DNA of 64,000 nucleotides, from assembly GCF_024055715.1 (NCBI RefSeq), contig NZ_JAMXMV010000009.1, positions 62,001 to 126,000 on the forward strand, read 5' to 3'. Shown one piece after another: positions 1 through 64,000 of this stretch (the first letter of the stretch is position 1; each line of letters starts with the position of its first letter). This stretch comes from Actinoallomurus soli. Its GTDB lineage: Bacteria > Actinomycetota > Actinomycetes > Streptosporangiales > Streptosporangiaceae. The position numbers were made by a program, and so were the translations under genes. The notes below the pieces were generated by a model, which searched no databases, had not been told where the DNA came from, and was given only the letters and a program-made list of their open reading frames with translations.

Positions 1-2
1 CC

Positions 3-521
3 ATGGCGGCCGGGGAGTACGTCTCCATGTCCAGCCAGCGGGAGATGTTCGAGCGGGAGCTCGCGCTGGAGGCGCAGGAGCTGGAGGAGACGCCGGAGGA
101 GGAGCACGCGGAGCTGGTGCTGCTCTACCGCGCCAAGGGCCTGGACCGCGCCGACGCCGAGCGTCTCGCCGAACGGATCATGAGCGACAGGAAGGTCGCG
201 CTCGACACGCTCGCGCGGGAGGAGCTCGGCCTGGACCCGGACGAGCTGGGCTCCCCGTGGAGCGCGGCGGGCTCCAGCCTGTTCGCGTTCGCGCTGGGCG
301 CGTTCGTCGTTGTCCTGCCCTACCTGATCACGGGGGGTGCCGCCGCGCTGCTGACCGCGATCGGCCTCGCGGTCCTCGCGCTCTTCGGGGTCGGCGCGGG
401 CATCGGCGTCCTCAACGGTCGGCCGGCCGTACGCTCGGGCCTGCGCCAGGTCGTCGTCGGCGGTCTCGCCGCCGGGGTGACGTTCCTGGTGGGCCACCTG
501 ATCGGCACGTCCGTGTCCTGA
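3..521 (+). CDS. VIT1/CCC1-family iron/manganese transporter, C-terminal part (5' partial)
   Basis: Only the C-terminal part is in the window. The reading frame is open to the left edge, and the first residues (MAAGEYVSMSSQ) match the conserved motif found inside VIT1/CCC1 proteins, so the first Met here is internal. A charged helical stretch follows (about residues 15-85, rich in E/R; the family's cytoplasmic metal-binding domain). Two to three hydrophobic segments (about 92-112, 115-135, 148-168) end the protein. Family members move Fe2+ or Mn2+ across membranes; the bacterial substrate is inferred. Stop is TGA. The next gene is 44 bases downstream on the same strand. Confidence 0.85.
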   Translation: MAAGEYVSMSSQREMFERELALEAQELEETPEEEHAELVLLYRAKGLDRADAERLAERIMSDRKVALDTLAREELGLDPDELGSPWSAAGSSLFAFALGAFVVVLPYLITGGAAALLTAIGLAVLALFGVGAGIGVLNGRPAVRSGLRQVVVGGLAAGVTFLVGHLIGTSVS

Positions 522-565
522 CCCCCGCCGCGCGTGGCGTCGCGTCGCTCGGAAAGAATCGGATC

Positions 566-994
566 ATGGCCGAGACCATGAGCGACGAAGAGTGGCGCGA
601 CTTCCTGCTGACCGGCACTCGCACCGGCAAGGCGGCCGTGACCAGGACCGACGGCACACCGCACGTCACGCCGATCTGGTTCCTCCTCGACGGGGACGAT
701 CTGGTGTTCACGACGGCGGCCTCGGGGACCAAGGGCAAGGCCCTGCGCCGGGATCCCCGCATCTCACTGTGCGTGGACGACGAGATCCCGCCGTACTCCT
801 TCGTCTCCCTGTGGGGCGAGGCGTCCCTGTCCGACGATCTGGACGAGCTGCGCCGGTGGGCGACCGCGCTCGGCGGGCGCTACATGGGACCGGACCGCGC
901 CGAGGAGTACGGCGCCCGCAACGCGGTGCCCGGCGAGCTCCTCGTCCGCGTGCGGATCACCAAGGTCGTCGCCCAGCGCGACATCGCCGACTGA
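566..994 (+). CDS. PNPOx-like (PPOX class) flavin/F420-binding protein
   Basis: A 142-residue split-barrel protein. The middle segment (DGTPHVTPIWFLLDGDDLVF, then TTAASGTKGKALRRDPR and ISLCVDDE) is the usual signature of TIGR03618-type F420- or FMN-binding oxidoreductases common in actinomycetes. Cofactor and substrate cannot be told from sequence. ATG at 566 gives MAETMSDEEW; ATG at 578 is an alternative. No strong Shine-Dalgarno sequence is visible for either. Imperfect direct repeats follow the stop codon (1006-1072). Confidence 0.8.
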   Translation: MAETMSDEEWRDFLLTGTRTGKAAVTRTDGTPHVTPIWFLLDGDDLVFTTAASGTKGKALRRDPRISLCVDDEIPPYSFVSLWGEASLSDDLDELRRWATALGGRYMGPDRAEEYGARNAVPGELLVRVRITKVVAQRDIAD

Positions 995-1005
995 CCGCCG
1001 GCGTC

Positions 1006-1072
1006 CGGGGCGGATAGCGGGCCGCCGGTGGGCGACCGACACGGGGCGGATCGAGCGGGCCGCCGGTGGCGG
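1006..1072. repeat. Imperfect direct repeat, two copies, 3' of the PNPOx-like gene
   Basis: Copies at 1006-1034 and 1042-1072 share CGGGGCGGAT followed by GCGGGCCGCCGGTGG and are offset by about 36 bases. They start 12 bases after the stop codon and lie between convergent genes. Similar repeats occur at the 3' ends of several other genes in this window. Confidence 0.6.
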
Positions 1073-1134
1073 CCGGCGCGATCCGGATCCCGTTCGGCGG
1101 GCGGCGGGTTCGCCGAGGCCGCGCCCGCTCCCGG

Positions 1135-2262
1135 TCAACCGGCGTCGGGCCAGTTCGGGGGCAGGACGGGGACGTCGGAGCCCATGGCCTGGCGCAGTCG
1201 CTCGGCGAAGCTGTCCCGCAGCGCACGGCCCCACGGATAGTCCGCCGGGACCTGAACGGCCTCCCCGAGCACGTCGTAGGCCTCGGCGGGCAGGCCGTCC
1301 GGGCCCTTGGCGTACCTGGCGGCGATCACGGCGTGCATGTGGTCGAGCGCCCCGAACACCTCGCCGGTGAGGAGGGGCAGCGAGCCGGCGCGCACGGCGG
1401 CCTCCACCTCGTCCTCCCACCAGGCGTCCTCCCCGTCGACGGCGAAGGTACGGCGCAGCCGGGCCCGTACGTGCTCGCCGAGCGCCGGGTCGTCGAGGCC
1501 GCGCCGCCAGATCTCCTGGGCGGCGTCGTCCCGGCCGCGCAGGGGAAGCGTTCGGGCGAGCAGCTCGATGGCGAGGGGGACGACCTCCGGGTCGGCGTCC
1601 TCGCCCGGCGTCACGCTGCCGAACGCGTGGATCGCCTGCTCCAGGTGCGCGATGCCGAGGCTGACCGCGAGCCGGGCGTGCGCCTGCGGGTCGCGGCCCC
1701 GGTCGACGAGGTCCAGCGCGCCGGCGAGGACGCGCTGGGCGCGGGCGGGCTCGCCCCAGTCGATCAGGCGCAGCGCCAGGTCGTGCGCGGCGACCGGGGC
1801 GTACTCATCGTCGCCGGTCGCGATCACCTGCTCCCACCACTCGCACGCCTGCCGGGCGTCGCCGTCCTCGTCGGCGAGCTGGGCGAGCGCGAGGTACGCG
1901 GGCGGCAGGTAGGCGCGGTTGCCGAAGTCGACGAGGGCGCGCCAGGCGTCACGGGCATGGTCGCGCTCGCCGGCCCGCTGCCAGGACAGCGCGAGGTGGT
2001 ACGCGGCGCGCGCGCCGTACTCCGGGTCCCTGGTGGCGATCGCGAGCCGGTCGGCCTCCCGGGCGCCCTCGTCGTCGCCGCGTCCCTCCAGCACCACCGC
2101 CAGGCCCAGCGCCGCCTGCGCCCGCGAGGCCGTGTCACCGGTCTCCAGTACCTGGCGGAACAGCTCCGCGGCGCGGTCCAGGTCACCGCTCTCGGCGTGG
2201 TTGCGGGCCTCCTCGAGAGAGGTCGACGGGTCGGCCGTCGCCTCGTCGGGGGTCGCGCTCAT
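1135..2262 (-). CDS. Tetratricopeptide repeat protein
   Basis: A 375-residue soluble helical protein. At least four TPR-like units are visible (AESGDLDRAAELFRQVLE, GLAVVLEGRGDDEGAREADR, LALSWQRAGERDHARDAWRAL, LALAQLADEDGDARQACEWW), all in the first 170 residues. The C-terminal half is less repetitive and acidic. No signal peptide or membrane segment. ATG at 2262 is preceded by GGAGG at good spacing; the frame is open further upstream but without a better site. TPR proteins act as scaffolds; no partner can be named from context. Confidence 0.75.
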   Translation of the reverse strand: MSATPDEATADPSTSLEEARNHAESGDLDRAAELFRQVLETGDTASRAQAALGLAVVLEGRGDDEGAREADRLAIATRDPEYGARAAYHLALSWQRAGERDHARDAWRALVDFGNRAYLPPAYLALAQLADEDGDARQACEWWEQVIATGDDEYAPVAAHDLALRLIDWGEPARAQRVLAGALDLVDRGRDPQAHARLAVSLGIAHLEQAIHAFGSVTPGEDADPEVVPLAIELLARTLPLRGRDDAAQEIWRRGLDDPALGEHVRARLRRTFAVDGEDAWWEDEVEAAVRAGSLPLLTGEVFGALDHMHAVIAARYAKGPDGLPAEAYDVLGEAVQVPADYPWGRALRDSFAERLRQAMGSDVPVLPPNWPDAG

Positions 2263-2522
2263 CGGGCCCTCCGATCGCACGACGGCCCGTCGGCCGGGAT
2301 CCGGGGTGATGCCTGGTCGCTCGCACTCATTCTCCGTGCCCTTGGGGGTAGGCGCTGGCCGTGTGGGGACGAGCCTAACCGGGCGGGGGCCGCTCCGTCC
2401 CGTCTCGCCGCCGGTGTCGGCCACTCGGGCGGCGGAAGGCGAGAAGGTGAACGGAACGCTCGGCGATCATGAGCACAATCGGGACGAATCGCCCATCCAC
2501 CTGGGCGCGACCCGATCCCACG

Positions 2523-3980
2523 TCAGCTTTCCCTCGTCACGTCCAGCGTCTGGATCCTGGGCGGGTCCTGCGGGTTCAGCCGGATCTCGCAGCGCAGCAC
2601 GCCGCGCGCGCCCCGGACGTCCCAGATGACGTGGGCCGGCGAGTCCGACCGGACGATCTCCTTCGGCTCGGCCGGGTCGAGCAGCGGCCCCACCTCGCCG
2701 ACCAGGCTCTCGATCCGTGCCCTGCGACGGCCCAGGTCGAGGTCCAGGTCGACGTTGCCGGCGAACCAGGCGGCGGCCGCGTCGGGATCCCACCCCCGCA
2801 GGAGCCCCTCGACGGCGGCCCGCGCCTCGGCCGTCTCCGGCCACAGGGCCACGGGCTCCTGCGGGTCGGCCAGGTCCGCGAGGACGGCGCGCAGCGCGGC
2901 CGCCGCCGGTACACGGCCCGTGGAGTACCTGGCGTTCGTCAGCACGACGACGCCCAGGCCCGTACGCAGGTGCCAGCGCATGTGCGATCCGAATCCCGGA
3001 TATCCGCCGCTGTGCGCGACGACCGTTCCCCAGACCGGGTCCTGCTGGATCATCAGGCCGTAGCCGTAGCCCACGGTGACGGGCATCGATCCGTCGCCCG
3101 GCCGCCCCGCCGGCCGGGGCGGCGACACAGCCCGGTGCACCTGCTGCATGTCGCGGCGCGAGGCCCGGCGCAGGGGCCCGTCATCCGCGCCGTCACGCGC
3201 CGGGAAGGCGTCGGCGAGCCAGCGCATCCACCGGGCGAGGTCCTCGACCGTACTGAACAGCCCGCCGATCGCGGAGAAGACCCCGGGATCGGAGAACGCC
3301 TCCGGGTGCCAGCGCCCGTCGAGCCGGGAATGCCCCGTCGCGACGCCGCTCGGCGCGGCGACCGAGGTGTCGAAGCCGGTCGCCGTCAGGCCGAGCGGGC
3401 GGAGCAGGCGCCGCTCCACGAACTCGTGGTACGGCGTGCCGGAGGCGGCCTCGATCACGCGGCCGAGGACGGCGTATCCGAGGTTGGAGTACTCGAAGCC
3501 GGTGCCCGGGACGCTCACGAAGCGGACACCGCCGGTCAGCAGGCGCCCGAACTCCTCCCGGCTCATCGACTCCTGACGGTCGGCCCACGGGTCGTCGGTG
3601 GGCAGGCCGCCTGCCATGGACAGCAGCATCCCCACGGTCACCTGCGGGGAGTCGGTCGTCGGCGGCCGTACCGCGCCGAACTCCGGAACGTACCTGCCGA
3701 CCGGGTCGTCGAGGCGCACCGCTCCCTCCGCGGCCAGGGTCATGATCGAGGCGGCCGTGAAGCTCTTGGTCATCGACGCGATGCGGAAGGCCGTCGCCGC
3801 GTCCGGGCGGTCACCGTCCAGCCGCGCGACGCCGTGACCGGCCGCATGGACGAGGCCTCCGCGGTCGACGATCCCGTACGCGAGCCCCGGCACGTCGCCG
3901 TCATCCACCAGCGCGCGGAACAGCGAGTCGACCTCCTCGACCGCTCCGCCGCCCGACGTCCGATGCTCCGCCGTCGTCAT
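2523..3980 (-). CDS. Serine beta-lactamase-family hydrolase (class C / esterase-like)
   Basis: A 485-residue protein of the penicillin-binding protein/beta-lactamase fold. Visible motifs: SMTK (S-x-x-K, nucleophile) in FRIASMTKSF, the Y-S-N triad in FEYSNLGYAVLG, and H-S-G in VVAHSGGYPGFG. About 130 residues after the catalytic domain (from roughly residue 355) resemble the accessory domain often found in actinobacterial members. No signal peptide, so cytoplasmic esterase or D-aminopeptidase activity is more likely than antibiotic hydrolysis; that is inference. ATG at 3980 has GGGAG upstream. Confidence 0.85.
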   Translation of the reverse strand: MTTAEHRTSGGGAVEEVDSLFRALVDDGDVPGLAYGIVDRGGLVHAAGHGVARLDGDRPDAATAFRIASMTKSFTAASIMTLAAEGAVRLDDPVGRYVPEFGAVRPPTTDSPQVTVGMLLSMAGGLPTDDPWADRQESMSREEFGRLLTGGVRFVSVPGTGFEYSNLGYAVLGRVIEAASGTPYHEFVERRLLRPLGLTATGFDTSVAAPSGVATGHSRLDGRWHPEAFSDPGVFSAIGGLFSTVEDLARWMRWLADAFPARDGADDGPLRRASRRDMQQVHRAVSPPRPAGRPGDGSMPVTVGYGYGLMIQQDPVWGTVVAHSGGYPGFGSHMRWHLRTGLGVVVLTNARYSTGRVPAAAALRAVLADLADPQEPVALWPETAEARAAVEGLLRGWDPDAAAAWFAGNVDLDLDLGRRRARIESLVGEVGPLLDPAEPKEIVRSDSPAHVIWDVRGARGVLRCEIRLNPQDPPRIQTLDVTRES

Positions 3981-4331
3981 CCGCCACTCCCTGCCTCGAT
4001 CGACGTCCAATCGTCGGCAAGGACATCTATCACGCGGCGCGTCGCCCGGTTCGCACCGGGCCGTCGCGGCTCGGCGCGGCGCTCGACCTGCTCGGGCGGG
4101 CTCCGGAGGGCACTCCGCGCTCGCGTGGCCTGGTGTGGCCAGGGCGCTCGGCGGGCGGCATACCGGACGGTTCGCGCGACTAGGGCAGGAGCGTGGTTCT
4201 GCCAATCACGCGGACGGCCGGTTGTAGAAAGTTTCCTTTTACTTCGCTGTTGACGACGTAAGTTTCCTTCTTCACGATCGGGGACACCCGGGCAGGCCTG
4301 TCACGTCGGAACGAACGAACGGAGACAGAAG
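3981..4331. other. Intergenic region between divergent genes, 351 bases
   Basis: Separates the leftward serine hydrolase from the rightward cysteine-rich gene. The right half is unusually AT-rich for this genome (about 4225-4275) and holds the candidate promoter and the repeated AAGTTTCCTT boxes listed separately. No gene is recognised in it. Confidence 0.6.
4229..4278 (+). promoter_or_regulatory. Candidate promoter with two direct AAGTTTCCTT boxes
   Basis: A -35-like TTGACG at 4250-4255 and a weak -10-like CACGAT at 4273-4278 are separated by 17 bases. AAGTTTCCTT occurs twice, at 4229-4238 and 4260-4269, exactly 31 bases apart (about three helical turns) and flanking the -35. This looks like a regulator site for the cysteine-rich operon that starts at 4332. 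Confidence 0.4.
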
Positions 4332-4757
4332 ATGGGGTGTTCCAACAGCAGCTCTCCCGCCTACGGGGAGATGTCGTGGTTCTGCTGCGGCAGCTCCTGG
4401 GGACCCTGCGGGAGCGCGGGCGGTGGGGCCTGCGGCACCTGCAACTCCGGCTCGCACCAGTGCGCGTGGCCGAACACGTCCGACGCCTGCTTCAACATCA
4501 CCCGGCCCGACCAGTGCGGTGAGGGCCTGGCCCGTCGCACCTGCGGCCACGTGTTCTACGTGACCAGCGTCTGCAGCGGCAAGTGCGTGAGCGTGTCGAT
4601 CGCCGACTGCGGACCGGACACGAACTCCTTCTGCGGCGAACGGTCCTGCTGCGGGTCGACCTGCTACACCAACCGGATCATCGACCTGACGCCCTCGGCC
4701 TACAGCGCCATCGCCGACCTCTCGACCGGGCTGTCCCCCGCCCGTATCGACAGCTGA
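4332..4757 (+). CDS. Cysteine-rich double-psi beta-barrel (RlpA/expansin/barwin-like) protein without signal peptide
   Basis: A 141-residue protein with 17 cysteines, all in the first ~112 residues, in patterns such as FCC, CGTC and SCC. The C-terminal part (VSVSIADCGP ... RIIDLTPSAYSAIADLS ... ARID) matches the double-psi beta-barrel core of RlpA, barwin and expansin proteins, including the conserved Asp of DCGP and of IIDL. The cysteine density implies an oxidised extracytoplasmic protein, yet there is no signal peptide: the start is MGCSNSSSPAYG, with GGAGAC nearby as ribosome site. It is followed 15 bases later by a Tat-signal gene and then by a MauE-like membrane redox gene. Function unknown; cell-wall binding is inferred from the fold. 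Confidence 0.7.
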   Translation: MGCSNSSSPAYGEMSWFCCGSSWGPCGSAGGGACGTCNSGSHQCAWPNTSDACFNITRPDQCGEGLARRTCGHVFYVTSVCSGKCVSVSIADCGPDTNSFCGERSCCGSTCYTNRIIDLTPSAYSAIADLSTGLSPARIDS

Positions 4758-4772
4758 CCGGAGGCCCCCGCC

Positions 4773-5375
4773 ATGCCCCAGCCAGATCGCCGTCGTTTCC
4801 TCACCTCCGCCGTGCTCGGCGGTTCCGCCGTCGCCGGGGCCACCGCCCTCGGCTCGCTGGCCCCCGAGGCCGCCTTCGCCGCCGCGCCCAAGATCAAGCT
4901 CGACCCGGGCGCCCTCGACCCGAACTTCGCCGAAGGCCGGATCACCGGCATCAGCGGCTCCCTGCTCAAGGCCTCCGGATCCGACCGGACCCTGCACCGC
5001 ATCCACATCACCGACGGCACCAGCATCTGGAAGCTGCACCCGACGACCTTCGACCAGATCAAGGTGGGTGACGGGTTCTACGCCCGCGGCGTCCGCCTGC
5101 CGGACGGCTCGCTGGCCGCAGACGCGATCTGGGTGAACATCGTCAACCTGGACGCGTCGATCGCCGCGATCGAGACCGCGCGCCTCCACCTCGACCACAA
5201 CGGCAAGCGAGTGATCGGTCACGTGGTCGGCGGCAGGACCGCCGCGGTGTACGGCTCCGCGCCGGCCGTGGCCGACCTGACCCGGCTGCAGGTCGGCAGG
5301 CATGTGAAGGTGATCGGCGCCTGGCGGCCCGACACCAACGAGGTGGACATCGCGACCGTCTACTCGGGCGCGTAG
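4773..5375 (+). CDS. Tat-exported protein with two OB-like (DUF5666-type) segments
   Basis: A 200-residue protein with a clear twin-arginine signal (DRRRFLTSAVLGG at 5-17, hydrophobic to about 30, likely cleavage near AFA at 34-36). The mature part holds two similar beta-rich segments, one with GRITGISGSLLKA ... IKVGDGFYARGVRLPDGSLAADAIWV and a second with KRVIGHVVGG ... LQVGRHVKVIGAWRPDTNEVDIATV, like DUF5666 OB-type units. There are no cysteines in the mature part. The gene sits between the signal-less cysteine-rich gene and the MauE-like gene (20-base gap), so a shared role is likely. A carrier role in Tat export of the neighbour is a hypothesis. Confidence 0.65.
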   Translation: MPQPDRRRFLTSAVLGGSAVAGATALGSLAPEAAFAAAPKIKLDPGALDPNFAEGRITGISGSLLKASGSDRTLHRIHITDGTSIWKLHPTTFDQIKVGDGFYARGVRLPDGSLAADAIWVNIVNLDASIAAIETARLHLDHNGKRVIGHVVGGRTAAVYGSAPAVADLTRLQVGRHVKVIGAWRPDTNEVDIATVYSGA

Positions 5376-5395
5376 CCGGAAGGAGGCGATCTTCC

Positions 5396-6223
5396 ATGGT
5401 CGAGTGGCCGGCGTCGGTCCAGCCGTTGTTCGTCGGCGCGACCCTGCTGTGGTCGGGCGGGGTCAAGTGTGCCGGCGCGTCCGCCCGCCGCGCCGCCCAG
5501 AGGTCCGCGTTGCGGTCGCTGGTCGGCGAGGCACGGGCGCCGATCGCCCACCGGCTGGTCGGCGCGGCGGAACTGGCGCTGGCCGCCGCTCTGCTGCTGC
5601 CTCCGGTCTACGCGGGTGAGGCCGTGGCCGCCGCCGTGCTCGCCACCGGGTTCCTCGCGTACCTCGCGTACGCCCGCGTCGTCGCGCCGGACTCCTCCTG
5701 CGGCTGCATGAGCGCGCGCCCCATGCCGGTGACGTGGCGCGGCTTCGCCCGCGCCGCGCTCATCCTGGCGGCGGCGCTGCTCGGCACCCGGGCGGGCCCG
5801 TGGTGGGACGCGGCGACCGGTCACCCGTGGGCCGCCGGAACGACACTCCTCGGCGAGGCCGCGGCGCTGGTCGCGCTGTCACCGGAGGCGGACCGGCGGT
5901 GGCTGTACCCGCTGCGGCGGCTGCGGGTACGCCTGCGGCACCCGCTCGCCGACCGGTCGTTCGACATGCCCCTGGAGTCCAGTCTCCAGCAGCTCCTGGG
6001 CAGCACGGCGTACCGGCAGGTCAGCGGACTGCTGCGATCCGGGCTACGGGAGACCTGGGACGAGGAGGACGTCCGGGTGCTCTGCTACACCGCCGAGTAC
6101 GAGGGACGGCTCGCCACGGCCGTCTTCGCGGTGCCGCTGCGGCACTACCGGCCCGAGGAGATCCGCGTCGCCCTCGTCGACGAGTCGGCCGAGTCGACGC
6201 TGCTGGTCCTCGACGGCGCCTGA
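5396..6223 (+). CDS. MauE/DoxX-like redox-associated membrane protein with C-terminal extension
   Basis: A 275-residue protein. The first ~165 residues form a helical membrane bundle (segments near 9-25, 55-70, 76-96, 117-131, 147-161) typical of MauE/DoxX proteins, with a Cys-Gly-Cys pair (C102, C104) in SSCGCMSARP and another Cys at 25. MauE is needed for disulphide formation and maturation of methylamine dehydrogenase small subunit; no mau genes are here. A soluble tail of about 110 residues (LYPLRRLRVRLRH ... EDVRVLCYTAEYEGR) is unusual for the family. AAGGAGG precedes the ATG. The likely client is the 17-Cys protein two genes upstream. Confidence 0.65.
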   Translation: MVEWPASVQPLFVGATLLWSGGVKCAGASARRAAQRSALRSLVGEARAPIAHRLVGAAELALAAALLLPPVYAGEAVAAAVLATGFLAYLAYARVVAPDSSCGCMSARPMPVTWRGFARAALILAAALLGTRAGPWWDAATGHPWAAGTTLLGEAAALVALSPEADRRWLYPLRRLRVRLRHPLADRSFDMPLESSLQQLLGSTAYRQVSGLLRSGLRETWDEEDVRVLCYTAEYEGRLATAVFAVPLRHYRPEEIRVALVDESAESTLLVLDGA

Positions 6224-6283
6224 TCCGCGGCCCGTCCGAGGGCGGGCGCCCTCCGCCCTGCCGGTGAGCGTCACCCGCCCCAT

Positions 6284-6319
6284 GGTGAGCGCCCGCCGCC
6301 CCCGCGGGGGGCGCTCACC
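6284..6319. terminator. Bidirectional hairpin terminator candidate
   Basis: GGTGAGCGCCC at 6284-6294 pairs perfectly with GGGCGCTCACC at 6309-6319, and the loop can pair further (CCCGCGGG). It lies between the convergent ends of the MauE-like gene and the small MoaD-like gene. There is no U-tract, as is common in high-GC actinomycetes. Confidence 0.6.
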
Positions 6320-6341
6320 GGTCCCGGAGCGGGATCGCGGG

Positions 6342-6638
6342 TCAGCCGCCCGCCATCGCGCCGACGATCAGGAAGGGCTCGGCGCCCTTCGCGACCGGCT
6401 CGGGCAGCGGGGTGTCCGGCGGGTCGTGGGAGAGGTCCCGCTCGCACGCGTAATAGCGGACGAACGCCCGGCGCCGGAGGGTGCCGTGGTCGCGGATGGT
6501 GCCGCGCAGCACCGGATACCGGTCCTCCAGGGCGTCGAGGACGGAGCCGGGCGTCACCGGCCCGGCGACGTCGAGCCGGACCTCGCCGTCGATCCTGGCG
6601 AGGACCTTCAGGTGCGCGGGCAGGACGACACGGATCAC
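6342..6638 (-). CDS. MoaD/ThiS-type ubiquitin-like small protein ending in Gly-Gly
   Basis: A 98-residue beta-grasp protein: [20 protein letters not shown] start, [19 protein letters not shown] middle and a C-terminal AMAGG. The terminal di-glycine is the functional hallmark of sulphur-carrier and ubiquitin-like modifiers that are adenylated by an E1-like enzyme. The GTG start overlaps the stop of the upstream BNR-repeat gene (GTGA), so the two are translationally coupled. No moaE, thiG or cysM-like partner is nearby, which argues against a plain molybdopterin or thiamine role. Confidence 0.75.
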
Positions 6639-7750
6639 GGCAGCGTCTGGACTTCGACGGACAGGACGGCCGGGAGGTCCCGGGCGATCGGCGCCCAGGA
6701 GTCCCCGGCGTCGGCCGAGGCGTAGACCTGACCACCGGTGGTGCCGAAGTAGACGCCGCAGGAGTCGAGTGAATCGACCGCCATCGCGTCGCGGAGCACG
6801 TTGACGTAGCAGTGCTCCTGCGGCAGCCCCTTCGTCAGGGGCTCCCAGTCACCGCCGCCCGTCCGGCTGCGGTAGACGCGCAGCCGTCCGTCCGGCGGGT
6901 AGTGCTCGGAGTCGCTCTTGATCGGCACGACGTAGACGGTGTCCGGCTCGTGGGCGTGCACCGCGATCGGGAAGCCGAAGTCCGACGGCAGGTCGCCGCT
7001 GATCTCGTGCCAGGACTCGCCGGCGTCGTCGGTCCGCATGACGTCCCAGTGCTTCTGCATGTACAGGACCTCCGGGCGCGACGGGTGCAGCGCGAGGCGG
7101 TGGACGCAGTGGCCGACCTCGGCCTGGGGATCCGGGATGCCGTTGCTGACCAGGCCGCGGTTGATCGGCCGCCAGGTGTCGCCGCCGTCGTCGGTGCGGA
7201 ACGCGCCTGCGGCGGAGATCGCCACGTACATCCGGCGCGCGTCGGACGGGTCGAGGATGATCGTGTGCAGGCACATGCCGCCCGCTCCCGGCTGCCACGA
7301 CGAGGCGGAGCCGTGGCGGCGCAGTCCGGGCAGCTCCTCCCAGGTCCCCCCGCCGTCCTCCGACCGGAAGATGGCCGCGTCCTCGGCTCCGGCGTAGACG
7401 GTGTCCGGGTCGGCCGGTGAGGGCTCCAGGTGCCAGACGCGCGCGAACTCCCAGGGATGCGGCGTCCCGTCGTACCACTGGTGGGTGCCGGTGGCGCCGT
7501 CGTACTCGAACCGGTTGCCCACCGGCCGCCAGGTCCGCCCGCCGTCGTCGGACCGCTGGATCAGCTGCCCGAACCACCCGGAGGACTGGGTGGCGTACAG
7601 CCGGGACGGGTCGGCCGGTGAACCCGCCATGTGGTAGATCTCCCAGCCGCCGAAGAAGGGACCGCTGATGTCCCACTCCTCCCGGTGGCCGTCCGAGGTG
7701 AGGACGAACGCGCCCTTGCGCGTCCCGACCAGTACCCGTACTCCGCTCAC
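6635..7750 (-). CDS. BNR/sialidase-like repeat beta-propeller protein
   Basis: A 371-residue protein with repeated Asp-box-like motifs ([66 protein letters not shown]), giving a predicted six- or seven-bladed propeller of the sortilin/photosystem assembly type. No signal peptide is seen, so cytoplasmic location is likely, unlike true sialidases; the sialidase catalytic Arg triad and nucleophile Tyr cannot be identified. GTG start at 7750 is preceded by GGAGGAG. It is coupled by a GTGA overlap to the ubiquitin-like gene. Confidence 0.75.
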
Positions 7751-7937
7751 GCGCCGCTCCTCCGGTTTTGGGGGCTTATATGCTCGGTGACCTGCGGAAG
7801 TTCAGGTCGCTCACGGTAGACCAGCGGCACGGGGAAAACTCATCGTTCAGATACGTCGGCGCGCCGGAATAAGGGAATCGATGGCGTCCACGGGCTTTTC
7901 GGCTGCCCGGTTCTTCCGTCCCTGGCGGGGTAGAGAC

Positions 7938-7992
7938 GGATTCCCTGCTGCACGAGGATCCCCTGCGGGTACGAGGATTCCCTGCCGAACGA
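7938..7992 (+). repeat. Three tandem 18-19 bp repeats in the leader of the carboxylate-amine ligase
   Basis: Units at 7938-7955, 7956-7974 and 7975-7992 share GGATTCCCTGC (GGATCCCCTGC in the second) and end in ACGA. The last unit runs into the GAGGAGG ribosome site at 7991-7997. A regulatory or RNA role is possible but not shown. Confidence 0.6.
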
Positions 7993-8003
7993 GGAGGCCG
8001 TGG

Positions 8004-9083
8004 TTGCGAAGTTTCGGAGTCGAAGAGGAGCTGCTGCTGGTCGCACCGAGCAGCGGGGTCCCGGTCGCGCTCGCCGAGTCCGTCACGCGGGGCGGGGACG
8101 AGGACGGGCCGGAGCGTGAGCTGCAGCGGCAGCAGGTCGAGACGGGCACGGACCCGTGTACGACGCTCGACGAGCTGTCGCGCCAGCTACGGGACCGCCG
8201 GAACGCCGCCTCCCAGGCCGCCCGGCGGGCCGGCTCGGAGGTGGCCGCGCTCGCGACCTCGCCGCGGGCCGTCACCCCCTCGACCACTCCGGCGGAGCGG
8301 TACCTGCGGATGGCCGAGGAGTACGCCCTCACCGCGCAGGAGCAGCTGACGTGCGGCTGCCACGTCCACGTGAGCATCGAGTCCGAGGACGAGGGCGTGG
8401 GGGTGCTGGACCGCATCCGCCCGTGGCTGGCGCCGCTGCTCGCGATGACCGGCAACTCCCCCTTCTGGCAGGAGCACGACAGCGGATACGACAGCTATCG
8501 CTACCAGGTCTGGGGGCGCTGGCCGTCGGCCGGGCCGACCGAGGCGTTCGGGACGCCCAAGCTCTACCACGAGACCGTACGGTCGATGGTGGAGTCCGGG
8601 ACGCTGCTGGACGAGGGAATGATCTACTTCGACGCCCGGCTGTCCCGGCACTATCCGACCGTGGAGGTCCGCGTCGCGGACGTGTGCCTGATGGCGGACG
8701 ACGCCGTGCTGCTCGCCGCGCTCGTCCGGGGGCTGGTGGAGACCGCCGCGCGTGAGTGGCGGTCCGGGCGGCCGCCGGTGCCCGTGCGCACGGAACTCCT
8801 TCGCCTCGCGTCCTGGCGGGCGAGCCGGTCCGGGCTGGCCGGCGACCTGATCCATCCGGTGACGCAGCGCCCCGCCCCGGCCGGAGTGGTGGTCCGCGCG
8901 CTGATCGAGCACGTCGCCTCGGCCCTCGTCGACACGGGCGACCTGCAGGCCGTGACCGAGCTGGCCGAGCGGCTGCTGGAGCGGGGCAACGGCGCCGCCC
9001 TGCAGCGCCGGGTGCACGAGGAGACCGGCGACCTGTCCGCCGTGGTCAACGCCGCCGTGGCCCGTACGCTCGCGGCCTGGTGA
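8004..9083 (+). CDS. Carboxylate-amine ligase, glutamate-cysteine ligase 2 (YbdK) family
   Basis: A 359-residue GCS2-family protein. It opens with the family's RSFGVEEELLLV segment and contains CGCHVHVSIES, TGNSPFWQEHDSGYDSYRYQVWGRWPSAGPTE (split in the sequence) and VEVRVADVCLMADD, which supply the ATP/metal-binding acids and conserved residues. Enzymes of this family form a gamma-glutamyl or similar amide bond; the true substrate in actinomycetes is not established. The start is chosen as TTG at 8004, six bases after GAGGAGG and placing the family N-terminus at residue 1; an upstream ATG at 7881 would add 41 residues of repeat-derived sequence. Confidence 0.8.
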   Translation: MRSFGVEEELLLVAPSSGVPVALAESVTRGGDEDGPERELQRQQVETGTDPCTTLDELSRQLRDRRNAASQAARRAGSEVAALATSPRAVTPSTTPAERYLRMAEEYALTAQEQLTCGCHVHVSIESEDEGVGVLDRIRPWLAPLLAMTGNSPFWQEHDSGYDSYRYQVWGRWPSAGPTEAFGTPKLYHETVRSMVESGTLLDEGMIYFDARLSRHYPTVEVRVADVCLMADDAVLLAALVRGLVETAAREWRSGRPPVPVRTELLRLASWRASRSGLAGDLIHPVTQRPAPAGVVVRALIEHVASALVDTGDLQAVTELAERLLERGNGAALQRRVHEETGDLSAVVNAAVARTLAAW

Positions 9084-9089
9084 GAGGAC

Positions 9090-9118
9090 CGCCCCGGTGC
9101 GCGCCGCGCACCGGGGCG
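9090..9118. terminator. Bidirectional hairpin terminator
   Basis: CGCCCCGGTGCGC (9090-9102) and GCGCACCGGGGCG (9106-9118) form a perfect 13-bp stem with a 3-base loop, between the convergent ends of the carboxylate-amine ligase and gcvP. Confidence 0.75.
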
Positions 9119-9126
9119 TACCGGGC

Positions 9127-11964
<2,838 letters not shown>

Positions 11965-12028
11965 TGGGGAGCCTCCTGGTGCGGTGGATGCGCAGCCGCC
12001 ACCGGGCGGGCCGGTGGCCGGTCTCCCC

Positions 12029-12218
12029 CTCTGTCAGGTGAACCTGAGAGCTTCACCGCGCCGGGGCGCGGCTTGCACCTTCGGTGAGGCCCGGTGTGGA
12101 GCACCGGTCCTGCTTTCCAGAGGTGCCTCGCTCATACGGTCCCTTGTGCCTGAGAGGTTCCGGGGAGGGTTGCTCCTTCGGCGCCCCGCACCACGGTGTG
12201 CGAGGTCTCTCCCGTACG
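12029..12218 (-). promoter_or_regulatory. Tandem glycine riboswitch upstream of gcvP
   Basis: Read on the minus strand, two aptamers follow each other. The distal one (about 12218-12131) carries GGGAGAGACC, GCCGAAGGAGCAA and CCTCTCAGGCAC. The proximal one (about 12119-12029) carries CTGGAAAGCAGG, CACCGAAGGTGCAAG and CTCTCAGGTTCACC then GACAGAGGG. These are the conserved blocks of the cooperative glycine riboswitch (GCVT motif). The expression platform lies in the ~65 bases before the gcvP start. Confidence 0.9.
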
Positions 12219-12345
12219 AGGTCGACGGCCATTCCACCCTACCGGAGGACGAGTCACCCCGTTCCGGTCACGATCATGTACCCCTCCCCCCGGCGCGCAT
12301 CACCGTGCGACGATGAGCCGTCCCGGCCCCACGCGGAGGAGACCC

Positions 12346-13197
12346 ATGGACGAGACCTGGCGGCTGATCGAGTGTTGTCACGCGTTCGTCTACTTCGCTC
12401 CCGAGGCGCGGGACGCCTACGCCGAGGCCGGTCTGACGGGTTTCTGGCGGGGGTACTTCGCCTCACGGGCCGCCGCCCTCGGCACCGCTCCGGCCGAGGT
12501 GGTGACGGCGGCGTTCCACAACTTCGCGCCGCGCATGGTGGCCCGCGCGTTCCCGGACGTCTGGCGCCGGTCCTCGCCGGAGGCGGTCCTGACCGCCCGG
12601 ACCGCCGTCGCCGACCGCGCCCTGCGCCGTCTGGCGGGCGACCTGATCGACGGGCCCTCCGTCGCCGAGGCCGCCGCCCTGGCGGGGCGGGCGGTCGAGG
12701 CGGCACCCGTCGCGGGCCGCGTCCTGTTCGCGGCGCACGCGGCGCTCCCCCGGCCGGACGAGCCGCACCTGGCCCTGTGGCACGCCGTGACCGCGCTCCG
12801 GGAGTTCCGTGGTGACGGGCACGTCGCCGCCCTGCTCACGGCGGGGCTCGACGGCTGTGAGGCGAACGTCCTGACGGGCGCGCTCGGCCTCACCCCGCCC
12901 GAACAGCGTGACCACCGAGGCTGGACGGAGGAGGAGTGGGCGGACGCCGCCGGGCGGCTGCGCGCCCGCGGCCTCCTCGGCGACGACGGCGCGCCCACCC
13001 CGGAGGGACGCGCGGAGCGGGAGACGATCGAGGACGTCACCGACCGGCTCGCCCGCCCGCCCCTCGACGCCCTCGGCCCGGACGGCGCGGCCCGGCTGAC
13101 CGACCTGCTCCGGCCGCTCGCCCGCGGGATCGTCGAGGGCGGCGGCATCCCCTTCCCCAACGCGATGGCCATGCCGCGGCCCGCCGCGTCCGTGTAG
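12346..13197 (+). CDS. SCO6745-type helical protein of unknown function
   Basis: A 283-residue soluble protein beginning MDETWRLIECCHAFVYFAPEARDAYAEAGLTGFWRGYFASRAA (split). The opening, the paired HNFAPRMVARAFPDVW segment and the WTEEEWADAAGRLRARGLL winged-helix-like part recur in a family of uncharacterised actinobacterial proteins (SCO6745 type). No catalytic motif is visible. ATG at 12346 is chosen because GGAGGAG precedes it; an upstream ATG at 12313 is possible. It is divergent from the gcvP riboswitch. Confidence 0.7.
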   Translation: MDETWRLIECCHAFVYFAPEARDAYAEAGLTGFWRGYFASRAAALGTAPAEVVTAAFHNFAPRMVARAFPDVWRRSSPEAVLTARTAVADRALRRLAGDLIDGPSVAEAAALAGRAVEAAPVAGRVLFAAHAALPRPDEPHLALWHAVTALREFRGDGHVAALLTAGLDGCEANVLTGALGLTPPEQRDHRGWTEEEWADAAGRLRARGLLGDDGAPTPEGRAERETIEDVTDRLARPPLDALGPDGAARLTDLLRPLARGIVEGGGIPFPNAMAMPRPAASV

Positions 13198-13278
13198 TGA
13201 TCGGGCCCGGGACGCCCATCGAGCGGTTATCGGACACCTCCCGAGCGTCCCGGCCGATGAACTGGGAGGATGCACTGC

Positions 13279-15990
13279 GTGTCCGTGAACGAATCCCCCG
13301 GCGCCGACCGTACGGTACCCGGCAAGTCGCCCCCGTCCACCGGGACGGGGGCCGTGGAAGCGGCGGCCCGGTCACACGACGCCGCCGATGGCATCCGGCC
13401 GGCCACCGAGAGCCCGGCGGCCGAGACGACGGCCGACGAGACCACGGCGACCGAGGCCACGGCCCACGAGCGCCCGACGGGCGAGAACCCGGCGGCCGGC
13501 CGAGTCCCCGACGAGCCTCCACCGGCCGAGATCCCGGCCGATGAGACGACGGCCGGCGAGACGACGGCCGGCGAGAGCCCGGCCGGCGAGAGCCCGGCCG
13601 ACGGGGGCGCGGCCGGGAAGGTGCGGGTCGAGGAGCCGTCGCTGCCGCGGCGGATCCGGCGTCCGTCCGACGCCATCCGCTTCCTGCTGACCGTGGGCTT
13701 GATCGGGCTCATCCTGGTGCTGGCCCACATCGCGCGGCACACGACGAGCGGGCTGGCCTCCGACATCGCCAGCGGAACCGAGCGGGCACCGCACCTGCTC
13801 CTCACCCTCGCCAACCTGGCGTCCGGCATCGGCGTCCTGGCCGTTCCGGTCGCGTTCGGGGTGTCCCGCGTCATCGGCCGTGACGGGCTACGGGTGGTGA
13901 TCGGCGTCGTCGCCGCGGTGGTCGCGCTCTGCGTCTCCCTCGGCCTGGACTCGTGGATGACCGCGGCGGGCATGCGCGACCTCGCCTGGTATCTGACCTG
14001 GAAGCGGCACGGCGGGTGGTTCCCCGGTCCGGCCCACATCGACCTCACGCCCGTCATCGCCTACGTCACCGCGGTCGGCCTGGGCGGCCGGACCCGCTGG
14101 CAGCTCGCGACCTGGGGCGTGATCGGCCTGGACGCCGTCGCGTCCCTCACGACCGGCGCGATCACGCCGCTGGCGGTGCTGACGACCTACCTCATCGGCC
14201 GCGCCGTCGGCTACGGCACCCTTTACGCGGTCGGCGCCCCCAACATCCGTCCGCCCGGGGACGCCGTCGTGGCCGCGCTGCGGCGCGTCGGGCTGGCTCC
14301 GGTCCGCGCCGCGCGCGTCGCCGCCGGCCCTGAGGACACCCGCCGCTACACGGCGGCGCTCGCCGACGGACGGACCATCGACGTCACGGTGCTGGACCGC
14401 GACCAGCAGACGGCCGGCCTGCTGTACCGCCTGTGGCGGCGGGCGCGGCTGCGCGGCGAGATGCCACGCCGTACGATCCGGTCGCTGCGCCGCTCGCTGG
14501 AGCAGGAGTCTCTGATGTCCTACGCCACGACGGCGGCGGGCGCGGCGACCCCGCGGTTGCTGGCGACGTCGGAGGTGGGCAGTGAGGCCGCCCTGCTCGC
14601 CTACGAGCACGTGCCGGGCCGGCTCCTCGCCGACCTGCCGGACGAGGAGCTGACCGACGACCTGCTCGTCGGCGTCTGGACCGAGCTCAAGCGCCTGCAG
14701 GACCGCCGCCTCGCGCACCGCCTGCTGGTGAGCGAGAGCATCCTCGTCGACGAGTCCGGGCGGCCGCACCTCGTCGACCTGCGGGGCGGGGAGATCGCCG
14801 CCGGCGACCTGGTCCTCCGCGTCGACCTGGCGCAGCTGCTGACCGAGCTGGCGCTGCGCGTCGGCGCCGAGCGGACGGTGCGCACCGCTGCCGCCGTGCT
14901 CGGCGCGGACGCCCTCGGCGCGGCGGTGCCGCTGCTGCAGAAGGTCGTGCTCGCCCGCTCGACGAGGAACGCCCTGCGCCGGGACAAGAAGCTGCTGAGC
15001 CGGATCCGGGAGCAGATCCGCGTGCTGCGCCCCGAGCTCGTGACGGCGGCCCAGCCGCTGCGGCTCGACCGCTTCCGGCCGCGCACGCTGGTGAGCGTGG
15101 TCGCCGGGATGGTCGGCGCGTACCTCCTGCTGTCCCAGCTCGGCAACGTGAACCTCGCCCACCTCGTGACCCACGCCGACTGGCGGTGGTTCGCCGTCGG
15201 CGCGCTCGCCTCGGCGGCCAGCTACCTGGCCGCGGCCCTGATGCTGATGGGGTTCGTGCCGGAGCGGCTGCCACTGGGCCGGACGATCCTGGTGCAGCTC
15301 GTCGCCTCGTTCATCAAGCTGGTCGCGCCCGCCGCGGTCGGCGGGATCGCGGTGAACACGCGCTACCTCCAGCGGGCGGGCGTGCCGGCCGGCCAGGCGG
15401 CCGCGAGCGTCGGCGCCTCACAGCTGACGGGGATGGCCTCCCACATCCTCATGCTGGCGCTCTTCGGCTACATCACGGGCAGCAACTACGGCCCGTCGCT
15501 GCCGCCGTCGCGGATCATCATCGTCTCGCTGCTCGGGGCGGCCGTCCTGGCGATCATCCTGTTGTCGGTCGGGCCGCTGCGGCGGCTCGTCGCCGCGCGG
15601 ATGCGCTCGATGTTCTCCGGGGTGCTGCCGCGCCTGCTGGACGTGCTGCAGTCGCCGAAGAAGCTCGCGACCGGCCTGGGCGGCACGCTCCTGCTCACGG
15701 CGGCGTTCGTCGCCTGCCTGGACGCGTCGATCCGGGCCTTCGGCGGCTCGATGAGCCTGACGACCGTCGCGGTGGTGTTCCTGACCGGCAATGCCCTCGG
15801 CTCGGCCGCTCCCACGCCGGGCGGGCTCGGTGCCGTGGAGGGCGCGCTGTCGCTGGGACTCACGCTCGCCGGGCTGCCGGCCGGAACGGCGACCTCGGCG
15901 GTGCTGCTGTTCCGGCTGCACACCTTCTGGCTGCCCGTCCTGCCCGGCTGGGCATCGCTGTCCTACCTGCAGCGCAAAGAGGCGATCTGA
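13279..15990 (+). CDS. Large flippase-like (UPF0104/AglD-type) membrane protein with kinase-like middle domain
   Basis: About 903 residues. Residues 1-130 are low-complexity (repeats of ETTAGE and ESPAGE type). Five hydrophobic helices follow (about 137-325). A soluble part (about 330-600) has kinase/APH-like features: SEAALLAYEHVPGRLLADLPDE, then HRLLVSESILVDESGRPHLVDLRGGEIAAGD where N and D of the usual loop are only partly kept. The C-terminal third has seven or eight helices of the UPF0104 lysylphosphatidylglycerol-synthase TM region, including VAPAAVGGIAVNTRYLQRAGV and TPGGLGAVEGALS. A role in moving a lipid-linked substrate is inferred. GTG at 13279 is preferred because GGGAGG (13264-13269) directly abuts the upstream ATG at 13270. 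Confidence 0.8.
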   Translation: MSVNESPGADRTVPGKSPPSTGTGAVEAAARSHDAADGIRPATESPAAETTADETTATEATAHERPTGENPAAGRVPDEPPPAEIPADETTAGETTAGESPAGESPADGGAAGKVRVEEPSLPRRIRRPSDAIRFLLTVGLIGLILVLAHIARHTTSGLASDIASGTERAPHLLLTLANLASGIGVLAVPVAFGVSRVIGRDGLRVVIGVVAAVVALCVSLGLDSWMTAAGMRDLAWYLTWKRHGGWFPGPAHIDLTPVIAYVTAVGLGGRTRWQLATWGVIGLDAVASLTTGAITPLAVLTTYLIGRAVGYGTLYAVGAPNIRPPGDAVVAALRRVGLAPVRAARVAAGPEDTRRYTAALADGRTIDVTVLDRDQQTAGLLYRLWRRARLRGEMPRRTIRSLRRSLEQESLMSYATTAAGAATPRLLATSEVGSEAALLAYEHVPGRLLADLPDEELTDDLLVGVWTELKRLQDRRLAHRLLVSESILVDESGRPHLVDLRGGEIAAGDLVLRVDLAQLLTELALRVGAERTVRTAAAVLGADALGAAVPLLQKVVLARSTRNALRRDKKLLSRIREQIRVLRPELVTAAQPLRLDRFRPRTLVSVVAGMVGAYLLLSQLGNVNLAHLVTHADWRWFAVGALASAASYLAAALMLMGFVPERLPLGRTILVQLVASFIKLVAPAAVGGIAVNTRYLQRAGVPAGQAAASVGASQLTGMASHILMLALFGYITGSNYGPSLPPSRIIIVSLLGAAVLAIILLSVGPLRRLVAARMRSMFSGVLPRLLDVLQSPKKLATGLGGTLLLTAAFVACLDASIRAFGGSMSLTTVAVVFLTGNALGSAAPTPGGLGAVEGALSLGLTLAGLPAGTATSAVLLFRLHTFWLPVLPGWASLSYLQRKEAI

Positions 15991-16051
15991 CCCTCACCCG
16001 GTCCGATCGCCCCTGGCCCGGCCGGAGCCGACCGCACGCCGGTCGCCGGCG

Positions 16052-16128
16052 GTCAGGGCAGGCCGGTCACGCGTTCGCCGGCGGGAACCGGGTGTCAGGA
16101 CAGGTCGGGCACGCGTTCGCCGGCGGGA
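16052..16128. repeat. Two 35-bp direct repeats at the end of the hydroquinone-reductase gene
   Basis: 16052-16086 and 16094-16128 match at about 32 of 35 positions (GTCAGG.CAGG ... CACGCGTTCGCCGGCGGGA) with a 42-base offset. The second copy includes the leftward gene's stop codon and last dozen codons; the first lies just past it, and 42 is a multiple of three. Confidence 0.75.
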
Positions 16129-17096
16129 GGCGGGCCGGGCGGGGTGCCGTCCCCGAAGGGCCGGCCGCCCAGCTCCTCCCGCCCGTGCGGCGTCAGCCAG
16201 CCGCGCGGATCCGGGCCGACCGCGACGATCCGGGTCGGGTTGATCTCGTGGTGGACGTAGTAGTAGTGCCGCCTGATGTGGTCGAAGTCGACCGTGTCGC
16301 CGAAACCTGGGGTTTGGAACAGGTCGCGGGCGTACGCCCACAGGACCGGCAGCTCGGTCAGCTTGCTGCGGTTGCACTTGAAGTGGCCGTGGTAGACGGC
16401 GTCGAACCGCACCAGCGTGACGAACAGCCGGATGTCGGCCTCGGTGATCGTGTCGCCGACGAGGTAGCGGCGCGTCTCCAGCCGCTCGGACAGGGCGTCG
16501 AGCCGCTCGAACAGCCGCCGGACGTGCCCCTCGTACCCCTCCTGGTCCCGGGAGAAGCCGGCCATGTAGACGCCGTTGTTGACGTCACGGAACACCTCGG
16601 CGTTGACGGCGTCGATCTCGTCCCGCAGCCGCTCGGGGTACAGGTCCGGCGCCCCGGGCCGGTGGTGGGCGGTCCACTCGGTGGACAGGTCCAGCGTGAT
16701 CTGCCCGTAGTCGTTGGTGACGAGCCGCCCGCTGGGCACGTCGACGATCGCCGGGACGCTCACGCCGCCGTCGTAGCCGGGCTCGGCCTTCTCGTACGCC
16801 TCGGACAGGAAGCGGATGCCGAGAACCGGGTCACGGTCGTCGGGGTCGAGCGTGAACCGCCAGCTGCGCTCGTCCTGGATCGGGTCGACGACCCCGACGG
16901 AGATCGCGTCCTCCAGGCCCAGGAGCCGGCGGACGATCAGCGCGCGGCTGGCCCAGGGGCAGGCGCGGCTGACCACCAGGCGGTACCGGCCGGGCTCCAC
17001 CGGCCACGGCGAGGAGCCGTCGGCGGTGATGCGGTCGGTGAAGTGGCTCGGCGACCGGGTGAACTCCTTGTCGTCCTGCTGCCGGGTGGGGCTCAA
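16095..17096 (-). CDS. Glutathionyl-hydroquinone-reductase-like (ECM4/YqjG-type GST) protein
   Basis: A 333-residue Xi-class GST-fold protein. The active-site CPWA motif is in VSRACPWASRALIVRRLLGLE, and the C-terminal helical domain keeps RRYLVGDTITEADIRLFVTLVRFDAVYHGHFK. Such enzymes reduce thiol-hydroquinone conjugates. Actinomycetes use mycothiol, so mycothiol conjugates are the probable substrates (inference). The start is uncertain: TTG at 17096 begins the conserved region, but the ribosome site is weak. It follows the merR gene by about 60 bases on the same strand. Confidence 0.8.
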   Translation of the reverse strand: MSPTRQQDDKEFTRSPSHFTDRITADGSSPWPVEPGRYRLVVSRACPWASRALIVRRLLGLEDAISVGVVDPIQDERSWRFTLDPDDRDPVLGIRFLSEAYEKAEPGYDGGVSVPAIVDVPSGRLVTNDYGQITLDLSTEWTAHHRPGAPDLYPERLRDEIDAVNAEVFRDVNNGVYMAGFSRDQEGYEGHVRRLFERLDALSERLETRRYLVGDTITEADIRLFVTLVRFDAVYHGHFKCNRSKLTELPVLWAYARDLFQTPGFGDTVDFDHIRRHYYYVHHEINPTRIVAVGPDPRGWLTPHGREELGGRPFGDGTPPGPPPAGERVPDLS

Positions 17097-17154
17097 GGCA
17101 CTCGCTCTCGGTGAGATCGGGGGGATCAGCGGTCCGGGGTCGGCGAGACCGGGA

Positions 17155-17769
17155 TCAGCCGGTCTTGCGCACCCGCCGACGGCGGGCCAGCTCGTCGTGG
17201 GGGCTGTCACCGCCCGCGTGCGCGCGTTCGGCCGGCATCTCCGCGAGGCTGCCCTCGACCTCCTGCCACACCCGTCCCAGCGCGATTCCGAACACTCCCT
17301 GGCCGCCCTGCACCAGATCGACGACCTCGTCGGGCGACGTGCACTCATAGACGCTCACGCCGTCGCTCATCAAGGTGATCTGCGCCAGGTCGTGCACGCC
17401 GCGGTCGCGCAGGTGCTCCACGGCGGTCCGTATCTGCTGCAGGGAGACCCCGGTGTCCAGCAACCGCTTCACGACCTTCAGCACCAGGATGTCGCGGAAG
17501 CTGTACAGACGCTGGGACCCCGAACCATGGGCGGAACGCACGCTGGGCACGACCAGCTCCGTGCGCGCCCAGTAGTCGAGCTGGCGGTAGCTGATGCCCG
17601 CCGCGGCGCATGCCGTTGGACCGCGGAACCCGACGTCGTCGGGCAGGGGCGACACGCTCCCGCCGAACAGGAGACCTTGCTCCCCGGCGCGTTGAGACGC
17701 ATCGTGCCTTTCGCGGGCCGCCTTGCCCTCGCCGCTGCTTGCCGCCACGCGGACCTCCGGCTCTATCAT
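17155..17769 (-). CDS. MerR-family regulator (Rv1830-type)
   Basis: A 204-residue protein with an N-terminal MerR winged helix (GPTACAAAGISYRQLDYWARTELVVPSVR, GSQRLYSFRDILVLKVVKRLLDTGVSLQQIRTAVEHL) and a C-terminal domain with DGVSVYECTSPDEVVDLVQGGQGVFGIALG. It matches the M. tuberculosis Rv1830 type found next to DUF151, ftsR and garA genes, as here. No metal-binding cysteines, so not a metal sensor. The ATG at 17769 is chosen, but TTG 17787 and GTG 17784 are in frame and no clear ribosome site decides. Confidence 0.85.
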   Translation of the reverse strand: MIEPEVRVAASSGEGKAARERHDASQRAGEQGLLFGGSVSPLPDDVGFRGPTACAAAGISYRQLDYWARTELVVPSVRSAHGSGSQRLYSFRDILVLKVVKRLLDTGVSLQQIRTAVEHLRDRGVHDLAQITLMSDGVSVYECTSPDEVVDLVQGGQGVFGIALGRVWQEVEGSLAEMPAERAHAGGDSPHDELARRRRVRKTG

Positions 17770-18137
17770 CCCGCAGCGATCCACCAAGGGGGTTTGACGG
17801 AATTACGCCGCAGGTGTTCAAGCAGCACGGTAGGTCGCGGCCCCTGCAGGGTCAACGTTCGCGGTCGGCGCGTCGCAGCCAACGCAAAACGCTACGACGT
17901 CGCCTAAACCCCATATTCATCGCTATCGGCGGCACCTACCCACGTAGTGACGCTCTTGGGGGCACGAATGTTCCCGTGAAGCCGCACAGAACTTTTCCTC
18001 CGGGATTACGATCCTGCTACCGAGAGGAACAGCCCAGGCGGGCGCCGGTGAGCGCAAGAGCACGGCGCAATCGCAGGCGGGCGGAGCCCGGTCTCCGCAC
18101 CATGGCGAGGAGACCTCTCAGACGCGAGGGACGCCGC
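17770..18137. other. Intergenic region upstream of merR, 368 bases
   Basis: Separates the DUF151 gene from the merR gene; both read leftwards. The length allows an independent merR promoter. The part near 17880-17960 is less GC-rich than the surroundings. No gene or convincing structure is seen. Confidence 0.4.
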
Positions 18138-18608
18138 TCAGGTGGCGCGGCCGAAGTCCTCGGGCGAAATCGTGTCCAGGAACTCCCGGAACTTCTCGAC
18201 CTCGTCCTCCTGCTCGTCGGGGATCGCCACACCCGCCTCGTCCAGCACGTCCTCGCTGGCGAAGATCGACGCACCGGTGCGCAGCGCGAGGGCGATGGAG
18301 TCCGAAGGGCGGGCGCTGACCTCCGCGCCGTTGGAGAAGACCAGGTCGGCGAAGAAGATGCCCTCCCGCAGCGCCGTGATGTTCACCGTCCGCAACTGGA
18401 CGTCGAACGCCTCCAGCACGTCCCGGAACAGGTCGTGGGTGAGCGGGCGCGCCGGCAGCACCCCCTGCTGGGCGAAGGCGATCGCGGTGGCCTCAACCGC
18501 GCCGATCCAGATCGGCAGGTAACGGTCGCCGTCGGTCTCCTTCAGCAGCACGATGGGCTGGTTGGAGGGCATCTCGACCCGTACGCCGACGACCTCCATC
18601 TGCTTCAC
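18138..18608 (-). CDS. Bifunctional nuclease (DUF151/BFN) family protein
   Basis: A 156-residue protein spanning the whole DUF151 domain: MEVVGVRVEMPSNQPIVLL, YLPIWIGAVEATAIAFAQQG, PRPLTHD-like PARPLTHDLFRDVLEAF and GAEVSARPSDSIALALRTG. The family includes plant BFN nucleases and Rv1829; its bacterial role is not established. The GTG at 18608 has GGGAG at good spacing. The C-terminus is acidic (DEQEDEVEKFREFLDTISPEDF). It lies between the two merR genes in the conserved garA locus. Confidence 0.9.
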   Translation of the reverse strand: MKQMEVVGVRVEMPSNQPIVLLKETDGDRYLPIWIGAVEATAIAFAQQGVLPARPLTHDLFRDVLEAFDVQLRTVNITALREGIFFADLVFSNGAEVSARPSDSIALALRTGASIFASEDVLDEAGVAIPDEQEDEVEKFREFLDTISPEDFGRAT

Positions 18609-18707
18609 AGCGGCTCCCTGCTGAGACGGCTACCCGAAACCCTTGTAGCCAACGTACACCCGAGTCGCACCGAGCCGGGGAGCGGAGGACGGGTCAGGAC
18701 GCCGATC

Positions 18708-19424
18708 TCAGGGATCGAGTCCCTCCCGCAATCCGGTCGAGACCAGGGCGGCGTGCAGCTTCAGCGACAACGCCGCGATCTCACGCGCCGTCTCGGCCGC
18801 GCGGTCCCGCGCGCCGGGGCTGCGCTGTCGCATCGCGGGCGCCACCGCGGCCTCGATCAGGCCGACCTCCCGGTCCGCCGCGCTCTTGACCGCGCGCAGG
18901 TGCCGCGCCTCGAAGCCGAAGGACCGCAGCGCCGCCGCCGCCCGGGCGATCGTGAGCGCGTCCCGGTCGTAGTGGCCGCCGTCGCGGCGGACGAGACCGA
19001 ACTCCTCCAGATCGGTCAGTGCGTCCGCGTCGATGCCGGCCGCGTCCATGAGCTGCCGGCGCGTGAGCCGCACCTCGGCGTTCTCCTCCGCCGTGCTGTC
19101 GGCCGCGACGAGGCTCCGCGGCGCGCGCCGGCGTCCGGCCAGGGGAGGCGGCTCCAGTCCGCGATCGGCGGCGTCCAGGTGCTCCTTGATGACCCGCAGG
19201 GGCAGGTAGTGGTCGCGCTGGGCGGCCAGGATGAACCGGAGCCGCTCGGTGTCCGCCGGGGCGAACTTGCGGTACCCGGACGGCGTCCGTTCCGGCTCGA
19301 TCAGCCCCTCCGCCTCCAGGAACCGGATCTTCGAGACCGTGATGTCCGGGAACTCGGCGGACAGCAGGCCGAGCACCTCGCCGATCGTCATGTACGCACG
19401 GGCCGCGGACGGACTCATCTCCAC
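18708..19424 (-). CDS. ftsR: MerR-family regulator FtsR
   Basis: A 238-residue MerR protein. The N-terminal winged helix reads MTIGEVLGLLSAEFPDITVSKIRFLEAEGLIEPERTPSGYRKF (split). A second winged-helix-like part follows (RLTRRQLMDAAGIDADALTDLEEFGLVRR) and then a helical C-terminus. This architecture and the position between garA and the DUF151 gene match Rv1828 and FtsR of Corynebacterium, which activates ftsZ. GTG at 19424 is chosen; ATG at 19418 is an alternative. Regulation of cell division is inferred from homologues. Confidence 0.85.
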   Translation of the reverse strand: MEMSPSAARAYMTIGEVLGLLSAEFPDITVSKIRFLEAEGLIEPERTPSGYRKFAPADTERLRFILAAQRDHYLPLRVIKEHLDAADRGLEPPPLAGRRRAPRSLVAADSTAEENAEVRLTRRQLMDAAGIDADALTDLEEFGLVRRDGGHYDRDALTIARAAAALRSFGFEARHLRAVKSAADREVGLIEAAVAPAMRQRSPGARDRAAETAREIAALSLKLHAALVSTGLREGLDP

Positions 19425-19562
19425 CCCCGCTCCGACGGCGCACGGCCCCGCGCGCCGTCGCCCGGCGTCCGGGCGCCCGCCCGGCGCCCGTCGCTCACGG
19501 CGTCCACGGGCGCGCGTGCTCCGCGCGCCCTCCCGGCCTCGACCACAGCGCCTCCGCCTCCG

Positions 19563-20120
19563 TCACGGCCCTGCCGCCGGCCGGCCATCGCCCCTTCCCT
19601 CGGCGGCGTACTGCGGGTTGGTGAGGAACACCAGCCGGAACTTGCCGATCTGGACCTCGTCACCGCCGGACAGACCGGCCTCGTCGATCCGCTCGCGGTT
19701 GACGTAGGTGCCGTTCAGGCTGCCGACGTCGCGTACGGAGAACTGCGCGCCCCTGCGGTAGAACTCGGCATGGCGGCGGGACACGGTGACATCGTCGAGG
19801 AAGATGTCGCTCTCGGGGTGACGGCCCGCCGTGGTCCGGTCGCTGTCGAGCAGGAACCTGCTCCCGGCGTTCGGCCCACGCTTCACCACCAGCAGCGCGG
19901 TGTCGGGCGGCAGCGCCTCGACCGCCATCTGGTCCGGAGACAGCTCCTCGCCCGGCTCGACGTCCGGGATCGCGCCGAGCGAGATCGTCGACGTCGAGTC
20001 TCCCGGCTCGCCCGGAACCGGCGGCGCCGCGCTACGGGAGAGCGGGGTTCCGCACTGCGAGCAGAAGTTGGCATTCTCCGGATTGGCGTGACCACACTGC
20101 GTGCAGTAGACGCTCGGCAT
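19563..20120 (-). CDS. garA: FHA-domain regulator GarA/OdhI-type with N-terminal zinc ribbon
   Basis: A 185-residue protein. Residues 1-25 form a zinc ribbon (CTQCGHANPENANFCSQCG). Residues about 41-48 (DSTSTISL) are a probable phosphothreonine motif for PknB-type kinases, in the place of ETTSVFR in mycobacterial GarA. The FHA domain (about 72-165) keeps GSRFLLD, the AGRHPESDI loop with R and S, DVTVSRRHAEF and DVGSLNGTYVN. GarA/OdhI proteins inhibit 2-oxoglutarate dehydrogenase and related enzymes when unphosphorylated. The neighbours are ftsR on one side and the DUF881 genes on the other, with no gcvH between. Confidence 0.9.
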   Translation of the reverse strand: MPSVYCTQCGHANPENANFCSQCGTPLSRSAAPPVPGEPGDSTSTISLGAIPDVEPGEELSPDQMAVEALPPDTALLVVKRGPNAGSRFLLDSDRTTAGRHPESDIFLDDVTVSRRHAEFYRRGAQFSVRDVGSLNGTYVNRERIDEAGLSGGDEVQIGKFRLVFLTNPQYAAEGRGDGRPAAGP

Positions 20121-20430
20121 TTATCGGCTCGGCCTCCTACCTATGGCCTCGGGTGTGCCTCTGGCACCGTACGGTACGGACGTCGAGCACTGAGGGCACC
20201 GCCGGCACCGTACCTTCGGTCGGCCTCAGCACACGATCCCCCCTCCAAGCACCGCCGGTCATGGCGCTCTCACTCCCTCGTCCGCCACGTCGGCGGTTGC
20301 CGCAACTTACGCGGCAATGACCGAGGGGTCAACCATGACAAGAGTCCTGTCTTCCAACGCTACCTTCGACAGTGATCGTCGGTCCACGCCGCCGCGCTGT
20401 GAAGCTCCGGCGCGCGGCCGGCGCCACGGT
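20121..20430. other. Intergenic region where gcvH would be expected, 310 bases
   Basis: In M. tuberculosis gcvH lies between the DUF881 and garA genes. Here the interval has no coding sequence resembling H-protein in any frame. It probably holds the garA promoter; the leader of garA has AGGAGG about 13 bases before the ATG. Confidence 0.6.
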
Positions 20431-21174
20431 CTACGGCGACCGTACCGCACGGATCATGATCCGCTGTTCCTGAGCCACGTTCCCCCGCGCGCCGTCATTA
20501 CGCAGCGTCTGCAGCACGCCGCCCGGAATGTTCAGCGCCGTCGCGAGCGTGTGCGGATCTCCGATCACGAGGAAGACGTACGGCCGCGACAAGATCTGCC
20601 CGTCGGCGACGACACCGCCGGACGCCGCGTCGGCGAAGTAGGTGCTGACGCCGACGCGCACGTCGCCGACCTGGATCACCTCGGCTCCCGCGTCGCGCAG
20701 TTCCTCCAGCGCGTCGAGGAGGTCCTCCGCCCGCAGCCGGCCCCGCGGGTCGTCGATCGTCAGCCGGATGCCGGGACCCGCCGCCGGCAGCGTCCCGGCG
20801 AGCATCCCGTACGTCGCGGCGCGCTTGCGCGCGTCCTCGACCGCGGTCTGGCCCTGCGTGTCGCGTTCGAGGCCGGCCTTGGTGTTCTCCAGATCGCGTA
20901 TGTCACCGCGCAGCCGCTCCGAACGCTGCGACAGGTCGCCCAGGATGCCCACCAGCTCGTCCTGCCGTGCCGTCGCGAACTTCGTGCTCCGGTCGTTGGA
21001 CCGGACCTCGGCCGTGACGGCGAACCCGAGCACCGCGCACAGCACCCCGATGAGGAGTCGGCCGGCCGGCCGGCGCCCGCTCTTCCGGCGCGCGGCACCG
21101 GCGTCGCTCCGCTCCGGCTCGGGGACGTCCCGCGCCTCCGGCTCACGGGCGCCCCGCCCTCCCGGCTCGCTCAT
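20431..21174 (-). CDS. DUF881 membrane-anchored protein (Rv1825-type)
   Basis: A 247-residue protein with a charged N-terminus, one membrane helix (RLLIGVLCAVLGFAVTAEV) and an extracytoplasmic coiled coil (LVGILGDLSQRSERLRGDIRDLENTKAGLERD split) followed by the DUF881 domain (GPGIRLTIDDPRG, VNELRDAGAEVI-like LEELRDAGAEVIQVGDVRV, PYVFLVIGDPHTLATALNIPGG). DUF881 proteins are conserved near division or envelope genes; the function is unknown. The ATG overlaps the stop of the upstream sbp gene (ATGA). Confidence 0.85.
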   Translation of the reverse strand: MSEPGGRGAREPEARDVPEPERSDAGAARRKSGRRPAGRLLIGVLCAVLGFAVTAEVRSNDRSTKFATARQDELVGILGDLSQRSERLRGDIRDLENTKAGLERDTQGQTAVEDARKRAATYGMLAGTLPAAGPGIRLTIDDPRGRLRAEDLLDALEELRDAGAEVIQVGDVRVGVSTYFADAASGGVVADGQILSRPYVFLVIGDPHTLATALNIPGGVLQTLRNDGARGNVAQEQRIMIRAVRSP

Positions 21175-21503
21175 GCTTGAAACAGCTTGCGGCGGATGGC
21201 GGCGACGTTGGAGAAGATCCGGATGCCGAGGACGACGACCACGCCCGTGGACAGCTGCGACCCCACGCCGAGCTGGTCGCCGAAGAAGACGATCAGCACG
21301 GCGATGATCGTGTTGCTGAGGAACGAGACGACGAACACCTTCTCGTCGAAGACGCCGTCGAGGCGGGCGCGCAGGCCCCCGAACATCGCGTCCAGCGCCG
21401 CCACGATCGCGATGGGCAGATACGGCTGCAGCCACAACGGCACGTCGGGATGGAAGAAGAGGCCGAGGGCGATCCCCGCCACCAGGCCGGCCAGGGCGAT
21501 CAC
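21171..21503 (-). CDS. sbp: Small basic protein Sbp (DUF1290)
   Basis: A 110-residue membrane protein: MIALAGLVAGIALGLFF, then LQPYLPIAIVAALDAMFGGLRARLDGVFDEKVFVVSFLSNTI (split), and a last segment VGVVVVLGIRIFSNVAAIRRKLF-like. The DxMFGGxRA and SFLSN blocks are the family signature. The start is GTG at 21503, with GGGGGAGG upstream. Both ends overlap neighbouring DUF881 genes by four bases, so the three form a coupled unit as in other actinobacteria and some firmicutes. Confidence 0.92.
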   Translation of the reverse strand: MIALAGLVAGIALGLFFHPDVPLWLQPYLPIAIVAALDAMFGGLRARLDGVFDEKVFVVSFLSNTIIAVLIVFFGDQLGVGSQLSTGVVVVLGIRIFSNVAAIRRKLFQA

Positions 21504-22342
21504 TTCGACGGCACCTCCCCCGCGTAGCGGAGACTGGGGGCCGGTGCGGCGGGGAGTCGCACGCTGTCCTCCTGGTGGATGTCGAAGCGGATGCCGAACG
21601 CGGTCTTGAGAGTACGGAACGATCGTGCGGCCGGAGAACCGGCGAACGACCCGTCCAGACGGTCCGGGTCGCCGAGGGCGGTGACGGTGTACGGCCGGGA
21701 CAGCGGCCGGTAGTCCACGAGGATGGCGTCGCCGGCGAAGCGGATCGCGGTCGTGGCGGCCATCCGCTGCCCGTTCACGGCGATGGCGGTCGCACCGGCC
21801 GCCCAGAGCGCGTTGACGAGCCGTTGCATGTCCTGGTCGGAGACCCGGCCGGCCTGCGGGTCCCCGCGGGTGCGCGAGTCGTCCAGGACGACGGTGAGTC
21901 CGGCGCCGTGGACGGGGCCCGCCGCGGCGGCCGCGGCCAGCCGATCCATCTCCCGGCGCGCGGCCCGGCCGGCGTCGCTGCGGGCCAGGGCGGCCCTGCG
22001 GAGCGTGTCGGTCTGGCCGCGGAGCCGGTCGGCCTGCCGCTGCAGCCCGTCGTCCTCCCCGGTCCGCTGCTCGATCTGGCTGAGGAGGGCCCGGCGCTGG
22101 CGCTGGGCGACCGGCTCGCCGCGGCGTACCTGGACGACCGCGACGGCTCCGAGCAGGCCGATGATGAGGGTGCCGGCGAGCAGGCGTGCCCATCGGCCCG
22201 CGCGGCCGCGCCGGTCGCCGCTCGCGGCGCGCCGGGCCGCGGCGGCCTCGTAGCCGGGATCGAGGTCCTTGCCGGCCAGCAGGTCGGCGAGCAGCGACAT
22301 CGAGGCGTCAGGCCGGTTCCAGCGCGTCCCCCGTTCGGTCAT
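21500..22342 (-). CDS. DUF881 membrane-anchored protein (Rv1823-type)
   Basis: A 280-residue protein. Residues 1-55 are cytoplasmic (PDASMSLLADLLAGKDLDPGYEAAAARRA split), one membrane helix follows (LLAGTLIIGLLGAVAVVQV), then a coiled coil rich in Q/R and a DUF881 domain (GAGLTVVLDDSRTRGDPQAGRVSDQDMQRLVNALWAAGATAIAVNGQRM split; PYTVTALGDPDRLDGSF). It differs from its paralogue downstream by the cytoplasmic extension. The ATG at 22342 has GGGAG upstream; the stop overlaps the sbp GTG (GTGA). Confidence 0.85.
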   Translation of the reverse strand: MTERGTRWNRPDASMSLLADLLAGKDLDPGYEAAAARRAASGDRRGRAGRWARLLAGTLIIGLLGAVAVVQVRRGEPVAQRQRRALLSQIEQRTGEDDGLQRQADRLRGQTDTLRRAALARSDAGRAARREMDRLAAAAAAGPVHGAGLTVVLDDSRTRGDPQAGRVSDQDMQRLVNALWAAGATAIAVNGQRMAATTAIRFAGDAILVDYRPLSRPYTVTALGDPDRLDGSFAGSPAARSFRTLKTAFGIRFDIHQEDSVRLPAAPAPSLRYAGEVPSK

Positions 22343-22493
22343 CCGGACATTCTCCCAAGAACGCGGTACCGGCCGGACCCTGGGCATCACGCCTGATCGG
22401 CGGCGTTTCACAGCGAACTCTTAGGAAACGTGCACAGCCTTCGCAGAAACGGGCGGTGAACTGGTTCCCATGCGCAGCAGGGCAGGGGGAGCT

Positions 22494-22907
22494 ATGGGGG
22501 AACAGGCGGGCGCGGTGCCGCTCATGCGGCTGCCGATCAGCGGGTGGGCGGTGCGGATCGGCCGGGCCGCCGCCGATCGCGTCGCGCTCGAGATGTACGA
22601 GGGGCTGCGGCTGGCCGACGTCTGCGTGGCGACCCCGGTCTCACTGTCGGTCCTGCGCGGCGCCTGGCGCAGTCCGCGGGGGGCCGCCGGTTGGGCGCTG
22701 GCCTGGGGACAGTTGCCCGCGGGAGTGTCCGTGGTGACCGCGGAGTTCACGGGGTCGGGCCGCACCCCGGTCATCAGCCGCGTGCCCGCGGTCGTCATCG
22801 AGCGGGCGTACTGGGTGGCGGAGGTCGCCGGGGACTTCGCGGGGGTCACCGTGCACGCCGGGCCGGCGCTGGTGTCCGGCCGGCTCCGCCGCTCCCGCAG
22901 CCGCTAG
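22494..22907 (+). CDS. Hypothetical protein
   Basis: A 137-residue protein from ATG 22494 (or 145 from ATG 22470, in frame). No known domain recognised. It has alternating hydrophobic and polar segments (PLMRLPISGWAVRIGRAAADRVALEM, VATPVSLSVLRGAWRSPRGAAGWALAWGQL, VHAGPALVSGRLRRSRSR split) and a basic C-terminus; no clear membrane helix. The GGGGGA before ATG 22494 supports that start. Codon usage with G/C third positions supports real coding. It is divergent from the DUF881 gene and convergent with the araC-type gene. Confidence 0.5.
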   Translation: MGEQAGAVPLMRLPISGWAVRIGRAAADRVALEMYEGLRLADVCVATPVSLSVLRGAWRSPRGAAGWALAWGQLPAGVSVVTAEFTGSGRTPVISRVPAVVIERAYWVAEVAGDFAGVTVHAGPALVSGRLRRSRSR

Positions 22908-22937
22908 GTGCCGCGCATTCCACGATGACCGTGGGAG

Positions 22938-23921
22938 TCACTGCCTGACCGAGTTACCGACGTCGGTTCGTTGTGACGTCGATTGAGGGCTTGCGGCGGG
23001 AGCGGGGCGATCTGCGACCTTCGCTCGATATCGCCCCGGTGTAATGCCGAACTCCCTTTCGAAGGCGTGGGAGAGTGCGTACGGGCTGCTGTAGCCGACT
23101 CGGCCGGCGATGGTGGCCAGGGTTTCCGGGGTGTCGCGCAGCAGAGTGGCGGCGAGCATCACGCGCCACCACGTCAGGTAAGCCATCGGGGGGCGGCCGA
23201 CCAGGGCGGTGAAACGGCGCGCCAAGGTGGGACGGGAGACGCCCGCCTCCGCGGCCAGGCGGTCGATGGTCCATGGCGCGGCCGGTTCAGAGTGCATCGC
23301 CCGCAGGGCGGCGGCCGTGACCGAGTCGCCCAGTGCGGTGGGCCAGGTTCCGCTGGTGGCCTCGGTCATCCAGGAACGGATCATGTAGACGAGGAGGAGA
23401 TCGAGCAGGCTCGGGAGCGCCACGCAGGAGCCGGGCCGCACCTCGTCCAACTCGCCGCTGAGCAGATCGATCGCCGCCCGGAGTTCGAGGTGGCCGCCTA
23501 CTCGGCTGGGAAGGTGGACGACCTCGGGCAACTCAGCCATGAGCGGGTGCATGCGGCTGCAGTCGAGCCAGTACTTGCCGCAGAGCAGTTCCGTTCCGTC
23601 ACGACCAGGCCGGGCCTGCGGCCCTGTCCCCGCCAGCCATTGTTCGAACGGTACCGCCTTCTCCTCCGCGGCCGCCGCATCGATGGGGGAATCGGCGATC
23701 ACATGGCCTGTGCCATGAGGCAGCAGCACCGCGTCACCCACGCCGAGCGTCACCAGGGCGCCGCCGTCGGTCAGCAGCCGAATGCTTCCCTTCACGACGA
23801 CGTAGAAGCCCGCGCCGTTGTACGGGTCCAGCCGCGCGCACCAGCTCCCGCTCGCCCGCACCCGGTGAAACCAGGGGTGCCCGAGGTGGGCGGCAGAGAT
23901 CGCGTCGCTCACCACATCCAT
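22938..23921 (-). CDS. AraC-family transcriptional regulator with cupin N-domain
   Basis: A 327-residue protein. The N-terminal part (about 10-190) is the AraC cupin type (GFYVVVKGSIRLL, VGDAVLLPHGTGHVIAD). The C-terminal double helix-turn-helix is clear: WTIDRLAAEAGVSRPTLARRFTALVGRPPMAYLTWWRVMLAATLL (split) and TLATIAGRVGYSSPYALSHAFEREFGITPGRYR (split). It is divergent from the metallo-hydrolase gene, with a candidate operator in the 100-base gap, so it probably regulates that gene and perhaps the MFS pump after it. The C-terminal tail is Ser/Thr rich. Confidence 0.9.
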   Translation of the reverse strand: MDVVSDAISAAHLGHPWFHRVRASGSWCARLDPYNGAGFYVVVKGSIRLLTDGGALVTLGVGDAVLLPHGTGHVIADSPIDAAAAEEKAVPFEQWLAGTGPQARPGRDGTELLCGKYWLDCSRMHPLMAELPEVVHLPSRVGGHLELRAAIDLLSGELDEVRPGSCVALPSLLDLLLVYMIRSWMTEATSGTWPTALGDSVTAAALRAMHSEPAAPWTIDRLAAEAGVSRPTLARRFTALVGRPPMAYLTWWRVMLAATLLRDTPETLATIAGRVGYSSPYALSHAFEREFGITPGRYRAKVADRPAPAASPQSTSQRTDVGNSVRQ

Positions 23922-23963
23922 TCGCCAAGCTTATCTCCCGCATCATGCATGAGACGGATTCGT

Positions 23964-23995
23964 ATCTTTTCGACCTTGTCGCGTATCGAAAGGAT
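23964..23995. promoter_or_regulatory. Candidate operator (inverted repeat) between araC-type and metallo-hydrolase genes
   Basis: ATCTTTTCGA at 23964-23973 and TCGAAAGGAT at 23986-23995 form an inverted repeat with one mismatch; the half-site centres are 22 bases apart, about two helical turns. It lies about 42 bases upstream of one start and 26 bases from the other, and this gap is AT-rich for the genome. Confidence 0.45.
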
Positions 23996-24021
23996 CGTTC
24001 GGCGTACCTAGGGTCGAGCGC

Positions 24022-24963
24022 ATGACGAACGAGAACGCAAGTGTGCAGAGCATGGTGCTGGGGGACGTCGAGGTCATCCGGGTCGTGGAATGGCATGAAC
24101 CGTTCCTGCCCACCTCGGGAATGTTCCCGGCGGTCGCTGCCGAGGTATGGCGGGACAACGCGGACTGGCTGACACCGGACCACTGGGAGCCGGACACCGA
24201 TCGGGCGGTGCTTGCCCTGCAGACCTGGGTGCTGCGCAGCGGTGGGCGGACCGTCCTGGTCGACACCGGCGCGGGCAACGGGCGCGAGCGACCGGGCATG
24301 GGGCCCTTCCACCGGTCTCGAAGTGATCTCCCCGGCCTGCTGGTGAAGGCCGGTGTTCACCCGCAGGATGTGGACGTCGTCGTCAACACCCACCTCCACG
24401 TCGATCACGTCGGCTGGAACACCGTCGCCCCAGACGGACAGTGGGTGCCGACATTCCCCAACGCCCAATACCTCATTCCTGCCGCAGACGACTTCCATTA
24501 CGGTCCGGACAACGCGTACGGCAACGACGCGCAGAAGGCCGACCGCCTGATCTACGAAGACAGCATCGCGCCCATCCACGAGGCCGGACAGGCCGTGCTG
24601 TGGGACGGTCTCCATCGCATCGACGACCATCTCATTTTGGAGTCCGCGCCCGGCCACACCCCCGGCTCGTCCGTGCTGCGACTCGCGTCCGGGAGCGACC
24701 GGGCGGTTTTCGTCGGAGACCTGCTGCACAGCCCGGTGCAGATCCTCCAGCCCTGCTGCAACAGCAACGCCTGCCTGGTTCCGGAACAAGCGGCGGCCAG
24801 CCGCCGCCGGATTCTCGGGCGGGCCGCCGATGAACGGGAACTGCTCGTCCCCGCGCACTTCGGTGGTGCGGGCGCGGTGGAAGTCCGGCGAGAGGGCGAT
24901 GGATTCGCCCTCGGCGCATGGGCAACGGCCGATCCGAAGAGGACAGCGTCACTCTCCGAGTGA
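24022..24963 (+). CDS. Metallo-beta-lactamase-fold hydrolase
   Basis: A 313-residue MBL-fold protein. The metal motif is HLHVDHVG (H-x-H-x-D-H) in VVVNTHLHVDHVGWN; further ligands are H of APGHTPGS, D of FVGDLLHSP and H of VPAHFGG. The layout resembles AHL-lactonase-like and related MBL hydrolases, but the substrate is not determined. Start ATG 24022. It is followed by an MFS exporter on the same strand (115-base gap) and is divergent from an AraC regulator, which suggests an inducible detoxification or signal-degradation module. Confidence 0.85.
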   Translation: MTNENASVQSMVLGDVEVIRVVEWHEPFLPTSGMFPAVAAEVWRDNADWLTPDHWEPDTDRAVLALQTWVLRSGGRTVLVDTGAGNGRERPGMGPFHRSRSDLPGLLVKAGVHPQDVDVVVNTHLHVDHVGWNTVAPDGQWVPTFPNAQYLIPAADDFHYGPDNAYGNDAQKADRLIYEDSIAPIHEAGQAVLWDGLHRIDDHLILESAPGHTPGSSVLRLASGSDRAVFVGDLLHSPVQILQPCCNSNACLVPEQAAASRRRILGRAADERELLVPAHFGGAGAVEVRREGDGFALGAWATADPKRTASLSE

Positions 24964-25078
24964 TCCTTCGGTCCGGCGTTCCGCTTGAAGCGCGATCGTC
25001 GCACCCGGCTCAGCCTGCAGAAATCCACGAGCCATCCCGTACGGAACCACCCGACCTCCCAGCCTGGAGGCCTTCTTC

Positions 25079-26635
25079 ATGACGCACACGTCGACCGACC
25101 AGCCGACAACCAGAGCGAGCGGAGCTCTCGTCCCGGTGCTCGCCTTCACGGGCATCGTGGTCTCGGTGATGCAGACCCTGCTGGTCCCGGTGATCAAAGA
25201 TCTGCCGCAACTGCTGGGCACCGAACCGAGCAACGCGACCTGGGTCATCACCTCGACCCTGCTCTCCGGAGCCGTCGCCACACCGATCATGGGCCGTCTC
25301 GGCGACCTCCACGGCAAGCGCAGCATGCTGATCCTCAGCCTCGCGGTGATGGTCATCGGCGCACTCGTCAGCGCCCTCACCAGCGACCTGCTCACGATGA
25401 TCGCAGGCCGGGCCCTCCAGGGCTTCGCGATGAGCGCGATACCCCTCGGTATCGGCCTGATGCGCGACATGCTCCCCCGCGAGAGGCTGGGCTCGGCGAT
25501 GGCCCTCATGAGCTCTTCCATGGGCGTCGGCGGCAGCCTCGCCCTGCCCGCCGCGGCCCTGGTCGCCCAGCACACCGACTGGCACGCCCTCTTCTACGGC
25601 GCCGCCGGCCTCGGCATCCTCTGCCTCGCCCTCACCCTCCTCGTCGTCCCCGAATCCCCGACCCGCGCGCAGGGCACCTTCGACGTCCTGGGCGCGATCG
25701 GGCTGTCCGCCGGTCTGGTCCTCTTCCTGCTCCCGATCACCAAGGGCAACGACTGGGGCTGGACCTCCGGGACCACCCTCGGGCTGTTCGCCGCGGCGGC
25801 GGTCGTACTCGTCCTGTGGGCCATGATGGAGCTACGTCTCAAGGCACCGCTGGTGGACCTGCGCACCACGGCCCGCCCCGCGGTACTCTGCACCAACCTC
25901 GCCTCGATCATGGTCGGCATCTCCTACCTGGCCGCCTCCCTGGTCCTTCCCCAGCTGCTCCAGCTGCCGAAGGCCACCGGCTACGGCCTCGGTCAGTCGA
26001 TGGTGGTCGCCGGCCTCCTCGTGGCACCGCTCGGCCTGACCATGATGCTCACGGCTCCCCTCTACGCCCGGCTGGCCGCGAAGTACAGCCCCAAGGTCAC
26101 CCTGATCCTCGGCATGATGATCATCGCGATCGGCTACGGTGCCGGCCTCGGCCTGATGAGCGCCCCCTGGCAAAGCCTCGTCATCACGGTGATCCTGGGT
26201 CCGGGCATCGGCCTCGCCTACTCCTCCCTCCCGGCCCTGATCATCGGCGCTGTCCGCGCCTCGGAGACGGGCGCGGCCAACGGCCTCAACACCCTGATGC
26301 GCTCGATCGGCTCCTCAGCCTCCAGCGCCGTCATCGGCATGGTCATCGCCAACACCGCGAACGACGTGAACGGGGTCGCGGTCCCGACCATGCACGGCTT
26401 CCGCGTCTCCTTCCTGGTCGCGGCAGGTACGGCCGCGATCGGCCTGCTCATGGCCCTCCTCCTGCCCCGAGCCCGCCCGCCTCATCTCCTCCAGCGGGCG
26501 CTCGCTGATCCTGGACCCGGCGCTCGCCCTCGCACCGAAGCAGACGGCGCGCCGGCCTTCGGTGTCAGGGCGTACGGCGGGCGGCGAGGTCCTCGACGGC
26601 GCGGGCGACCTGCGACGGGGCGGAGATCAGCGTGA
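25079..26635 (+). CDS. MFS drug transporter (DHA2, QacA-like)
   Basis: A 518-codon frame encoding a 14-helix drug:H+ antiporter-type protein: MGRLGDLHGKRSML (motif A), PLGIGLMRDMLPRERLGSAMALMSSSMGVGGSLALPAAA (motif C region, split) and LGPGIGLAYSSLPALIIG near the end. The last hydrophobic helix ends near residue 468. About 50 further residues (HLLQRALADPGPGARPRTEADG...) are not transporter-like and run 71 bases into the antisense of the next gene, so the true C-terminus may have been lost to a rearrangement or frameshift near 26490. Start ATG has no strong ribosome site; GGAGG is at 25067-25071. Confidence 0.85.
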   Translation: MTHTSTDQPTTRASGALVPVLAFTGIVVSVMQTLLVPVIKDLPQLLGTEPSNATWVITSTLLSGAVATPIMGRLGDLHGKRSMLILSLAVMVIGALVSALTSDLLTMIAGRALQGFAMSAIPLGIGLMRDMLPRERLGSAMALMSSSMGVGGSLALPAAALVAQHTDWHALFYGAAGLGILCLALTLLVVPESPTRAQGTFDVLGAIGLSAGLVLFLLPITKGNDWGWTSGTTLGLFAAAAVVLVLWAMMELRLKAPLVDLRTTARPAVLCTNLASIMVGISYLAASLVLPQLLQLPKATGYGLGQSMVVAGLLVAPLGLTMMLTAPLYARLAAKYSPKVTLILGMMIIAIGYGAGLGLMSAPWQSLVITVILGPGIGLAYSSLPALIIGAVRASETGAANGLNTLMRSIGSSASSAVIGMVIANTANDVNGVAVPTMHGFRVSFLVAAGTAAIGLLMALLLPRARPPHLLQRALADPGPGARPRTEADGAPAFGVRAYGGRRGPRRRGRPATGRRSA

Positions 26636-27830
26636 GATGCCGCGCCCCCGGGATCAGGGTCGGGTCCGGGGCGCCGATCCGGCGGGCCGTCTGGGCCGCG
26701 GAGTCCTTGGCGAACACGTGGTCCTCGGCGCCGTACACCACCGCCTTGGGCACACCGACCGATCGCAGCCCGGCCAGCCGGCCGGGAGGCAGTCCGGGCA
26801 CGCCGTACCGCAGCATCCCCCAGATTCCGGCCTCCGCGCCGGCCACCTGGAAGGGCCGGCGCCATTCCTCCACTCCGGCCGCGTCCAGGCGGGGGCAGCC
26901 CGGACCGCACTGCGCGGAGTAGATGGTGCGGATGAGCCAGTCGGAGCGAACGCCCAGACGCAGGAGGGTGGTCCGGTAGGGCGGGATGATCAGGTAGCGG
27001 GCGGCGGAAGGCGGTCCGGCCCCGGTGCTGAGGGCGTCGCCGTCGAGGAACATCAGGCCCCCGACGCGGTCCGGGGAGCGCATCGCGGCGTCCGCGACGG
27101 TCGCGGCACCCGAGGAATGCCCGACCAGCACGGGCCTGCGCAGGCCGAGCGCGTCGATGAAGGCGAGCAGCTGCCGTGTCTGGTGGTCCAGGTCGTACGG
27201 CGCGCGCCGCGAGGTGTACCCGGCCCCGTTGAGGTCCAGGGCGTACACCCGGTGGTCGCGGGCGAGGAACTCGGCGACCGGCTGCCAGGTGTCGGCGGAC
27301 TCGGCCGCCCCGTGCACGAGGACGACCGGCGAGCCGCCGGCGCCCCACGCGCGGTACCGGGTCAGCAGGTCGCCGGTCCGTACGTAGGTGAGCCCGGCGG
27401 GCGGGCGGACCCTGTCGGCGGTGGCCGCGTTGTAGATGAAGGAGAACATCGTCGCGACGACGGCGAGAGCGAGCACCGTCAGGCCCAGTCGTCGCCCCCA
27501 GCGCCGCCACCACGGCCGCCGCGGCCGGCCGGCGGGGACGGGCGTGTCCCCTCCCGGCGGCTCCGGCGGCGCGCCGGTTCGATCCCGCTCGCCGACGCCC
27601 GCCGGCCCTGCCGGTGCGTCGGTCCGGTCGCCCGCGTCCGCCGGTCCCGCCGTGGGGTCGACCGGTCGCGGATCTTCAGTGCGCACCCCGGCGGCGTCCC
27701 CGGGGGCGGGGTGGTTCGGGCGCGGTCCGTCCGGAGCCGCGCCGTCGTTCCGATCGGTCATGAGGCATCCTTCGCCGGCCTCATGACCAAGGTGCCGTGC
27801 TCGATTGCTTTCCTCGCTTCGCTCGGTCAT
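26565..27830 (-). CDS. Membrane-anchored alpha/beta hydrolase
   Basis: About 421 residues from ATG 27830, whose ATGA overlaps the stop of the ManB-like gene; an alternative ATG at 27761 with AAGGA upstream gives 398 residues. A Pro/Asp/Gly-rich disordered segment (to about residue 115) precedes one membrane helix ([22 protein letters not shown]) and an alpha/beta-hydrolase domain outside the membrane: [17 protein letters not shown] oxyanion region, nucleophile elbow GHSSGAATV, acid in VYGAEDHVF and H in PGARHLTLI. Substrate unknown. The 23 codons between the two starts look like an insertion flanked by direct repeats. Confidence 0.8.
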
Positions 27831-27832
27831 GA
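27754..27832. repeat. 69-bp segment bounded by direct repeats at a start codon
   Basis: TCGGTCATGA occurs at 27754-27763 and again at 27823-27832, exactly 69 bases apart. Each copy contains a leftward start codon followed by ACCGA. The segment between contains CGCTTCGCTCG-type palindromic sequence and CTCATGAC in the opposite sense. Confidence 0.55.
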
Positions 27833-30325
27833 ACCGGCGGCCTCCACGACGGCGGCCCACGTCTCCAGGAGCGCCTGGGCGGAGTCCCGGTCGGCGCCCT
27901 CGGCCCACAGGTGGGTGACCGCCTCGGCCGGGTCGGGCAGGACGAGCACCCAGCTGGCGTCGTCCTCGATGACGCGGACGCCGTCGGTCGTGTCGATCGG
28001 GCGGTCGCCCGCGGCCTCGACGACGTGCCGCATGACGCTGCCCTTGGCCGCCCACGGGGTGGGGACCGACCGTTTCAGCAAGTGTGCCTCCGGGATCCGC
28101 TGGTCGATCTGGGAGAGCGTCAGGCGGGTGCGCGCGACCAGGCCGAGCAGCCGGAGGAACGCGGCGACCCCGTCCACCGTGGGGCTGAACTCCGGGATCA
28201 CGAACCCGCCCCGGCCGTCTCCGGCGAAGATGATGTCGTCGGCCGTCGTCGCCTTCGTCAGCACGTCCTGGGAGGTGGAGGTCCACTCGACCTGCACGCC
28301 GTGGAAGCGGCAGACCTGCTCGGCCACCCGCGTGGTGGTGACCGGCAGCGCCACCCGGCCGCCGCGCCGCTCCGCGGCCACGAGGTCGAGGACGACGAGC
28401 AGTCCGCGGTCGTCGCTGATCAGCTCGCCGTTCTCGTTGACGAGGCTGATGCGCTCGGCGACGGTGTCGAAGCGCACGCCGAACGCCGCCCGCGAGGAGG
28501 ACACCAGGTCGCTCAGCCGCTGCAGGTCGCGCATGCGCTCGGCCAGCGTCTCGGTCGGCGACACCTCGTCGAGGCGGTTGTTGACGGTGAGGACCTCGAC
28601 CCCGATGCGGCCGAGCAGCTGCGGCAGGACCAGCGATCCGGTGCCGCCGGCGCAGTCGATGACGATCTTCAGCTCGGCCTCGCGGACCCCGCGCAGGTCG
28701 ATGCGGCGCTCCAGGTCGCGCGCGTAGCTCTCGAAGACCCGGGCGGGATAGGTCAGCTCGGCGATCTCGCCGGGGAACGCCCGGCGGTACTCCTGCCGGC
28801 TGAACACCCGCTCCAGCTTCCGCTGCGCCGCCTGGGAGAGGTCCGCGCCGTTCTCGTCGAGGAAGAGGATGTCGACTCCCTGCGGGTCGCCCGGGGTCGT
28901 ACGGATGACGATGCCGCCCGAGCAGTCCTCCCGCGCGGTCTCGTACCGCGCGACCGGGATCGGGCAGGCCTCCAGGTCCTGGACGTTGATGGCGCTGGCG
29001 GTGAGCGCGCTCTGCACGGCGCGCTTGAGCGTGCGGGCCGCCCGGGAGGCGTCGCGGGACGCCGTCACGCCCGCGCCCTTCTTCAGCGTGGTGGCGTACG
29101 CGCTGGCCAGCCGCACCGCGAGCTCAGGGGTGATCTCGACGTTGACCAGGCCGGACACCCCACGCGGCCCGAAGAGCGTGCGCTGGCCGCGGGACTCCCA
29201 GATGACGCTGGTGTTGACGACCGCCCCGGCCTCGATGGTCTTGAACGGGTAGACCTTGACCTCGCTGGAGATGTACGCCTCGGCCTCGATCACGCACTCG
29301 TCGCCGATGATGGCGCCCTCTTCGACGCGGGCGGCGGACATGATGTCGGTGTTCTTGCCCACGACACAGCCGCGGAGGTTGGCCAGCGGGCCGACGAAGA
29401 CGTTGTCGTGGACGATGGCGCGGTGCAGGAACGCGCCCTCCTTGACGACGACGTTGCTGCCGAGCACGGTGAACTCCCGCAGCTCCGCGCCGGCCTCGAC
29501 CTTGGCGTAGTCGCCGATGTAGAGCGGGCCCTTGAGGATCGCCTCGGGGTCGACCTCCGCGCCCTCGCCGACCCAGACGCCCGGGGACATCTCGAAGCCG
29601 TCCAGCTCCGCCTGGATCTTGCCGGACAGCATGTCGGCCTGGGCCTTGAGGTAGCTCTCGTGGGTGCCGACGTCCTCCCAGTAGCCCTCGGCGACGTAGC
29701 CGTACAGCGGGGCGCCCTCGGCGAGCAGCTTGGGGAAGACGTCACCGGACCAGTCGACGGACTCGCCCGCCGCGACGTGGTCGAGCACCTCCGGCTCCAT
29801 CACGTAGATGCCGGTGTTGACGGTGTCGGAGAACACCTGGCCCCACGTGGGCTTCTCCAGGAACCGCTGGATGCGGCCGTCGTCGTCCACGATGATGATG
29901 CCGAACTCCAGGGGGTTCGGCACCCGCTTGAGGCCGATGGTGACGAGCGCGCCGTTCTCGCGGTGGAAGCGCACCATGTCGGTCAGATCGATGTCGGTGA
30001 GCGCGTCGCCGGAGATGACGAGGAACCGGTCGTCGCGCAGCGCGTCCTGGGCGTTCTTGACGCTGCCGGCGGTACCGAGGGGCATCTCCTCGGTCGCGTA
30101 GCTCAGCGCCATGCCGATCTCTTCGCCGTCGCCGAAGTAGTTGCGGACCAGCGCGGCGAGGAACTGGACGGTGACGACCGTCTCGGTGAACCCGTGCCGT
30201 TTCAGCAGACGCAGCACGTGCTCCATGATCGGTTTGTTGACCACCGGCAGGAGCGGCTTCGGCTGGTTGGCGGTCATCGGACGCAGGCGGGTGCCCTCCC
30301 CGCCCGCCATCACCACGGCCTTCAC
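27827..30325 (-). CDS. Mannose-1-phosphate guanylyltransferase-like / degenerate phosphomannomutase fusion (ManB-like)
   Basis: About 832 residues. Residues 1-235 are a nucleotidyltransferase ([34 protein letters not shown]), 245-375 a left-handed beta-helix (hexad repeats, e.g. [20 protein letters not shown]), and 385 to the end a phosphohexomutase-like region. In that region the catalytic serine loop is VTASRDAS instead of TASHNP, and the metal loop DGDADR has become DTVAER (about residues 620-625), so mutase activity is doubtful. GTG at 30325 is chosen because AAGGAG lies eight bases before it. The gene follows the CDP-alcohol phosphotransferase by 28 bases, as a probable operon. Confidence 0.88.
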
Positions 30326-30353
30326 TGGAGCCACTCCTTCGCGGGTACGCCGA

Positions 30354-30947
30354 TCATGGTAGGGGTTCCGCTCCCTTCAGCTCGCCGGAGCCGCGGTCGG
30401 CCAGCACGAGCCGGCGGACCTGGACGGTGTAGAGGACGGCGGCCCACCAGTACAGACCCGTTCCCCAGATCGTGAACGCCCAGCCGACCACCTTCGCGAC
30501 GGTCGCGTAGGTCCCCGAGTGCGCCCCCAGGAACAGCAACGGGAAGGCATAGAGCAGGCAGAGCGTCGCCGTCTTGCCGACGAAGTGCACCGGGAGGGCG
30601 GCGTAGTCGTGCCGCCGCAGGACGGCGAGGGGCAGGGCCATGTACACCTCGCGGCCGACCAGGACGAGCGCCACCCAGAGGGGGACGACGTCCCGGACGA
30701 CGAGCCCGATGAGCGTCGCGAAGATGTAGAGCCGGTCGGCCGCGGGGTCGAGGAGCGTGCCGAGCTCGCTGGTCTGGTCGAGCATCCGCGCCAGCTTGCC
30801 GTCGAGCCAGTCCGACAGTCCCGCGAAGACCAGGATGCCCAGCGCCCACCAGTCCTCCTTGACGAGGACCAGCCACAGAAAGATGGGAACGCCGATCAGA
30901 CGAGCGAAACTCAATGCGTTAGGCCACGTCCACAGACGGTCGTTCAA
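30354..30947 (-). CDS. CDP-alcohol phosphatidyltransferase (PgsA2-like)
   Basis: A 197-residue integral membrane enzyme. The CDP-alcohol phosphotransferase signature is complete: [24 protein letters not shown] (split; D-G-x2-A-R-x8-G-x3-D-x3-D), with about five membrane helices. Members make phosphatidylglycerophosphate, phosphatidylinositol phosphate or related lipids; the alcohol acceptor is not defined by sequence. The position beside the DUF881/sbp genes matches Rv1822. ATG start at 30947. Confidence 0.88.
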
Positions 30948-31204
30948 CGCCCACCTCCCGCTCCCCCACGCTGGTCATGACCTTACCTGTCGGTACCGCC
31001 GCGTGCCGTGGCCGGGCCGTGGACGCGGCGCCGAGCCGCCTTCCGCGGCCGCGCAGGCCGGGCGTGTGATCGGCGGATTCATCCGCGGCCGGGCGTGCCG
31101 GGGCCCGCGGACCGGCTCGTCCGGGTCCGGCCATCGGCCCGGTCAGGGCTGGCCCGGAGCCGGACGGCATGTTATTCCGGCCCGCACGCGCGGGCCGGGG
31201 GCGG

Positions 31205-31399
31205 TCAGACCCGGCCGGCCGGCTCGCCCTCCGGGCGCTCCGGGCCGGGTCCGCGATCGCCCGCGCCGGCGGGCGCGGGCGGCCGCATCCGTGCGATCTC
31301 CACACAGCAGCCGCTGGGATTGCTGTACCTGCTCTTGCGCCAGTCTCGATCCGGCGACGGGACGTCCGGGCCTGTCCGCAGCACTGTGATCCCTTCCAC
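31205..31399 (-). CDS. Truncated DUF397-domain protein (orphan)
   Basis: A 64-codon frame with GTG start. The segment RDWRKSRYSNPSGCCVEIA is the N-terminal half of DUF397, a small domain normally encoded beside an XRE-type regulator. The usual second half (VRDSK..GP.L.f....W) is replaced by a Pro/Gly/Arg-rich tail (DRGPGPERPEGEPAGRV), so the gene is probably decayed or frameshifted. No helix-turn-helix partner is adjacent. It lies in a ~600-base gap (30948-31554) with nothing else recognised. Confidence 0.5.
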   Translation of the reverse strand: MEGITVLRTGPDVPSPDRDWRKSRYSNPSGCCVEIARMRPPAPAGAGDRGPGPERPEGEPAGRV

Positions 31400-31554
31400 G
31401 GCGCCGCCCGCGGATCATCCTCCGGCGGGCCGTGGATCGGCTTGGTGATCCGCGTCGAGGGGCGCGGCCGGCGCCCGATCATGCGCATCATATCCCGGCA
31501 TGTGCACAATGCACATGCCCGGGAATCCACGAGGTCGGCGGACGGCGCGGGCGG

Positions 31555-32532
31555 CTACCAGCGGTGGTGCACCTGCGGGCGGATCCGGCGGTCGTAGAGA
31601 TCGCGCACGGAGTCGAGCGTCGGCTCCGGCAGCGGCTCCATGCCGGCCGCGGCGCAGTTGGCGCGGACCTGGTCGGGGTTGCGCGCGCCCGGGATGACCG
31701 TGGTGACGCCGGGCTGCTGGATGATCCACCGGAGTGCCGTCTGCGCGGGGGTGGCCCCCGGCGCCGCCAGCGCCGCGAACTCCGCCGCCGCGTCGACTCC
31801 GGTGTCGTAGTCCACGCCCGAGAACGTCTCGCCGACGTCGAACGCCTCCCCGCGCCGGTTGAACGTCCGGTGGTCCGCGGGGCCGAACTGCGTGTCGTGG
31901 CGGTAGCGGCCCGACAGCAGGCCCGAGGCCAGCGGCACGCGCGCGATGATCCCGACGCCCGCCTCGGCGGCGGCCGGCAGCACCCGCTCCAGGGGCTTCT
32001 GCCGGAAGGCGTTCAGGATGATCTGAACGCTGGCCGTGCCCGGCCGGGCGATCGCGGTGAGCGCCTCGTCGCACGTCTCGACGCTGACGCCGTACGCGGC
32101 GATCCGTCCCTCGTCGACGAGGGTGTCCAGGGCGTCGAACACCTCGTCGCGGGAGTAGACCGGCGTCGGCGGGCAGTGCAGCTGGACGAGGTCGAGGGTG
32201 TCGACCCCGAGGTTGGCGCGCGACCGGTCGGTCCAGGCGCGGAAGTTGTCGAGGGTGTACTCGGCGGGGTCGAGCGGGGCCCGGCGCCCCATCTTCGTCG
32301 CGACGAACAGACCGGGGTGATCGCGCAGGAAGCGGCCGATGATCTGCTCGCTCCGCCCGTCGCCGTAGACGTCGGCCGTGTCGAGGAACGTGACCCCGGA
32401 CTCGACCGCCGCCTCGAGGACGGCGACGGCGTCCTTCTCCTCCACCTGCCCCCAGTCGGCCCCCAGCTGCCAGGTGCCGAGCCCGATGACCGACGCGCGC
32501 CGGCCGATCCTGTCGATGAGACGTTCCTCCAT
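31555..32532 (-). CDS. Aldo/keto reductase
   Basis: A 325-residue (beta/alpha)8 NAD(P)H-dependent oxidoreductase. The catalytic tetrad is visible: D51 and Y56 in [15 protein letters not shown]80 in VATKMGRR and H119 in LVQLHCPP. Cofactor-binding residues fit [24 protein letters not shown] (split) near the C-terminus. It resembles YajO/AKR12-type reductases; substrate not determinable. ATG at 32532. Monocistronic; the hairpin at 32591-32635 lies just upstream. Confidence 0.9.
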
Positions 32533-33005
32533 GACAGGCCATTATCGGGTCCGCCCCGCCGTGCGCCGCGACCGGGCCCGTGAACCGATGGGGCGCTGGA
32601 CGCCGGTGTCTCGTCACCCGCGGCGTCCAGCGCCCTTGTCACCGGCCCCGGATGCGCGAGAGGCCGGGCTGAGGAGAGGCTGGATCTACTGGGGCGGATC
32701 GACGTGCCTCTCCATCCACGGTCCCGGGAACGGCGGGCTGGGCGGTGCGATTCATTTTGGGAAGATCCACTAAGGATCGGCACACCCGCCTGTCACCGGA
32801 ACACTTTCGACGGTAACCCCGCAGGTCAGCACAGGGGAAGAAGCTCCACCTTCACAGAAAATGACAACGGATGTCCGATTCGGTGACCAAGAGACCGCGT
32901 CCGCCCGGCGCCGCGGGGCGGCGCCCCGGGTCTTCCGCCCGGGTCCGCGTCACCGGAGAGATGGCGGTGGTCGTGGTGGTACCGGTCGTCACGCGCCGCG
33001 GCCGA
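32533..33005. other. Intergenic region, 473 bases
   Basis: Contains the hairpin at 32591-32635 and otherwise no feature I can support. Rightward frames across it are antisense extensions of the PH-domain gene. Confidence 0.5.
32591..32635 (-). terminator. Hairpin terminator candidate
   Basis: GGGCGCTGGACGCC (32591-32604) pairs perfectly over 14 bp with GGCGTCCAGCGCCC (32622-32635), with a 17-base loop. It is placed to end leftward transcripts from the PH-domain gene before the aldo/keto reductase. Confidence 0.6.
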
Positions 33006-33896
33006 TCAGCGAGCCGAGGCAGGGGGCTCGGGGAGTGCGGTCGGGGTGATCCGCCACCCGGTGGGAACGATCTCCCGTGCTGCGGTGATGAAGTCGGCAG
33101 CGGCCTGTTCGGCGTCAGGTCCCTCGAAGAAGAAGATGGTGTAGCGGTCGTTGTGCTCGGTGACGGGGGCGGCCGCGTGTGTGCGGGCCAGTTCCGGCAG
33201 CACAGTGTCGATCAGGTCGGCCTGTCGGTCGTCATGGGGCCCGCGGTGGTTCACGGTGACGGGGTGGGTGTTGTGGGAGCCCTTGCGGACGTCCATCGAG
33301 ACGGCGAGGGTCTCCTCTTCCAGGGTGTACTTGGGAGAGCGGAACCGCATGGCATACGGTCCGGGCCGCGGGAGGCCGTGCCGTTCCAGCTCGGCGAGGA
33401 CACGCTCCCGGCACCCTGGCGCGGCGCCGATGGAGCCGGCGCCGGGGTCGATGCTGAAGAGGGTCATGACGACCGGGCCCGTGGCGTACGGCTGTTTCCG
33501 CATGGCGTACGTCAGATGGCGCCCTTCTGGCGGAGCGCTGCTCTTCAGCACCAGGCGGAGTCGATAAGTCATCAACACGGTACGCCCGGTGTTCACATGT
33601 TCGGTGTAGATCAGGCCGGCGATGTCGTCCCAGGGGATCCGGCGGCGGCGCCACGGCCGGATGATGGTGACGGCGGTGTCATCGAACCGCACCGCCACCA
33701 GCCAGGCCATCTGCACCGCATGAAGCAGGAGCGGGGTAGCGAGGATGCACAGGAGCCGCCCGCCCGGGGAGTGCAGCAGGCCCAGCCCGGAGGCCAGGCC
33801 GATCCCGAGGGGGAGACCGGCGAGCCATGCCACGGCCAGAGGCAGTCTGTGCTCTGGTACCAGCGGATACAGGCGAACGGTCGTCGATTCCGGCAT
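33006..33896 (-). CDS. Bacterial PH-domain membrane protein
   Basis: A 296-residue protein. Two membrane helices at about 17-35 and 40-62 (LPLAVAWLAGLPLGIGLASGLGLL, LLCILATPLLLHAVQMAWLVAV split) precede a PH-like beta domain (VRFDDTAVTIIRPWRRRRIPWDDIAGLIY split), the form of actinobacterial bPH_6-type proteins. A second domain (about 170-290, EETLAVSMDVRKGSHNTHP ... NDRYTIFFFEGPDAEQAAADFI) is of unknown function. ATG at 33896 chosen; an upstream in-frame GTG at 33905 is possible. Confidence 0.6.
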   Translation of the reverse strand: MPESTTVRLYPLVPEHRLPLAVAWLAGLPLGIGLASGLGLLHSPGGRLLCILATPLLLHAVQMAWLVAVRFDDTAVTIIRPWRRRRIPWDDIAGLIYTEHVNTGRTVLMTYRLRLVLKSSAPPEGRHLTYAMRKQPYATGPVVMTLFSIDPGAGSIGAAPGCRERVLAELERHGLPRPGPYAMRFRSPKYTLEEETLAVSMDVRKGSHNTHPVTVNHRGPHDDRQADLIDTVLPELARTHAAAPVTEHNDRYTIFFFEGPDAEQAAADFITAAREIVPTGWRITPTALPEPPASAR

Positions 33897-33937
33897 TGAC
33901 CCCACCGCCCCGTCGTTTCAGGTCATTCTCGGACCGT

Positions 33938-33987
33938 CGATCGGCTGCGGCAAGGCGATCGGCCGCGGCAAGGTGATCGGCCGCGGC
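33938..33987. repeat. 18-bp tandem repeat, 2.8 copies
   Basis: Units at 33938-33955 (CGATCGGCTGCGGCAAGG), 33956-33973 (CGATCGGCCGCGGCAAGG) and a partial unit at 33974-33987. The array begins two bases past the stop codon of the leftward phosphotransferase gene. Confidence 0.8.
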
Positions 33988-33988
33988 G

Positions 33989-34876
33989 TCACACGCTCGC
34001 GAGCGCGATGGCCGTCCAGTGCTCGAATCGGGAGTACCCGTCGGCGATGTCCTGGGTCTCCGGAACGGGCATGTTCAGGATCATGTCGGCGGCGTCCAGG
34101 AGGTCCCAGTAGGGATGGCGGCCGTCCGGCCCGGCGATCCGCTGGTAGAAGGCGAGGAACCGCTCGGCGACCTCGAGGCCGTACTCGACGGCCAGGCTGA
34201 TCCGCATCCGGGCCAGGTCGACGCCGTACGGGCCCCGGCAGCCGGTCGTCCAGTCGACGATCCCGGTCAGCCGGTCCCCGGACCACATGATCTGCCCCGG
34301 GTGGAAGTCGCGGTGGATGAACCCGGCGGGCGTCTCCGGGGCGGGCCCGGAGATCACCTCGAACACTCGCTGCCAGAGCTCGGGGCTGCCCGACCAGGCG
34401 GGCGGGCGGCGCTCCCCGTGGACGGCGGGGTCGTGGTACGGCGCGTAGGCGCGCAGGTCCGCCTCCGGCTGCACCTCGTGGACCCGGGTGAGGGCCTGGG
34501 CCATGCCGACCAGGTAGGCGTCCATGTCCCAGGGCCGCACCGCGTGCCGGCCCGGAACCCGTGTCACGAGGAGCGCGGGGACGTCGCAGAGCCGGCCGTA
34601 CGGGTCGGCGGCGAGCAGGCGCGGCGCCGGCACCTCCGTGTCGTCGAGAAGCTCGAGGACGGCGGCCTCGACGGCCGGGACGTACCAGGGGTCGGTCCGC
34701 AGCCGCGCGGTGTCGTGGAACCGGCGGACCACCAGGCGGCGTACGGGGTCGGTGCCGGCGTCGATCGCGTGCAGGGTCGTCGAGCCGGCGCCCATCGAGC
34801 GGATCGAGGTGATCCGGCCGCCCACGACGTCACGGACCCACCCCAGGACCGTCTCCGGCGGATGCGGAGATGCCAT
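33989..34876 (-). CDS. Aminoglycoside-phosphotransferase-family kinase
   Basis: A 295-residue APH/choline-kinase-fold protein. The catalytic loop is GFIHRDFHPGQIMWSGD (Brenner motif H-x-D-x4-N here with Q in place of N), and the metal aspartate is in GIVDWTTGCRGPYGVDLA. The N-lobe has TLHAIDAG and LVVRRFHD with the lysine position occupied by R. It is probably a small-molecule kinase, not a demonstrated resistance enzyme. Single gene between a PH-domain gene and a divergent glycosylation operon. Confidence 0.8.
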   Translation of the reverse strand: MASPHPPETVLGWVRDVVGGRITSIRSMGAGSTTLHAIDAGTDPVRRLVVRRFHDTARLRTDPWYVPAVEAAVLELLDDTEVPAPRLLAADPYGRLCDVPALLVTRVPGRHAVRPWDMDAYLVGMAQALTRVHEVQPEADLRAYAPYHDPAVHGERRPPAWSGSPELWQRVFEVISGPAPETPAGFIHRDFHPGQIMWSGDRLTGIVDWTTGCRGPYGVDLARMRISLAVEYGLEVAERFLAFYQRIAGPDGRHPYWDLLDAADMILNMPVPETQDIADGYSRFEHWTAIALASV

Positions 34877-35012
34877 CTACCGGGTGGAGCCGATCTGAGC
34901 CACGGTGACCACCTTAATCGTCCGTCGATTACCCCGGTGTCGCCTGCCCGACACCGTCCGTTCGCCGAGCGCGGCTAGCGTCGCTGCGCCACTTCCGACG
35001 ACATGAGGCTCA

Positions 35013-37673
35013 ATGGCTAATTCCGATCGCATCTCCGAGGTCTACAAAGGCGAGATCTGGGCCGAAAGCACGCAGCGGGTCGCTCGTGATCGTATCCACT
35101 GGCTCGTCGGCCAGGCCACCGGAGAGGTGCTCGACATCGGGTGCTCGCAGGGCATCGCCTCGATCCTGTGCGCGCGGCGCGGGCTGACCGTACTCGGCGT
35201 GGACATCCAGGCCGACCGTATCGAGTACGCGAACAAAGAGCGCGACGCCGAGCCGGAGGACGTACGCGGCCGCCTGGAGTTCCGCCTCGCGGACGCGAGC
35301 GCGCTGGACCTGCCCGACGCCTCGTTCGACACCGTCATCATGGGCGAGATCGTCGAGCACATCCCGGACGCCTCCCCGTTCCTCAAGGAGGCCGCGCGGG
35401 TGCTGCGCCCGGACGGGGTACTGGCCCTGACGACGCCGTTCGGCCTCAGCAAGCACCACGACCACTACGCCACCTTCTACGTGGACTCGCTGGTCCGGCT
35501 GCTCGCGCCGTACGTCTCGATCGAGAGCCTCGACATCGTCGACCGGTACCTGCGGGTGCGGGCGCACCCCGGGCCGATGGCCGACCCGGACCGGCTGATC
35601 ATCGAGTCCCAGCCGCTGATGGAGCGCGCGTTCATCGCGATCCAGGAGGCGATGCAGGACGAGAAGGAGCGGATGCGGCGCTACGACATCGCGATCGCCC
35701 GCTACGAGCAGGTCAACGCCCGGATGAAGAACCTCGAGGCGCGCCTGGCCCACCAGTCCTACCGGACCGAGTACGTCACCTGGCAGCTCAAGTCCGCCAA
35801 GAACCGCAAGTGGTGGCGGCTGGGCGAGGCGCTGTGGAGCGCCAAGCGGCCCGCGGACGCGCTCAAGCTGCCGAAGAGCGTGGCGAGCGCGCTGAAGCCC
35901 CCGCCGCGCCTCGCGGAGCCGAAGCCCGACACGACGACCGGCTCGCCGGACCAGACGGGGCACTACTCGGCGATCGCCATCCCGGAGGTCGCCGTCCCGG
36001 ACGGGCCGGTCGCGCGGGGCCTGAAGGTCGCGGTGATCCTCGACGTGTTCTCCGCGACGGCGTTCCGGTACGAGTGGCAGCAGATTCAGTTCGGACCGGA
36101 GGACTGGCGCGAGGTCCTGGAGCGCGAGCGGCCGGAGTTGCTGTTCGTCGAGTCGGCCTGGCACGGCAACGACGGGCGCTGGGCGACGATGATGAGCGCG
36201 GCGGGCGCGCCGAAGCAGCCCGTGCGCGACCTCGTCGCCTGGTGCCGGGCCCAGGGCATCCCGACGGTGTTCTGGAACAAGGAGGACCCGCCGAACTTCG
36301 ACCGGTTCATCGAGACGGCGAAGCTGTTCGACCGGGTCTTCACCGTCGACGCCGACTGCATCCCGCGCTACGTCGAGGCGCTGGGCCATGACCGGGTCGC
36401 GCTGCTGCCGTTCGGCGCGCAGCCGCGGATCCACAACCCGGTGGCCGTGCCGGGCGGGCGGAAGTACGAGGTGGCGTTCGCCGGGACGTACCACTCCAAG
36501 AAGTATCCCGAGCGCGCGGCGCAGATGGACACGATCCTCGCCCCGGCCCGCGAGTTCGACCTGCACATCTACAGCCGCATCTCCGACGACCCGGACTTCC
36601 AGTTCCCGCCGGAGTACGCCGACCACATCGTCGGGTCGCTGCCGTACGAGAAGATGCTCGCCGCGTACAAGGCGTACAAGATCTTCCTCAACGTCAACTC
36701 GGTGACGAGGTCGCCGACGATGTGCGCGCGCCGGGTGTTCGAGCTGTCGGCCTGCGGCACGCCGGTCGTCTCCGGCCACTCGCGGGCCCTGGAGGAGGTC
36801 TTCGGCGACCTCGTACGGCTCTCGACCGCCCCGGAGCAGACCACCGAGGCCCTGGTCGAGCTGATGAAGAGTGCGGACCTGCGGGACCGCGTCGGGCACC
36901 TGGCCATGCGCGAGGTGTTCGAGAAGCACCTGTACGGGCACCGGGCGGACGCGATCCTGTCGGCGGCGGGCGTGTCCGCGCCCCGCCGGGAGCGTTCGAT
37001 CTCGGTGATCCTGCCGACCAACCGCCCCGAGCAGATCGACCACGCCATCGAGCAGGTCGCCCGGCAGGTCCACCGGCCGCTGCAGCTCGTCCTGGTCACG
37101 CACGGCTTCTCCTCCGACCGGGCCGCGGCCAAGGCGCGGGCCGCCGGGCTGGAGAACGTCGTCGTGCTGTCCGCCGACGCGGGCCTGACGCTCGGCGCGG
37201 TGCTGAACCTCGGCATCGACGCGGCCGACGGCGCGTACCTCGCCAAGATGGACGACGACAACCTGTACGGGCCGCACTACCTGAGCGACCTGGCCTACGC
37301 CTTCGACTACACGACGGCCGGCCTGGTGGGGAAGGGCGCGCACTACTGCGAGATGCGCACGCACGGGGTGACCCTGCTGCGCTTCCCGCACCTGGAGCAC
37401 ACCGAGGCGGAGCTCATCCAGGGCGGCACGATCCTCGCCGACGGCGACGTCCTGCGGCGGCTGCGGTTCTCCGATCTACCCCGCGCCGTGGACAGCGACC
37501 TGCTGCGCCGGGCCCAGGCGGAGGACGTCGGGATCCACTCCGCGGACCGCTTCAACTTCGTCTCCGTGCGCGGCGACCGCGAGGCGCACACCTGGAAGGT
37601 CAGCGACGAGGAGTTGATGCGGCACGGCCGGGTCGCGTTCCACGGTCCCGCCGAGGAGCACGTCGTCTTCTGA
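35013..37673 (+). CDS. Three-domain methyltransferase / CgeB-like glycosyltransferase / GT2 glycosyltransferase
   Basis: An 886-residue protein. Residues about 30-165 are a class I SAM methyltransferase (EVLDIGCSQGIASILCARRG, DASFDTVIMGEIVEHI, AARVLRPDGVLALTTPFG). A coiled-coil linker follows (about 205-260). Residues about 330-640 are a CgeB-type (spore maturation) glycosyltransferase with VAFAGTYHSKKYPER and MCARRVFELSACGTPVVSG. Residues about 660-870 are a GT2/GT-A glycosyltransferase (SISVILPTNRPEQIDHAIEQV, AYLAKMDDDNLYGPHYL with the DDD metal motif). This suggests stepwise assembly of a methylated glycan. ATG 35013; the stop overlaps the start of the GT-C gene (TGATG). Confidence 0.85.
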   Translation: MANSDRISEVYKGEIWAESTQRVARDRIHWLVGQATGEVLDIGCSQGIASILCARRGLTVLGVDIQADRIEYANKERDAEPEDVRGRLEFRLADASALDLPDASFDTVIMGEIVEHIPDASPFLKEAARVLRPDGVLALTTPFGLSKHHDHYATFYVDSLVRLLAPYVSIESLDIVDRYLRVRAHPGPMADPDRLIIESQPLMERAFIAIQEAMQDEKERMRRYDIAIARYEQVNARMKNLEARLAHQSYRTEYVTWQLKSAKNRKWWRLGEALWSAKRPADALKLPKSVASALKPPPRLAEPKPDTTTGSPDQTGHYSAIAIPEVAVPDGPVARGLKVAVILDVFSATAFRYEWQQIQFGPEDWREVLERERPELLFVESAWHGNDGRWATMMSAAGAPKQPVRDLVAWCRAQGIPTVFWNKEDPPNFDRFIETAKLFDRVFTVDADCIPRYVEALGHDRVALLPFGAQPRIHNPVAVPGGRKYEVAFAGTYHSKKYPERAAQMDTILAPAREFDLHIYSRISDDPDFQFPPEYADHIVGSLPYEKMLAAYKAYKIFLNVNSVTRSPTMCARRVFELSACGTPVVSGHSRALEEVFGDLVRLSTAPEQTTEALVELMKSADLRDRVGHLAMREVFEKHLYGHRADAILSAAGVSAPRRERSISVILPTNRPEQIDHAIEQVARQVHRPLQLVLVTHGFSSDRAAAKARAAGLENVVVLSADAGLTLGAVLNLGIDAADGAYLAKMDDDNLYGPHYLSDLAYAFDYTTAGLVGKGAHYCEMRTHGVTLLRFPHLEHTEAELIQGGTILADGDVLRRLRFSDLPRAVDSDLLRRAQAEDVGIHSADRFNFVSVRGDREAHTWKVSDEELMRHGRVAFHGPAEEHVVF

Positions 37674-39241
37674 TGCTGGACACCGCCTCCGAGCCGGCCG
37701 TCGCGGCGGCGGCCCCGCGCCGCCGCGGCGAGCTCCTGCTGCCCGCGATCCTGCTGGCGGCGTACGCCGTGCTGCTGCTCCTCGACCTGTCGGTGCCGCA
37801 GCCGGTGGACCACAGCCGGTACATGGACGCCGCCCGGTCCTTCCCGTCCCGGCCGCCGGACCCGATCTTCGAGCACCAGTACCTGCGGATCGGGCTGACC
37901 GCGCCGACCGCGCTGGCCATGAAGGTGTTCGGCTACTCGGAGACGACCTACCACCTGTTCCCGGTCGCGACGGCGCTGCTGCTGTTCGGGTCGGTGTACG
38001 CGATCGGGCGCCTGCTGTTCGGCCGGCTCGTCGGCGCCGTGTCGGCGGCGGTCCTCGGCTGCGTCGGGATCGTGGTCGTCGCCGGCACCGAGCTGCTGCC
38101 GGACCTGCCCGCCACCGCCCTGTTCACCGCGGCCGTCGCCCTGGCCGTCGCGCTCCGCCGTGGGCTGCTCCGCCACCGCCGGGTCTGGCTCGTCGTGATC
38201 GGCGTGCTGCTCGGGTGGAGCTACCTGGTCCGCGAGTTCATCGTGTTCGTCTGGCCGCTGGTCCCCGTGCTGCTGTGGCGGCGGATCGGCCGGTGGGACG
38301 CGCTCTGGGCGTTCACTCCGGTGGCGCTGACCGGCGTGGGCGAGACGGCGTTCAACGCGTGGCTGTACGACGACCCGCTGGCCCGCCTGCACGCCGGGTC
38401 GGGCCTGGGCGACCTGCCGTCCCGCCCGGAGGTCGCCGAGACCTTCCACAACCTGCCGTTGTGGGTGTACCTGTGGCGGCTGCCGCAGCAGCTCGCGACG
38501 CTCCCCGAGGGCCCGGGGCTGCTGCTCCTCCTCGCCCTGACGCTCGGCGCGGGCGCGGTCTGCTCCGTCGGTCTCGTACGGGGATGGCGCGGCGGCGCTC
38601 CGGCGGATCCGCCGATACGGCGGGCCGGCGTGTTCGCGCTGTGGATCGTGCTGCTGTGGGTGCCGCTCACGCTGCTCGGCGGCGTCCTGAACCCGGCCCA
38701 TCCGAAGCTGCGCCTGCAGCTCCTGCGCTACTGGTACCCGGTGTTCCCCGCCTTCGTCCTGGGCGGCGTCGCGGCGCTCTGGCTGCTCGGCCGCGCCGTC
38801 CGCCCGCGGGCGCGGGCGGCCGCTCCGGCGGTCGTCTGCTGCGTCGCGCTCATCACGGCGGGGCTCGCCGTGTTCGGCCGGCCGGGCGCGCCCGGCTGGG
38901 CGGGCTCGCCGCGCGTGTCGTCGGACGCGCTGCCGGAGTTCCGGTCCTGGCTGGCCCGCTCCGGCGCCCGTACGGTCTGGGCGGACACGAAGCTGTACCG
39001 CGTTCTGCCGATCTACTTCGTGACCCGGACCGGCCACCGGGTGTGGCGCGGCCGCCTGCGGCCGTTGACGAACGCGGGACAGCCGGCGGTGGGCGACTAC
39101 GTCGTGGCCTACAGCGTCGGCAGCGACGCCTGCCCGCGCTGCGGCGACGCCGCGAAGGCCGCCCTGCCCGGAATCCCGTCGACCTGGCGTCCCGTCCTCA
39201 CCAGCCACGACCACCTGCTGCACGTCTGGCAAGTCCACTGA
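37673..39241 (+). CDS. GT-C family (PMT/ArnT-like) membrane glycosyltransferase
   Basis: A 522-residue protein with about ten to eleven membrane helices and a first large loop containing VDHSRYMDAARSFPSRPPDP with the acidic residue typical of the catalytic loop of lipid-phosphosugar-dependent GT-C enzymes. A soluble C-terminal part (from about 420) ends in LTSHDHLLHVWQVH. It overlaps the preceding gene by one base (TGATG), so the two are co-translated and probably act on the same glycan, this one on the outer face of the membrane. Confidence 0.8.
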   Translation: MLDTASEPAVAAAAPRRRGELLLPAILLAAYAVLLLLDLSVPQPVDHSRYMDAARSFPSRPPDPIFEHQYLRIGLTAPTALAMKVFGYSETTYHLFPVATALLLFGSVYAIGRLLFGRLVGAVSAAVLGCVGIVVVAGTELLPDLPATALFTAAVALAVALRRGLLRHRRVWLVVIGVLLGWSYLVREFIVFVWPLVPVLLWRRIGRWDALWAFTPVALTGVGETAFNAWLYDDPLARLHAGSGLGDLPSRPEVAETFHNLPLWVYLWRLPQQLATLPEGPGLLLLLALTLGAGAVCSVGLVRGWRGGAPADPPIRRAGVFALWIVLLWVPLTLLGGVLNPAHPKLRLQLLRYWYPVFPAFVLGGVAALWLLGRAVRPRARAAAPAVVCCVALITAGLAVFGRPGAPGWAGSPRVSSDALPEFRSWLARSGARTVWADTKLYRVLPIYFVTRTGHRVWRGRLRPLTNAGQPAVGDYVVAYSVGSDACPRCGDAAKAALPGIPSTWRPVLTSHDHLLHVWQVH

Positions 39242-39281
39242 CCCGCTCAGCGGCATGAGAGCGTGTCGGGGTTCGCCCGGG

Positions 39282-40769
39282 TCAGGGCGGATCGGACCCA
39301 CGATCTTGTTCCTGCTCGGCGACCGCGTCGATGTCGGCGAGGCCGCGCAGGTTCGCCAGCGGGCGGCTCATCCGGTGGTTGCGGCCCAGGAGCTCGGCGT
39401 TGCGGTGCAGGAACCACCAGTACCCCGCGGTGAAGGGGCAGGCGTCGTCGCCCAGCCGGCGCCTGGGATCGTACGGGCACCGTGCGCAGAAGTCGCTCAT
39501 CCGGTCGATGTAGGCCCCGCCGGCGGCGTACGGTTTGGTGGCGATCTTCCCGCCGTCCGCGTGCAGCGCCATACCGACGACGTTGGGCACCATGACCCAG
39601 TCGTAGCCGTCGACGAAGCACCGGTGGAACCAGTCGGTCACCTCGGCCGGCCGCCAGCCGCGCTGCAGCGCGTAGTTGCCGAGCACGATCAGCCGGGGAA
39701 TGTGATGCACCCAGCCGTGGTCGCGTACCTCGGCGAGGACGGTGGCCAGGCAGCGCGCGTCGACCGCGTCGGCGTCGAGTTCGGCGAACCAGCGTGGCAT
39801 CGCGCGGCGGGCCGACAGGTGGTCGTGGTGACGGTAGCCGGGGCCCAGGTGCCAGTACACATGCCAGACGTACTCCCGCCAGCCGAGGATCTGCCGGACG
39901 AACCCCTCGACCGCGGCCGGCGGGGCCCACCCGCGACGGTAGGCGTCCTCGGCGGCGTGCACGCATTCCAGCGGGTCCAGCAGCCCGAGGTTCAGTGAGG
40001 CCGACAGCAGGCTGTGCGCCATGACCGGGTCATCGGCCAGCATCGCGTCTTCGTATCTCCCGAACTCCCGGAGCCGGCCGCGGACGAACACGCCCAGTGC
40101 CGCCAGGGCCTCGTCCCTGGTCGCCGGGAACTCCCGTGGCCCGTCGTTGCCCACGAACGCCACGTCGCCGTCCCGCGCCCAGGCGTCGAGGTCCGAGCGC
40201 ACCCGCGCGTCGATGTCGTCCTCGCGAGGCCGCCACGGCGCGGGTACGTCCAGCCGCGCCGCGTTCCGGGGCGGGGGCTCGCGGTTGTCGGCGTCGAAGT
40301 TCCACCGCCCGCCGGTCGGCTCGCCGTCGGGCTCCATCAGCACTCCGAGCCGCTTCCGCGTCCGGCGGTAGAAGTCCTCCAGCAACAGCCGCCTTCCCGC
40401 CCTGCCCTCGGCCCAGGCCGCGAACTCCTCCGCCGAGGTGGCGAAGCCCCGCGCCGGCAGCACCTCGACGTCGTCGAGGGACCGTACGAACGCGTCGGCG
40501 GCATGCGAGGTCGGCCGGCAGACCGTCACCGGCTCGTCCAGGCGCCCCAGCGCCTCCCGATAAGTGTCGGTCCGGATGAACCGGGCCTGATCGCCCAGCT
40601 CGGAGGCGCGGTGGCGTAGCGCGGACAGCACCAGGTGCGCCTTGCGCCGGTGGAATCGCCGTCGCCGCAGCACCGCCCGCGACTCCACCAGCAGCACCGG
40701 CTGATCCGGCGTGTCCAGAAAATGCGGACCGAGCTGATCAGCGAAGAGCCAACGCCTCACCGAGGCCAC
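39282..40769 (-). CDS. Cryptochrome/photolyase-family protein, Fe-S bacterial type (PhrB-like)
   Basis: A 495-residue protein of the FeS-BCP group. The N-terminal alpha/beta domain opens WLFADQLGPHFL. The C-terminal FAD domain has GWREYVWHVYW, NYALQRGWRPAEVTDWFHRCFVDGYDWVMVPN (split) and SDFCARCPYDPRRRLGDDACPF, giving the four cysteines (one in HRCF, two in CARC, one in DACPF) expected for the 4Fe-4S cluster. PhrB homologues repair (6-4) photoproducts with FAD and a lumazine antenna. Convergent with the GT-C gene, 40 bases apart. Confidence 0.92.
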   Translation of the reverse strand: MASVRRWLFADQLGPHFLDTPDQPVLLVESRAVLRRRRFHRRKAHLVLSALRHRASELGDQARFIRTDTYREALGRLDEPVTVCRPTSHAADAFVRSLDDVEVLPARGFATSAEEFAAWAEGRAGRRLLLEDFYRRTRKRLGVLMEPDGEPTGGRWNFDADNREPPPRNAARLDVPAPWRPREDDIDARVRSDLDAWARDGDVAFVGNDGPREFPATRDEALAALGVFVRGRLREFGRYEDAMLADDPVMAHSLLSASLNLGLLDPLECVHAAEDAYRRGWAPPAAVEGFVRQILGWREYVWHVYWHLGPGYRHHDHLSARRAMPRWFAELDADAVDARCLATVLAEVRDHGWVHHIPRLIVLGNYALQRGWRPAEVTDWFHRCFVDGYDWVMVPNVVGMALHADGGKIATKPYAAGGAYIDRMSDFCARCPYDPRRRLGDDACPFTAGYWWFLHRNAELLGRNHRMSRPLANLRGLADIDAVAEQEQDRGSDPP

Positions 40770-41140
40770 CCTCCGACCTCCGGCGAGACGCCCGCTCGCC
40801 CGCGATCTCGCCGCCGATCACCAACGAACGGATCTCGCCGCGGCATGCTCCCCCGGCCACCGCAAGCCGTCCATGAAACCCCCCGACCAGAACCAGTACC
40901 CACAGCGATCGGCATGACAGCGCGTGACCTGATGCAATGTGCGCCGGCGCGGGTCCAAATCCAGACCTGCCGCATACGGCCTGCGGCATGACAGGACGTT
41001 GGCTTCAGTAGGGGCGGTGCCGGGTGCCGGCATGTCGACGACCGGCGGGGCGACGATGCCCCGCAGGCTCAGTGCCGCAGGTGTTTCGCCTGGAGAGGAA
41101 GCGCTGCCCTCGGTCGCCGGACCGATGCCAGGATGACCGC
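40770..41140. other. Intergenic region upstream of the PopR-like gene, 371 bases
   Basis: Lies between the divergent photolyase and PopR-like genes and so must hold both promoters. No gene with plausible codon pattern is seen; short frames across it lack ribosome sites. Confidence 0.45.
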
Positions 41141-41488
41141 ATGGCGGACATTCTCCAGTTCCAGCGAAATCCCATCCCCGCACCGGATCGTGAGCCGGAG
41201 CCGCTATGGCGCGAGGTGCTCGGCCGAACCCTGCGCGCGGCCAGGGAGGAGCAGGGTGGGCGCCTCATCGACATCGCGGAGCGGGCCGGTATCTCGCCCC
41301 AGTACCTGTCCGAGATCGAACGCGGTCGCAAGGAGCCGTCGAGCGAGATGATCGCCGCGGTCACCGGTGCGCTCGGCATCGGCCTGGCCGACCTGCTCGC
41401 CGGCATCGCGGGCGATGTCCGGCGACGCCGCAGCACGAGTCCCACGGTCGGGCGCCGTCCCGCAGGACCCGTGCTCATGGCCGCATGA
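41141..41488 (+). CDS. XRE-family ClgR/PopR-type regulator of clp genes
   Basis: A 115-residue protein with one helix-turn-helix (LGRTLRAAREEQGGRLIDIAERAGISPQYLSEIERGRKEPSSEMIAAVTGALG, split; about 28-80), matching ClgR/PopR activators of Clp protease genes. It ends in two alanines (VLMAA); in Streptomyces, PopR and ClgR are unstable Clp substrates recognised through C-terminal alanines. It faces the two clpP genes tail to tail, eight bases apart. The ATG at 41141 starts the conserved MADILQFQRNP segment. Regulation of the neighbouring clpP pair is strongly suggested by the context. Confidence 0.85.
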   Translation: MADILQFQRNPIPAPDREPEPLWREVLGRTLRAAREEQGGRLIDIAERAGISPQYLSEIERGRKEPSSEMIAAVTGALGIGLADLLAGIAGDVRRRRSTSPTVGRRPAGPVLMAA

Positions 41489-41496
41489 GACCGTGG

Positions 41497-42087
41497 TCAG
41501 ATTCGGTGGTCGATGACCTGGTCCGCTAGCCCGTAGCTGACGGCGCTCGCCGCGTCGAACACGCGGTCCCGGTCGGTATCGTGCCGCAACCGCGCGACAT
41601 CGTGACCAGTGTGCTTCGAAAGGATCTCCTCCAGCTGCGTGCGCACCCGTATCACCTCGTCCGCCTGGAGAATGAGGTCCGGGATGGCGCCGCGGCCCTG
41701 CGCTGCGGGCTGATGCAGTACCACCCGGGCGTGGGGCAACACGGAACGGCGGCCGGCACCGCCGGCAGCCAGCAGCACCGCGCCGGCCGCGACCGCTTGA
41801 CCGACGCACGTCGTCGCCACCGGCGCCTTGATGTAGCGCATGGTGTCGTACAGTGCGAGCATCGCTGACGGGTCGCCGCCCTCGGAGTTGATGTACAGGT
41901 TGATCTCCCGCTCCGGGTCGTCCGCCTCCAGGTACAGCAACTGGGCGATCAACGCGTTCGCCACGCCGGAGTCGATCGCGGTGCCGAGGTAGACGATCCG
42001 CTCCGCCAGCAGGTGCGAGTAGACGTCCATGATCCGCTCGCCCCCCGCGACCCGCGTGATGACGTTGGGGATGGTGTATGTGCTCAC
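41497..42087 (-). CDS. ClpP-family subunit lacking the catalytic serine (ClpR-like)
   Basis: A 196-residue ClpP-fold protein. Conserved parts: ERIVYLGTAIDSGVANALIAQLLYLEADDPEREINLYINSEGG (split), LPHARVVLHQP (His125) and TDRDRVFDAASAVSYGLADQVI (Asp174). At the nucleophile elbow, where ClpP has GQAASMGA, this protein has GQAVAAGA: residue 100 is Ala (codon GCG, 41788-41790 on the complement). It should therefore fold and oligomerise but not cleave. The GTG start overlaps the stop of the active clpP by GTGA, so the two subunits are co-translated, consistent with a mixed ring. Confidence 0.88.
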   Translation of the reverse strand: MSTYTIPNVITRVAGGERIMDVYSHLLAERIVYLGTAIDSGVANALIAQLLYLEADDPEREINLYINSEGGDPSAMLALYDTMRYIKAPVATTCVGQAVAAGAVLLAAGGAGRRSVLPHARVVLHQPAAQGRGAIPDLILQADEVIRVRTQLEEILSKHTGHDVARLRHDTDRDRVFDAASAVSYGLADQVIDHRI

Positions 42088-42710
42088 GCGCGGACTCCTG
42101 TCGCCGAGCCGAGTCCCAGCGTGTGCGGCCGCACGGGCACGACCTGGCTCAGATCGTTGACGATGTGGTCGATGAAGCCGTACTCGCGGGCCTGCTCGGT
42201 GGTGAACCAGCGGTCGTGCAGCGAGTCAGCGAAGATCCGGTCGATCGGCTGGCCGGTGTCCTCCGCGATGAGGCCGAGCACCGTGTCCCGAGTGTGCCGC
42301 AGGTCGTCGGCCTGTACCTCCACCTCGACGGCCGATCCGCCGATCCCCGCCGAGCCCTGGTGCATCAGGATGCGGGCGTGAGGTAGGGCGAAGCGTTTGC
42401 CCGGTGTGCCCGCAGACAGCAGGAACTGCCCCGCACTGCACGCCAGTCCCAGCGCGAGGGTGGCCACGTCGCACGGTACGAGCCGCATCACGTCGCGGAT
42501 GGCCAGCATCGCCGGGACGGAGCCGCCCGGCGAGTGGATCCACAACGCGATGTCCTTCCCGGGATCCTCGCTCGCGAGGGAGAGTAGCTGTGTCGCAAGC
42601 ACCGTCCCGTTGTCGTCGTCGAGCGCGCCGTCGAGGACCAGTATCCGCTGGCTGAAGAACCGTTCTCGGAGCCGGTGGTCGAACAGCGGCTGCTTCTCAT
42701 CGTTCGTCAT
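42084..42710 (-). CDS. clpP: ATP-dependent Clp protease proteolytic subunit
   Basis: A 208-residue ClpP homologue with an intact triad: Ser92 in LACSAGQFLLSAG, His117 in ARILMHQG and Asp166 in DSLHDRWFT. IALWIHSPGGSVPAMLAIRDVM (split) carries the SPGG strand-turn of the oxyanion region. It resembles the clpP3/clpP4 class of Streptomyces and not the housekeeping clpP1/clpP2 pair, which is usually next to clpX. Coupled to the Ser-less paralogue downstream. A candidate PopR-type operator lies just upstream. Confidence 0.9.
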   Translation of the reverse strand: MTNDEKQPLFDHRLRERFFSQRILVLDGALDDDNGTVLATQLLSLASEDPGKDIALWIHSPGGSVPAMLAIRDVMRLVPCDVATLALGLACSAGQFLLSAGTPGKRFALPHARILMHQGSAGIGGSAVEVEVQADDLRHTRDTVLGLIAEDTGQPIDRIFADSLHDRWFTTEQAREYGFIDHIVNDLSQVVPVRPHTLGLGSATGVRA

Positions 42711-43020
42711 GCCCCGACCATGCCGCCTACGCGGCGCCGGCCGCCGGTTTCGCTGCTGTGAGCAGATCAGCCCTCAGCAGGCCAGGTATTCAGACGGGCA
42801 CCTGTCGGGTGCTGCTGCAGGCCAGCCGGATCGATGAGCGCATCGGCACGATGGTGCAGCGGCTGGCGCGGCGGTGGTCACACTGGAGGATCGTCATTCG
42901 ATCACGCGGCACGTACGTAACATCTCCCGTGCGATCAGCGGCAGATGAGTGAGTTCTGGGGGCGCGGGGATGTACTCGCGCGCCCGGCTCTCCCAGGCCG
43001 AGTTGGCGGGATCCGCTGAT
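42711..43020. other. Intergenic region upstream of the clpP pair, 310 bases
   Basis: Holds the candidate clpP operator at 42753-42765. The right end adjoins the stop of the leftward DUF4268 gene. No coding gene is recognised. Confidence 0.5.
42753..42765 (-). promoter_or_regulatory. Candidate PopR/ClgR-type operator
   Basis: CTGCT-GTG-AGCAG, a perfect 5-bp inverted repeat with a 3-base spacer, 43-55 bases upstream of the clpP start. The known PopR box in Streptomyces has the form TCTGCC-N3-GGCAGA, which this partly matches (CTGC-N5-GCAG, same spacing). Confidence 0.35.
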
Positions 43021-44001
43021 TCAATCAGACAGCGGTTCAGCAGGTTGGGCCGCTGCGGCCGCGGCCACTACTTCTGGTGTGAGAGCGGCGCGTAGTCGGG
43101 TGCCGGTATCGAGGAACCAGTCGATATAGCTGTCCGCCTGAGTTGTATCAGTGACCTGGCCGGGTCGATACATCGCGATTCTGCTAGCTTGCCGAGTCGG
43201 CATGTCTTCCCAGCTCAGCATTTCCCCTACAGCGGCCTCGATCTTTGCACGGTAGGTCTGCAGGGCTTGGAATATCGCGGTGTTCAGCGCCCTATCGCCG
43301 TTGTCGATGTAGAGCTCGGTGCGGATGCGGCCATCACCGGTGAAGTTGACTCCGAGGGAGGCTCCTTTGACCGGGCAGGGCATGATCATCCAGTTCACGT
43401 TCTGCGGCACTCGTGCTCGGGTCCACAAGGGTCGTTCGGCGTGAACCCGATCCAGGAACTTCGTCCAGAACTGCCGGTACAGCTCCCCCTTGCCTGAACC
43501 ACCACTCTCCACCTTGGCCGCAGCCGCCAGGTGAGCGTGCCAGTCATTGGGCTGAGCGGCAAGCGTGAACAGCGGCGCCGGCGGGGAGGACCCGATGCGT
43601 GCCAACCCGATTTCGACGCCGAAGAACCTGGCGTTGCTGCCCGCCAGCCCGTTAAGCCAGTCCAGTGCCTGGCGGTGTTCCTCGCGGAAGGCGGTTGCCA
43701 TCCACACGATGGTCGCAGCGTCAGTACCGGCCGCATAGGTGAGGATCTGACCGAGGTGAGTGTGGTCAGTACCGGCAAGCTGATTCTCAACGATCAGAAC
43801 ACAGTCGTTGGTCAGGTCCCGGCCGATGAGGTCCAACGCGAACCCGCCAACCGGATACTCGGCGCTGGTCAGTTCCAGATCGATGCCCAGGACTTCCGCC
43901 AGGGCGTCCTTGTTCGTCAGAAGCCAGGGCGTGAAATCGTGAGCCTCATGCATCCAGACGCTTCGCGGGTCAACCCGCTTCAACCGGCCAAGCTCATCCA
44001 T
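43021..44001 (-). CDS. DUF4268 nuclease-like protein (PD-(D/E)XK-type N-domain)
   Basis: A 326-residue protein. The N-terminal half (about 20-130) has a restriction-endonuclease-like pattern: EYPVGGFALDLIGRDLTNDCVLIVENQLAGTDHTHLGQILTYAAG (split), with an Asp, then E-x-Q in place of E-x-K, then HLGQ. The C-terminal half (from about 175, FWTKFLDRVHAERPLW ... RTELYIDNGDRALNTAIFQAL) is DUF4268. Such proteins are widely annotated as nucleases of unknown role and occur alone or near defence genes; none are adjacent here. ATG at 44001; GGTGA nearby. Confidence 0.75.
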   Translation of the reverse strand: MDELGRLKRVDPRSVWMHEAHDFTPWLLTNKDALAEVLGIDLELTSAEYPVGGFALDLIGRDLTNDCVLIVENQLAGTDHTHLGQILTYAAGTDAATIVWMATAFREEHRQALDWLNGLAGSNARFFGVEIGLARIGSSPPAPLFTLAAQPNDWHAHLAAAAKVESGGSGKGELYRQFWTKFLDRVHAERPLWTRARVPQNVNWMIMPCPVKGASLGVNFTGDGRIRTELYIDNGDRALNTAIFQALQTYRAKIEAAVGEMLSWEDMPTRQASRIAMYRPGQVTDTTQADSYIDWFLDTGTRLRAALTPEVVAAAAAAQPAEPLSD

Positions 44002-44256
44002 AACGTCACCTCGCACTCGCGGCGTCCCCCACGCAGTATCCCAAGCGGCGGGCGCTGGAGAAGACGCAACCAGAACATCCGCTTTTCGGCAGAAGCGAGT
44101 ATTGCTCACAATCGCACTGCACCATCGCGCGGTCGGCGGCATGAGCAGACATCGGCAGCTGACCCTGGGTACGGAGCGACGGACGCACCGATGAGTCGGG
44201 GCGTGATGAAGGTCGGTATCAGTGATCAGTCCGGACGAACCGAGGGAGGAACTGCC

Positions 44257-44583
44257 ATGGCGAAATTCGTGACCATCGGGTACGGCGACCAGGAAGGTTA
44301 CAACCGCACCGACGCGGCGGTCCGCGACCGGGCGCACGCGCACGACACTCACTTGCGTGCGGTTGGAACCGCTATGGGGATCGCCGGCTTACCCGTACAG
44401 GTGCGAAACCATGACGGTGCCGGTACGACCGTGGAAAACGGATCGTTCATGTCGGCGGCTCTCCCGGTCGCCGGGTTCGCGATCATCGAAGCGGCAACGC
44501 CGGAGGAAGCCATCCGACTCGCGTCAAGGACTCCCTGCGCGGTCGCACACGGTGTTGTCGAGGTCTGGCCGTTGCGGGACTGA
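44257..44583 (+). CDS. YCII-related (DGPF-like) small protein
   Basis: A 108-residue dimeric ferredoxin-like protein. FVTIGYGDQEGYNRTDAAVRDRAHAHD opens it and AGFAIIEAATPEEAIRLASRTPCAVAHGVVEVWPL (split) closes it, typical of YCII/DGPF proteins often linked to ECF sigma factors or enzymes. The usual YCII His-Asp pair is not clearly kept. GGGAGGA lies seven bases before the ATG. Probably monocistronic; it is divergent from the DUF4268 gene. Confidence 0.75.
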   Translation: MAKFVTIGYGDQEGYNRTDAAVRDRAHAHDTHLRAVGTAMGIAGLPVQVRNHDGAGTTVENGSFMSAALPVAGFAIIEAATPEEAIRLASRTPCAVAHGVVEVWPLRD

Positions 44584-44787
44584 GGCGACCGGTATGGACA
44601 TGACGGCCGCTCACATTGCCGGAAGTGGCCGACGACCGCGGCAGATCATCTCTTCCCCGTAGCCTCGGTCAGACGGCAGCGGCTACACCGTATCGATGGA
44701 TCCGGGCGCCGAGCCGCGATGAGTTCCCCTCCGCCGCATGGTCTCCACAGAGGACCCCTCATCCATCGGCACGAAAGCAGGTAGGTC

Positions 44788-45330
44788 ATGGCCAAGATGC
44801 TCTATTCGGTCAGCATGTCGCTGGACGGCTTCATCGCCGGTCCGGGCGGTGACATGTCCTGGCTGACGCCGTACATCGGACCGAACCCGATGGTCGAGGA
44901 GTTCATCGCGCGGATCGGCGCCCTCCTCGTCGGGAAACGCACCTTCGGCGGCGACGACCCGCACCGGGGCACGGAGAAGGAGGGCAAGCCGTTCGGCGGC
45001 GGCTGGGAGGGCCCGCAGTTCGTGCTCACCCACCACGCCCCGGCCGATCCCGTGCCCGGCGTCACCTTCGTCGACGACCTTCACAAGGGGGTCGCGGCGG
45101 CCAAGGAGGCCGCCGGCGACAAGTACGTCAACATCCTCGGCGCCGAGGTCGCCCGGCAGTGTCTCACCGCCGGGCTGGTCGACGAGCTCCTCATCTTCAT
45201 CGCGCCCGTCCTGCTCGGCGACGGCGTCCGCCTGTTCGACCACGCCGGCGGCCACGAGATCAAGCTCGAACGCCTGCGCCAGAGCGAGGTGCCGCTCGCC
45301 ACGAACCTATGGTTCCGCGTGGTCCGCTGA
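44788..45330 (+). CDS. Dihydrofolate-reductase-family (RibD C-terminal) protein
   Basis: A 180-residue protein with MLYSVSMSLDGFIAGPGGDMSWL at the N-terminus, LLVGKRTFGG, VNILGAEVARQCLTAGLVDELLIFIAPVLLGDGVRLF (split) at the C-terminus: the COG0262 NADPH-binding fold common in actinomycetes as stand-alone reductases. Substrate unknown; it is not a true DHFR. It overlaps the 3' end of the convergent gamma-glutamylcyclotransferase-like gene by 24 bases. Confidence 0.85.
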   Translation: MAKMLYSVSMSLDGFIAGPGGDMSWLTPYIGPNPMVEEFIARIGALLVGKRTFGGDDPHRGTEKEGKPFGGGWEGPQFVLTHHAPADPVPGVTFVDDLHKGVAAAKEAAGDKYVNILGAEVARQCLTAGLVDELLIFIAPVLLGDGVRLFDHAGGHEIKLERLRQSEVPLATNLWFRVVR

Positions 45331-45783
45331 GCTCCGCCGCCACGCCGCGCAGCGCTGGACGTAGGCCGGGAGATGCCGGGCCGCGAACTCCTGAGGGGAC
45401 CATTCGCCGGCTCCGGCCTCGGCCGTGGCGATCCAGACGTAGCTCCATGCCGCGCGGCCGTCGATGAGCGTGATGCGCGTCCGCTCGTACGCCGGGCCCT
45501 CGAACGTGTCGAGGGCCCGCCACTCCTCCATGGTCAGCCCCGTCAGCAGGAACCCGTGGACGGTGGCCTCGCCGGGCACCAGCCCGGGATAGGCGCGCCC
45601 GGGCAGGACCGCGGCACGCCACCCGCGGGCCCCGGCCGGCCGGCGCTCCGGAACGCGGCCGAGCAGGGCTGCGAGAAGCTCGGGGAACTGAAGGGTTCCG
45701 TAGACGAACAGACCGTCCTCGCCCACCGCCCGGCGGCCGGGCCCGGCCGGTCCAGGAGCCGGCGACCAGGCCGGATCACGCAT
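45307..45783 (-). CDS. Gamma-glutamylcyclotransferase-like (AIG2/GGCT) protein
   Basis: A 158-residue protein. It shows the family motif YGTL in FVYGTLQFPELLAALLG, the glycine/PG region AVLPGRAYPGLVPGE and the probable catalytic glutamate in ALDTFEGPAYERTRI. Such enzymes release 5-oxoproline from gamma-glutamyl compounds; the substrate is unproven. GGAGG precedes the ATG at 45783. Upstream sequence to the next gene is short (about 180 bases) and shared with the divergent DUF6640 gene. Confidence 0.85.
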   Translation of the reverse strand: MRDPAWSPAPGPAGPGRRAVGEDGLFVYGTLQFPELLAALLGRVPERRPAGARGWRAAVLPGRAYPGLVPGEATVHGFLLTGLTMEEWRALDTFEGPAYERTRITLIDGRAAWSYVWIATAEAGAGEWSPQEFAARHLPAYVQRCAAWRRSSADHAEP

Positions 45784-45962
45784 GCCCCACCTCCGGGACC
45801 ACCGTAACGGGTCCCGTCGGGATCGTGCCCCTTCAGTCGGGATCGTCCCCCGTGCCCGCCGGGCGGACACCGTTTGGCCGGGCCGGTGCCGGGATAGGCC
45901 ACTACAGAGGGTGAGTGCGGTCACGGATCGGTACCGCCGGTCGAGTGCTGACGGAGGAGACG

Positions 45963-46457
45963 ATGGCGAGAGTCGGTCGGTCCCTTGTGACGGCCGCCGT
46001 CCTGGGCAGCGGGATCAGCAACGCCCTGGCGGACTTGAACCGCACGCACGTCTTCAACCCGTGCTGGCCGCCGCACGCCCGCTTCCACGCCGCGTCGGCG
46101 GTCACGACCAACGCGGGTTGGTCGCTGACCTCGCTGTGGCTGCTGTGGCGCCGGGGAACACCGGGTGAGCGGAGGCTCGCGCTGAAGGTCGCCGCCCTGC
46201 ACCCGATCCTCGCCTATGGGCCTTTCTTCATCGCGGAGGCGCTGCCGGGGTCGGAGGCCGAGGACCGGCCCGGGCAGATACCGCGCGTCGCCGGAGTGCC
46301 GGTCAACCTCTTCGTGGCCGGCGTCGCGTCGGGCCTCTCGGCCCTGGGCTACCTCCTGGCCCGTCGCGAGGCCGAGGAGCGGCCCGTCACCCACGCCGCC
46401 GACCTCCATGCCGACGCCACGGCCGAACCTGTGGGCAGCGGGCGGACGAGCCGGTGA
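45963..46457 (+). CDS. DUF6640-type membrane protein
   Basis: A 164-residue protein with three to four hydrophobic segments and the conserved NALADLNRTHVFNPCWPPHARFHAA region (split), with His and Cys residues that might bind a ligand. Function unknown. The start is ATG 45963 with GGAGGAG four bases upstream. The C-terminal tail is polar (THAADLHADATAEPVG). Confidence 0.7.
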   Translation: MARVGRSLVTAAVLGSGISNALADLNRTHVFNPCWPPHARFHAASAVTTNAGWSLTSLWLLWRRGTPGERRLALKVAALHPILAYGPFFIAEALPGSEAEDRPGQIPRVAGVPVNLFVAGVASGLSALGYLLARREAEERPVTHAADLHADATAEPVGSGRTSR

Positions 46458-46622
46458 CCGGCTCACGCTCCGCCCTCTGAACCGGACGAGCAGGGACGGC
46501 TCGGACGCTGCGGCGACGGGTGTCCGAGACGTCTGTGCGCACGAACCGGCCGGAACCACCGGTGGCGGGGTCTGAGAAGTTCTACTCTGCTCCGCGAGCG
46601 GCCGCGCCGGGATGCTGATCAC

Positions 46623-47057
46623 ATGATCGACACGAGGCTCCCGCCGAACACGACGGCGCGGACGGTCACCGGGGTCCTGCTGGTCCTGCTCACCCTCGGA
46701 TGGATCGGCGGCACGGTCGCGCTGTTCCTCGCGGCGCTCGATCCGATGACCTGTTTCGAGGGGTGCCAGGTCACCGAGCAGCAGAGTCTTCACTCCGACC
46801 ATCTCCTGATCGCCTCGGTCGGCTGTGCGCTCGTGCTGCCCATCGCGGCCGTCGTCCTCAGCGTGGCGACCCGGCGGCGGGTCGCGGCCGTCGTCTTCCT
46901 CATCGTCGGGGTGCTGCCGGGCATCGCCTACGGCCTCACGGCCGGCATGGGCGCCGCGCGCGACATCCACCGGATCCAGCTTCGTCACCCCGCACCCCTG
47001 CCGTCGGGCTACTGCCCCTGCTACAGCGGTGGCTCATGCGACTGCCCGGGCGGCTGA
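46623..47057 (+). CDS. Small membrane protein with cysteine-rich tail
   Basis: A 144-residue protein with three membrane helices (about 14-38, 62-80, 86-110). An extracellular loop has two cysteines (MTCFEGCQV) and the last 15 residues hold four more (YCPCYSGGSCDCPGG). No family recognised. The cysteine-rich tail after a Pro-rich linker could bind metal or form disulphides. Codon usage supports coding. It is followed by the dipeptidase gene after about 100 bases. Confidence 0.6.
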   Translation: MIDTRLPPNTTARTVTGVLLVLLTLGWIGGTVALFLAALDPMTCFEGCQVTEQQSLHSDHLLIASVGCALVLPIAAVVLSVATRRRVAAVVFLIVGVLPGIAYGLTAGMGAARDIHRIQLRHPAPLPSGYCPCYSGGSCDCPGG

Positions 47058-47154
47058 GGCCGCAGACGGCACCCGGGCGGGCCGCCCTCCGGAGGGTGCT
47101 GGCTAGGCTTGGCAGGGTAACGATCACTCGAGCACGGTGGGGGCGCAGGCAGCG

Positions 47155-48375
47155 ATGGGATATGTCGCCGATCCGGCCATGGTGGAGCGCGCCCGCGCGC
47201 TGCTGGCGGAGCACCCGGTGGTGGACGGTCACAACGACCTTCCGTGGGCGCTGCGCGAGCAGGTCGGCTACGACCTGGACCGCCGTGACGTCGCGCTCGA
47301 CCAGAAGGAGTTCCTGCACACCGACCTGCCGCGGCTGCGCGCCGGCGGCGTGGGCGCGCAGTTCTGGTCCGTGTACGTCCCGTCGAGCCTGGCGGGCGAC
47401 GCGGCGGTCAGCGCCACGCTGGAGCAGATCGACTGCGTGCGGGCGCTGGTCGAGCGGTACCCGGACGATCTGCGGCTCGCCCGTACCGCCGACGAGGTGG
47501 AGGCGGCCCGCGCCGATGGGCGCATCGCGTCGCTGCTCGGCGCGGAGGGCGGGCACTCGATCGCGTGCTCGCTGGCGACCCTGCGCGCGTTGTACGAACT
47601 CGGCGTCCGCTACATGACCCTCACGCACAACGACAACACCCCGTGGGCCGACTCGGCCACCGACGAGCCCGTCGCGCACGGCCTCACCGCCTTCGGCGAG
47701 GAGGTCGTGCGGGAGATGAACCGCCTCGGGATGCTGGTGGACCTGTCTCACGTGGCGGCCGACACGATGCGGGACGCGCTGCGGGTGAGCCGGGCACCGG
47801 TGATCTTCTCGCACTCCTCCTCGCGGGCGGTCTGCGACCATCCGCGCAACATCCCCGACGACGTGCTGGAGCGGCTGCCCGCCAACGGCGGGGTCGCCAT
47901 GGCCACGTTCGTGCCGAAGTTCGTGCTGCCCGAGGCCATCGCGTGGACGCGGGCGGCCGACGAGCACCTGCGGGCCCGGGGCATCGATCCGCTCGCCACC
48001 ACGCCGGAGGCCAAGGAGGCGCGGCGGGCGTACGAGGCCGACCACCCTCAGCCGGTCGCGACGGCCGCCACCGTGGCCGACCACCTGGACCACATGCGCG
48101 AGGTGGCGGGGATCGACCACCTCGGTCTCGGCGGCGACTATGACGGCTGCCCGTTCCTGCCCGCCGGGCTGGAGGACGTCTCCGGATACCCGAACCTGAT
48201 CGCCGAACTGCTCGGGCGCGGCTGGAGCGAGGCCGACCTCGCCAAGCTGACCTGGCAGAACGCCCTGCGCGTGCTGCGCGACGCCGAGGCGGTGGCCCGT
48301 GACCTGCGCGCCACCGAACGGCCGTCGATCCTGCGGATCGAGGACGCCGCACCGGCCACCGACGCCGCAGGCTGA
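47155..48375 (+). CDS. Membrane dipeptidase (peptidase family M19)
   Basis: A 406-residue amidohydrolase-fold dipeptidase. Metal ligands: VDGHNDLPW (H-x-D), the bridging glutamate in GAEGGHSI, H in [10 protein letters not shown] and H in [15 protein letters not shown]; the substrate-binding region is [13 protein letters not shown]. It cleaves dipeptides and may act on D-amino acid dipeptides. No signal peptide, so cytoplasmic in spite of the family name. ATG at 47155; GTG at 47137 is an alternative. Degenerate 39-bp repeats straddle its stop codon. Confidence 0.92.
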
Positions 48376-48483
48376 GCCCCCTCAGGCCGCACCGGCCACG
48401 GACGCTACGGGCCGAGCCCTGAGGCCGCACCGGTCGCGGCCCGACAGACCGAGCTCCGTGATGCCGCGCCGGTCCCGGCCCGG
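48346..48483. repeat. Degenerate ~39-bp tandem repeat spanning the dipeptidase stop codon
   Basis: Units begin GCCGCACCGG at 48346, 48386 and 48424 and GCCGCGCCGG at 48463, with lengths 40, 38, 39 and a partial. The stop codon of the dipeptidase lies in the first unit, so the array runs from coding sequence into the 3' gap. Confidence 0.7.
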
Positions 48484-48542
48484 CGCGGGCAGCCCGGATC
48501 CCGACCGCTCCGGGCGCCGTGCGGTGAGACCCCGCCGGCCGG

Positions 48543-49481
48543 TCAGGCGTCGGATGGCGTGATGCCGTCGAGGATCTCGGCGGCGCGGGCGCGGGCCGGC
48601 TCGCCGTAGCGGTGGGCCAGGGAGTGGAAGACCTGCTCGGCGCGGACCGCGGGCCAGTCGGCGGGCAGGTGCTCGGCGGGCAGGTGGGGGTCGCGGCGTA
48701 CGAGGTCGAGCCAGTCGGTGTGCAGCAGCAGCTGCCGGGCGAGGACGTCGGCCTCGGCGGCGGGCTCCGGCCGGTCCCAGCGGGACAGGAACTCCTGGTA
48801 GCGCCGGGCGATGCCGGGCACGTCGAAGGCCGCCTCGATCAGCCGGGCGGCGTCGGTGGGCTCCACGGCGACGCCCTGGAACGCCTTGAGGTGCGCGTCG
48901 AGGCCGAGCCCGTCGACCAGCGCGGCCACGTCGACCCGGCCGGGTGCCGCCCACATGCCGCTCTGCAGCGGCCCGAACCCGCCCCACAGCAGGCGGGAGC
49001 GCAGGTCGTGCCGCTCGCGCCGCCAGGAGTCGGGCAGGGAGAACCCGACGACGGTCCAGGTGCCGTCCCACCCCCGGTTGACCGCACCGGTCTGCCATAC
49101 GCGGCGGTGACCGTCCCGTAGCACCTCGACGGCGCGGGCCGTGAGGCCGAAGTACATCTTGCGCCCGCGCCGGTGGCGTTCGAGGAGGTCGCGGCGGACC
49201 ATCCGGGTGAGCGTCGAGCGGACGGCGTCCTCCCCCACCCCGACGCGGGCGAGGACGTCGATGATGCTGGCGGACGACAGCGCGACCGGGCGGTCCAGGA
49301 CGTGGATGCCGAAGAAGCTGAGCATCAGCGACTGAGGGCGGGGGACGCTCTCCGCCGCGTCACCTCCGTCGAGGGCGGCGACCGAGGACGTGTCGGGCTC
49401 GACCTGATCGATACGGGTCACCAGGACAGCGTAGGCGCTCGGCACCCGGGCGCGGAGCCGCTCAGGGTAATCATTGGGCAA
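48543..49481 (-). CDS. PaaX-family transcriptional regulator
   Basis: About 312 residues if started at TTG 49481; GTG 49445 or 49424 would give a shorter N-terminus closer to the family. The N-terminal winged helix is LMLSFFGIHVLDRPVALSSASIIDVLARVGVGEDAVRSTLTRMVRRDLLERHRRGRKMYFGLT (split); the middle DWDGTWTVVGFSLPD-like part and the C-terminal HTDWLDLVRRDPHLPAEHLPADWP (split) are typical of PaaX. PaaX represses phenylacetate genes and responds to aryl-CoA. It is divergent from the catabolic operon starting at 49559, so an aryl- or acyl-CoA intermediate is a likely effector. Confidence 0.88.
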   Translation of the reverse strand: MPNDYPERLRARVPSAYAVLVTRIDQVEPDTSSVAALDGGDAAESVPRPQSLMLSFFGIHVLDRPVALSSASIIDVLARVGVGEDAVRSTLTRMVRRDLLERHRRGRKMYFGLTARAVEVLRDGHRRVWQTGAVNRGWDGTWTVVGFSLPDSWRRERHDLRSRLLWGGFGPLQSGMWAAPGRVDVAALVDGLGLDAHLKAFQGVAVEPTDAARLIEAAFDVPGIARRYQEFLSRWDRPEPAAEADVLARQLLLHTDWLDLVRRDPHLPAEHLPADWPAVRAEQVFHSLAHRYGEPARARAAEILDGITPSDA

Positions 49482-49485
49482 GTTA

Positions 49486-49514
49486 TTGACGACGGTCGAA
49501 TATCTGCCTAGTTT
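49486..49514 (+). promoter_or_regulatory. Candidate promoter of the catabolic operon
   Basis: TTGACG (49486-49491) and TAGTTT (49509-49514), 17 bases apart, in an AT-rich gap. This places the transcript start near 49521 and supports ATG 49559 over 49520 for the SDR gene. Confidence 0.5.
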
Positions 49515-49558
49515 GGGCGATGCCAGACACCCTCCCGGCTCCGCTGGAAAGGAAACCC

Positions 49559-50461
49559 ATGGATCTCACCGGCAAGGTCGCCGTCGTCACCGGCGCCGGC
49601 CGTGGTCTCGGCCTCGCCTATGCCTCCGCCCTCGCCGCCGCCGGCGCGGCCGTCGTGGTGAACGACGTGGACGGCGAGGCCGCCGAGGCGGCGGTCAAGG
49701 GGATCACCGAGGCCGGCGGCCGCGCGGTCGCCGAGGTGCGCCCGGTCGGCACCACGGAGACCGCGGAGGCGCTGGTCGCCCGCGCCGTGGAGGAGTTCGG
49801 CCGGCTGGACGCGATGGTCACCAACGCCGGCGTGCTGCGCGACCGGGTGCTGTGGAAGATGTCGGACGAGGACTTCGACACCGTGATCCAGGTGCACCTG
49901 CGCGGGACGTTCACCTGCGCCCGCGCGGCGGCGATCCGCATGCGGGAACAGGGCGAGGGCGGCCGCGTCATCGTGGCGGGCTCCCCCGCCGGACAGCGCG
50001 GCAACTTCGGGCAGACCAACTACGCCGCCGCGAAGGCCGGCATCGCCGCGATGGTGCGCACCTGGGCGATGGAGCTGGCCAGGGCCGGGATCACCGTGAA
50101 CGCGGTCATCCCGAACGCGGCCACCGCGATGACCCGGACGATCCCGGCGTTCGCCCCGTACGTCGAGGCGTACGAGAACGACGGCACCCCCCTGCCGGAC
50201 GCGCTGCGCAAGGGGTACGCCTTCGGTACGCCTGAGGACTGCGCCGGGCTGGTCGTCTACCTCGCCTCGGACGCGTCCAAGGACGTCACCGGCCAGTGCG
50301 TCGGCATCGGCGGCGACAAGCTCTCGCTGTGGTCCCACCCGCAGGAGATCAGCGCCGCGTACGCCGACGGCGGGTGGAGCGGCGACGCCATCGCCGCCGC
50401 CTGGCCCGTGTCGATCGGGCAGCAGCCGGAGACGTACGGCATCCCGGCGCCGAAGCTGTGA
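49559..50461 (+). CDS. Short-chain dehydrogenase, 3-hydroxyacyl-CoA dehydrogenase-like
   Basis: A 300-residue SDR. Cofactor loop TGAGRGLG, NAG in VTNAGVLRD, catalytic Ser in VAGSPAGQRG and Y-x3-K in TNYAAAKAG. The LAYASALAAAGAAVVVNDVDG start resembles the dehydrogenase part of multifunctional enzyme type 2 of beta-oxidation. With the acyl-CoA ligase and MaoC hydratase downstream it would complete a (3R)-type oxidation step. GGAAAGGAAACCC precedes the ATG. Confidence 0.85.
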   Translation: MDLTGKVAVVTGAGRGLGLAYASALAAAGAAVVVNDVDGEAAEAAVKGITEAGGRAVAEVRPVGTTETAEALVARAVEEFGRLDAMVTNAGVLRDRVLWKMSDEDFDTVIQVHLRGTFTCARAAAIRMREQGEGGRVIVAGSPAGQRGNFGQTNYAAAKAGIAAMVRTWAMELARAGITVNAVIPNAATAMTRTIPAFAPYVEAYENDGTPLPDALRKGYAFGTPEDCAGLVVYLASDASKDVTGQCVGIGGDKLSLWSHPQEISAAYADGGWSGDAIAAAWPVSIGQQPETYGIPAPKL

Positions 50462-50478
50462 CCGGGAGGGAGACGATC

Positions 50479-51351
50479 ATGATCGACCTGGACGCCGTCA
50501 CGGCGATCGACATGCACACCCACGCGGAGGTGTCCGAGCGCGGCGACCGCTCGCTGTCCGCCGACCTGGACGCCGCCGCCGGAGCGTACTTCAAGACCGA
50601 GCACCGGCACCCGACGCTGACCGAGATCGCCGCGTACTACCGCGAGCGGCGGATGGCCGCCGTGGTGTTCACGGTGGACGCCGAGGCGGCCACCGGTCAC
50701 CCGCCGGTCCCGAACGAGGAGGTCGCCGAGGCGGCCCGCGCCAATCCGGACGTCATCATCCCCTTCGCCAGCGTCGACCCGGCGCGCGGGAAGGCGGGCG
50801 CGCGGCAGGTGCGGCGGCTCGTCGAGGAGTACGGCGTGCGGGGGTTCAAGTTCCACCCCAACGTGCAGGCGTTCCACCCGAACGACCGGCGGGCGTACGT
50901 CCTGTACGAGGTCATCGAGGAGCTGGGCGTGCCCGCGGTCTTCCACACCGGGCAGACGGGCATCGGCGCCGGCGCGCCCGGCGGGGGCGGCATCCGGCTG
51001 AAGTACTCCAACCCGATGGACGTGGACGACGTCGCCGCCGACTTCCCCGGGCTGACCATCATCCTCGCGCACCCGTCCTTCCCCTGGCAGGACGAGGCGC
51101 TGGCGGTCGCCACCCACAAGCCGAAGGTGTACATCGACCTGTCCGGCTGGTCGCCGAAGTACTTCCCGCCGCAACTCGTGCAGTACGCCAACTCGTTGCT
51201 GAAGGACAAGGTCCTGTTCGGCTCGGACTACCCGATGATCAGCCCGGATCGCTGGCTGTCGGACTTCGCCAAGCTGCCGATCAAGGACGAGGTCCGTCCC
51301 AAGATCCTTAAGGAGAACGCCGCCCGGCTGCTCGGCCTCACCCGGGACTGA
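50479..51351 (+). CDS. Amidohydrolase_2-family metal-dependent hydrolase/decarboxylase
   Basis: A 290-residue TIM-barrel protein. Ligand motifs: AIDMHTHAE (H-x-H), FKFHPNVQAFHPN, VFHTGQTG, LAHPSFPW and FGSDYPMIS (metal Asp). This is the ACMSD/gamma-resorcylate decarboxylase type of the superfamily. Substrate unknown; in this operon it may decarboxylate or hydrolyse an aromatic or ring-opened intermediate. GGGAGGGAG precedes ATG 50479; the gap to the SDR stop is 17 bases. Confidence 0.88.
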   Translation: MIDLDAVTAIDMHTHAEVSERGDRSLSADLDAAAGAYFKTEHRHPTLTEIAAYYRERRMAAVVFTVDAEAATGHPPVPNEEVAEAARANPDVIIPFASVDPARGKAGARQVRRLVEEYGVRGFKFHPNVQAFHPNDRRAYVLYEVIEELGVPAVFHTGQTGIGAGAPGGGGIRLKYSNPMDVDDVAADFPGLTIILAHPSFPWQDEALAVATHKPKVYIDLSGWSPKYFPPQLVQYANSLLKDKVLFGSDYPMISPDRWLSDFAKLPIKDEVRPKILKENAARLLGLTRD

Positions 51352-51412
51352 CCGGGCCGGAGCCGCACCTCCCAGATCCACCGCGCACCCGCTGGGCGAG
51401 AGGAGCCCTCCA

Positions 51413-52951
51413 ATGCGCAACCAAGGCATCGGCTCATGGACCGCGCGCCGGGCCCGTAAGACCCCGAAGCGCACGGCCCTGGTCTTCGACGACCGCCGTC
51501 TGAGCTACGCCGCGCTGCACGACCGCGCGACACGCCTGGCCCATGTCCTGCGCGACCGGGGCGTACGGCGCGGGGACCGGGTCGCCTATCTGGGCCCGAA
51601 CCATCCGGCCTACCTGGAGACGCTGTTCGCCGCGGGCGCCCTCGGTGCGGTCTTCGTGCCGCTGAACAGCCGCCTGGCCGACCCGGAGCTCGTCTACCAG
51701 CTCCGCGACTCCGGCAGTGCGGTCCTGGTGCACGCCGGCCGCGGGCCGGAGACGCTCCAGGCCGTCCACGACGAGGCCGCGCCCCGGGCGACCCTCGCGG
51801 TCGGCGACCCCGTCCACCCGGCCGACCTGCCCTACGACGCGCTGGTCGAGGCGGCGTCCGCCGAGCCGATCGACGAGGAGGTCGGCCTCGGCGACCCCTG
51901 CCTGATCATGTACACCTCGGGCACGACCGGCCGGCCGAAGGGCGCCGTGCTCACCCACGGCAACATCACCTGGAACAGCCTCAACGTGCTCGTCGACGTC
52001 GACCTGTCCGGCGACGAGGTCATGCTGGTCAGCGCGCCGCTCTTCCACACCGCCGCGCTCAACATGACCTGCCTGCCCACCCTGCTCAAGGGCGGCGCCG
52101 TGGTGCTGGAGCGGTCCTTCGACGCGGCGCGGACCCTGGAGCTGATCGCGCGATACCGCGTGACGTGCCTGTTCGGGGTGCCCGCGATGTACGACCGGAT
52201 CGCCGCCGACCCCGGCTTCGCCGGCGCGGACCTGTCCAGCGTGCGGTCGCTGTTGTGCGGCGGCGCGCCGGTGCCGGCCCGCACCATCCGGACCTACCTC
52301 GACCGGGGTCTCGCCTTCGTTCAGGGGTACGGGATGACGGAGGCGTCCCCCGGCGTGCTGCTGCTGGACCGGGCCGACTCCCTGGGCAAGGCGGGCTCCG
52401 CCGGCGTCCCGCACTTCTTCACCGACGTACGGCTCGTGGACCCGCTCGGCGACGACGTTCCGCCCGGCCGGCGCGGCGAGGTGCTGGTCAAGGGCCCGAA
52501 CGTCACGGCCGGGTACTGGGGCCTGCCCCAGGCCACGGTCGAGTCGATCAGCGACGGGTGGTTCCACACCGGCGACGTCGCGGCGGCCGACGAGGACGGG
52601 TACGTAACGATCGTCGACCGGCTCAAGGACGTGATCATCTCGGGCGGGGAGAACATCTATCCCGCCGAGGTCGAAGACGCCCTGCTCGAGCACCCCGCGG
52701 TGCGGGACTGCGCGGTCATCGGCGTGCCGGACCCCCGCTGGGGCGAGGTCGGCCGGGCCGTCGTCGTCCCGGAGCCGGGCGCCGCCCCCACCGAGGAGGA
52801 CCTGCTCGCCCACCTGGAGGGCCGGCTGGCCCGCTACAAGATCCCCAAGTCGGTCGTGTTCGCCGACGGCCTGCCGCGCACGCCCAGCGGCAAGCTGCTC
52901 AAGCCCGCCATCCGCTCCGCGCACGGCGGCGAGGAGACGGCCGACCGATGA
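51413..52951 (+). CDS. Acyl-CoA synthetase (AMP-forming, ANL superfamily)
   Basis: A 512-residue adenylate-forming ligase: P-loop YTSGTTGRPKGAVLTHGN, LFHTAALNM, YGMTEASPG, DGWFHTGDVAAADEDGYVTIVDRLKDVIISGGENIYPAEVED (split) and the catalytic lysine in TPSGKLLKP. It activates a carboxylic acid to its CoA thioester. Chain length or aromatic specificity is not clear, but the operon suggests an aromatic or aryl-alkanoic acid. It is the third gene of the operon. Confidence 0.92.
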   Translation: MRNQGIGSWTARRARKTPKRTALVFDDRRLSYAALHDRATRLAHVLRDRGVRRGDRVAYLGPNHPAYLETLFAAGALGAVFVPLNSRLADPELVYQLRDSGSAVLVHAGRGPETLQAVHDEAAPRATLAVGDPVHPADLPYDALVEAASAEPIDEEVGLGDPCLIMYTSGTTGRPKGAVLTHGNITWNSLNVLVDVDLSGDEVMLVSAPLFHTAALNMTCLPTLLKGGAVVLERSFDAARTLELIARYRVTCLFGVPAMYDRIAADPGFAGADLSSVRSLLCGGAPVPARTIRTYLDRGLAFVQGYGMTEASPGVLLLDRADSLGKAGSAGVPHFFTDVRLVDPLGDDVPPGRRGEVLVKGPNVTAGYWGLPQATVESISDGWFHTGDVAAADEDGYVTIVDRLKDVIISGGENIYPAEVEDALLEHPAVRDCAVIGVPDPRWGEVGRAVVVPEPGAAPTEEDLLAHLEGRLARYKIPKSVVFADGLPRTPSGKLLKPAIRSAHGGEETADR

Positions 52952-52979
52952 CACCCCGACCGGCAACGAAGGAGACCAC

Positions 52980-53438
52980 GTGAGCATCACCGTCAACGGC
53001 CTGGAGGAGATCAAGGCCCAGGCCGGCGCCGACCTGGGACACAGCCGGTGGATGGAGATCACCCAGGACCGGGTGAACACCTTCGCCGACGCGACCGACG
53101 ACCACCAGTGGATCCACGTCGACGAGGAACGGGCCAAGGACGGCCCGTTCGGCGGGACGATCGCCCACGGCTACCTCACCCTGTCCCTGCTCATCCCCCT
53201 GTGGAGCGAGTTGCTGGAGGTCACCGGCGTGCGGATGGCCGTGAACCTGGGGCTCAACCGGGTGCGATTCCCCTCTCCCGTCCGGGTCGGCTCGAAGATC
53301 CGGGCCCACGGCGCGATCGCCTCGGTCACCGAGGTGAAGGGCGACGGCGTCGAGGTGGTCGTGGACCTCACGGTCGAGATCGACGGCGTCGACCGGCCCG
53401 CCTGCGTCGCCCAGGCGGTCTACCGCTTCTACGCCTGA
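52980..53438 (+). CDS. MaoC-family (R)-specific enoyl-CoA hydratase
   Basis: A 152-residue hot-dog-fold protein. The hydratase-2 motif is kept: DATDDHQWIHVDEERAKDGPFGGTIAHGYLTLSLL (split), with the catalytic Asp and His positions present. It hydrates trans-2-enoyl-CoA to (3R)-hydroxyacyl-CoA, which the SDR of this operon could oxidise. GTG at 52980 with AAGGAG upstream. Confidence 0.9.
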   Translation: MSITVNGLEEIKAQAGADLGHSRWMEITQDRVNTFADATDDHQWIHVDEERAKDGPFGGTIAHGYLTLSLLIPLWSELLEVTGVRMAVNLGLNRVRFPSPVRVGSKIRAHGAIASVTEVKGDGVEVVVDLTVEIDGVDRPACVAQAVYRFYA

Positions 53439-53451
53439 TCCGGGTCCCGGC

Positions 53452-54375
53452 GTGGAACCGGACTCCGGCCGGCCGTCCCCGCCGGACGCCGGCCGGCCCG
53501 GCACCGAACGGGCCGGCGCCCCGGGCGCCGACCGGCCCGGCACGCTGAACACCGACCGGCCCGGCACGCCGGACGCCGAGCGATCCGGCACGTCGGTCGC
53601 CGACCGGCTTCTCGGCGTCCTCGGCGCGTTCACGGCCGACCGGCCGGCGCTGTCGCTCAGCGACATCGCCCGCCGGGCCGGCCTGCCGCTGCCCACCGCG
53701 CACCGGCTCGTGGCCAGGCTCGTCGCCTGGGGCGCCCTGGAGCGCGGCGCCGACGGCCGCTACCACGTCGGGTTGCGGCTGCTGGAGGTCGCCTCGCTGG
53801 CCCCGCGCGGCCTCGCCCTGCGCGAGACCGCCATGCCGTACCTCGAGGACCTGTACGAGGCGACGCACGAGAACGTCCACCTCGCCGTCCGCGACGGCCT
53901 GGAGGCGGTGTACGTCGAGCGGATCTCGGCACGCTCGGCGGTCCGCGTGCTCAGCCGGGTGGGCGCTCGCTGGCCGCTGCACGCCACCGCGGTGGGCCTG
54001 GTGCTGCTGGCGTACGGCGGCCGGGAGCTGCAGGAGGAGGTGTGCTCCGGGCCGCTGCGGGCCTTCACCCCGTACACCGTCGCCGACCCGGCCGTGCTGC
54101 GCCGGATGCTCGCCGAGGTCCGGCGCTGCGGCTGCGCGGTGAGCGACCGGCAGATCACCGATGACGCCATCTCTCTGGCGGCCCCCGTCCGCGGAGCGAA
54201 CGGCGGCGTGATCGCCGCCGTGTCCGTCGTCGTCGGCGTGCAGGACGCCCGCGTCCCCGCGCTGACGGCGACCGTCCAGGTGGCGGCGGGCGGGATCTCC
54301 CGGGCGCTCGGCTGGCGGCCGGGGCTGTCCAGGCGCGGCCTTTCACCGGGCCCGCCTTCACCGGGCCTGCCTTGA
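53452..54375 (+). CDS. IclR-family transcriptional regulator with low-complexity N-terminus
   Basis: A 307-residue protein. The first ~45 residues are a degenerate repeat (DRPGT/AERSGT type). The IclR winged helix follows (LSLSDIARRAGLPLPTAHRLVARLVAWGALERG, split) and then the effector domain (ENVHLAVRDGLEAVYVERI, RWPLHATAVGLVLLAYG, ISLAAPVRGANGGVIAAVSV). GTG at 53452 is only 13 bases after the MaoC stop, with a weak ribosome site. The end of the gene lies in a 15-bp minisatellite, so the C-terminal SPGPPSPGLP is repeat-derived. It probably controls the Rieske oxygenase genes that follow. Confidence 0.88.
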   Translation: MEPDSGRPSPPDAGRPGTERAGAPGADRPGTLNTDRPGTPDAERSGTSVADRLLGVLGAFTADRPALSLSDIARRAGLPLPTAHRLVARLVAWGALERGADGRYHVGLRLLEVASLAPRGLALRETAMPYLEDLYEATHENVHLAVRDGLEAVYVERISARSAVRVLSRVGARWPLHATAVGLVLLAYGGRELQEEVCSGPLRAFTPYTVADPAVLRRMLAEVRRCGCAVSDRQITDDAISLAAPVRGANGGVIAAVSVVVGVQDARVPALTATVQVAAGGISRALGWRPGLSRRGLSPGPPSPGLP

Positions 54376-54459
54376 CCGGGTCGGCCTTCACCGGGCCCGC
54401 CTTCACCGGGCCCGCCTTCACCGGGCCTGCCTTGACCGGGTCGGCCTTCACCGGGCGAG
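54339..54459. repeat. 15-bp minisatellite, eight units, with higher-order order
   Basis: Units of CCTTCACCGGGCCCG type at 54339 (16 bp), 54355, 54370, 54385, 54400, 54415, 54430 and 54445. Variants recur in order (..CCTG, TTGACCGGGTCGG, ..CCCG), giving a second-level repeat of units 54355-54399 at 54415-54459. It crosses the IclR stop codon at 54373-54375. Confidence 0.9.
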
Positions 54460-54478
54460 CCTTTCACTGGGTGAAAGG
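54460..54478. promoter_or_regulatory. Palindrome after the minisatellite, candidate operator or terminator
   Basis: CCTTTCAC-TGG-GTGAAAGG, a perfect 8-bp inverted repeat, 66 bases upstream of the Rieske oxygenase. Could be the site for the adjacent IclR regulator or a short terminator. Confidence 0.4.
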
Positions 54479-54544
54479 GGCGTGGCGGCGACGTCTCCCC
54501 GAACGCGAATCTGACGCCACCCGCGCCTACCGAGAGAGGGCCCG

Positions 54545-55600
54545 ATGACGTCTTTCGCGAGGAATCAGTGGTACGTCGCCGCGTACGGCCGGGAGGTCGG
54601 CCGTGACCTGCTGGCAAGGACGGTGCTCGGTGAGCCGCTCGTGCTGTACCGCACCGAGGCCGGCGAGGTCGTGGCGCTCGCCGACCGTTGCGTGCACCGG
54701 CGGTTCCCGCTGTCGGAGAGCCGGCTGGACGGCGACCGGGTCGTCTGCGGCTACCACGGCTTCACGTACGCCCCGGACGGCGGGTGCGTGTACGTCCCGG
54801 GTCAGAAGCGGATCCCGCGCACCGCCCGCGTCGCCTCCTACCCCGTCGCCGAGCAGGACTCGTTCGTGTGGGTCTGGATCGGCGACCGGGCGCTCGCCGA
54901 CGCCGCCGCGATCCCCGGCGCGCCCTGGCTGGCCGATCCGGAGTGGACGACGGTCAGCGGCATGGAGCCGCTGGACGCCCGGTACGGCCTGCTGGTCGAC
55001 AACCTCCTCGACCTGTCGCACGAGACGTACCTGCACGGCGGCCACATCGGCACGCCGGAGGTGGCCGAGACCCCGATCACCACCGAGGTCGACGAGGAGG
55101 CCGGGATCGTCCGGGTCAGCCGGCACATGAACGGCGCCGAGTGCCCGCCGTTCTACTCGAAGTCGACCGGCATCGAGGGGCGGATCGACCGGTGGCAGGA
55201 CATCGAGTACCACGCGCCATGCCTCTACCTGCTGCACAGCCGGATCGCGCCCGAGGGCGTGGCGCCCGGTCCGGACGGGGACGACGGCGGCGCCTTCCAC
55301 GTCGAGATCGTCTACGCCATCACTCCGTCCACCGAGAACACGACGTACGACTTCTGGGCCGTCGCCCGGGACTTCGCCCGCGACGACGAGAAGGTCAGCA
55401 CGTTCCTGCACGATTCCAACCGCGCGGTCATCATGCAGGACGTCGACGCGCTGAACATCCTGGAGAAGGTCATCGCGACCGAGCCCGACGGTTACCAGGA
55501 GCTGAGCATCAACATCGACACCGGCGGCCTGGCGGCCCGCCGGATCCTGGCGCGCCTCGCCGCCGGCGAGCAGGCCCCGGCCGGGACCGTCGCGCGATGA
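54545..55600 (+). CDS. Rieske oxygenase component, vanillate O-demethylase (VanA)-like
   Basis: A 351-residue oxygenase. The Rieske cluster ligands are C49-x-H51 and C68-x2-H71 (DRCVHRRFPLSESR, VVCGYHGFTY). Mononuclear iron ligands are in VDNLLDLSHETYLHGGHIG: H159 and H164, with D152/D156 bridging. PobA/VanA-type enzymes demethylate or hydroxylate aromatic compounds, drawing electrons from a reductase such as the one at 55857. GAGAGAG precedes the ATG. Confidence 0.9.
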   Translation: MTSFARNQWYVAAYGREVGRDLLARTVLGEPLVLYRTEAGEVVALADRCVHRRFPLSESRLDGDRVVCGYHGFTYAPDGGCVYVPGQKRIPRTARVASYPVAEQDSFVWVWIGDRALADAAAIPGAPWLADPEWTTVSGMEPLDARYGLLVDNLLDLSHETYLHGGHIGTPEVAETPITTEVDEEAGIVRVSRHMNGAECPPFYSKSTGIEGRIDRWQDIEYHAPCLYLLHSRIAPEGVAPGPDGDDGGAFHVEIVYAITPSTENTTYDFWAVARDFARDDEKVSTFLHDSNRAVIMQDVDALNILEKVIATEPDGYQELSINIDTGGLAARRILARLAAGEQAPAGTVAR

Positions 55601-55791
55601 CCGGGCGGGAGAGGCCGGTCTACCGGGTGCGCTGGCTGCCGGGCACCGACACGCTCCTGGGCACCTGCCACTGCGGCGCCGAGCGGACGGCCGAGGACCC
55701 GGTGCCGCTGTGGGAGTGGCTGCTCGCCCACCCCGACGGCCATCGGGCGCCCGGAGACCAGACCGCGCCGCTCGCCACGGCGGCCGTCTGA
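55597..55791 (+). CDS. Small CHC-motif protein coupled to the Rieske oxygenase
   Basis: A 64-residue protein. The core is VYRVRWLPGTDTLLGTCHCGAERTAEDPVPLWEWLLAHPDGH (split), with a Cys-His-Cys and two later His residues that could bind a metal. The ATG overlaps the oxygenase stop (ATGA), so expression is tightly coupled. No family recognised by eye. It might help iron-site maturation or electron transfer, or be a third subunit; this is speculation. Confidence 0.7.
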   Translation: MTGRERPVYRVRWLPGTDTLLGTCHCGAERTAEDPVPLWEWLLAHPDGHRAPGDQTAPLATAAV

Positions 55792-55801
55792 GCGCACATA
55801 C

Positions 55802-55829
55802 GGGGACGCCGCCGCGGGGTGGCGTCCCC
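55802..55829 (+). terminator. Intra-operon hairpin
   Basis: GGGGACGCC (55802-55810) and GGCGTCCCC (55821-55829) form a perfect 9-bp stem with a 10-base loop, 27 bases before the reductase start. Could attenuate transcription into the reductase gene. Confidence 0.45.
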
Positions 55830-55856
55830 CCTTCACCGAGAGAGGCGACACCGATT

Positions 55857-56804
55857 GTGAACGACGAGACCGAGGTCGTCGTCGCCGGACGGGACCGGGC
55901 CGCCGACGGCGTGGTCCGCCTGACCCTGCGCCGCCCCGACGGCGGGCCGCTGCCCGCCTGGGCGCCGGGCGCCCACGTCGACCTGCTGCTCGACGGCGGC
56001 GGCCTGATCCGGCAGTACTCGCTGTGCGGATCGCCGGAGGACCGGACGGCCTGGCGGATCGCCGTCCTGCGCGAGCCCGCCGGCCGGGGAGGGTCGGCGT
56101 ACGTCCACGACCAGCTCCCGGTGGGCGCGCGGCTGCGGGTGCGCGGGCCGCGCGGCAACTTCCCGTTCCGGGCCGCCGAACGCTACCTGTTCATCGCGGG
56201 CGGCATCGGCATCACGCCCCTGCTGCCGATGGTGGCGGCCGCCGATCGGGCCGGCGCCCGGTGGCGGCTGCTGTACGGCGGCCGCACCCGCGCGTCGATG
56301 GCCTTCCTCGACGAGCTCGCCGGCTACGGCGACGCGGTGAGCGTACGGCCGCAGGACGAGACGGGGCTGCTGGACCTGGACGCGTTCCTGTCCGAACCCG
56401 ACGACCGGACCCTCGTGTACTGCTGCGGCCCGGAGCCCCTCCTGGCGGCGGTCGAGGAGCGGTGCCGTACCGGGTGGGCGCCGGGCGCCCTCCAGGTCGA
56501 GCGCTTCCACCCCAGGGAGACCGGCACGACGGTCGACGCCGCGTTCGAGGTGGTGCTCGCGCGGTCCGGGCGGACGCTCACCGTGCCGGCCGGCGGCAGC
56601 GTCCTGGAGACCGTCCGGTCCGCCGGGGTCGAGGTGCTCTACTCCTGCACGGAGGGCACGTGCGGCACCTGTGAGACCGACGTCCTGGAGGGCGAGCCCG
56701 ACCACCGCGACTCGGTCCTCACCGAGGAGGAGCGGGCGGGCGGCGAGACGATGATGATCTGCGTGTCCCGGTCACGCGGCCCGCGCCTGGTCCTCGACCT
56801 GTGA
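55857..56804 (+). CDS. Phthalate-dioxygenase-reductase-type ferredoxin reductase (VanB-like)
   Basis: A 315-residue three-domain reductase: FMN-binding barrel (RQYSLCGSP), NAD domain (LFIAGGIGITPLLPMV, YCCGPEPLL) and C-terminal plant-type 2Fe-2S ferredoxin (SCTEGTCGTCETDV with a fourth Cys in MMICVSRS). It passes electrons from NAD(P)H to the Rieske oxygenase. GTG at 55857, with GAGAGG upstream. Its stop codon lies at the first unit of a 48-bp repeat array. Confidence 0.92.
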   Translation: MNDETEVVVAGRDRAADGVVRLTLRRPDGGPLPAWAPGAHVDLLLDGGGLIRQYSLCGSPEDRTAWRIAVLREPAGRGGSAYVHDQLPVGARLRVRGPRGNFPFRAAERYLFIAGGIGITPLLPMVAAADRAGARWRLLYGGRTRASMAFLDELAGYGDAVSVRPQDETGLLDLDAFLSEPDDRTLVYCCGPEPLLAAVEERCRTGWAPGALQVERFHPRETGTTVDAAFEVVLARSGRTLTVPAGGSVLETVRSAGVEVLYSCTEGTCGTCETDVLEGEPDHRDSVLTEEERAGGETMMICVSRSRGPRLVLDL

Positions 56805-56970
56805 GAATCGGCCCGCCGCGCCGGGACCGGCGGCCCGGTCCTCGGCTCGTGGGGATCAGCCCGCGCCGCCGCGGCCAGCGGCCCGGCCTTCGACTCGTGA
56901 GGATCAGCCCGCGCCGCCGCGGCCAGCGGCCCGGCCTTCGACTCGTGAGGATCAGCCTGCGGCGCGGCGC
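56801..56970. repeat. 48-bp tandem repeat, 3.5 copies, starting at the reductase stop codon
   Basis: Units at 56801-56848, 56849-56896, 56897-56944 and a partial unit from 56945. Units 2 and 3 differ by a single base (GTGGGGATC against GTGAGGATC). Unit 1 is more diverged and contains the stop TGA. The partial fourth unit overlaps the end of the convergent MFS gene. Confidence 0.9.
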
Positions 56971-58238
56971 GCCGGGACCGGCGGGTCGGCCGGGCGCCGC
57001 GCCGGGTTCCCGAGCTCTCGCCGGTCGCGCTCCCACCGCTCGCACGCCAGGCGGTCCGCGCCGGCGGACAGGAGGGCGACGGCCCCGGCTCCGGCGCACA
57101 GCAGGAGCAGCGTACGGCCGCCGAGTCCCGCCATCGCGCCGGCCGCGGCGGACCCGACCGAGGACACCGCGACCTTCAGCCCGGCGCTGGTGACGAACAC
57201 CTGCGCGCGTGCGGCGGCCGGAGCGTACGCCGTGCGGGCGGTCAGCGTCGCGGTGAAGGACAGCGCGTTGGCGACGCCGATGAGGGCGAAGCCGGCGAGT
57301 GCCAGGGGGAATCCGGGCGCCAGCGCGCCCAGGGCGGTCGTCACGGCCAGGACGGCGAACAGCCGGAGCGCGAGCCGTTCGGGCTCTCCGCGCAGCGGGA
57401 AGATCGTCACGAGCAGGGAGCCGCCGAGGTTGCCGAGCCCGTACGCGACGGTCAGGGCGGCGCCCGCGCCGGGCCGGCCGGTCAGATGCGGTCCGAGCAC
57501 GGCCGCGATGACCGGCAGCGCGCCGAGGCCGAGCGCGCCCAGCAGGGTCAGCGTGGTCACCCGCCGCAGGGGCGCCGACCTGACCAGCACGCCCATGCCC
57601 GCCAAGACGCCCGGCGCACGGTCCGTGGACGCGTCGGTGGAGCGTTCCAGCGGAAGGGTCGGCGTGAGCGCGGCGGCGAGGGCGGCCGCTCCGCTCAGCC
57701 CGAGCATCGCGGTCAGGGGGCCGAACAGCCCCGCGAGTCCGGCGACCGCGGCGGGGCCGGCCGTGCCACCGATGCCGTACGTCAGGGCGTCCCAGCCCTG
57801 CGCGCGGCGCCGGGCCGCACCGTCCGCTCCGGACGTGCCCGGCAGCCGGCTGCTCAGCCCGCCGGTGAGGAGGGGGCCGCAGCAGCCGGCGACCGCCACC
57901 GCCGCGACCGCCGCCCAGACGGGGGCGTGGCCCAGCAGCAGCGACCCGGTCGCCAGCGCCGCCGCGTAGACCAGGAACGCCGTCGCGAGCACCCGGCGGG
58001 CGTCGCGGGCGCGGTCCAGCCGGCGGGCCGTCCAGGGCCCGACCAGGTGTGGCGCGCTCAGCGCGCCCGCCAGGAGGCCGCCGGTCGCGGCGGCCCCGGG
58101 GATCCGGAGCCCCGGATCCATGGCGAGAAGGACGAGCCCCACGGCCGCTCCGCCGTCCGCGCCCCGCGCGAGGACCGCCGCCGGCACGTACCGGACCAGT
58201 CCCCTGGCGACCTGACCGTCGGTGCGTCCGGCGCTCAC
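56952..58238 (-). CDS. MFS transporter
   Basis: A 428-residue major facilitator protein with about twelve helices. The sequence is Ala/Gly/Leu-rich with LVRYVPAAVLARGADGGAAVGLVLLAM (split) at the N-terminus and LGNLGGSLLVTIFPLRGEPERLALR (split) in the second half. Substrate unknown. GTG at 58238 has GAGGAG nine bases upstream. It is divergent from a CGNR-type regulator, with two 25-bp palindromes in the gap, so it is probably an inducible exporter under that regulator. Confidence 0.8.
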   Translation of the reverse strand: MSAGRTDGQVARGLVRYVPAAVLARGADGGAAVGLVLLAMDPGLRIPGAAATGGLLAGALSAPHLVGPWTARRLDRARDARRVLATAFLVYAAALATGSLLLGHAPVWAAVAAVAVAGCCGPLLTGGLSSRLPGTSGADGAARRRAQGWDALTYGIGGTAGPAAVAGLAGLFGPLTAMLGLSGAAALAAALTPTLPLERSTDASTDRAPGVLAGMGVLVRSAPLRRVTTLTLLGALGLGALPVIAAVLGPHLTGRPGAGAALTVAYGLGNLGGSLLVTIFPLRGEPERLALRLFAVLAVTTALGALAPGFPLALAGFALIGVANALSFTATLTARTAYAPAAARAQVFVTSAGLKVAVSSVGSAAAGAMAGLGGRTLLLLCAGAGAVALLSAGADRLACERWERDRRELGNPARRPADPPVPARRAAG

Positions 58239-58252
58239 GGCCTCATCTCCTC

Positions 58253-58277
58253 GCGTCACCGTACAGTGTGGTGACGC
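58253..58277. promoter_or_regulatory. Palindromic operator 1 between MFS and CGNR genes
   Basis: GCGTCACC (58253-58260), nine-base spacer GTACAGTGT, GGTGACGC (58270-58277): a perfect 8-bp inverted repeat. The spacer holds a -10-like TACAGT on the plus strand and TACGGT lies on the minus strand. Confidence 0.65.
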
Positions 58278-58294
58278 CACGGTGGCACGGACTC

Positions 58295-58319
58295 GCGTCA
58301 CCGGTCAATATGGTGACGT
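58295..58319. promoter_or_regulatory. Palindromic operator 2 overlapping the CGNR start
   Basis: GCGTCACC (58295-58302), nine-base spacer GGTCAATAT, GGTGACGT (58312-58319). Same arms and spacing as operator 1, centres 42 bases apart (four helical turns). The right arm reaches the GTG start at 58318. Confidence 0.65.
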
Positions 58320-58899
58320 GTTCGCCTTTCTCAGCGGTCGGCCCTGCCTCGACCTCACGACGACGCTCCAGGTCCGCCACCGCACGCCCGTCGAGACCCT
58401 GCGGTCCCCCCAGGACGCCCGCGACTGGATCGAACAGGCGGGGCTGGCCGAGGAGGTCGCCGTCGGCGACGACGGCCTCGTCCGGCTCCGGGAGCTGCGC
58501 GAGGTGATCCACCGGCTCGCCCGCGCGGCGCTCGGCGCGACCTGCCCCGATCCGGCCGACGTACGGCGGCTCAACGACGCCGCGGCACACCCGCCGACGG
58601 TGCCTCGCCTGACCGGCGGCGCCGCACGGCACCGGGGCGACCTCGACCAGGTCCTCTCCACGATCGCCCGGGACGCGATCGACCTGCTGGCCGGACCGTA
58701 CGCCGGCCGTATCCGCGAGTGCGCGCACGCGGACTGCAGCCGGCTCTTCCTGGACGCCTCCCATGCCGGGCGCCGCCGCTGGTGCGGGATGGCGGCGTGC
58801 GGCAACAAGTCCAAGTCGGCCGCCTACCGCCGGCGGACACGCGGCGGCGCGGATCACCAGGCGACGCGGCCGTCCGATGAACATTCGGCACACTCTTGA
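58318..58899 (+). CDS. CGNR zinc-finger (ABATE-domain) transcriptional regulator
   Basis: A 193-residue protein. The N-terminal ABATE domain (FLSGRPCLDLTTTLQVRHR ... VRLRELREVIHRLARAAL) is followed by the C-terminal zinc finger CAHADCSRLFLD ... RRRWCGMAACGNKSKSAAYRRR (split), with CGNK in place of CGNR. GTG at 58318 puts the family N-terminus first; an AT-rich -10-like element (CAATAT or TATGGT) lies 6-9 bases before, so the mRNA may be leaderless. The adjacent palindromes suggest autoregulation and control of the MFS gene. Confidence 0.85.
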   Translation: MFAFLSGRPCLDLTTTLQVRHRTPVETLRSPQDARDWIEQAGLAEEVAVGDDGLVRLRELREVIHRLARAALGATCPDPADVRRLNDAAAHPPTVPRLTGGAARHRGDLDQVLSTIARDAIDLLAGPYAGRIRECAHADCSRLFLDASHAGRRRWCGMAACGNKSKSAAYRRRTRGGADHQATRPSDEHSAHS

Positions 58900-58938
58900 C
58901 GACGGAAAAAATACGGCCCTACATTCGAGCCGTTCGCT

Positions 58939-58958
58939 CATGTGTCCCACGACACATG
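58939..58958. promoter_or_regulatory. Palindrome in the leader of the secreted hydrolase
   Basis: CATGTGTC-CCAC-GACACATG, a perfect 8-bp inverted repeat 24 bases before the GTG start. Possible operator or leader hairpin. Confidence 0.45.
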
Positions 58959-58981
58959 CCCCCCGAGAACGGAGCGCTTCC

Positions 58982-60346
58982 GTGCCTCGACGCCTCCTAC
59001 GCATCCCCACGGCCGTCGCCGCCGCCGCAGCCCTCGGCGCGACCGCCCTGACCGGGACCGCCTCCGCCGCGGCGGCCCCCGCCCCCTCCCACCTGACCGG
59101 CACCCTCGCCGACGGCGCCACCTGGATCGCCGACGTGCCGGCCGGCTGGAACGGGACGCTCCTGCTGTTCAGCCATGGTTACGGGCCGACCGTGGCGCAG
59201 GACGCCCCGTCCGACGAGGCCCGCACCGCCCTGCTCGGCGAGGGCTACGCGCTCGCCGGCTCCTCGTACGATCCGCACGGCTCCTGGTGGGCGCTGAACA
59301 GCGCCGAACGCGACCAGTTCGCCACCCTGGACGCCTTCACCCGCACGGTCGCCCGCCCGTCCCGGACCCTGTCCGTCGGAGAGTCGATGGGCGGGCTGGT
59401 CAACGCCCAGATCGCCCGCGACGGGAGAGGCCGCGTGGCCGGCGCCCTCGGGCTCTGCGGGCTGGTGGCCGGCGGGGTCGACCTCGACGACTACCAGTTG
59501 GACGCCGAGTACACGATCGCCTCCCTCCTGCTGCCCGGCCAGGACGTGAGGCTCACCGGCTTCGGCAGCGCGGACGAGGCCGCCGCGACGGCGCAGCGGC
59601 TGACCGGCGCGGTCACCGCCGCCCAGGCCACCCCTCAGGGACGGGCCCGGATCGCGCTCGCCTCCGCGTACCTCAACCAGAGCGACTGGGCGCCCGGCCA
59701 GAACCCGCCCGCCGCCGGCGACGCCGACGGGCAGGAGGCCCAGCAGTACGCCTGGCTCGGCCAGGGGGTGCTCGCGTTCATCGAGAACGGCCGCTGGTCC
59801 GTCGAGCAGTCGGCCGGCGGCAACACCTCGGGGAACGCCGGCCTCGACTACGCGGCGCTGCTGCGCGCGTCCGAGCACGCCCCCGAGGTCCGCGCCCTGT
59901 ACCGCGAGGCCGGCCTGGACCTGCGCACCGACCTCAGCACGCTGACCAGAGGGGCGCACCTGACGGCCGACCCGAAGGCGCGCCGCGCGCTGCGGGAGAC
60001 CTCCACGGCGGGGCAGCGCCTGGCGGTGCCGCTGCTCGACCTGCACACCACGTCCGACCAGCTCGTCCCCGTCGAGCAGGAGTCCGCGTTCGCCGCGCGG
60101 GTCCGGGCGGCCGGTGACCGCACGCTGCTCCGGCAGGCGTACGTCGCCCGTCAGGGTCACTGCGCGTTCACCACCGCCGAGATGGTCGCGGGCGTGCGCG
60201 CGATCGACCATCGCGTCGCGACCGGTCGCTGGGACCGGGTCGCCGAACCCGCGTCCCTGCAGCGGGCCGCACAGTCCCTGAACCTCGGCGGCGCCGCCTT
60301 CGTCACCTACCGGCCCGGCCGGCTCGTCGGCGTCCGCGCCTCCTGA
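58982..60346 (+). CDS. Secreted alpha/beta hydrolase (esterase/peptidase-like)
   Basis: A 454-residue exported protein. The Sec signal is MPRRLLRIPTAVAAAAALGATALTGTASAAA (split), with cleavage near ASA. The hydrolase domain has LLLFSHGYGPTVAQD (oxyanion region), nucleophile elbow SVGESMGGLVNAQ, a probable acid in LDLHTTSDQLVPVEQE and His in RQGHCAFTTAEM. Substrate unknown. GTG at 58982 with CGGAGCG upstream places the signal peptide first; the frame is open far upstream but has no better start. Confidence 0.85.
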   Translation: MPRRLLRIPTAVAAAAALGATALTGTASAAAAPAPSHLTGTLADGATWIADVPAGWNGTLLLFSHGYGPTVAQDAPSDEARTALLGEGYALAGSSYDPHGSWWALNSAERDQFATLDAFTRTVARPSRTLSVGESMGGLVNAQIARDGRGRVAGALGLCGLVAGGVDLDDYQLDAEYTIASLLLPGQDVRLTGFGSADEAAATAQRLTGAVTAAQATPQGRARIALASAYLNQSDWAPGQNPPAAGDADGQEAQQYAWLGQGVLAFIENGRWSVEQSAGGNTSGNAGLDYAALLRASEHAPEVRALYREAGLDLRTDLSTLTRGAHLTADPKARRALRETSTAGQRLAVPLLDLHTTSDQLVPVEQESAFAARVRAAGDRTLLRQAYVARQGHCAFTTAEMVAGVRAIDHRVATGRWDRVAEPASLQRAAQSLNLGGAAFVTYRPGRLVGVRAS

Positions 60347-60460
60347 CCCGCGCCGTCCCCTTCCTCCCCCGTCCGCGCTCCTCCCGTCGCCCTCCCATCC
60401 GCTCGTCCGCGCGCCTCCGGCCCGCGCCGTTTCCAACCCCTCCGACCTCCGGGAACACCC

Positions 60461-62044
60461 ATGTCGCATCGCGAACCCACGGACCCCGGGCCGGCCAGGC
60501 TTCCGCTCGGCACGCTCATCGCCGGCTGCCTCGCCGTCTGTCTCGCCCAGATCGCCCTCGCCATCCCCGCCACCCTGAACGGCCTGTTCCAGGAGGACCT
60601 GCACCCGATCGGCTCGCAGCTCACCTGGATCTCCGACGCCTTCCTGCTGCCGGTCACCGTGCTGGAGCTGACCTTCGGCGTTCTCGGCGACCTCTTCGGC
60701 CGCAAGCAGTTGCTGGTCGGGGGCTCGCTCCTGATCGTCGTCGGTGAGATCGTCGCCGCCGCGAGCGACGGCGTCCACCTGCTGTGGGCCGGGCAGGCCA
60801 TCGCCGGGCTCGGCGCGGCCGCGCTCTTCCCGACCTCCCTCGCCATGGTGGCCGCCGGGACCCGCACCCATCAGGCGCGGTCCCGGGCCATCGCCATCTG
60901 GGCGGCGTCGCTGTCCACCGGCGGCTTCATCGCCCCGGTGCTCGGCGGCATCACCGGCAACTACGGGTCCTGGCGGTGGGCCTTCGTCGTCGTGACGCTG
61001 ATCGCCGCCGTCAGTACCCTGGTCAGCCTGCTGCTGGCCGCGAACTCCAGCGCGCCCGAGGGCCGCTCCCTGGACCTGGGCGGCCAGGTCACGATCGGCA
61101 TCGGCCTGTTCGCGCTGCTGTACGCCGTCATCCAGGGGCCCACCGACGGCTGGGGTTCCGGCCCGGTGGTGACGGCGTTCGTGATCGCCGCGGTCTTCGT
61201 CGTGCTGTTCGTCGTCGCCGAGCGCCGGGCCCGCTCTCCCCTGCTGCGGCTCGACCTGTTCAAGAACCGGGCGTTCGCCATCGCGTCGTTCGTGGCCGTG
61301 GTCGGCATGTTCAGCTTCCTCGGCACGGCGTACGCGGCGAGCATCCGGCTGGGCCCGATCCAGCACCAGAGCCCGATGCGCTCCTCGGTGGCCTTCCTGC
61401 TGCTCAACGGCCTGGCCCTGGTGATGCTCCCCCTCACCTCCCGGCTGCTCGACCGGCTGGCCGGCCGCTGGATCCTCACGATCGGCCTGGCGCTCATGGC
61501 GGCCGGCGACTTCACCGCCGCGACCCTGCCCGTCTCCGACCGGGCGCTGACCTCGCTCATCCTGCCGCTGGGCCTGGTGGGCGTCGGCTTCGCGCTGACC
61601 GTCTCCTCCATCACCGCGACCGCCGTGAACACGGTGCCGATCCACTACGCCGGCATGGCCAGCGCCGCTACCAGCCTGCTGCGCGACTTCGGGTTCACGC
61701 TGGGCCCCGCGGTGATCGGCGCGATCGCGCTCAGCCGGGCCGCGTCACAGTTCACCGCGGACCTGGCCCATTCGACGCTGAGCCCGGCGGTCAAGGCCGC
61801 CGCCGGACACGTCGCCGCCGAGGGCGGGCCGCTCGCGGTGAACTCCGTTCCGCCCTCCTCCCCGCCCGGCGGCGCGGGGCCCCTCGCGTTCGACGCCCTC
61901 GGGCACGGCTACACGATCGGCTTCGTCGTCTGCGGGGCGGCCGCGCTCGTGTCCTGTCTGCTCGCCCTGGTCGCCCTGCGGGGCGGGGTCCGGGAGGAGG
62001 TCACCGAGCAGCCGCCGGCCCAGGAGGCCGCCGCCACCGCCTGA
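60461..62044 (+). CDS. MFS drug transporter (DHA2, 14-helix type)
   Basis: A 527-residue protein with 14 predicted helices. Motif A is FGVLGDLFGRKQLLVGGS, motif C is AAALFPTSLAMVAAGTRTHQARSRAIAIWAASLSTGGFIAPVLGG (split). It differs from the 25 kb MFS in having a long loop before the last helix (AAEGGPLAVNSVPPSSPPGGAGPLAF split). Likely a proton-driven drug exporter; substrate unknown. It follows the secreted hydrolase by 114 bases. Its stop codon is the first element of a 25-bp repeat. Confidence 0.88.
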   Translation: MSHREPTDPGPARLPLGTLIAGCLAVCLAQIALAIPATLNGLFQEDLHPIGSQLTWISDAFLLPVTVLELTFGVLGDLFGRKQLLVGGSLLIVVGEIVAAASDGVHLLWAGQAIAGLGAAALFPTSLAMVAAGTRTHQARSRAIAIWAASLSTGGFIAPVLGGITGNYGSWRWAFVVVTLIAAVSTLVSLLLAANSSAPEGRSLDLGGQVTIGIGLFALLYAVIQGPTDGWGSGPVVTAFVIAAVFVVLFVVAERRARSPLLRLDLFKNRAFAIASFVAVVGMFSFLGTAYAASIRLGPIQHQSPMRSSVAFLLLNGLALVMLPLTSRLLDRLAGRWILTIGLALMAAGDFTAATLPVSDRALTSLILPLGLVGVGFALTVSSITATAVNTVPIHYAGMASAATSLLRDFGFTLGPAVIGAIALSRAASQFTADLAHSTLSPAVKAAAGHVAAEGGPLAVNSVPPSSPPGGAGPLAFDALGHGYTIGFVVCGAAALVSCLLALVALRGGVREEVTEQPPAQEAAATA

Positions 62045-62115
62045 CCGACGAACGCCCGTCACCACCTGACCGGCGAACGCCCGTCACCGCCTGACCGGCG
62101 AACGCCCGTCATCAC
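62041..62115. repeat. Three 25-bp tandem repeats starting at the MFS stop codon
   Basis: Units at 62041-62065, 62066-62090 and 62091-62115, all CTGACCG[A/G]CGAACGCCCGTCA followed by CCAC, CCGC or TCAC. The first unit contains the stop codon TGA (62042-62044). A degenerate start of a fourth unit (CTGATCAACGG) follows. Confidence 0.9.
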
Positions 62116-62166
62116 CTGATCAACGGCTCGTCCGGCGCCGCCGGGCAGCGGAATCGCCGAGCCGAC

Positions 62167-62205
62167 GGGGCCGTCGCCCACCTGTTCCGGGTGGGCGACG
62201 GCCCC
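62167..62205. terminator. Strong hairpin terminator
   Basis: GGGGCCGTCGCCCACC (62167-62182) pairs perfectly over 16 bp with GGTGGGCGACGGCCCC (62190-62205); the loop is TGTTCCG. It follows the MFS gene and separates it from the pyrimidine operon. The remaining gap to 62427 holds the operon's promoter region but no clear -35/-10 pair that I can defend. Confidence 0.85.
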
Positions 62206-62427
62206 GCGCATGAAGGCGGCCGAAACGCGGAATTCACTCATCGAGCGCCTCGTCGTGACACTTCCGTGAACGGGCGTCGGCGCAGGTGACGAGGTGCAAC
62301 GCGGCCACCGGATCCCGTTACACCGTGGCACTGTACGACGCGCCCAACGGCTCGTAGCGTCAGCCGACATGAGGGCGGGGAGCCCACTCCCTCCCTGCCG
62401 TTCACGCTTTCCGATGGGAGAGATCCG

Positions 62428-63270
62428 ATGAGCCCGATCGTGCGCGCGGCCCTGGTCCAGGCGACCTGGACGGGTGACACCGAGACGATGATCGCCAAAC
62501 ACGAGGAGCACGCCCGCGCGGCCGCCGCGCAGGGCGCGAAGATCATCGGCTTCCAGGAGGTCTTCAACGCTCCGTACTTCTGCCAGGTGCAGGATTCCGA
62601 GCACTACCGGTGGGCCGAGCCGGTGCCGGACGGCCCGACCGTGCGGCGCATGCGCGAGCTCGCCCGCGAGCTCGGCATGGTGATGGTCGTCCCCGTCTAC
62701 GAGATCGAACAGTCGGGGTTCTACTACAACACCGCCGCCGTCATCGACGCCGACGGCACCTTCCTCGGCAAGTACCGCAAACACCACATCCCCCAGGTCA
62801 AGGGCTTCTGGGAGAAGTTCTACTTCCGGCCCGGAAACCTCGGCTGGCCGGTCTTCGACACGGCCGCCGGCCGCGTCGGCGTCTACATCTGCTACGACCG
62901 GCACTTCCCGGAGGGCTGGCGCGCCCTCGGCCTGGCCGGCGCCCAGCTCGTGTACAACCCGTCGGCCACGCACCGGGGCCTGTCGTCGTACCTGTGGAAG
63001 CTGGAGCAGCCCGCCGCGGCGGTCGCCAACGAGTACTTCGTCGCCGCGATCAACCGGGTCGGCGTGGAGGAGTACGGGGACAACGACTTCTACGGCACCA
63101 GCTACTTCGTCGACCCGCGCGGGCAGTTCGTCGGAGAGGTCGCCTCGGGCAAAGAGGAGGAGCTCGTCGTCCGCGACCTGGACTTCGGCCTGATCGACGA
63201 GGTGCGGCAGCAGTGGGCGTTCTACCGGGACCGCCGGCCGGACGCCTACGGCCCGCTGACCGACAAGTGA
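62428..63270 (+). CDS. Beta-ureidopropionase-type nitrilase-superfamily amidohydrolase
   Basis: A 280-residue carbon-nitrogen hydrolase. The Glu-Lys-Cys triad is E44 (GFQEVFNAPYFC), K118 (LGKYRKHHIPQVKGFWEKFYFRPG split) and C155 (GVYICYDRHFPEGWR). The KHHIPQ and CYDRHFPEGWR blocks resemble beta-ureidopropionase and N-carbamoylputrescine amidase. The hydantoinase 20 bases downstream makes N-carbamoyl-beta-alanine hydrolysis in reductive pyrimidine breakdown the best call. Confidence 0.9.
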   Translation: MSPIVRAALVQATWTGDTETMIAKHEEHARAAAAQGAKIIGFQEVFNAPYFCQVQDSEHYRWAEPVPDGPTVRRMRELARELGMVMVVPVYEIEQSGFYYNTAAVIDADGTFLGKYRKHHIPQVKGFWEKFYFRPGNLGWPVFDTAAGRVGVYICYDRHFPEGWRALGLAGAQLVYNPSATHRGLSSYLWKLEQPAAAVANEYFVAAINRVGVEEYGDNDFYGTSYFVDPRGQFVGEVASGKEEELVVRDLDFGLIDEVRQQWAFYRDRRPDAYGPLTDK

Positions 63271-63290
63271 CCCGGAGAGGAGCCGACCGC

Positions 63291-64000
63291 ATGGGGACCA
63301 CCGTGATCCGCGGCGGACTGGTGATCACCGCCGCCGAGGAGACGAACGCCGACGTCCTCGTCGAGGACGGCCGGGTCACCGCGCTCGCCGCGCACGACAG
63401 CGACGTCGCCCGCGTGTGGGCGGAGTCCGCCGGCCGCGTCATCGACGCGACCGGCAGGTACGTCATCCCGGGCGGCGTCGACGCGCACACCCACATGGAG
63501 ATGCCGTTCGGCGGGACGTACGCCGTCGACACGTTCGAGACCGGCACCCGCGCCGCCGCCTGGGGCGGGACCACCACGATCGTGGACTTCGCCGTGCAGA
63601 CCGTCGGCGAGTCGCTGCGCGCCGGGCTGGACGCCTGGCACGCCAAGGCCGACGGGAACTGCGCCGTCGACTACGCCTTCCACATGATCCTCTCCGACGT
63701 CACCGAGGACACGCTGAAGGAGATGGACGCCCTGGTCGACGAGGGCGTCACCAGCTTCAAGCTCTTCATGGCCTACCCCGGCGTCTTCTACAGCGACGAC
63801 GGCAAGATCCTGCGCGCCATGCAGCGCGCCGCCGGGAACGGCGGCCTGGTCATGATGCACGCCGAGAACGGCATCGCGATCGACGTGCTGGTCGAGCAGG
63901 CCCTGGCCGCCGGCCGTACCGACCCCCGCCACCACGGCGAGGTCCGCCACGCGCTGCTGGAGGCCGAGGCCACGCACCGCGCGATCCAGCTGGCGCGCGT
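63291..64000 (+). CDS. hydA: Dihydropyrimidinase / hydantoinase (3' partial)
   Basis: The first 236 codons are in the window; the frame is open at the right edge. It starts TTVIRGGLVITAAEETNADVLVEDGR; metal ligands are in GGVDAHTHMEMPFGG (H-x-H), the carboxylated lysine in GVTSFKLFMAYPG and His in MMHAENG. The enzyme opens dihydrouracil or hydantoin rings to N-carbamoyl amino acids, the substrate of the preceding enzyme. GGAGAGGAG precedes the ATG at 63291. Confidence 0.93.
   Translation, partial: MGTTVIRGGLVITAAEETNADVLVEDGRVTALAAHDSDVARVWAESAGRVIDATGRYVIPGGVDAHTHMEMPFGGTYAVDTFETGTRAAAWGGTTTIVDFAVQTVGESLRAGLDAWHAKADGNCAVDYAFHMILSDVTEDTLKEMDALVDEGVTSFKLFMAYPGVFYSDDGKILRAMQRAAGNGGLVMMHAENGIAIDVLVEQALAAGRTDPRHHGEVRHALLEAEATHRAIQLAR

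Follow-up and report, generated by a model that had tools for sequence, protein, structure and literature searches.

A conserved three-gene module of actinomycetes encoding a cysteine-rich barrel protein, a Tat-type partner and a MauE-like membrane protein: a candidate system for disulfide formation and export

The window analyzed here, a 64,000-nucleotide stretch of the 9.4-Mb Actinoallomurus soli genome, which also encodes TatC, contains three genes, designated A, B and C, that are aligned in this order on the + strand with intergenic gaps of 15 and 20 bases. Gene A (4332..4757) encodes a 141-residue protein with 17 Cys residues and no signal peptide, which its structure model assigns to the double-psi β-barrel (DPBB) proteins. 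Gene B (4773..5375) encodes a 200-residue, Cys-free protein with a Tat-type signal (4773..4883; RRRFL..., a hydrophobic region and AFAA, with the cleavage site read by eye), and its mature part tentatively comprises two OB-like β-barrels. Gene C (5396..6223) encodes a 275-residue MauE-like membrane protein in which five transmembrane (TM) segments are predicted, followed by a soluble C-terminal portion. Its Cys-Gly-Cys (CGC) motif lies at residues 102–104 (5699..5707), and the part following TM5, which starts with an Arg-rich stretch (5888..6220), recurs in the C-like genes that accompany the fused proteins described below. A short repeated AAGTTTCCTT-like motif was seen by eye in the gap 5' of gene A (4224–4270). 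Beyond gene C, a 98-residue protein ending in GAMAGG (6342–6638, − strand), which we take to be ThiS/MoaD-like, overlaps a presumably BNR-repeat-like protein (6635–7750, − strand).

The initial annotation regarded A, B and C as one module, and comparison across genomes showed that the module is real and conserved. A species-level search, which used one genome per species and was restricted to loci with common short exact peptide patterns, yielded 12 loci: A-B-C occurred in order at 11, and the remaining one, from Actinomadura sp. DC4 (L012, 7974–8357), is a decayed module in which an A fragment continues in frame into a C fragment. Fodinicola feengrottensis (L010, 3627–8390) possesses three tandem copies of A, two of which are followed by B and C; the frames of A and B in the first set and of C in the second are broken, and the third A lies at the contig end. 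The A profile matched 46 of 250 genomes of the window's family (27 full-length, one truncated in G429, one remnant in G436 and 17 distant), and all 27 full-length matches were accompanied by B and C. A clear B was found in 28 of these 250 genomes, namely the same 28 that have a full-length or truncated A, while the B profile gave one additional weak match (G419). In the class sample, A was scarce (5 of 394 genomes), and both genomes outside the window's family also had A-B-C. Taken together, B and C lie downstream of A at all 37 distinct loci where A is full-length (40 locus records minus five repeats, plus L166 and L167), so that A was never seen without its two neighbors, although shared ancestry inflates these linkage counts. 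This number excludes the truncated L044, where B and C are present, and the decayed copy, which is recorded as L012, L045 and L066. Beyond related genera, few other genes recur near the split loci, in which A and B are separate.

The absence of a signal peptide from the 17-Cys protein A, which had been noticed in the initial annotation, was borne out by its homologs. The homolog from Actinoallomurus spadix is 96% identical, and identities of 62–96% across genera rule out a chance open frame. A signal missed at an upstream start was likewise ruled out, since none was found in 41 frames upstream of A homologs, some of which represent repeat loci; a strongly hydrophobic 17-mer occurred only in L005, where it lies far upstream and precedes an Arg-rich stretch. 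Fourteen Cys residues are invariant in all 31 sequences, while C3, C44 and C85 covary (all three in 7 sequences, none in 22, C44 alone in 2), a pattern that partly reflects shared ancestry. S15, D92 and D118 are also invariant (31/31) and may correspond to active-site residues, among them acidic ones, of bacterial expansins. The RlpA/expansin-like barrel proposed for A holds in part: the structure model matches solved DPBB structures, but the score against PF03330 (RlpA/expansin-type DPBB) was 19.6 bits, below the curated cut-off of 28.8. A sequence search of solved structures gave weak matches only (loosenin, E 0.03; PA4485, E 1.4), and an NCBIfam search with A and C returned nothing informative.

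Protein B was confirmed to be a Cys-free protein with a Tat-type signal. The twin-arginine motif is present in 26 of 26 B proteins, all of which have a hydrophobic region, with a longest uncharged stretch of at least 17 residues and a KD17 of 1.36–1.78. A Foldseek search with the model of B retrieved many OB-fold proteins, but the TM-scores across both domains were low, and the description as two OB barrels therefore stays tentative.

A second line of evidence comes from a fused relative, in which a B-like part is followed by an A-like part in a single frame of 320–511 codons. Seventeen fused loci were collected (15 of the 17 distant family matches of the A profile and two from a separate search), 14 of whose proteins are taken in by set A5; two weak matches with no C-like gene (L064 and L065) were not counted. 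Profile comparison placed B on positions 4–163 of the fused family (E 4.7e-10) and A on positions 237–305 (E 7e-9), and both proteins of the divergent split locus L166 matched the fused profile directly (E 3.9e-10 and 6.9e-10). A profile of the fused family gave matches in 44 of 394 class genomes: 40 belong to the window's family, where it is widespread and of which G250 is the one listed genome without it, and the other four matches are weak, with two of them (G529 and G576) in genomes that carry split modules. The A. soli genome itself has one fused gene, on contig C57, with a MauE match just downstream. A C-like gene follows the fused gene at all 17 loci. The fusion is evidence for A and B acting together, and linkage and fusion combined indicate that A and B are likely functional partners and that C is part of the unit. 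The fused relative also strengthens the escort of A by the Tat-type partner suggested in the initial annotation, whose overall interpretation is partly supported.

The fused proteins do not look like ordinary Tat substrates. Most retain an RRxxLxAAVLG-like motif, similar to the first part of the signal of B, but not the hydrophobic stretch that comes next in B; their longest uncharged stretch is 9–14 residues, and their most hydrophobic 17-mers fall within the B-like domain. Their KD17 (0.90–1.65) overlaps that of B, and this index alone cannot separate the two groups. Lacking the hydrophobic region of a signal, the fused relatives look cytoplasmic, and a related system thus seems to work without export. 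An obligate cell-surface location, as initially proposed, is not supported in that form. A divergent sigma-70 family gene adjoins the fused gene at all 17 loci (L047–L063, by clustering) and in the A. soli genome (L114:6119–6733), with Pfam confirmation covering L047 and the A. soli copy. The sigma-70 cluster has no member in the 13 split loci included in the clustering.

Protein C belongs to the MauE family as initially annotated (56.6 bits against PF07291, curated cut-off 27), with the Pfam match covering only residues 4–130. All 52 distinct C proteins contain CGC, and a CxC between TM3 and TM4 is typical of the family. Charges were analyzed in 50 of these 52 proteins. The mean numbers of Lys and Arg in the N-tail, loop 1, loop 2, CGC loop, loop 4 and C-tail were 0.0, 5.9, 0.1, 3.4, 0.6 and 6.1 in 34 C proteins of split loci and 0.3, 4.1, 0.3, 5.7, 0.4 and 5.5 in 16 C proteins beside fused genes. 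In all 50, most of the positive charge thus falls in three places, namely loop 1, the loop that carries CGC and the tail beyond TM5, which predicts that the N-terminus is outside and that CGC faces the cytoplasm. One limit of this prediction is that TM windows are weak in the C of the window itself (KD19 0.62–1.68, K+R index 7).

This predicted orientation appears to be the reverse of that of MauE proteins linked to DsbA. A DsbA-like gene is present at 29 of the 30 top-scoring actinobacterial MauE loci, and the MauE domains of L133, L134, L138 and L139 appear from reading to be naturally fused to a DsbA-like domain, a hint at how DsbA-linked MauE is usually oriented. In this comparison set, which is the best-scoring part of the MauE search plus L112 rather than a random sample, and from which L140 (no CxC, MauD-like neighbor) was left out, the net charge is positive in the N-tail (about +2.2) and negative in the CGC loop (about −1.6). 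The K+R index averages 1.4 in this set versus 9.2 in C, but 22 of the 29 DsbA-linked proteins also have a positive value, and the index is therefore not a clean orientation classifier. Neither a DsbA-like nor a MauD-like gene was found in the stretches examined near 12 split and 17 fused loci, where the MauD-like search was a phmmer search with one MauD-like query that also missed the MauD-like gene of L149. Among other MauE-like proteins, a CxC-in charge bias was found in L145 (12), L147 (11), L149 (9), L150 (7) and L151 (4), and the opposite bias in L158 (−5). Small 6-Cys peptides are encoded near the MauE-like genes of L149 (5439–6107) and L150 (2697–2852); L149 has two similar 6-Cys peptides together with genes that by eye are MauD-like, ATP-grasp-like and ABC transporter-like, and the MauD-like proteins of L147 and L149, also read by eye, show a TM segment followed by Arg-containing stretches. 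The A. soli genome has another MauE-like gene on contig C58, near a Tat-type 11-Cys protein (L113:4784–6446) that has no Pfam family above cut-off and combines the signal and the Cys-rich region in a single chain.

In many actinomycetes, the A-B-C unit probably serves to make a Cys-packed protein, oxidize it at the membrane and export it by means of the tag on its partner, although we infer most of these steps. The simplest account of an A that lacks a signal, a B of the Tat type and a C predicted to face the cytoplasm is oxidation inside followed by paired Tat export. As a maturation and export module for a disulfide-rich barrel protein, the unit would operate as follows. A is synthesized with no signal of its own; C, which appears inverted when compared with the DsbA-linked MauE proteins of actinobacteria and whose CGC would face the cytoplasm, would help to oxidize the seven or so disulfides of A while A is still in the cytoplasm; folded A would then bind B, and the Tat signal of B would carry the pair across the membrane in hitchhiker fashion. 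Exported A may bind a wall polysaccharide or an inhibitor target, as do expansins and kiwellins of the same fold. We put this sequence of events forward tentatively, somewhat short of an even chance. Tat moves folded proteins, and a Tat cargo with about seven disulfides raises the question of where the bonds form. According to the available text of PMC6708511, an scFv was not exported by Tat without cytoplasmic disulfide formation, a result that gives the order of oxidation and export a reason; however, the same text cites work whose title describes Tat export without prior disulfide formation, and this counts against our proposal, as does the odd number of Cys residues in the window's A. What speaks most strongly against an export role across the family is the absence of a signal in the fused relative, which keeps a cytoplasmic redox role in contention.

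We also considered a broader version of this proposal, in which an inverted MauE defines a dedicated bacterial pathway for cytoplasmic disulfides: it would oxidize a signal-less barrel at the inner membrane face, the Tat-signal partner would export the finished cargo, the fused relative would keep the same chemistry inside, and inverted MauE proteins with cytoplasmic Cys-rich substrates, including RiPP-like MauE loci, would form a general class. So wide a generalization is somewhat unlikely. The module itself also suggests that MauE proteins adopt one of two orientations in the membrane according to where their substrates are located.

The fused relatives bring a purely cytoplasmic role into view, in which A or the fused protein would stay inside and act as a sensor or redox store, cycling between thiol and disulfide together with C, which would face the cytoplasm, the signal of B being an anchor or a side branch. 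The lack of signal peptides in A and the fused relatives, the predicted position of CGC and the sigma-70 family gene at every fused locus all fit such a role, which we nevertheless judge unlikely: all 26 B proteins carry a Tat-type signal with a hydrophobic region, B accompanies A at 37 of 37 loci, A resembles secreted proteins in fold, and the sigma-70 cluster is absent from the clustered split loci. The version in the initial annotation, in which B escorts A through Tat and oxidation then takes place outside with the help of C, draws on the same linkage and fusion evidence, and the DsbA-like genes at 29 of 30 top-scoring MauE loci, together with the four apparent fusions, speak for it. Oxidation outside is not supported as it was written, however, and seems unlikely, because the charge bias places CGC inside in all 50 C proteins analyzed, the searches near 12 split and 17 fused loci revealed neither a DsbA-like nor a MauD-like gene, and Tat prefers folded cargo according to the available text of PMC6708511. 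It is a very remote prospect that A is a precursor of the RiPP type cross-linked by a MauE enzyme, in the way suggested for MauE clusters of Streptomyces. Three candidate families there combine mauE with a precursor that has eight or more Cys residues (PMC7794033, as far as its available text goes), and the 6-Cys peptides of L149 and L150 also lie near MauE-like genes, but A is a single conserved DPBB domain with a short variable N-terminus and no evident leader/core division, it has a fused multidomain relative, and on informal inspection no exporter or protease recurs beside the listed split loci, although single cases were seen by eye, with an M16-type peptidase in L009 and L011 and an ABC ATPase in L008.

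Where the disulfides of such a cargo form can be examined directly in this natural, operon-like module, which assigns cargo, escort and candidate oxidase to different genes and has a fused relative for comparison. Maturation of methylamine dehydrogenase (MADH) by MauE and MauD likewise combines a disulfide-rich protein, MauA, with a MauE membrane protein. MauA carries a Tat signal, whereas in A-B-C the signal sits on a separate protein, B, and a MauD-like neighbor is missing from the stretches examined; the MADH light chain family PF02975 had no match in the genome in a search that was uncalibrated, as no positive control responded. Tat hitchhiker export is exemplified by the hydrogenase-2 subunits and by MelC1/MelC2. 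A and B resemble such pairs in combining a signal-less cargo with a partner bearing a Tat-type signal, but A is Cys-rich and not known as a metalloenzyme, the unit includes a membrane redox gene, and the A-B complex is one that we infer. In fold, A shares the DPBB with PA4485 (4avr), kiwellin, expansins and loosenin. Among the matches listed from the open-license literature, we recognized no description of the three-gene module, although the occurrence of MauE beside Cys-rich genes is already noted in a published RiPP survey of Streptomyces (PMC7794033). The available text of that survey, like our analysis, places MauE beside a Cys-rich gene and reports no other mau genes; the Cys-rich product is a short precursor in the Streptomyces families, whereas in the module described here it is a folded domain with a Tat-type partner.
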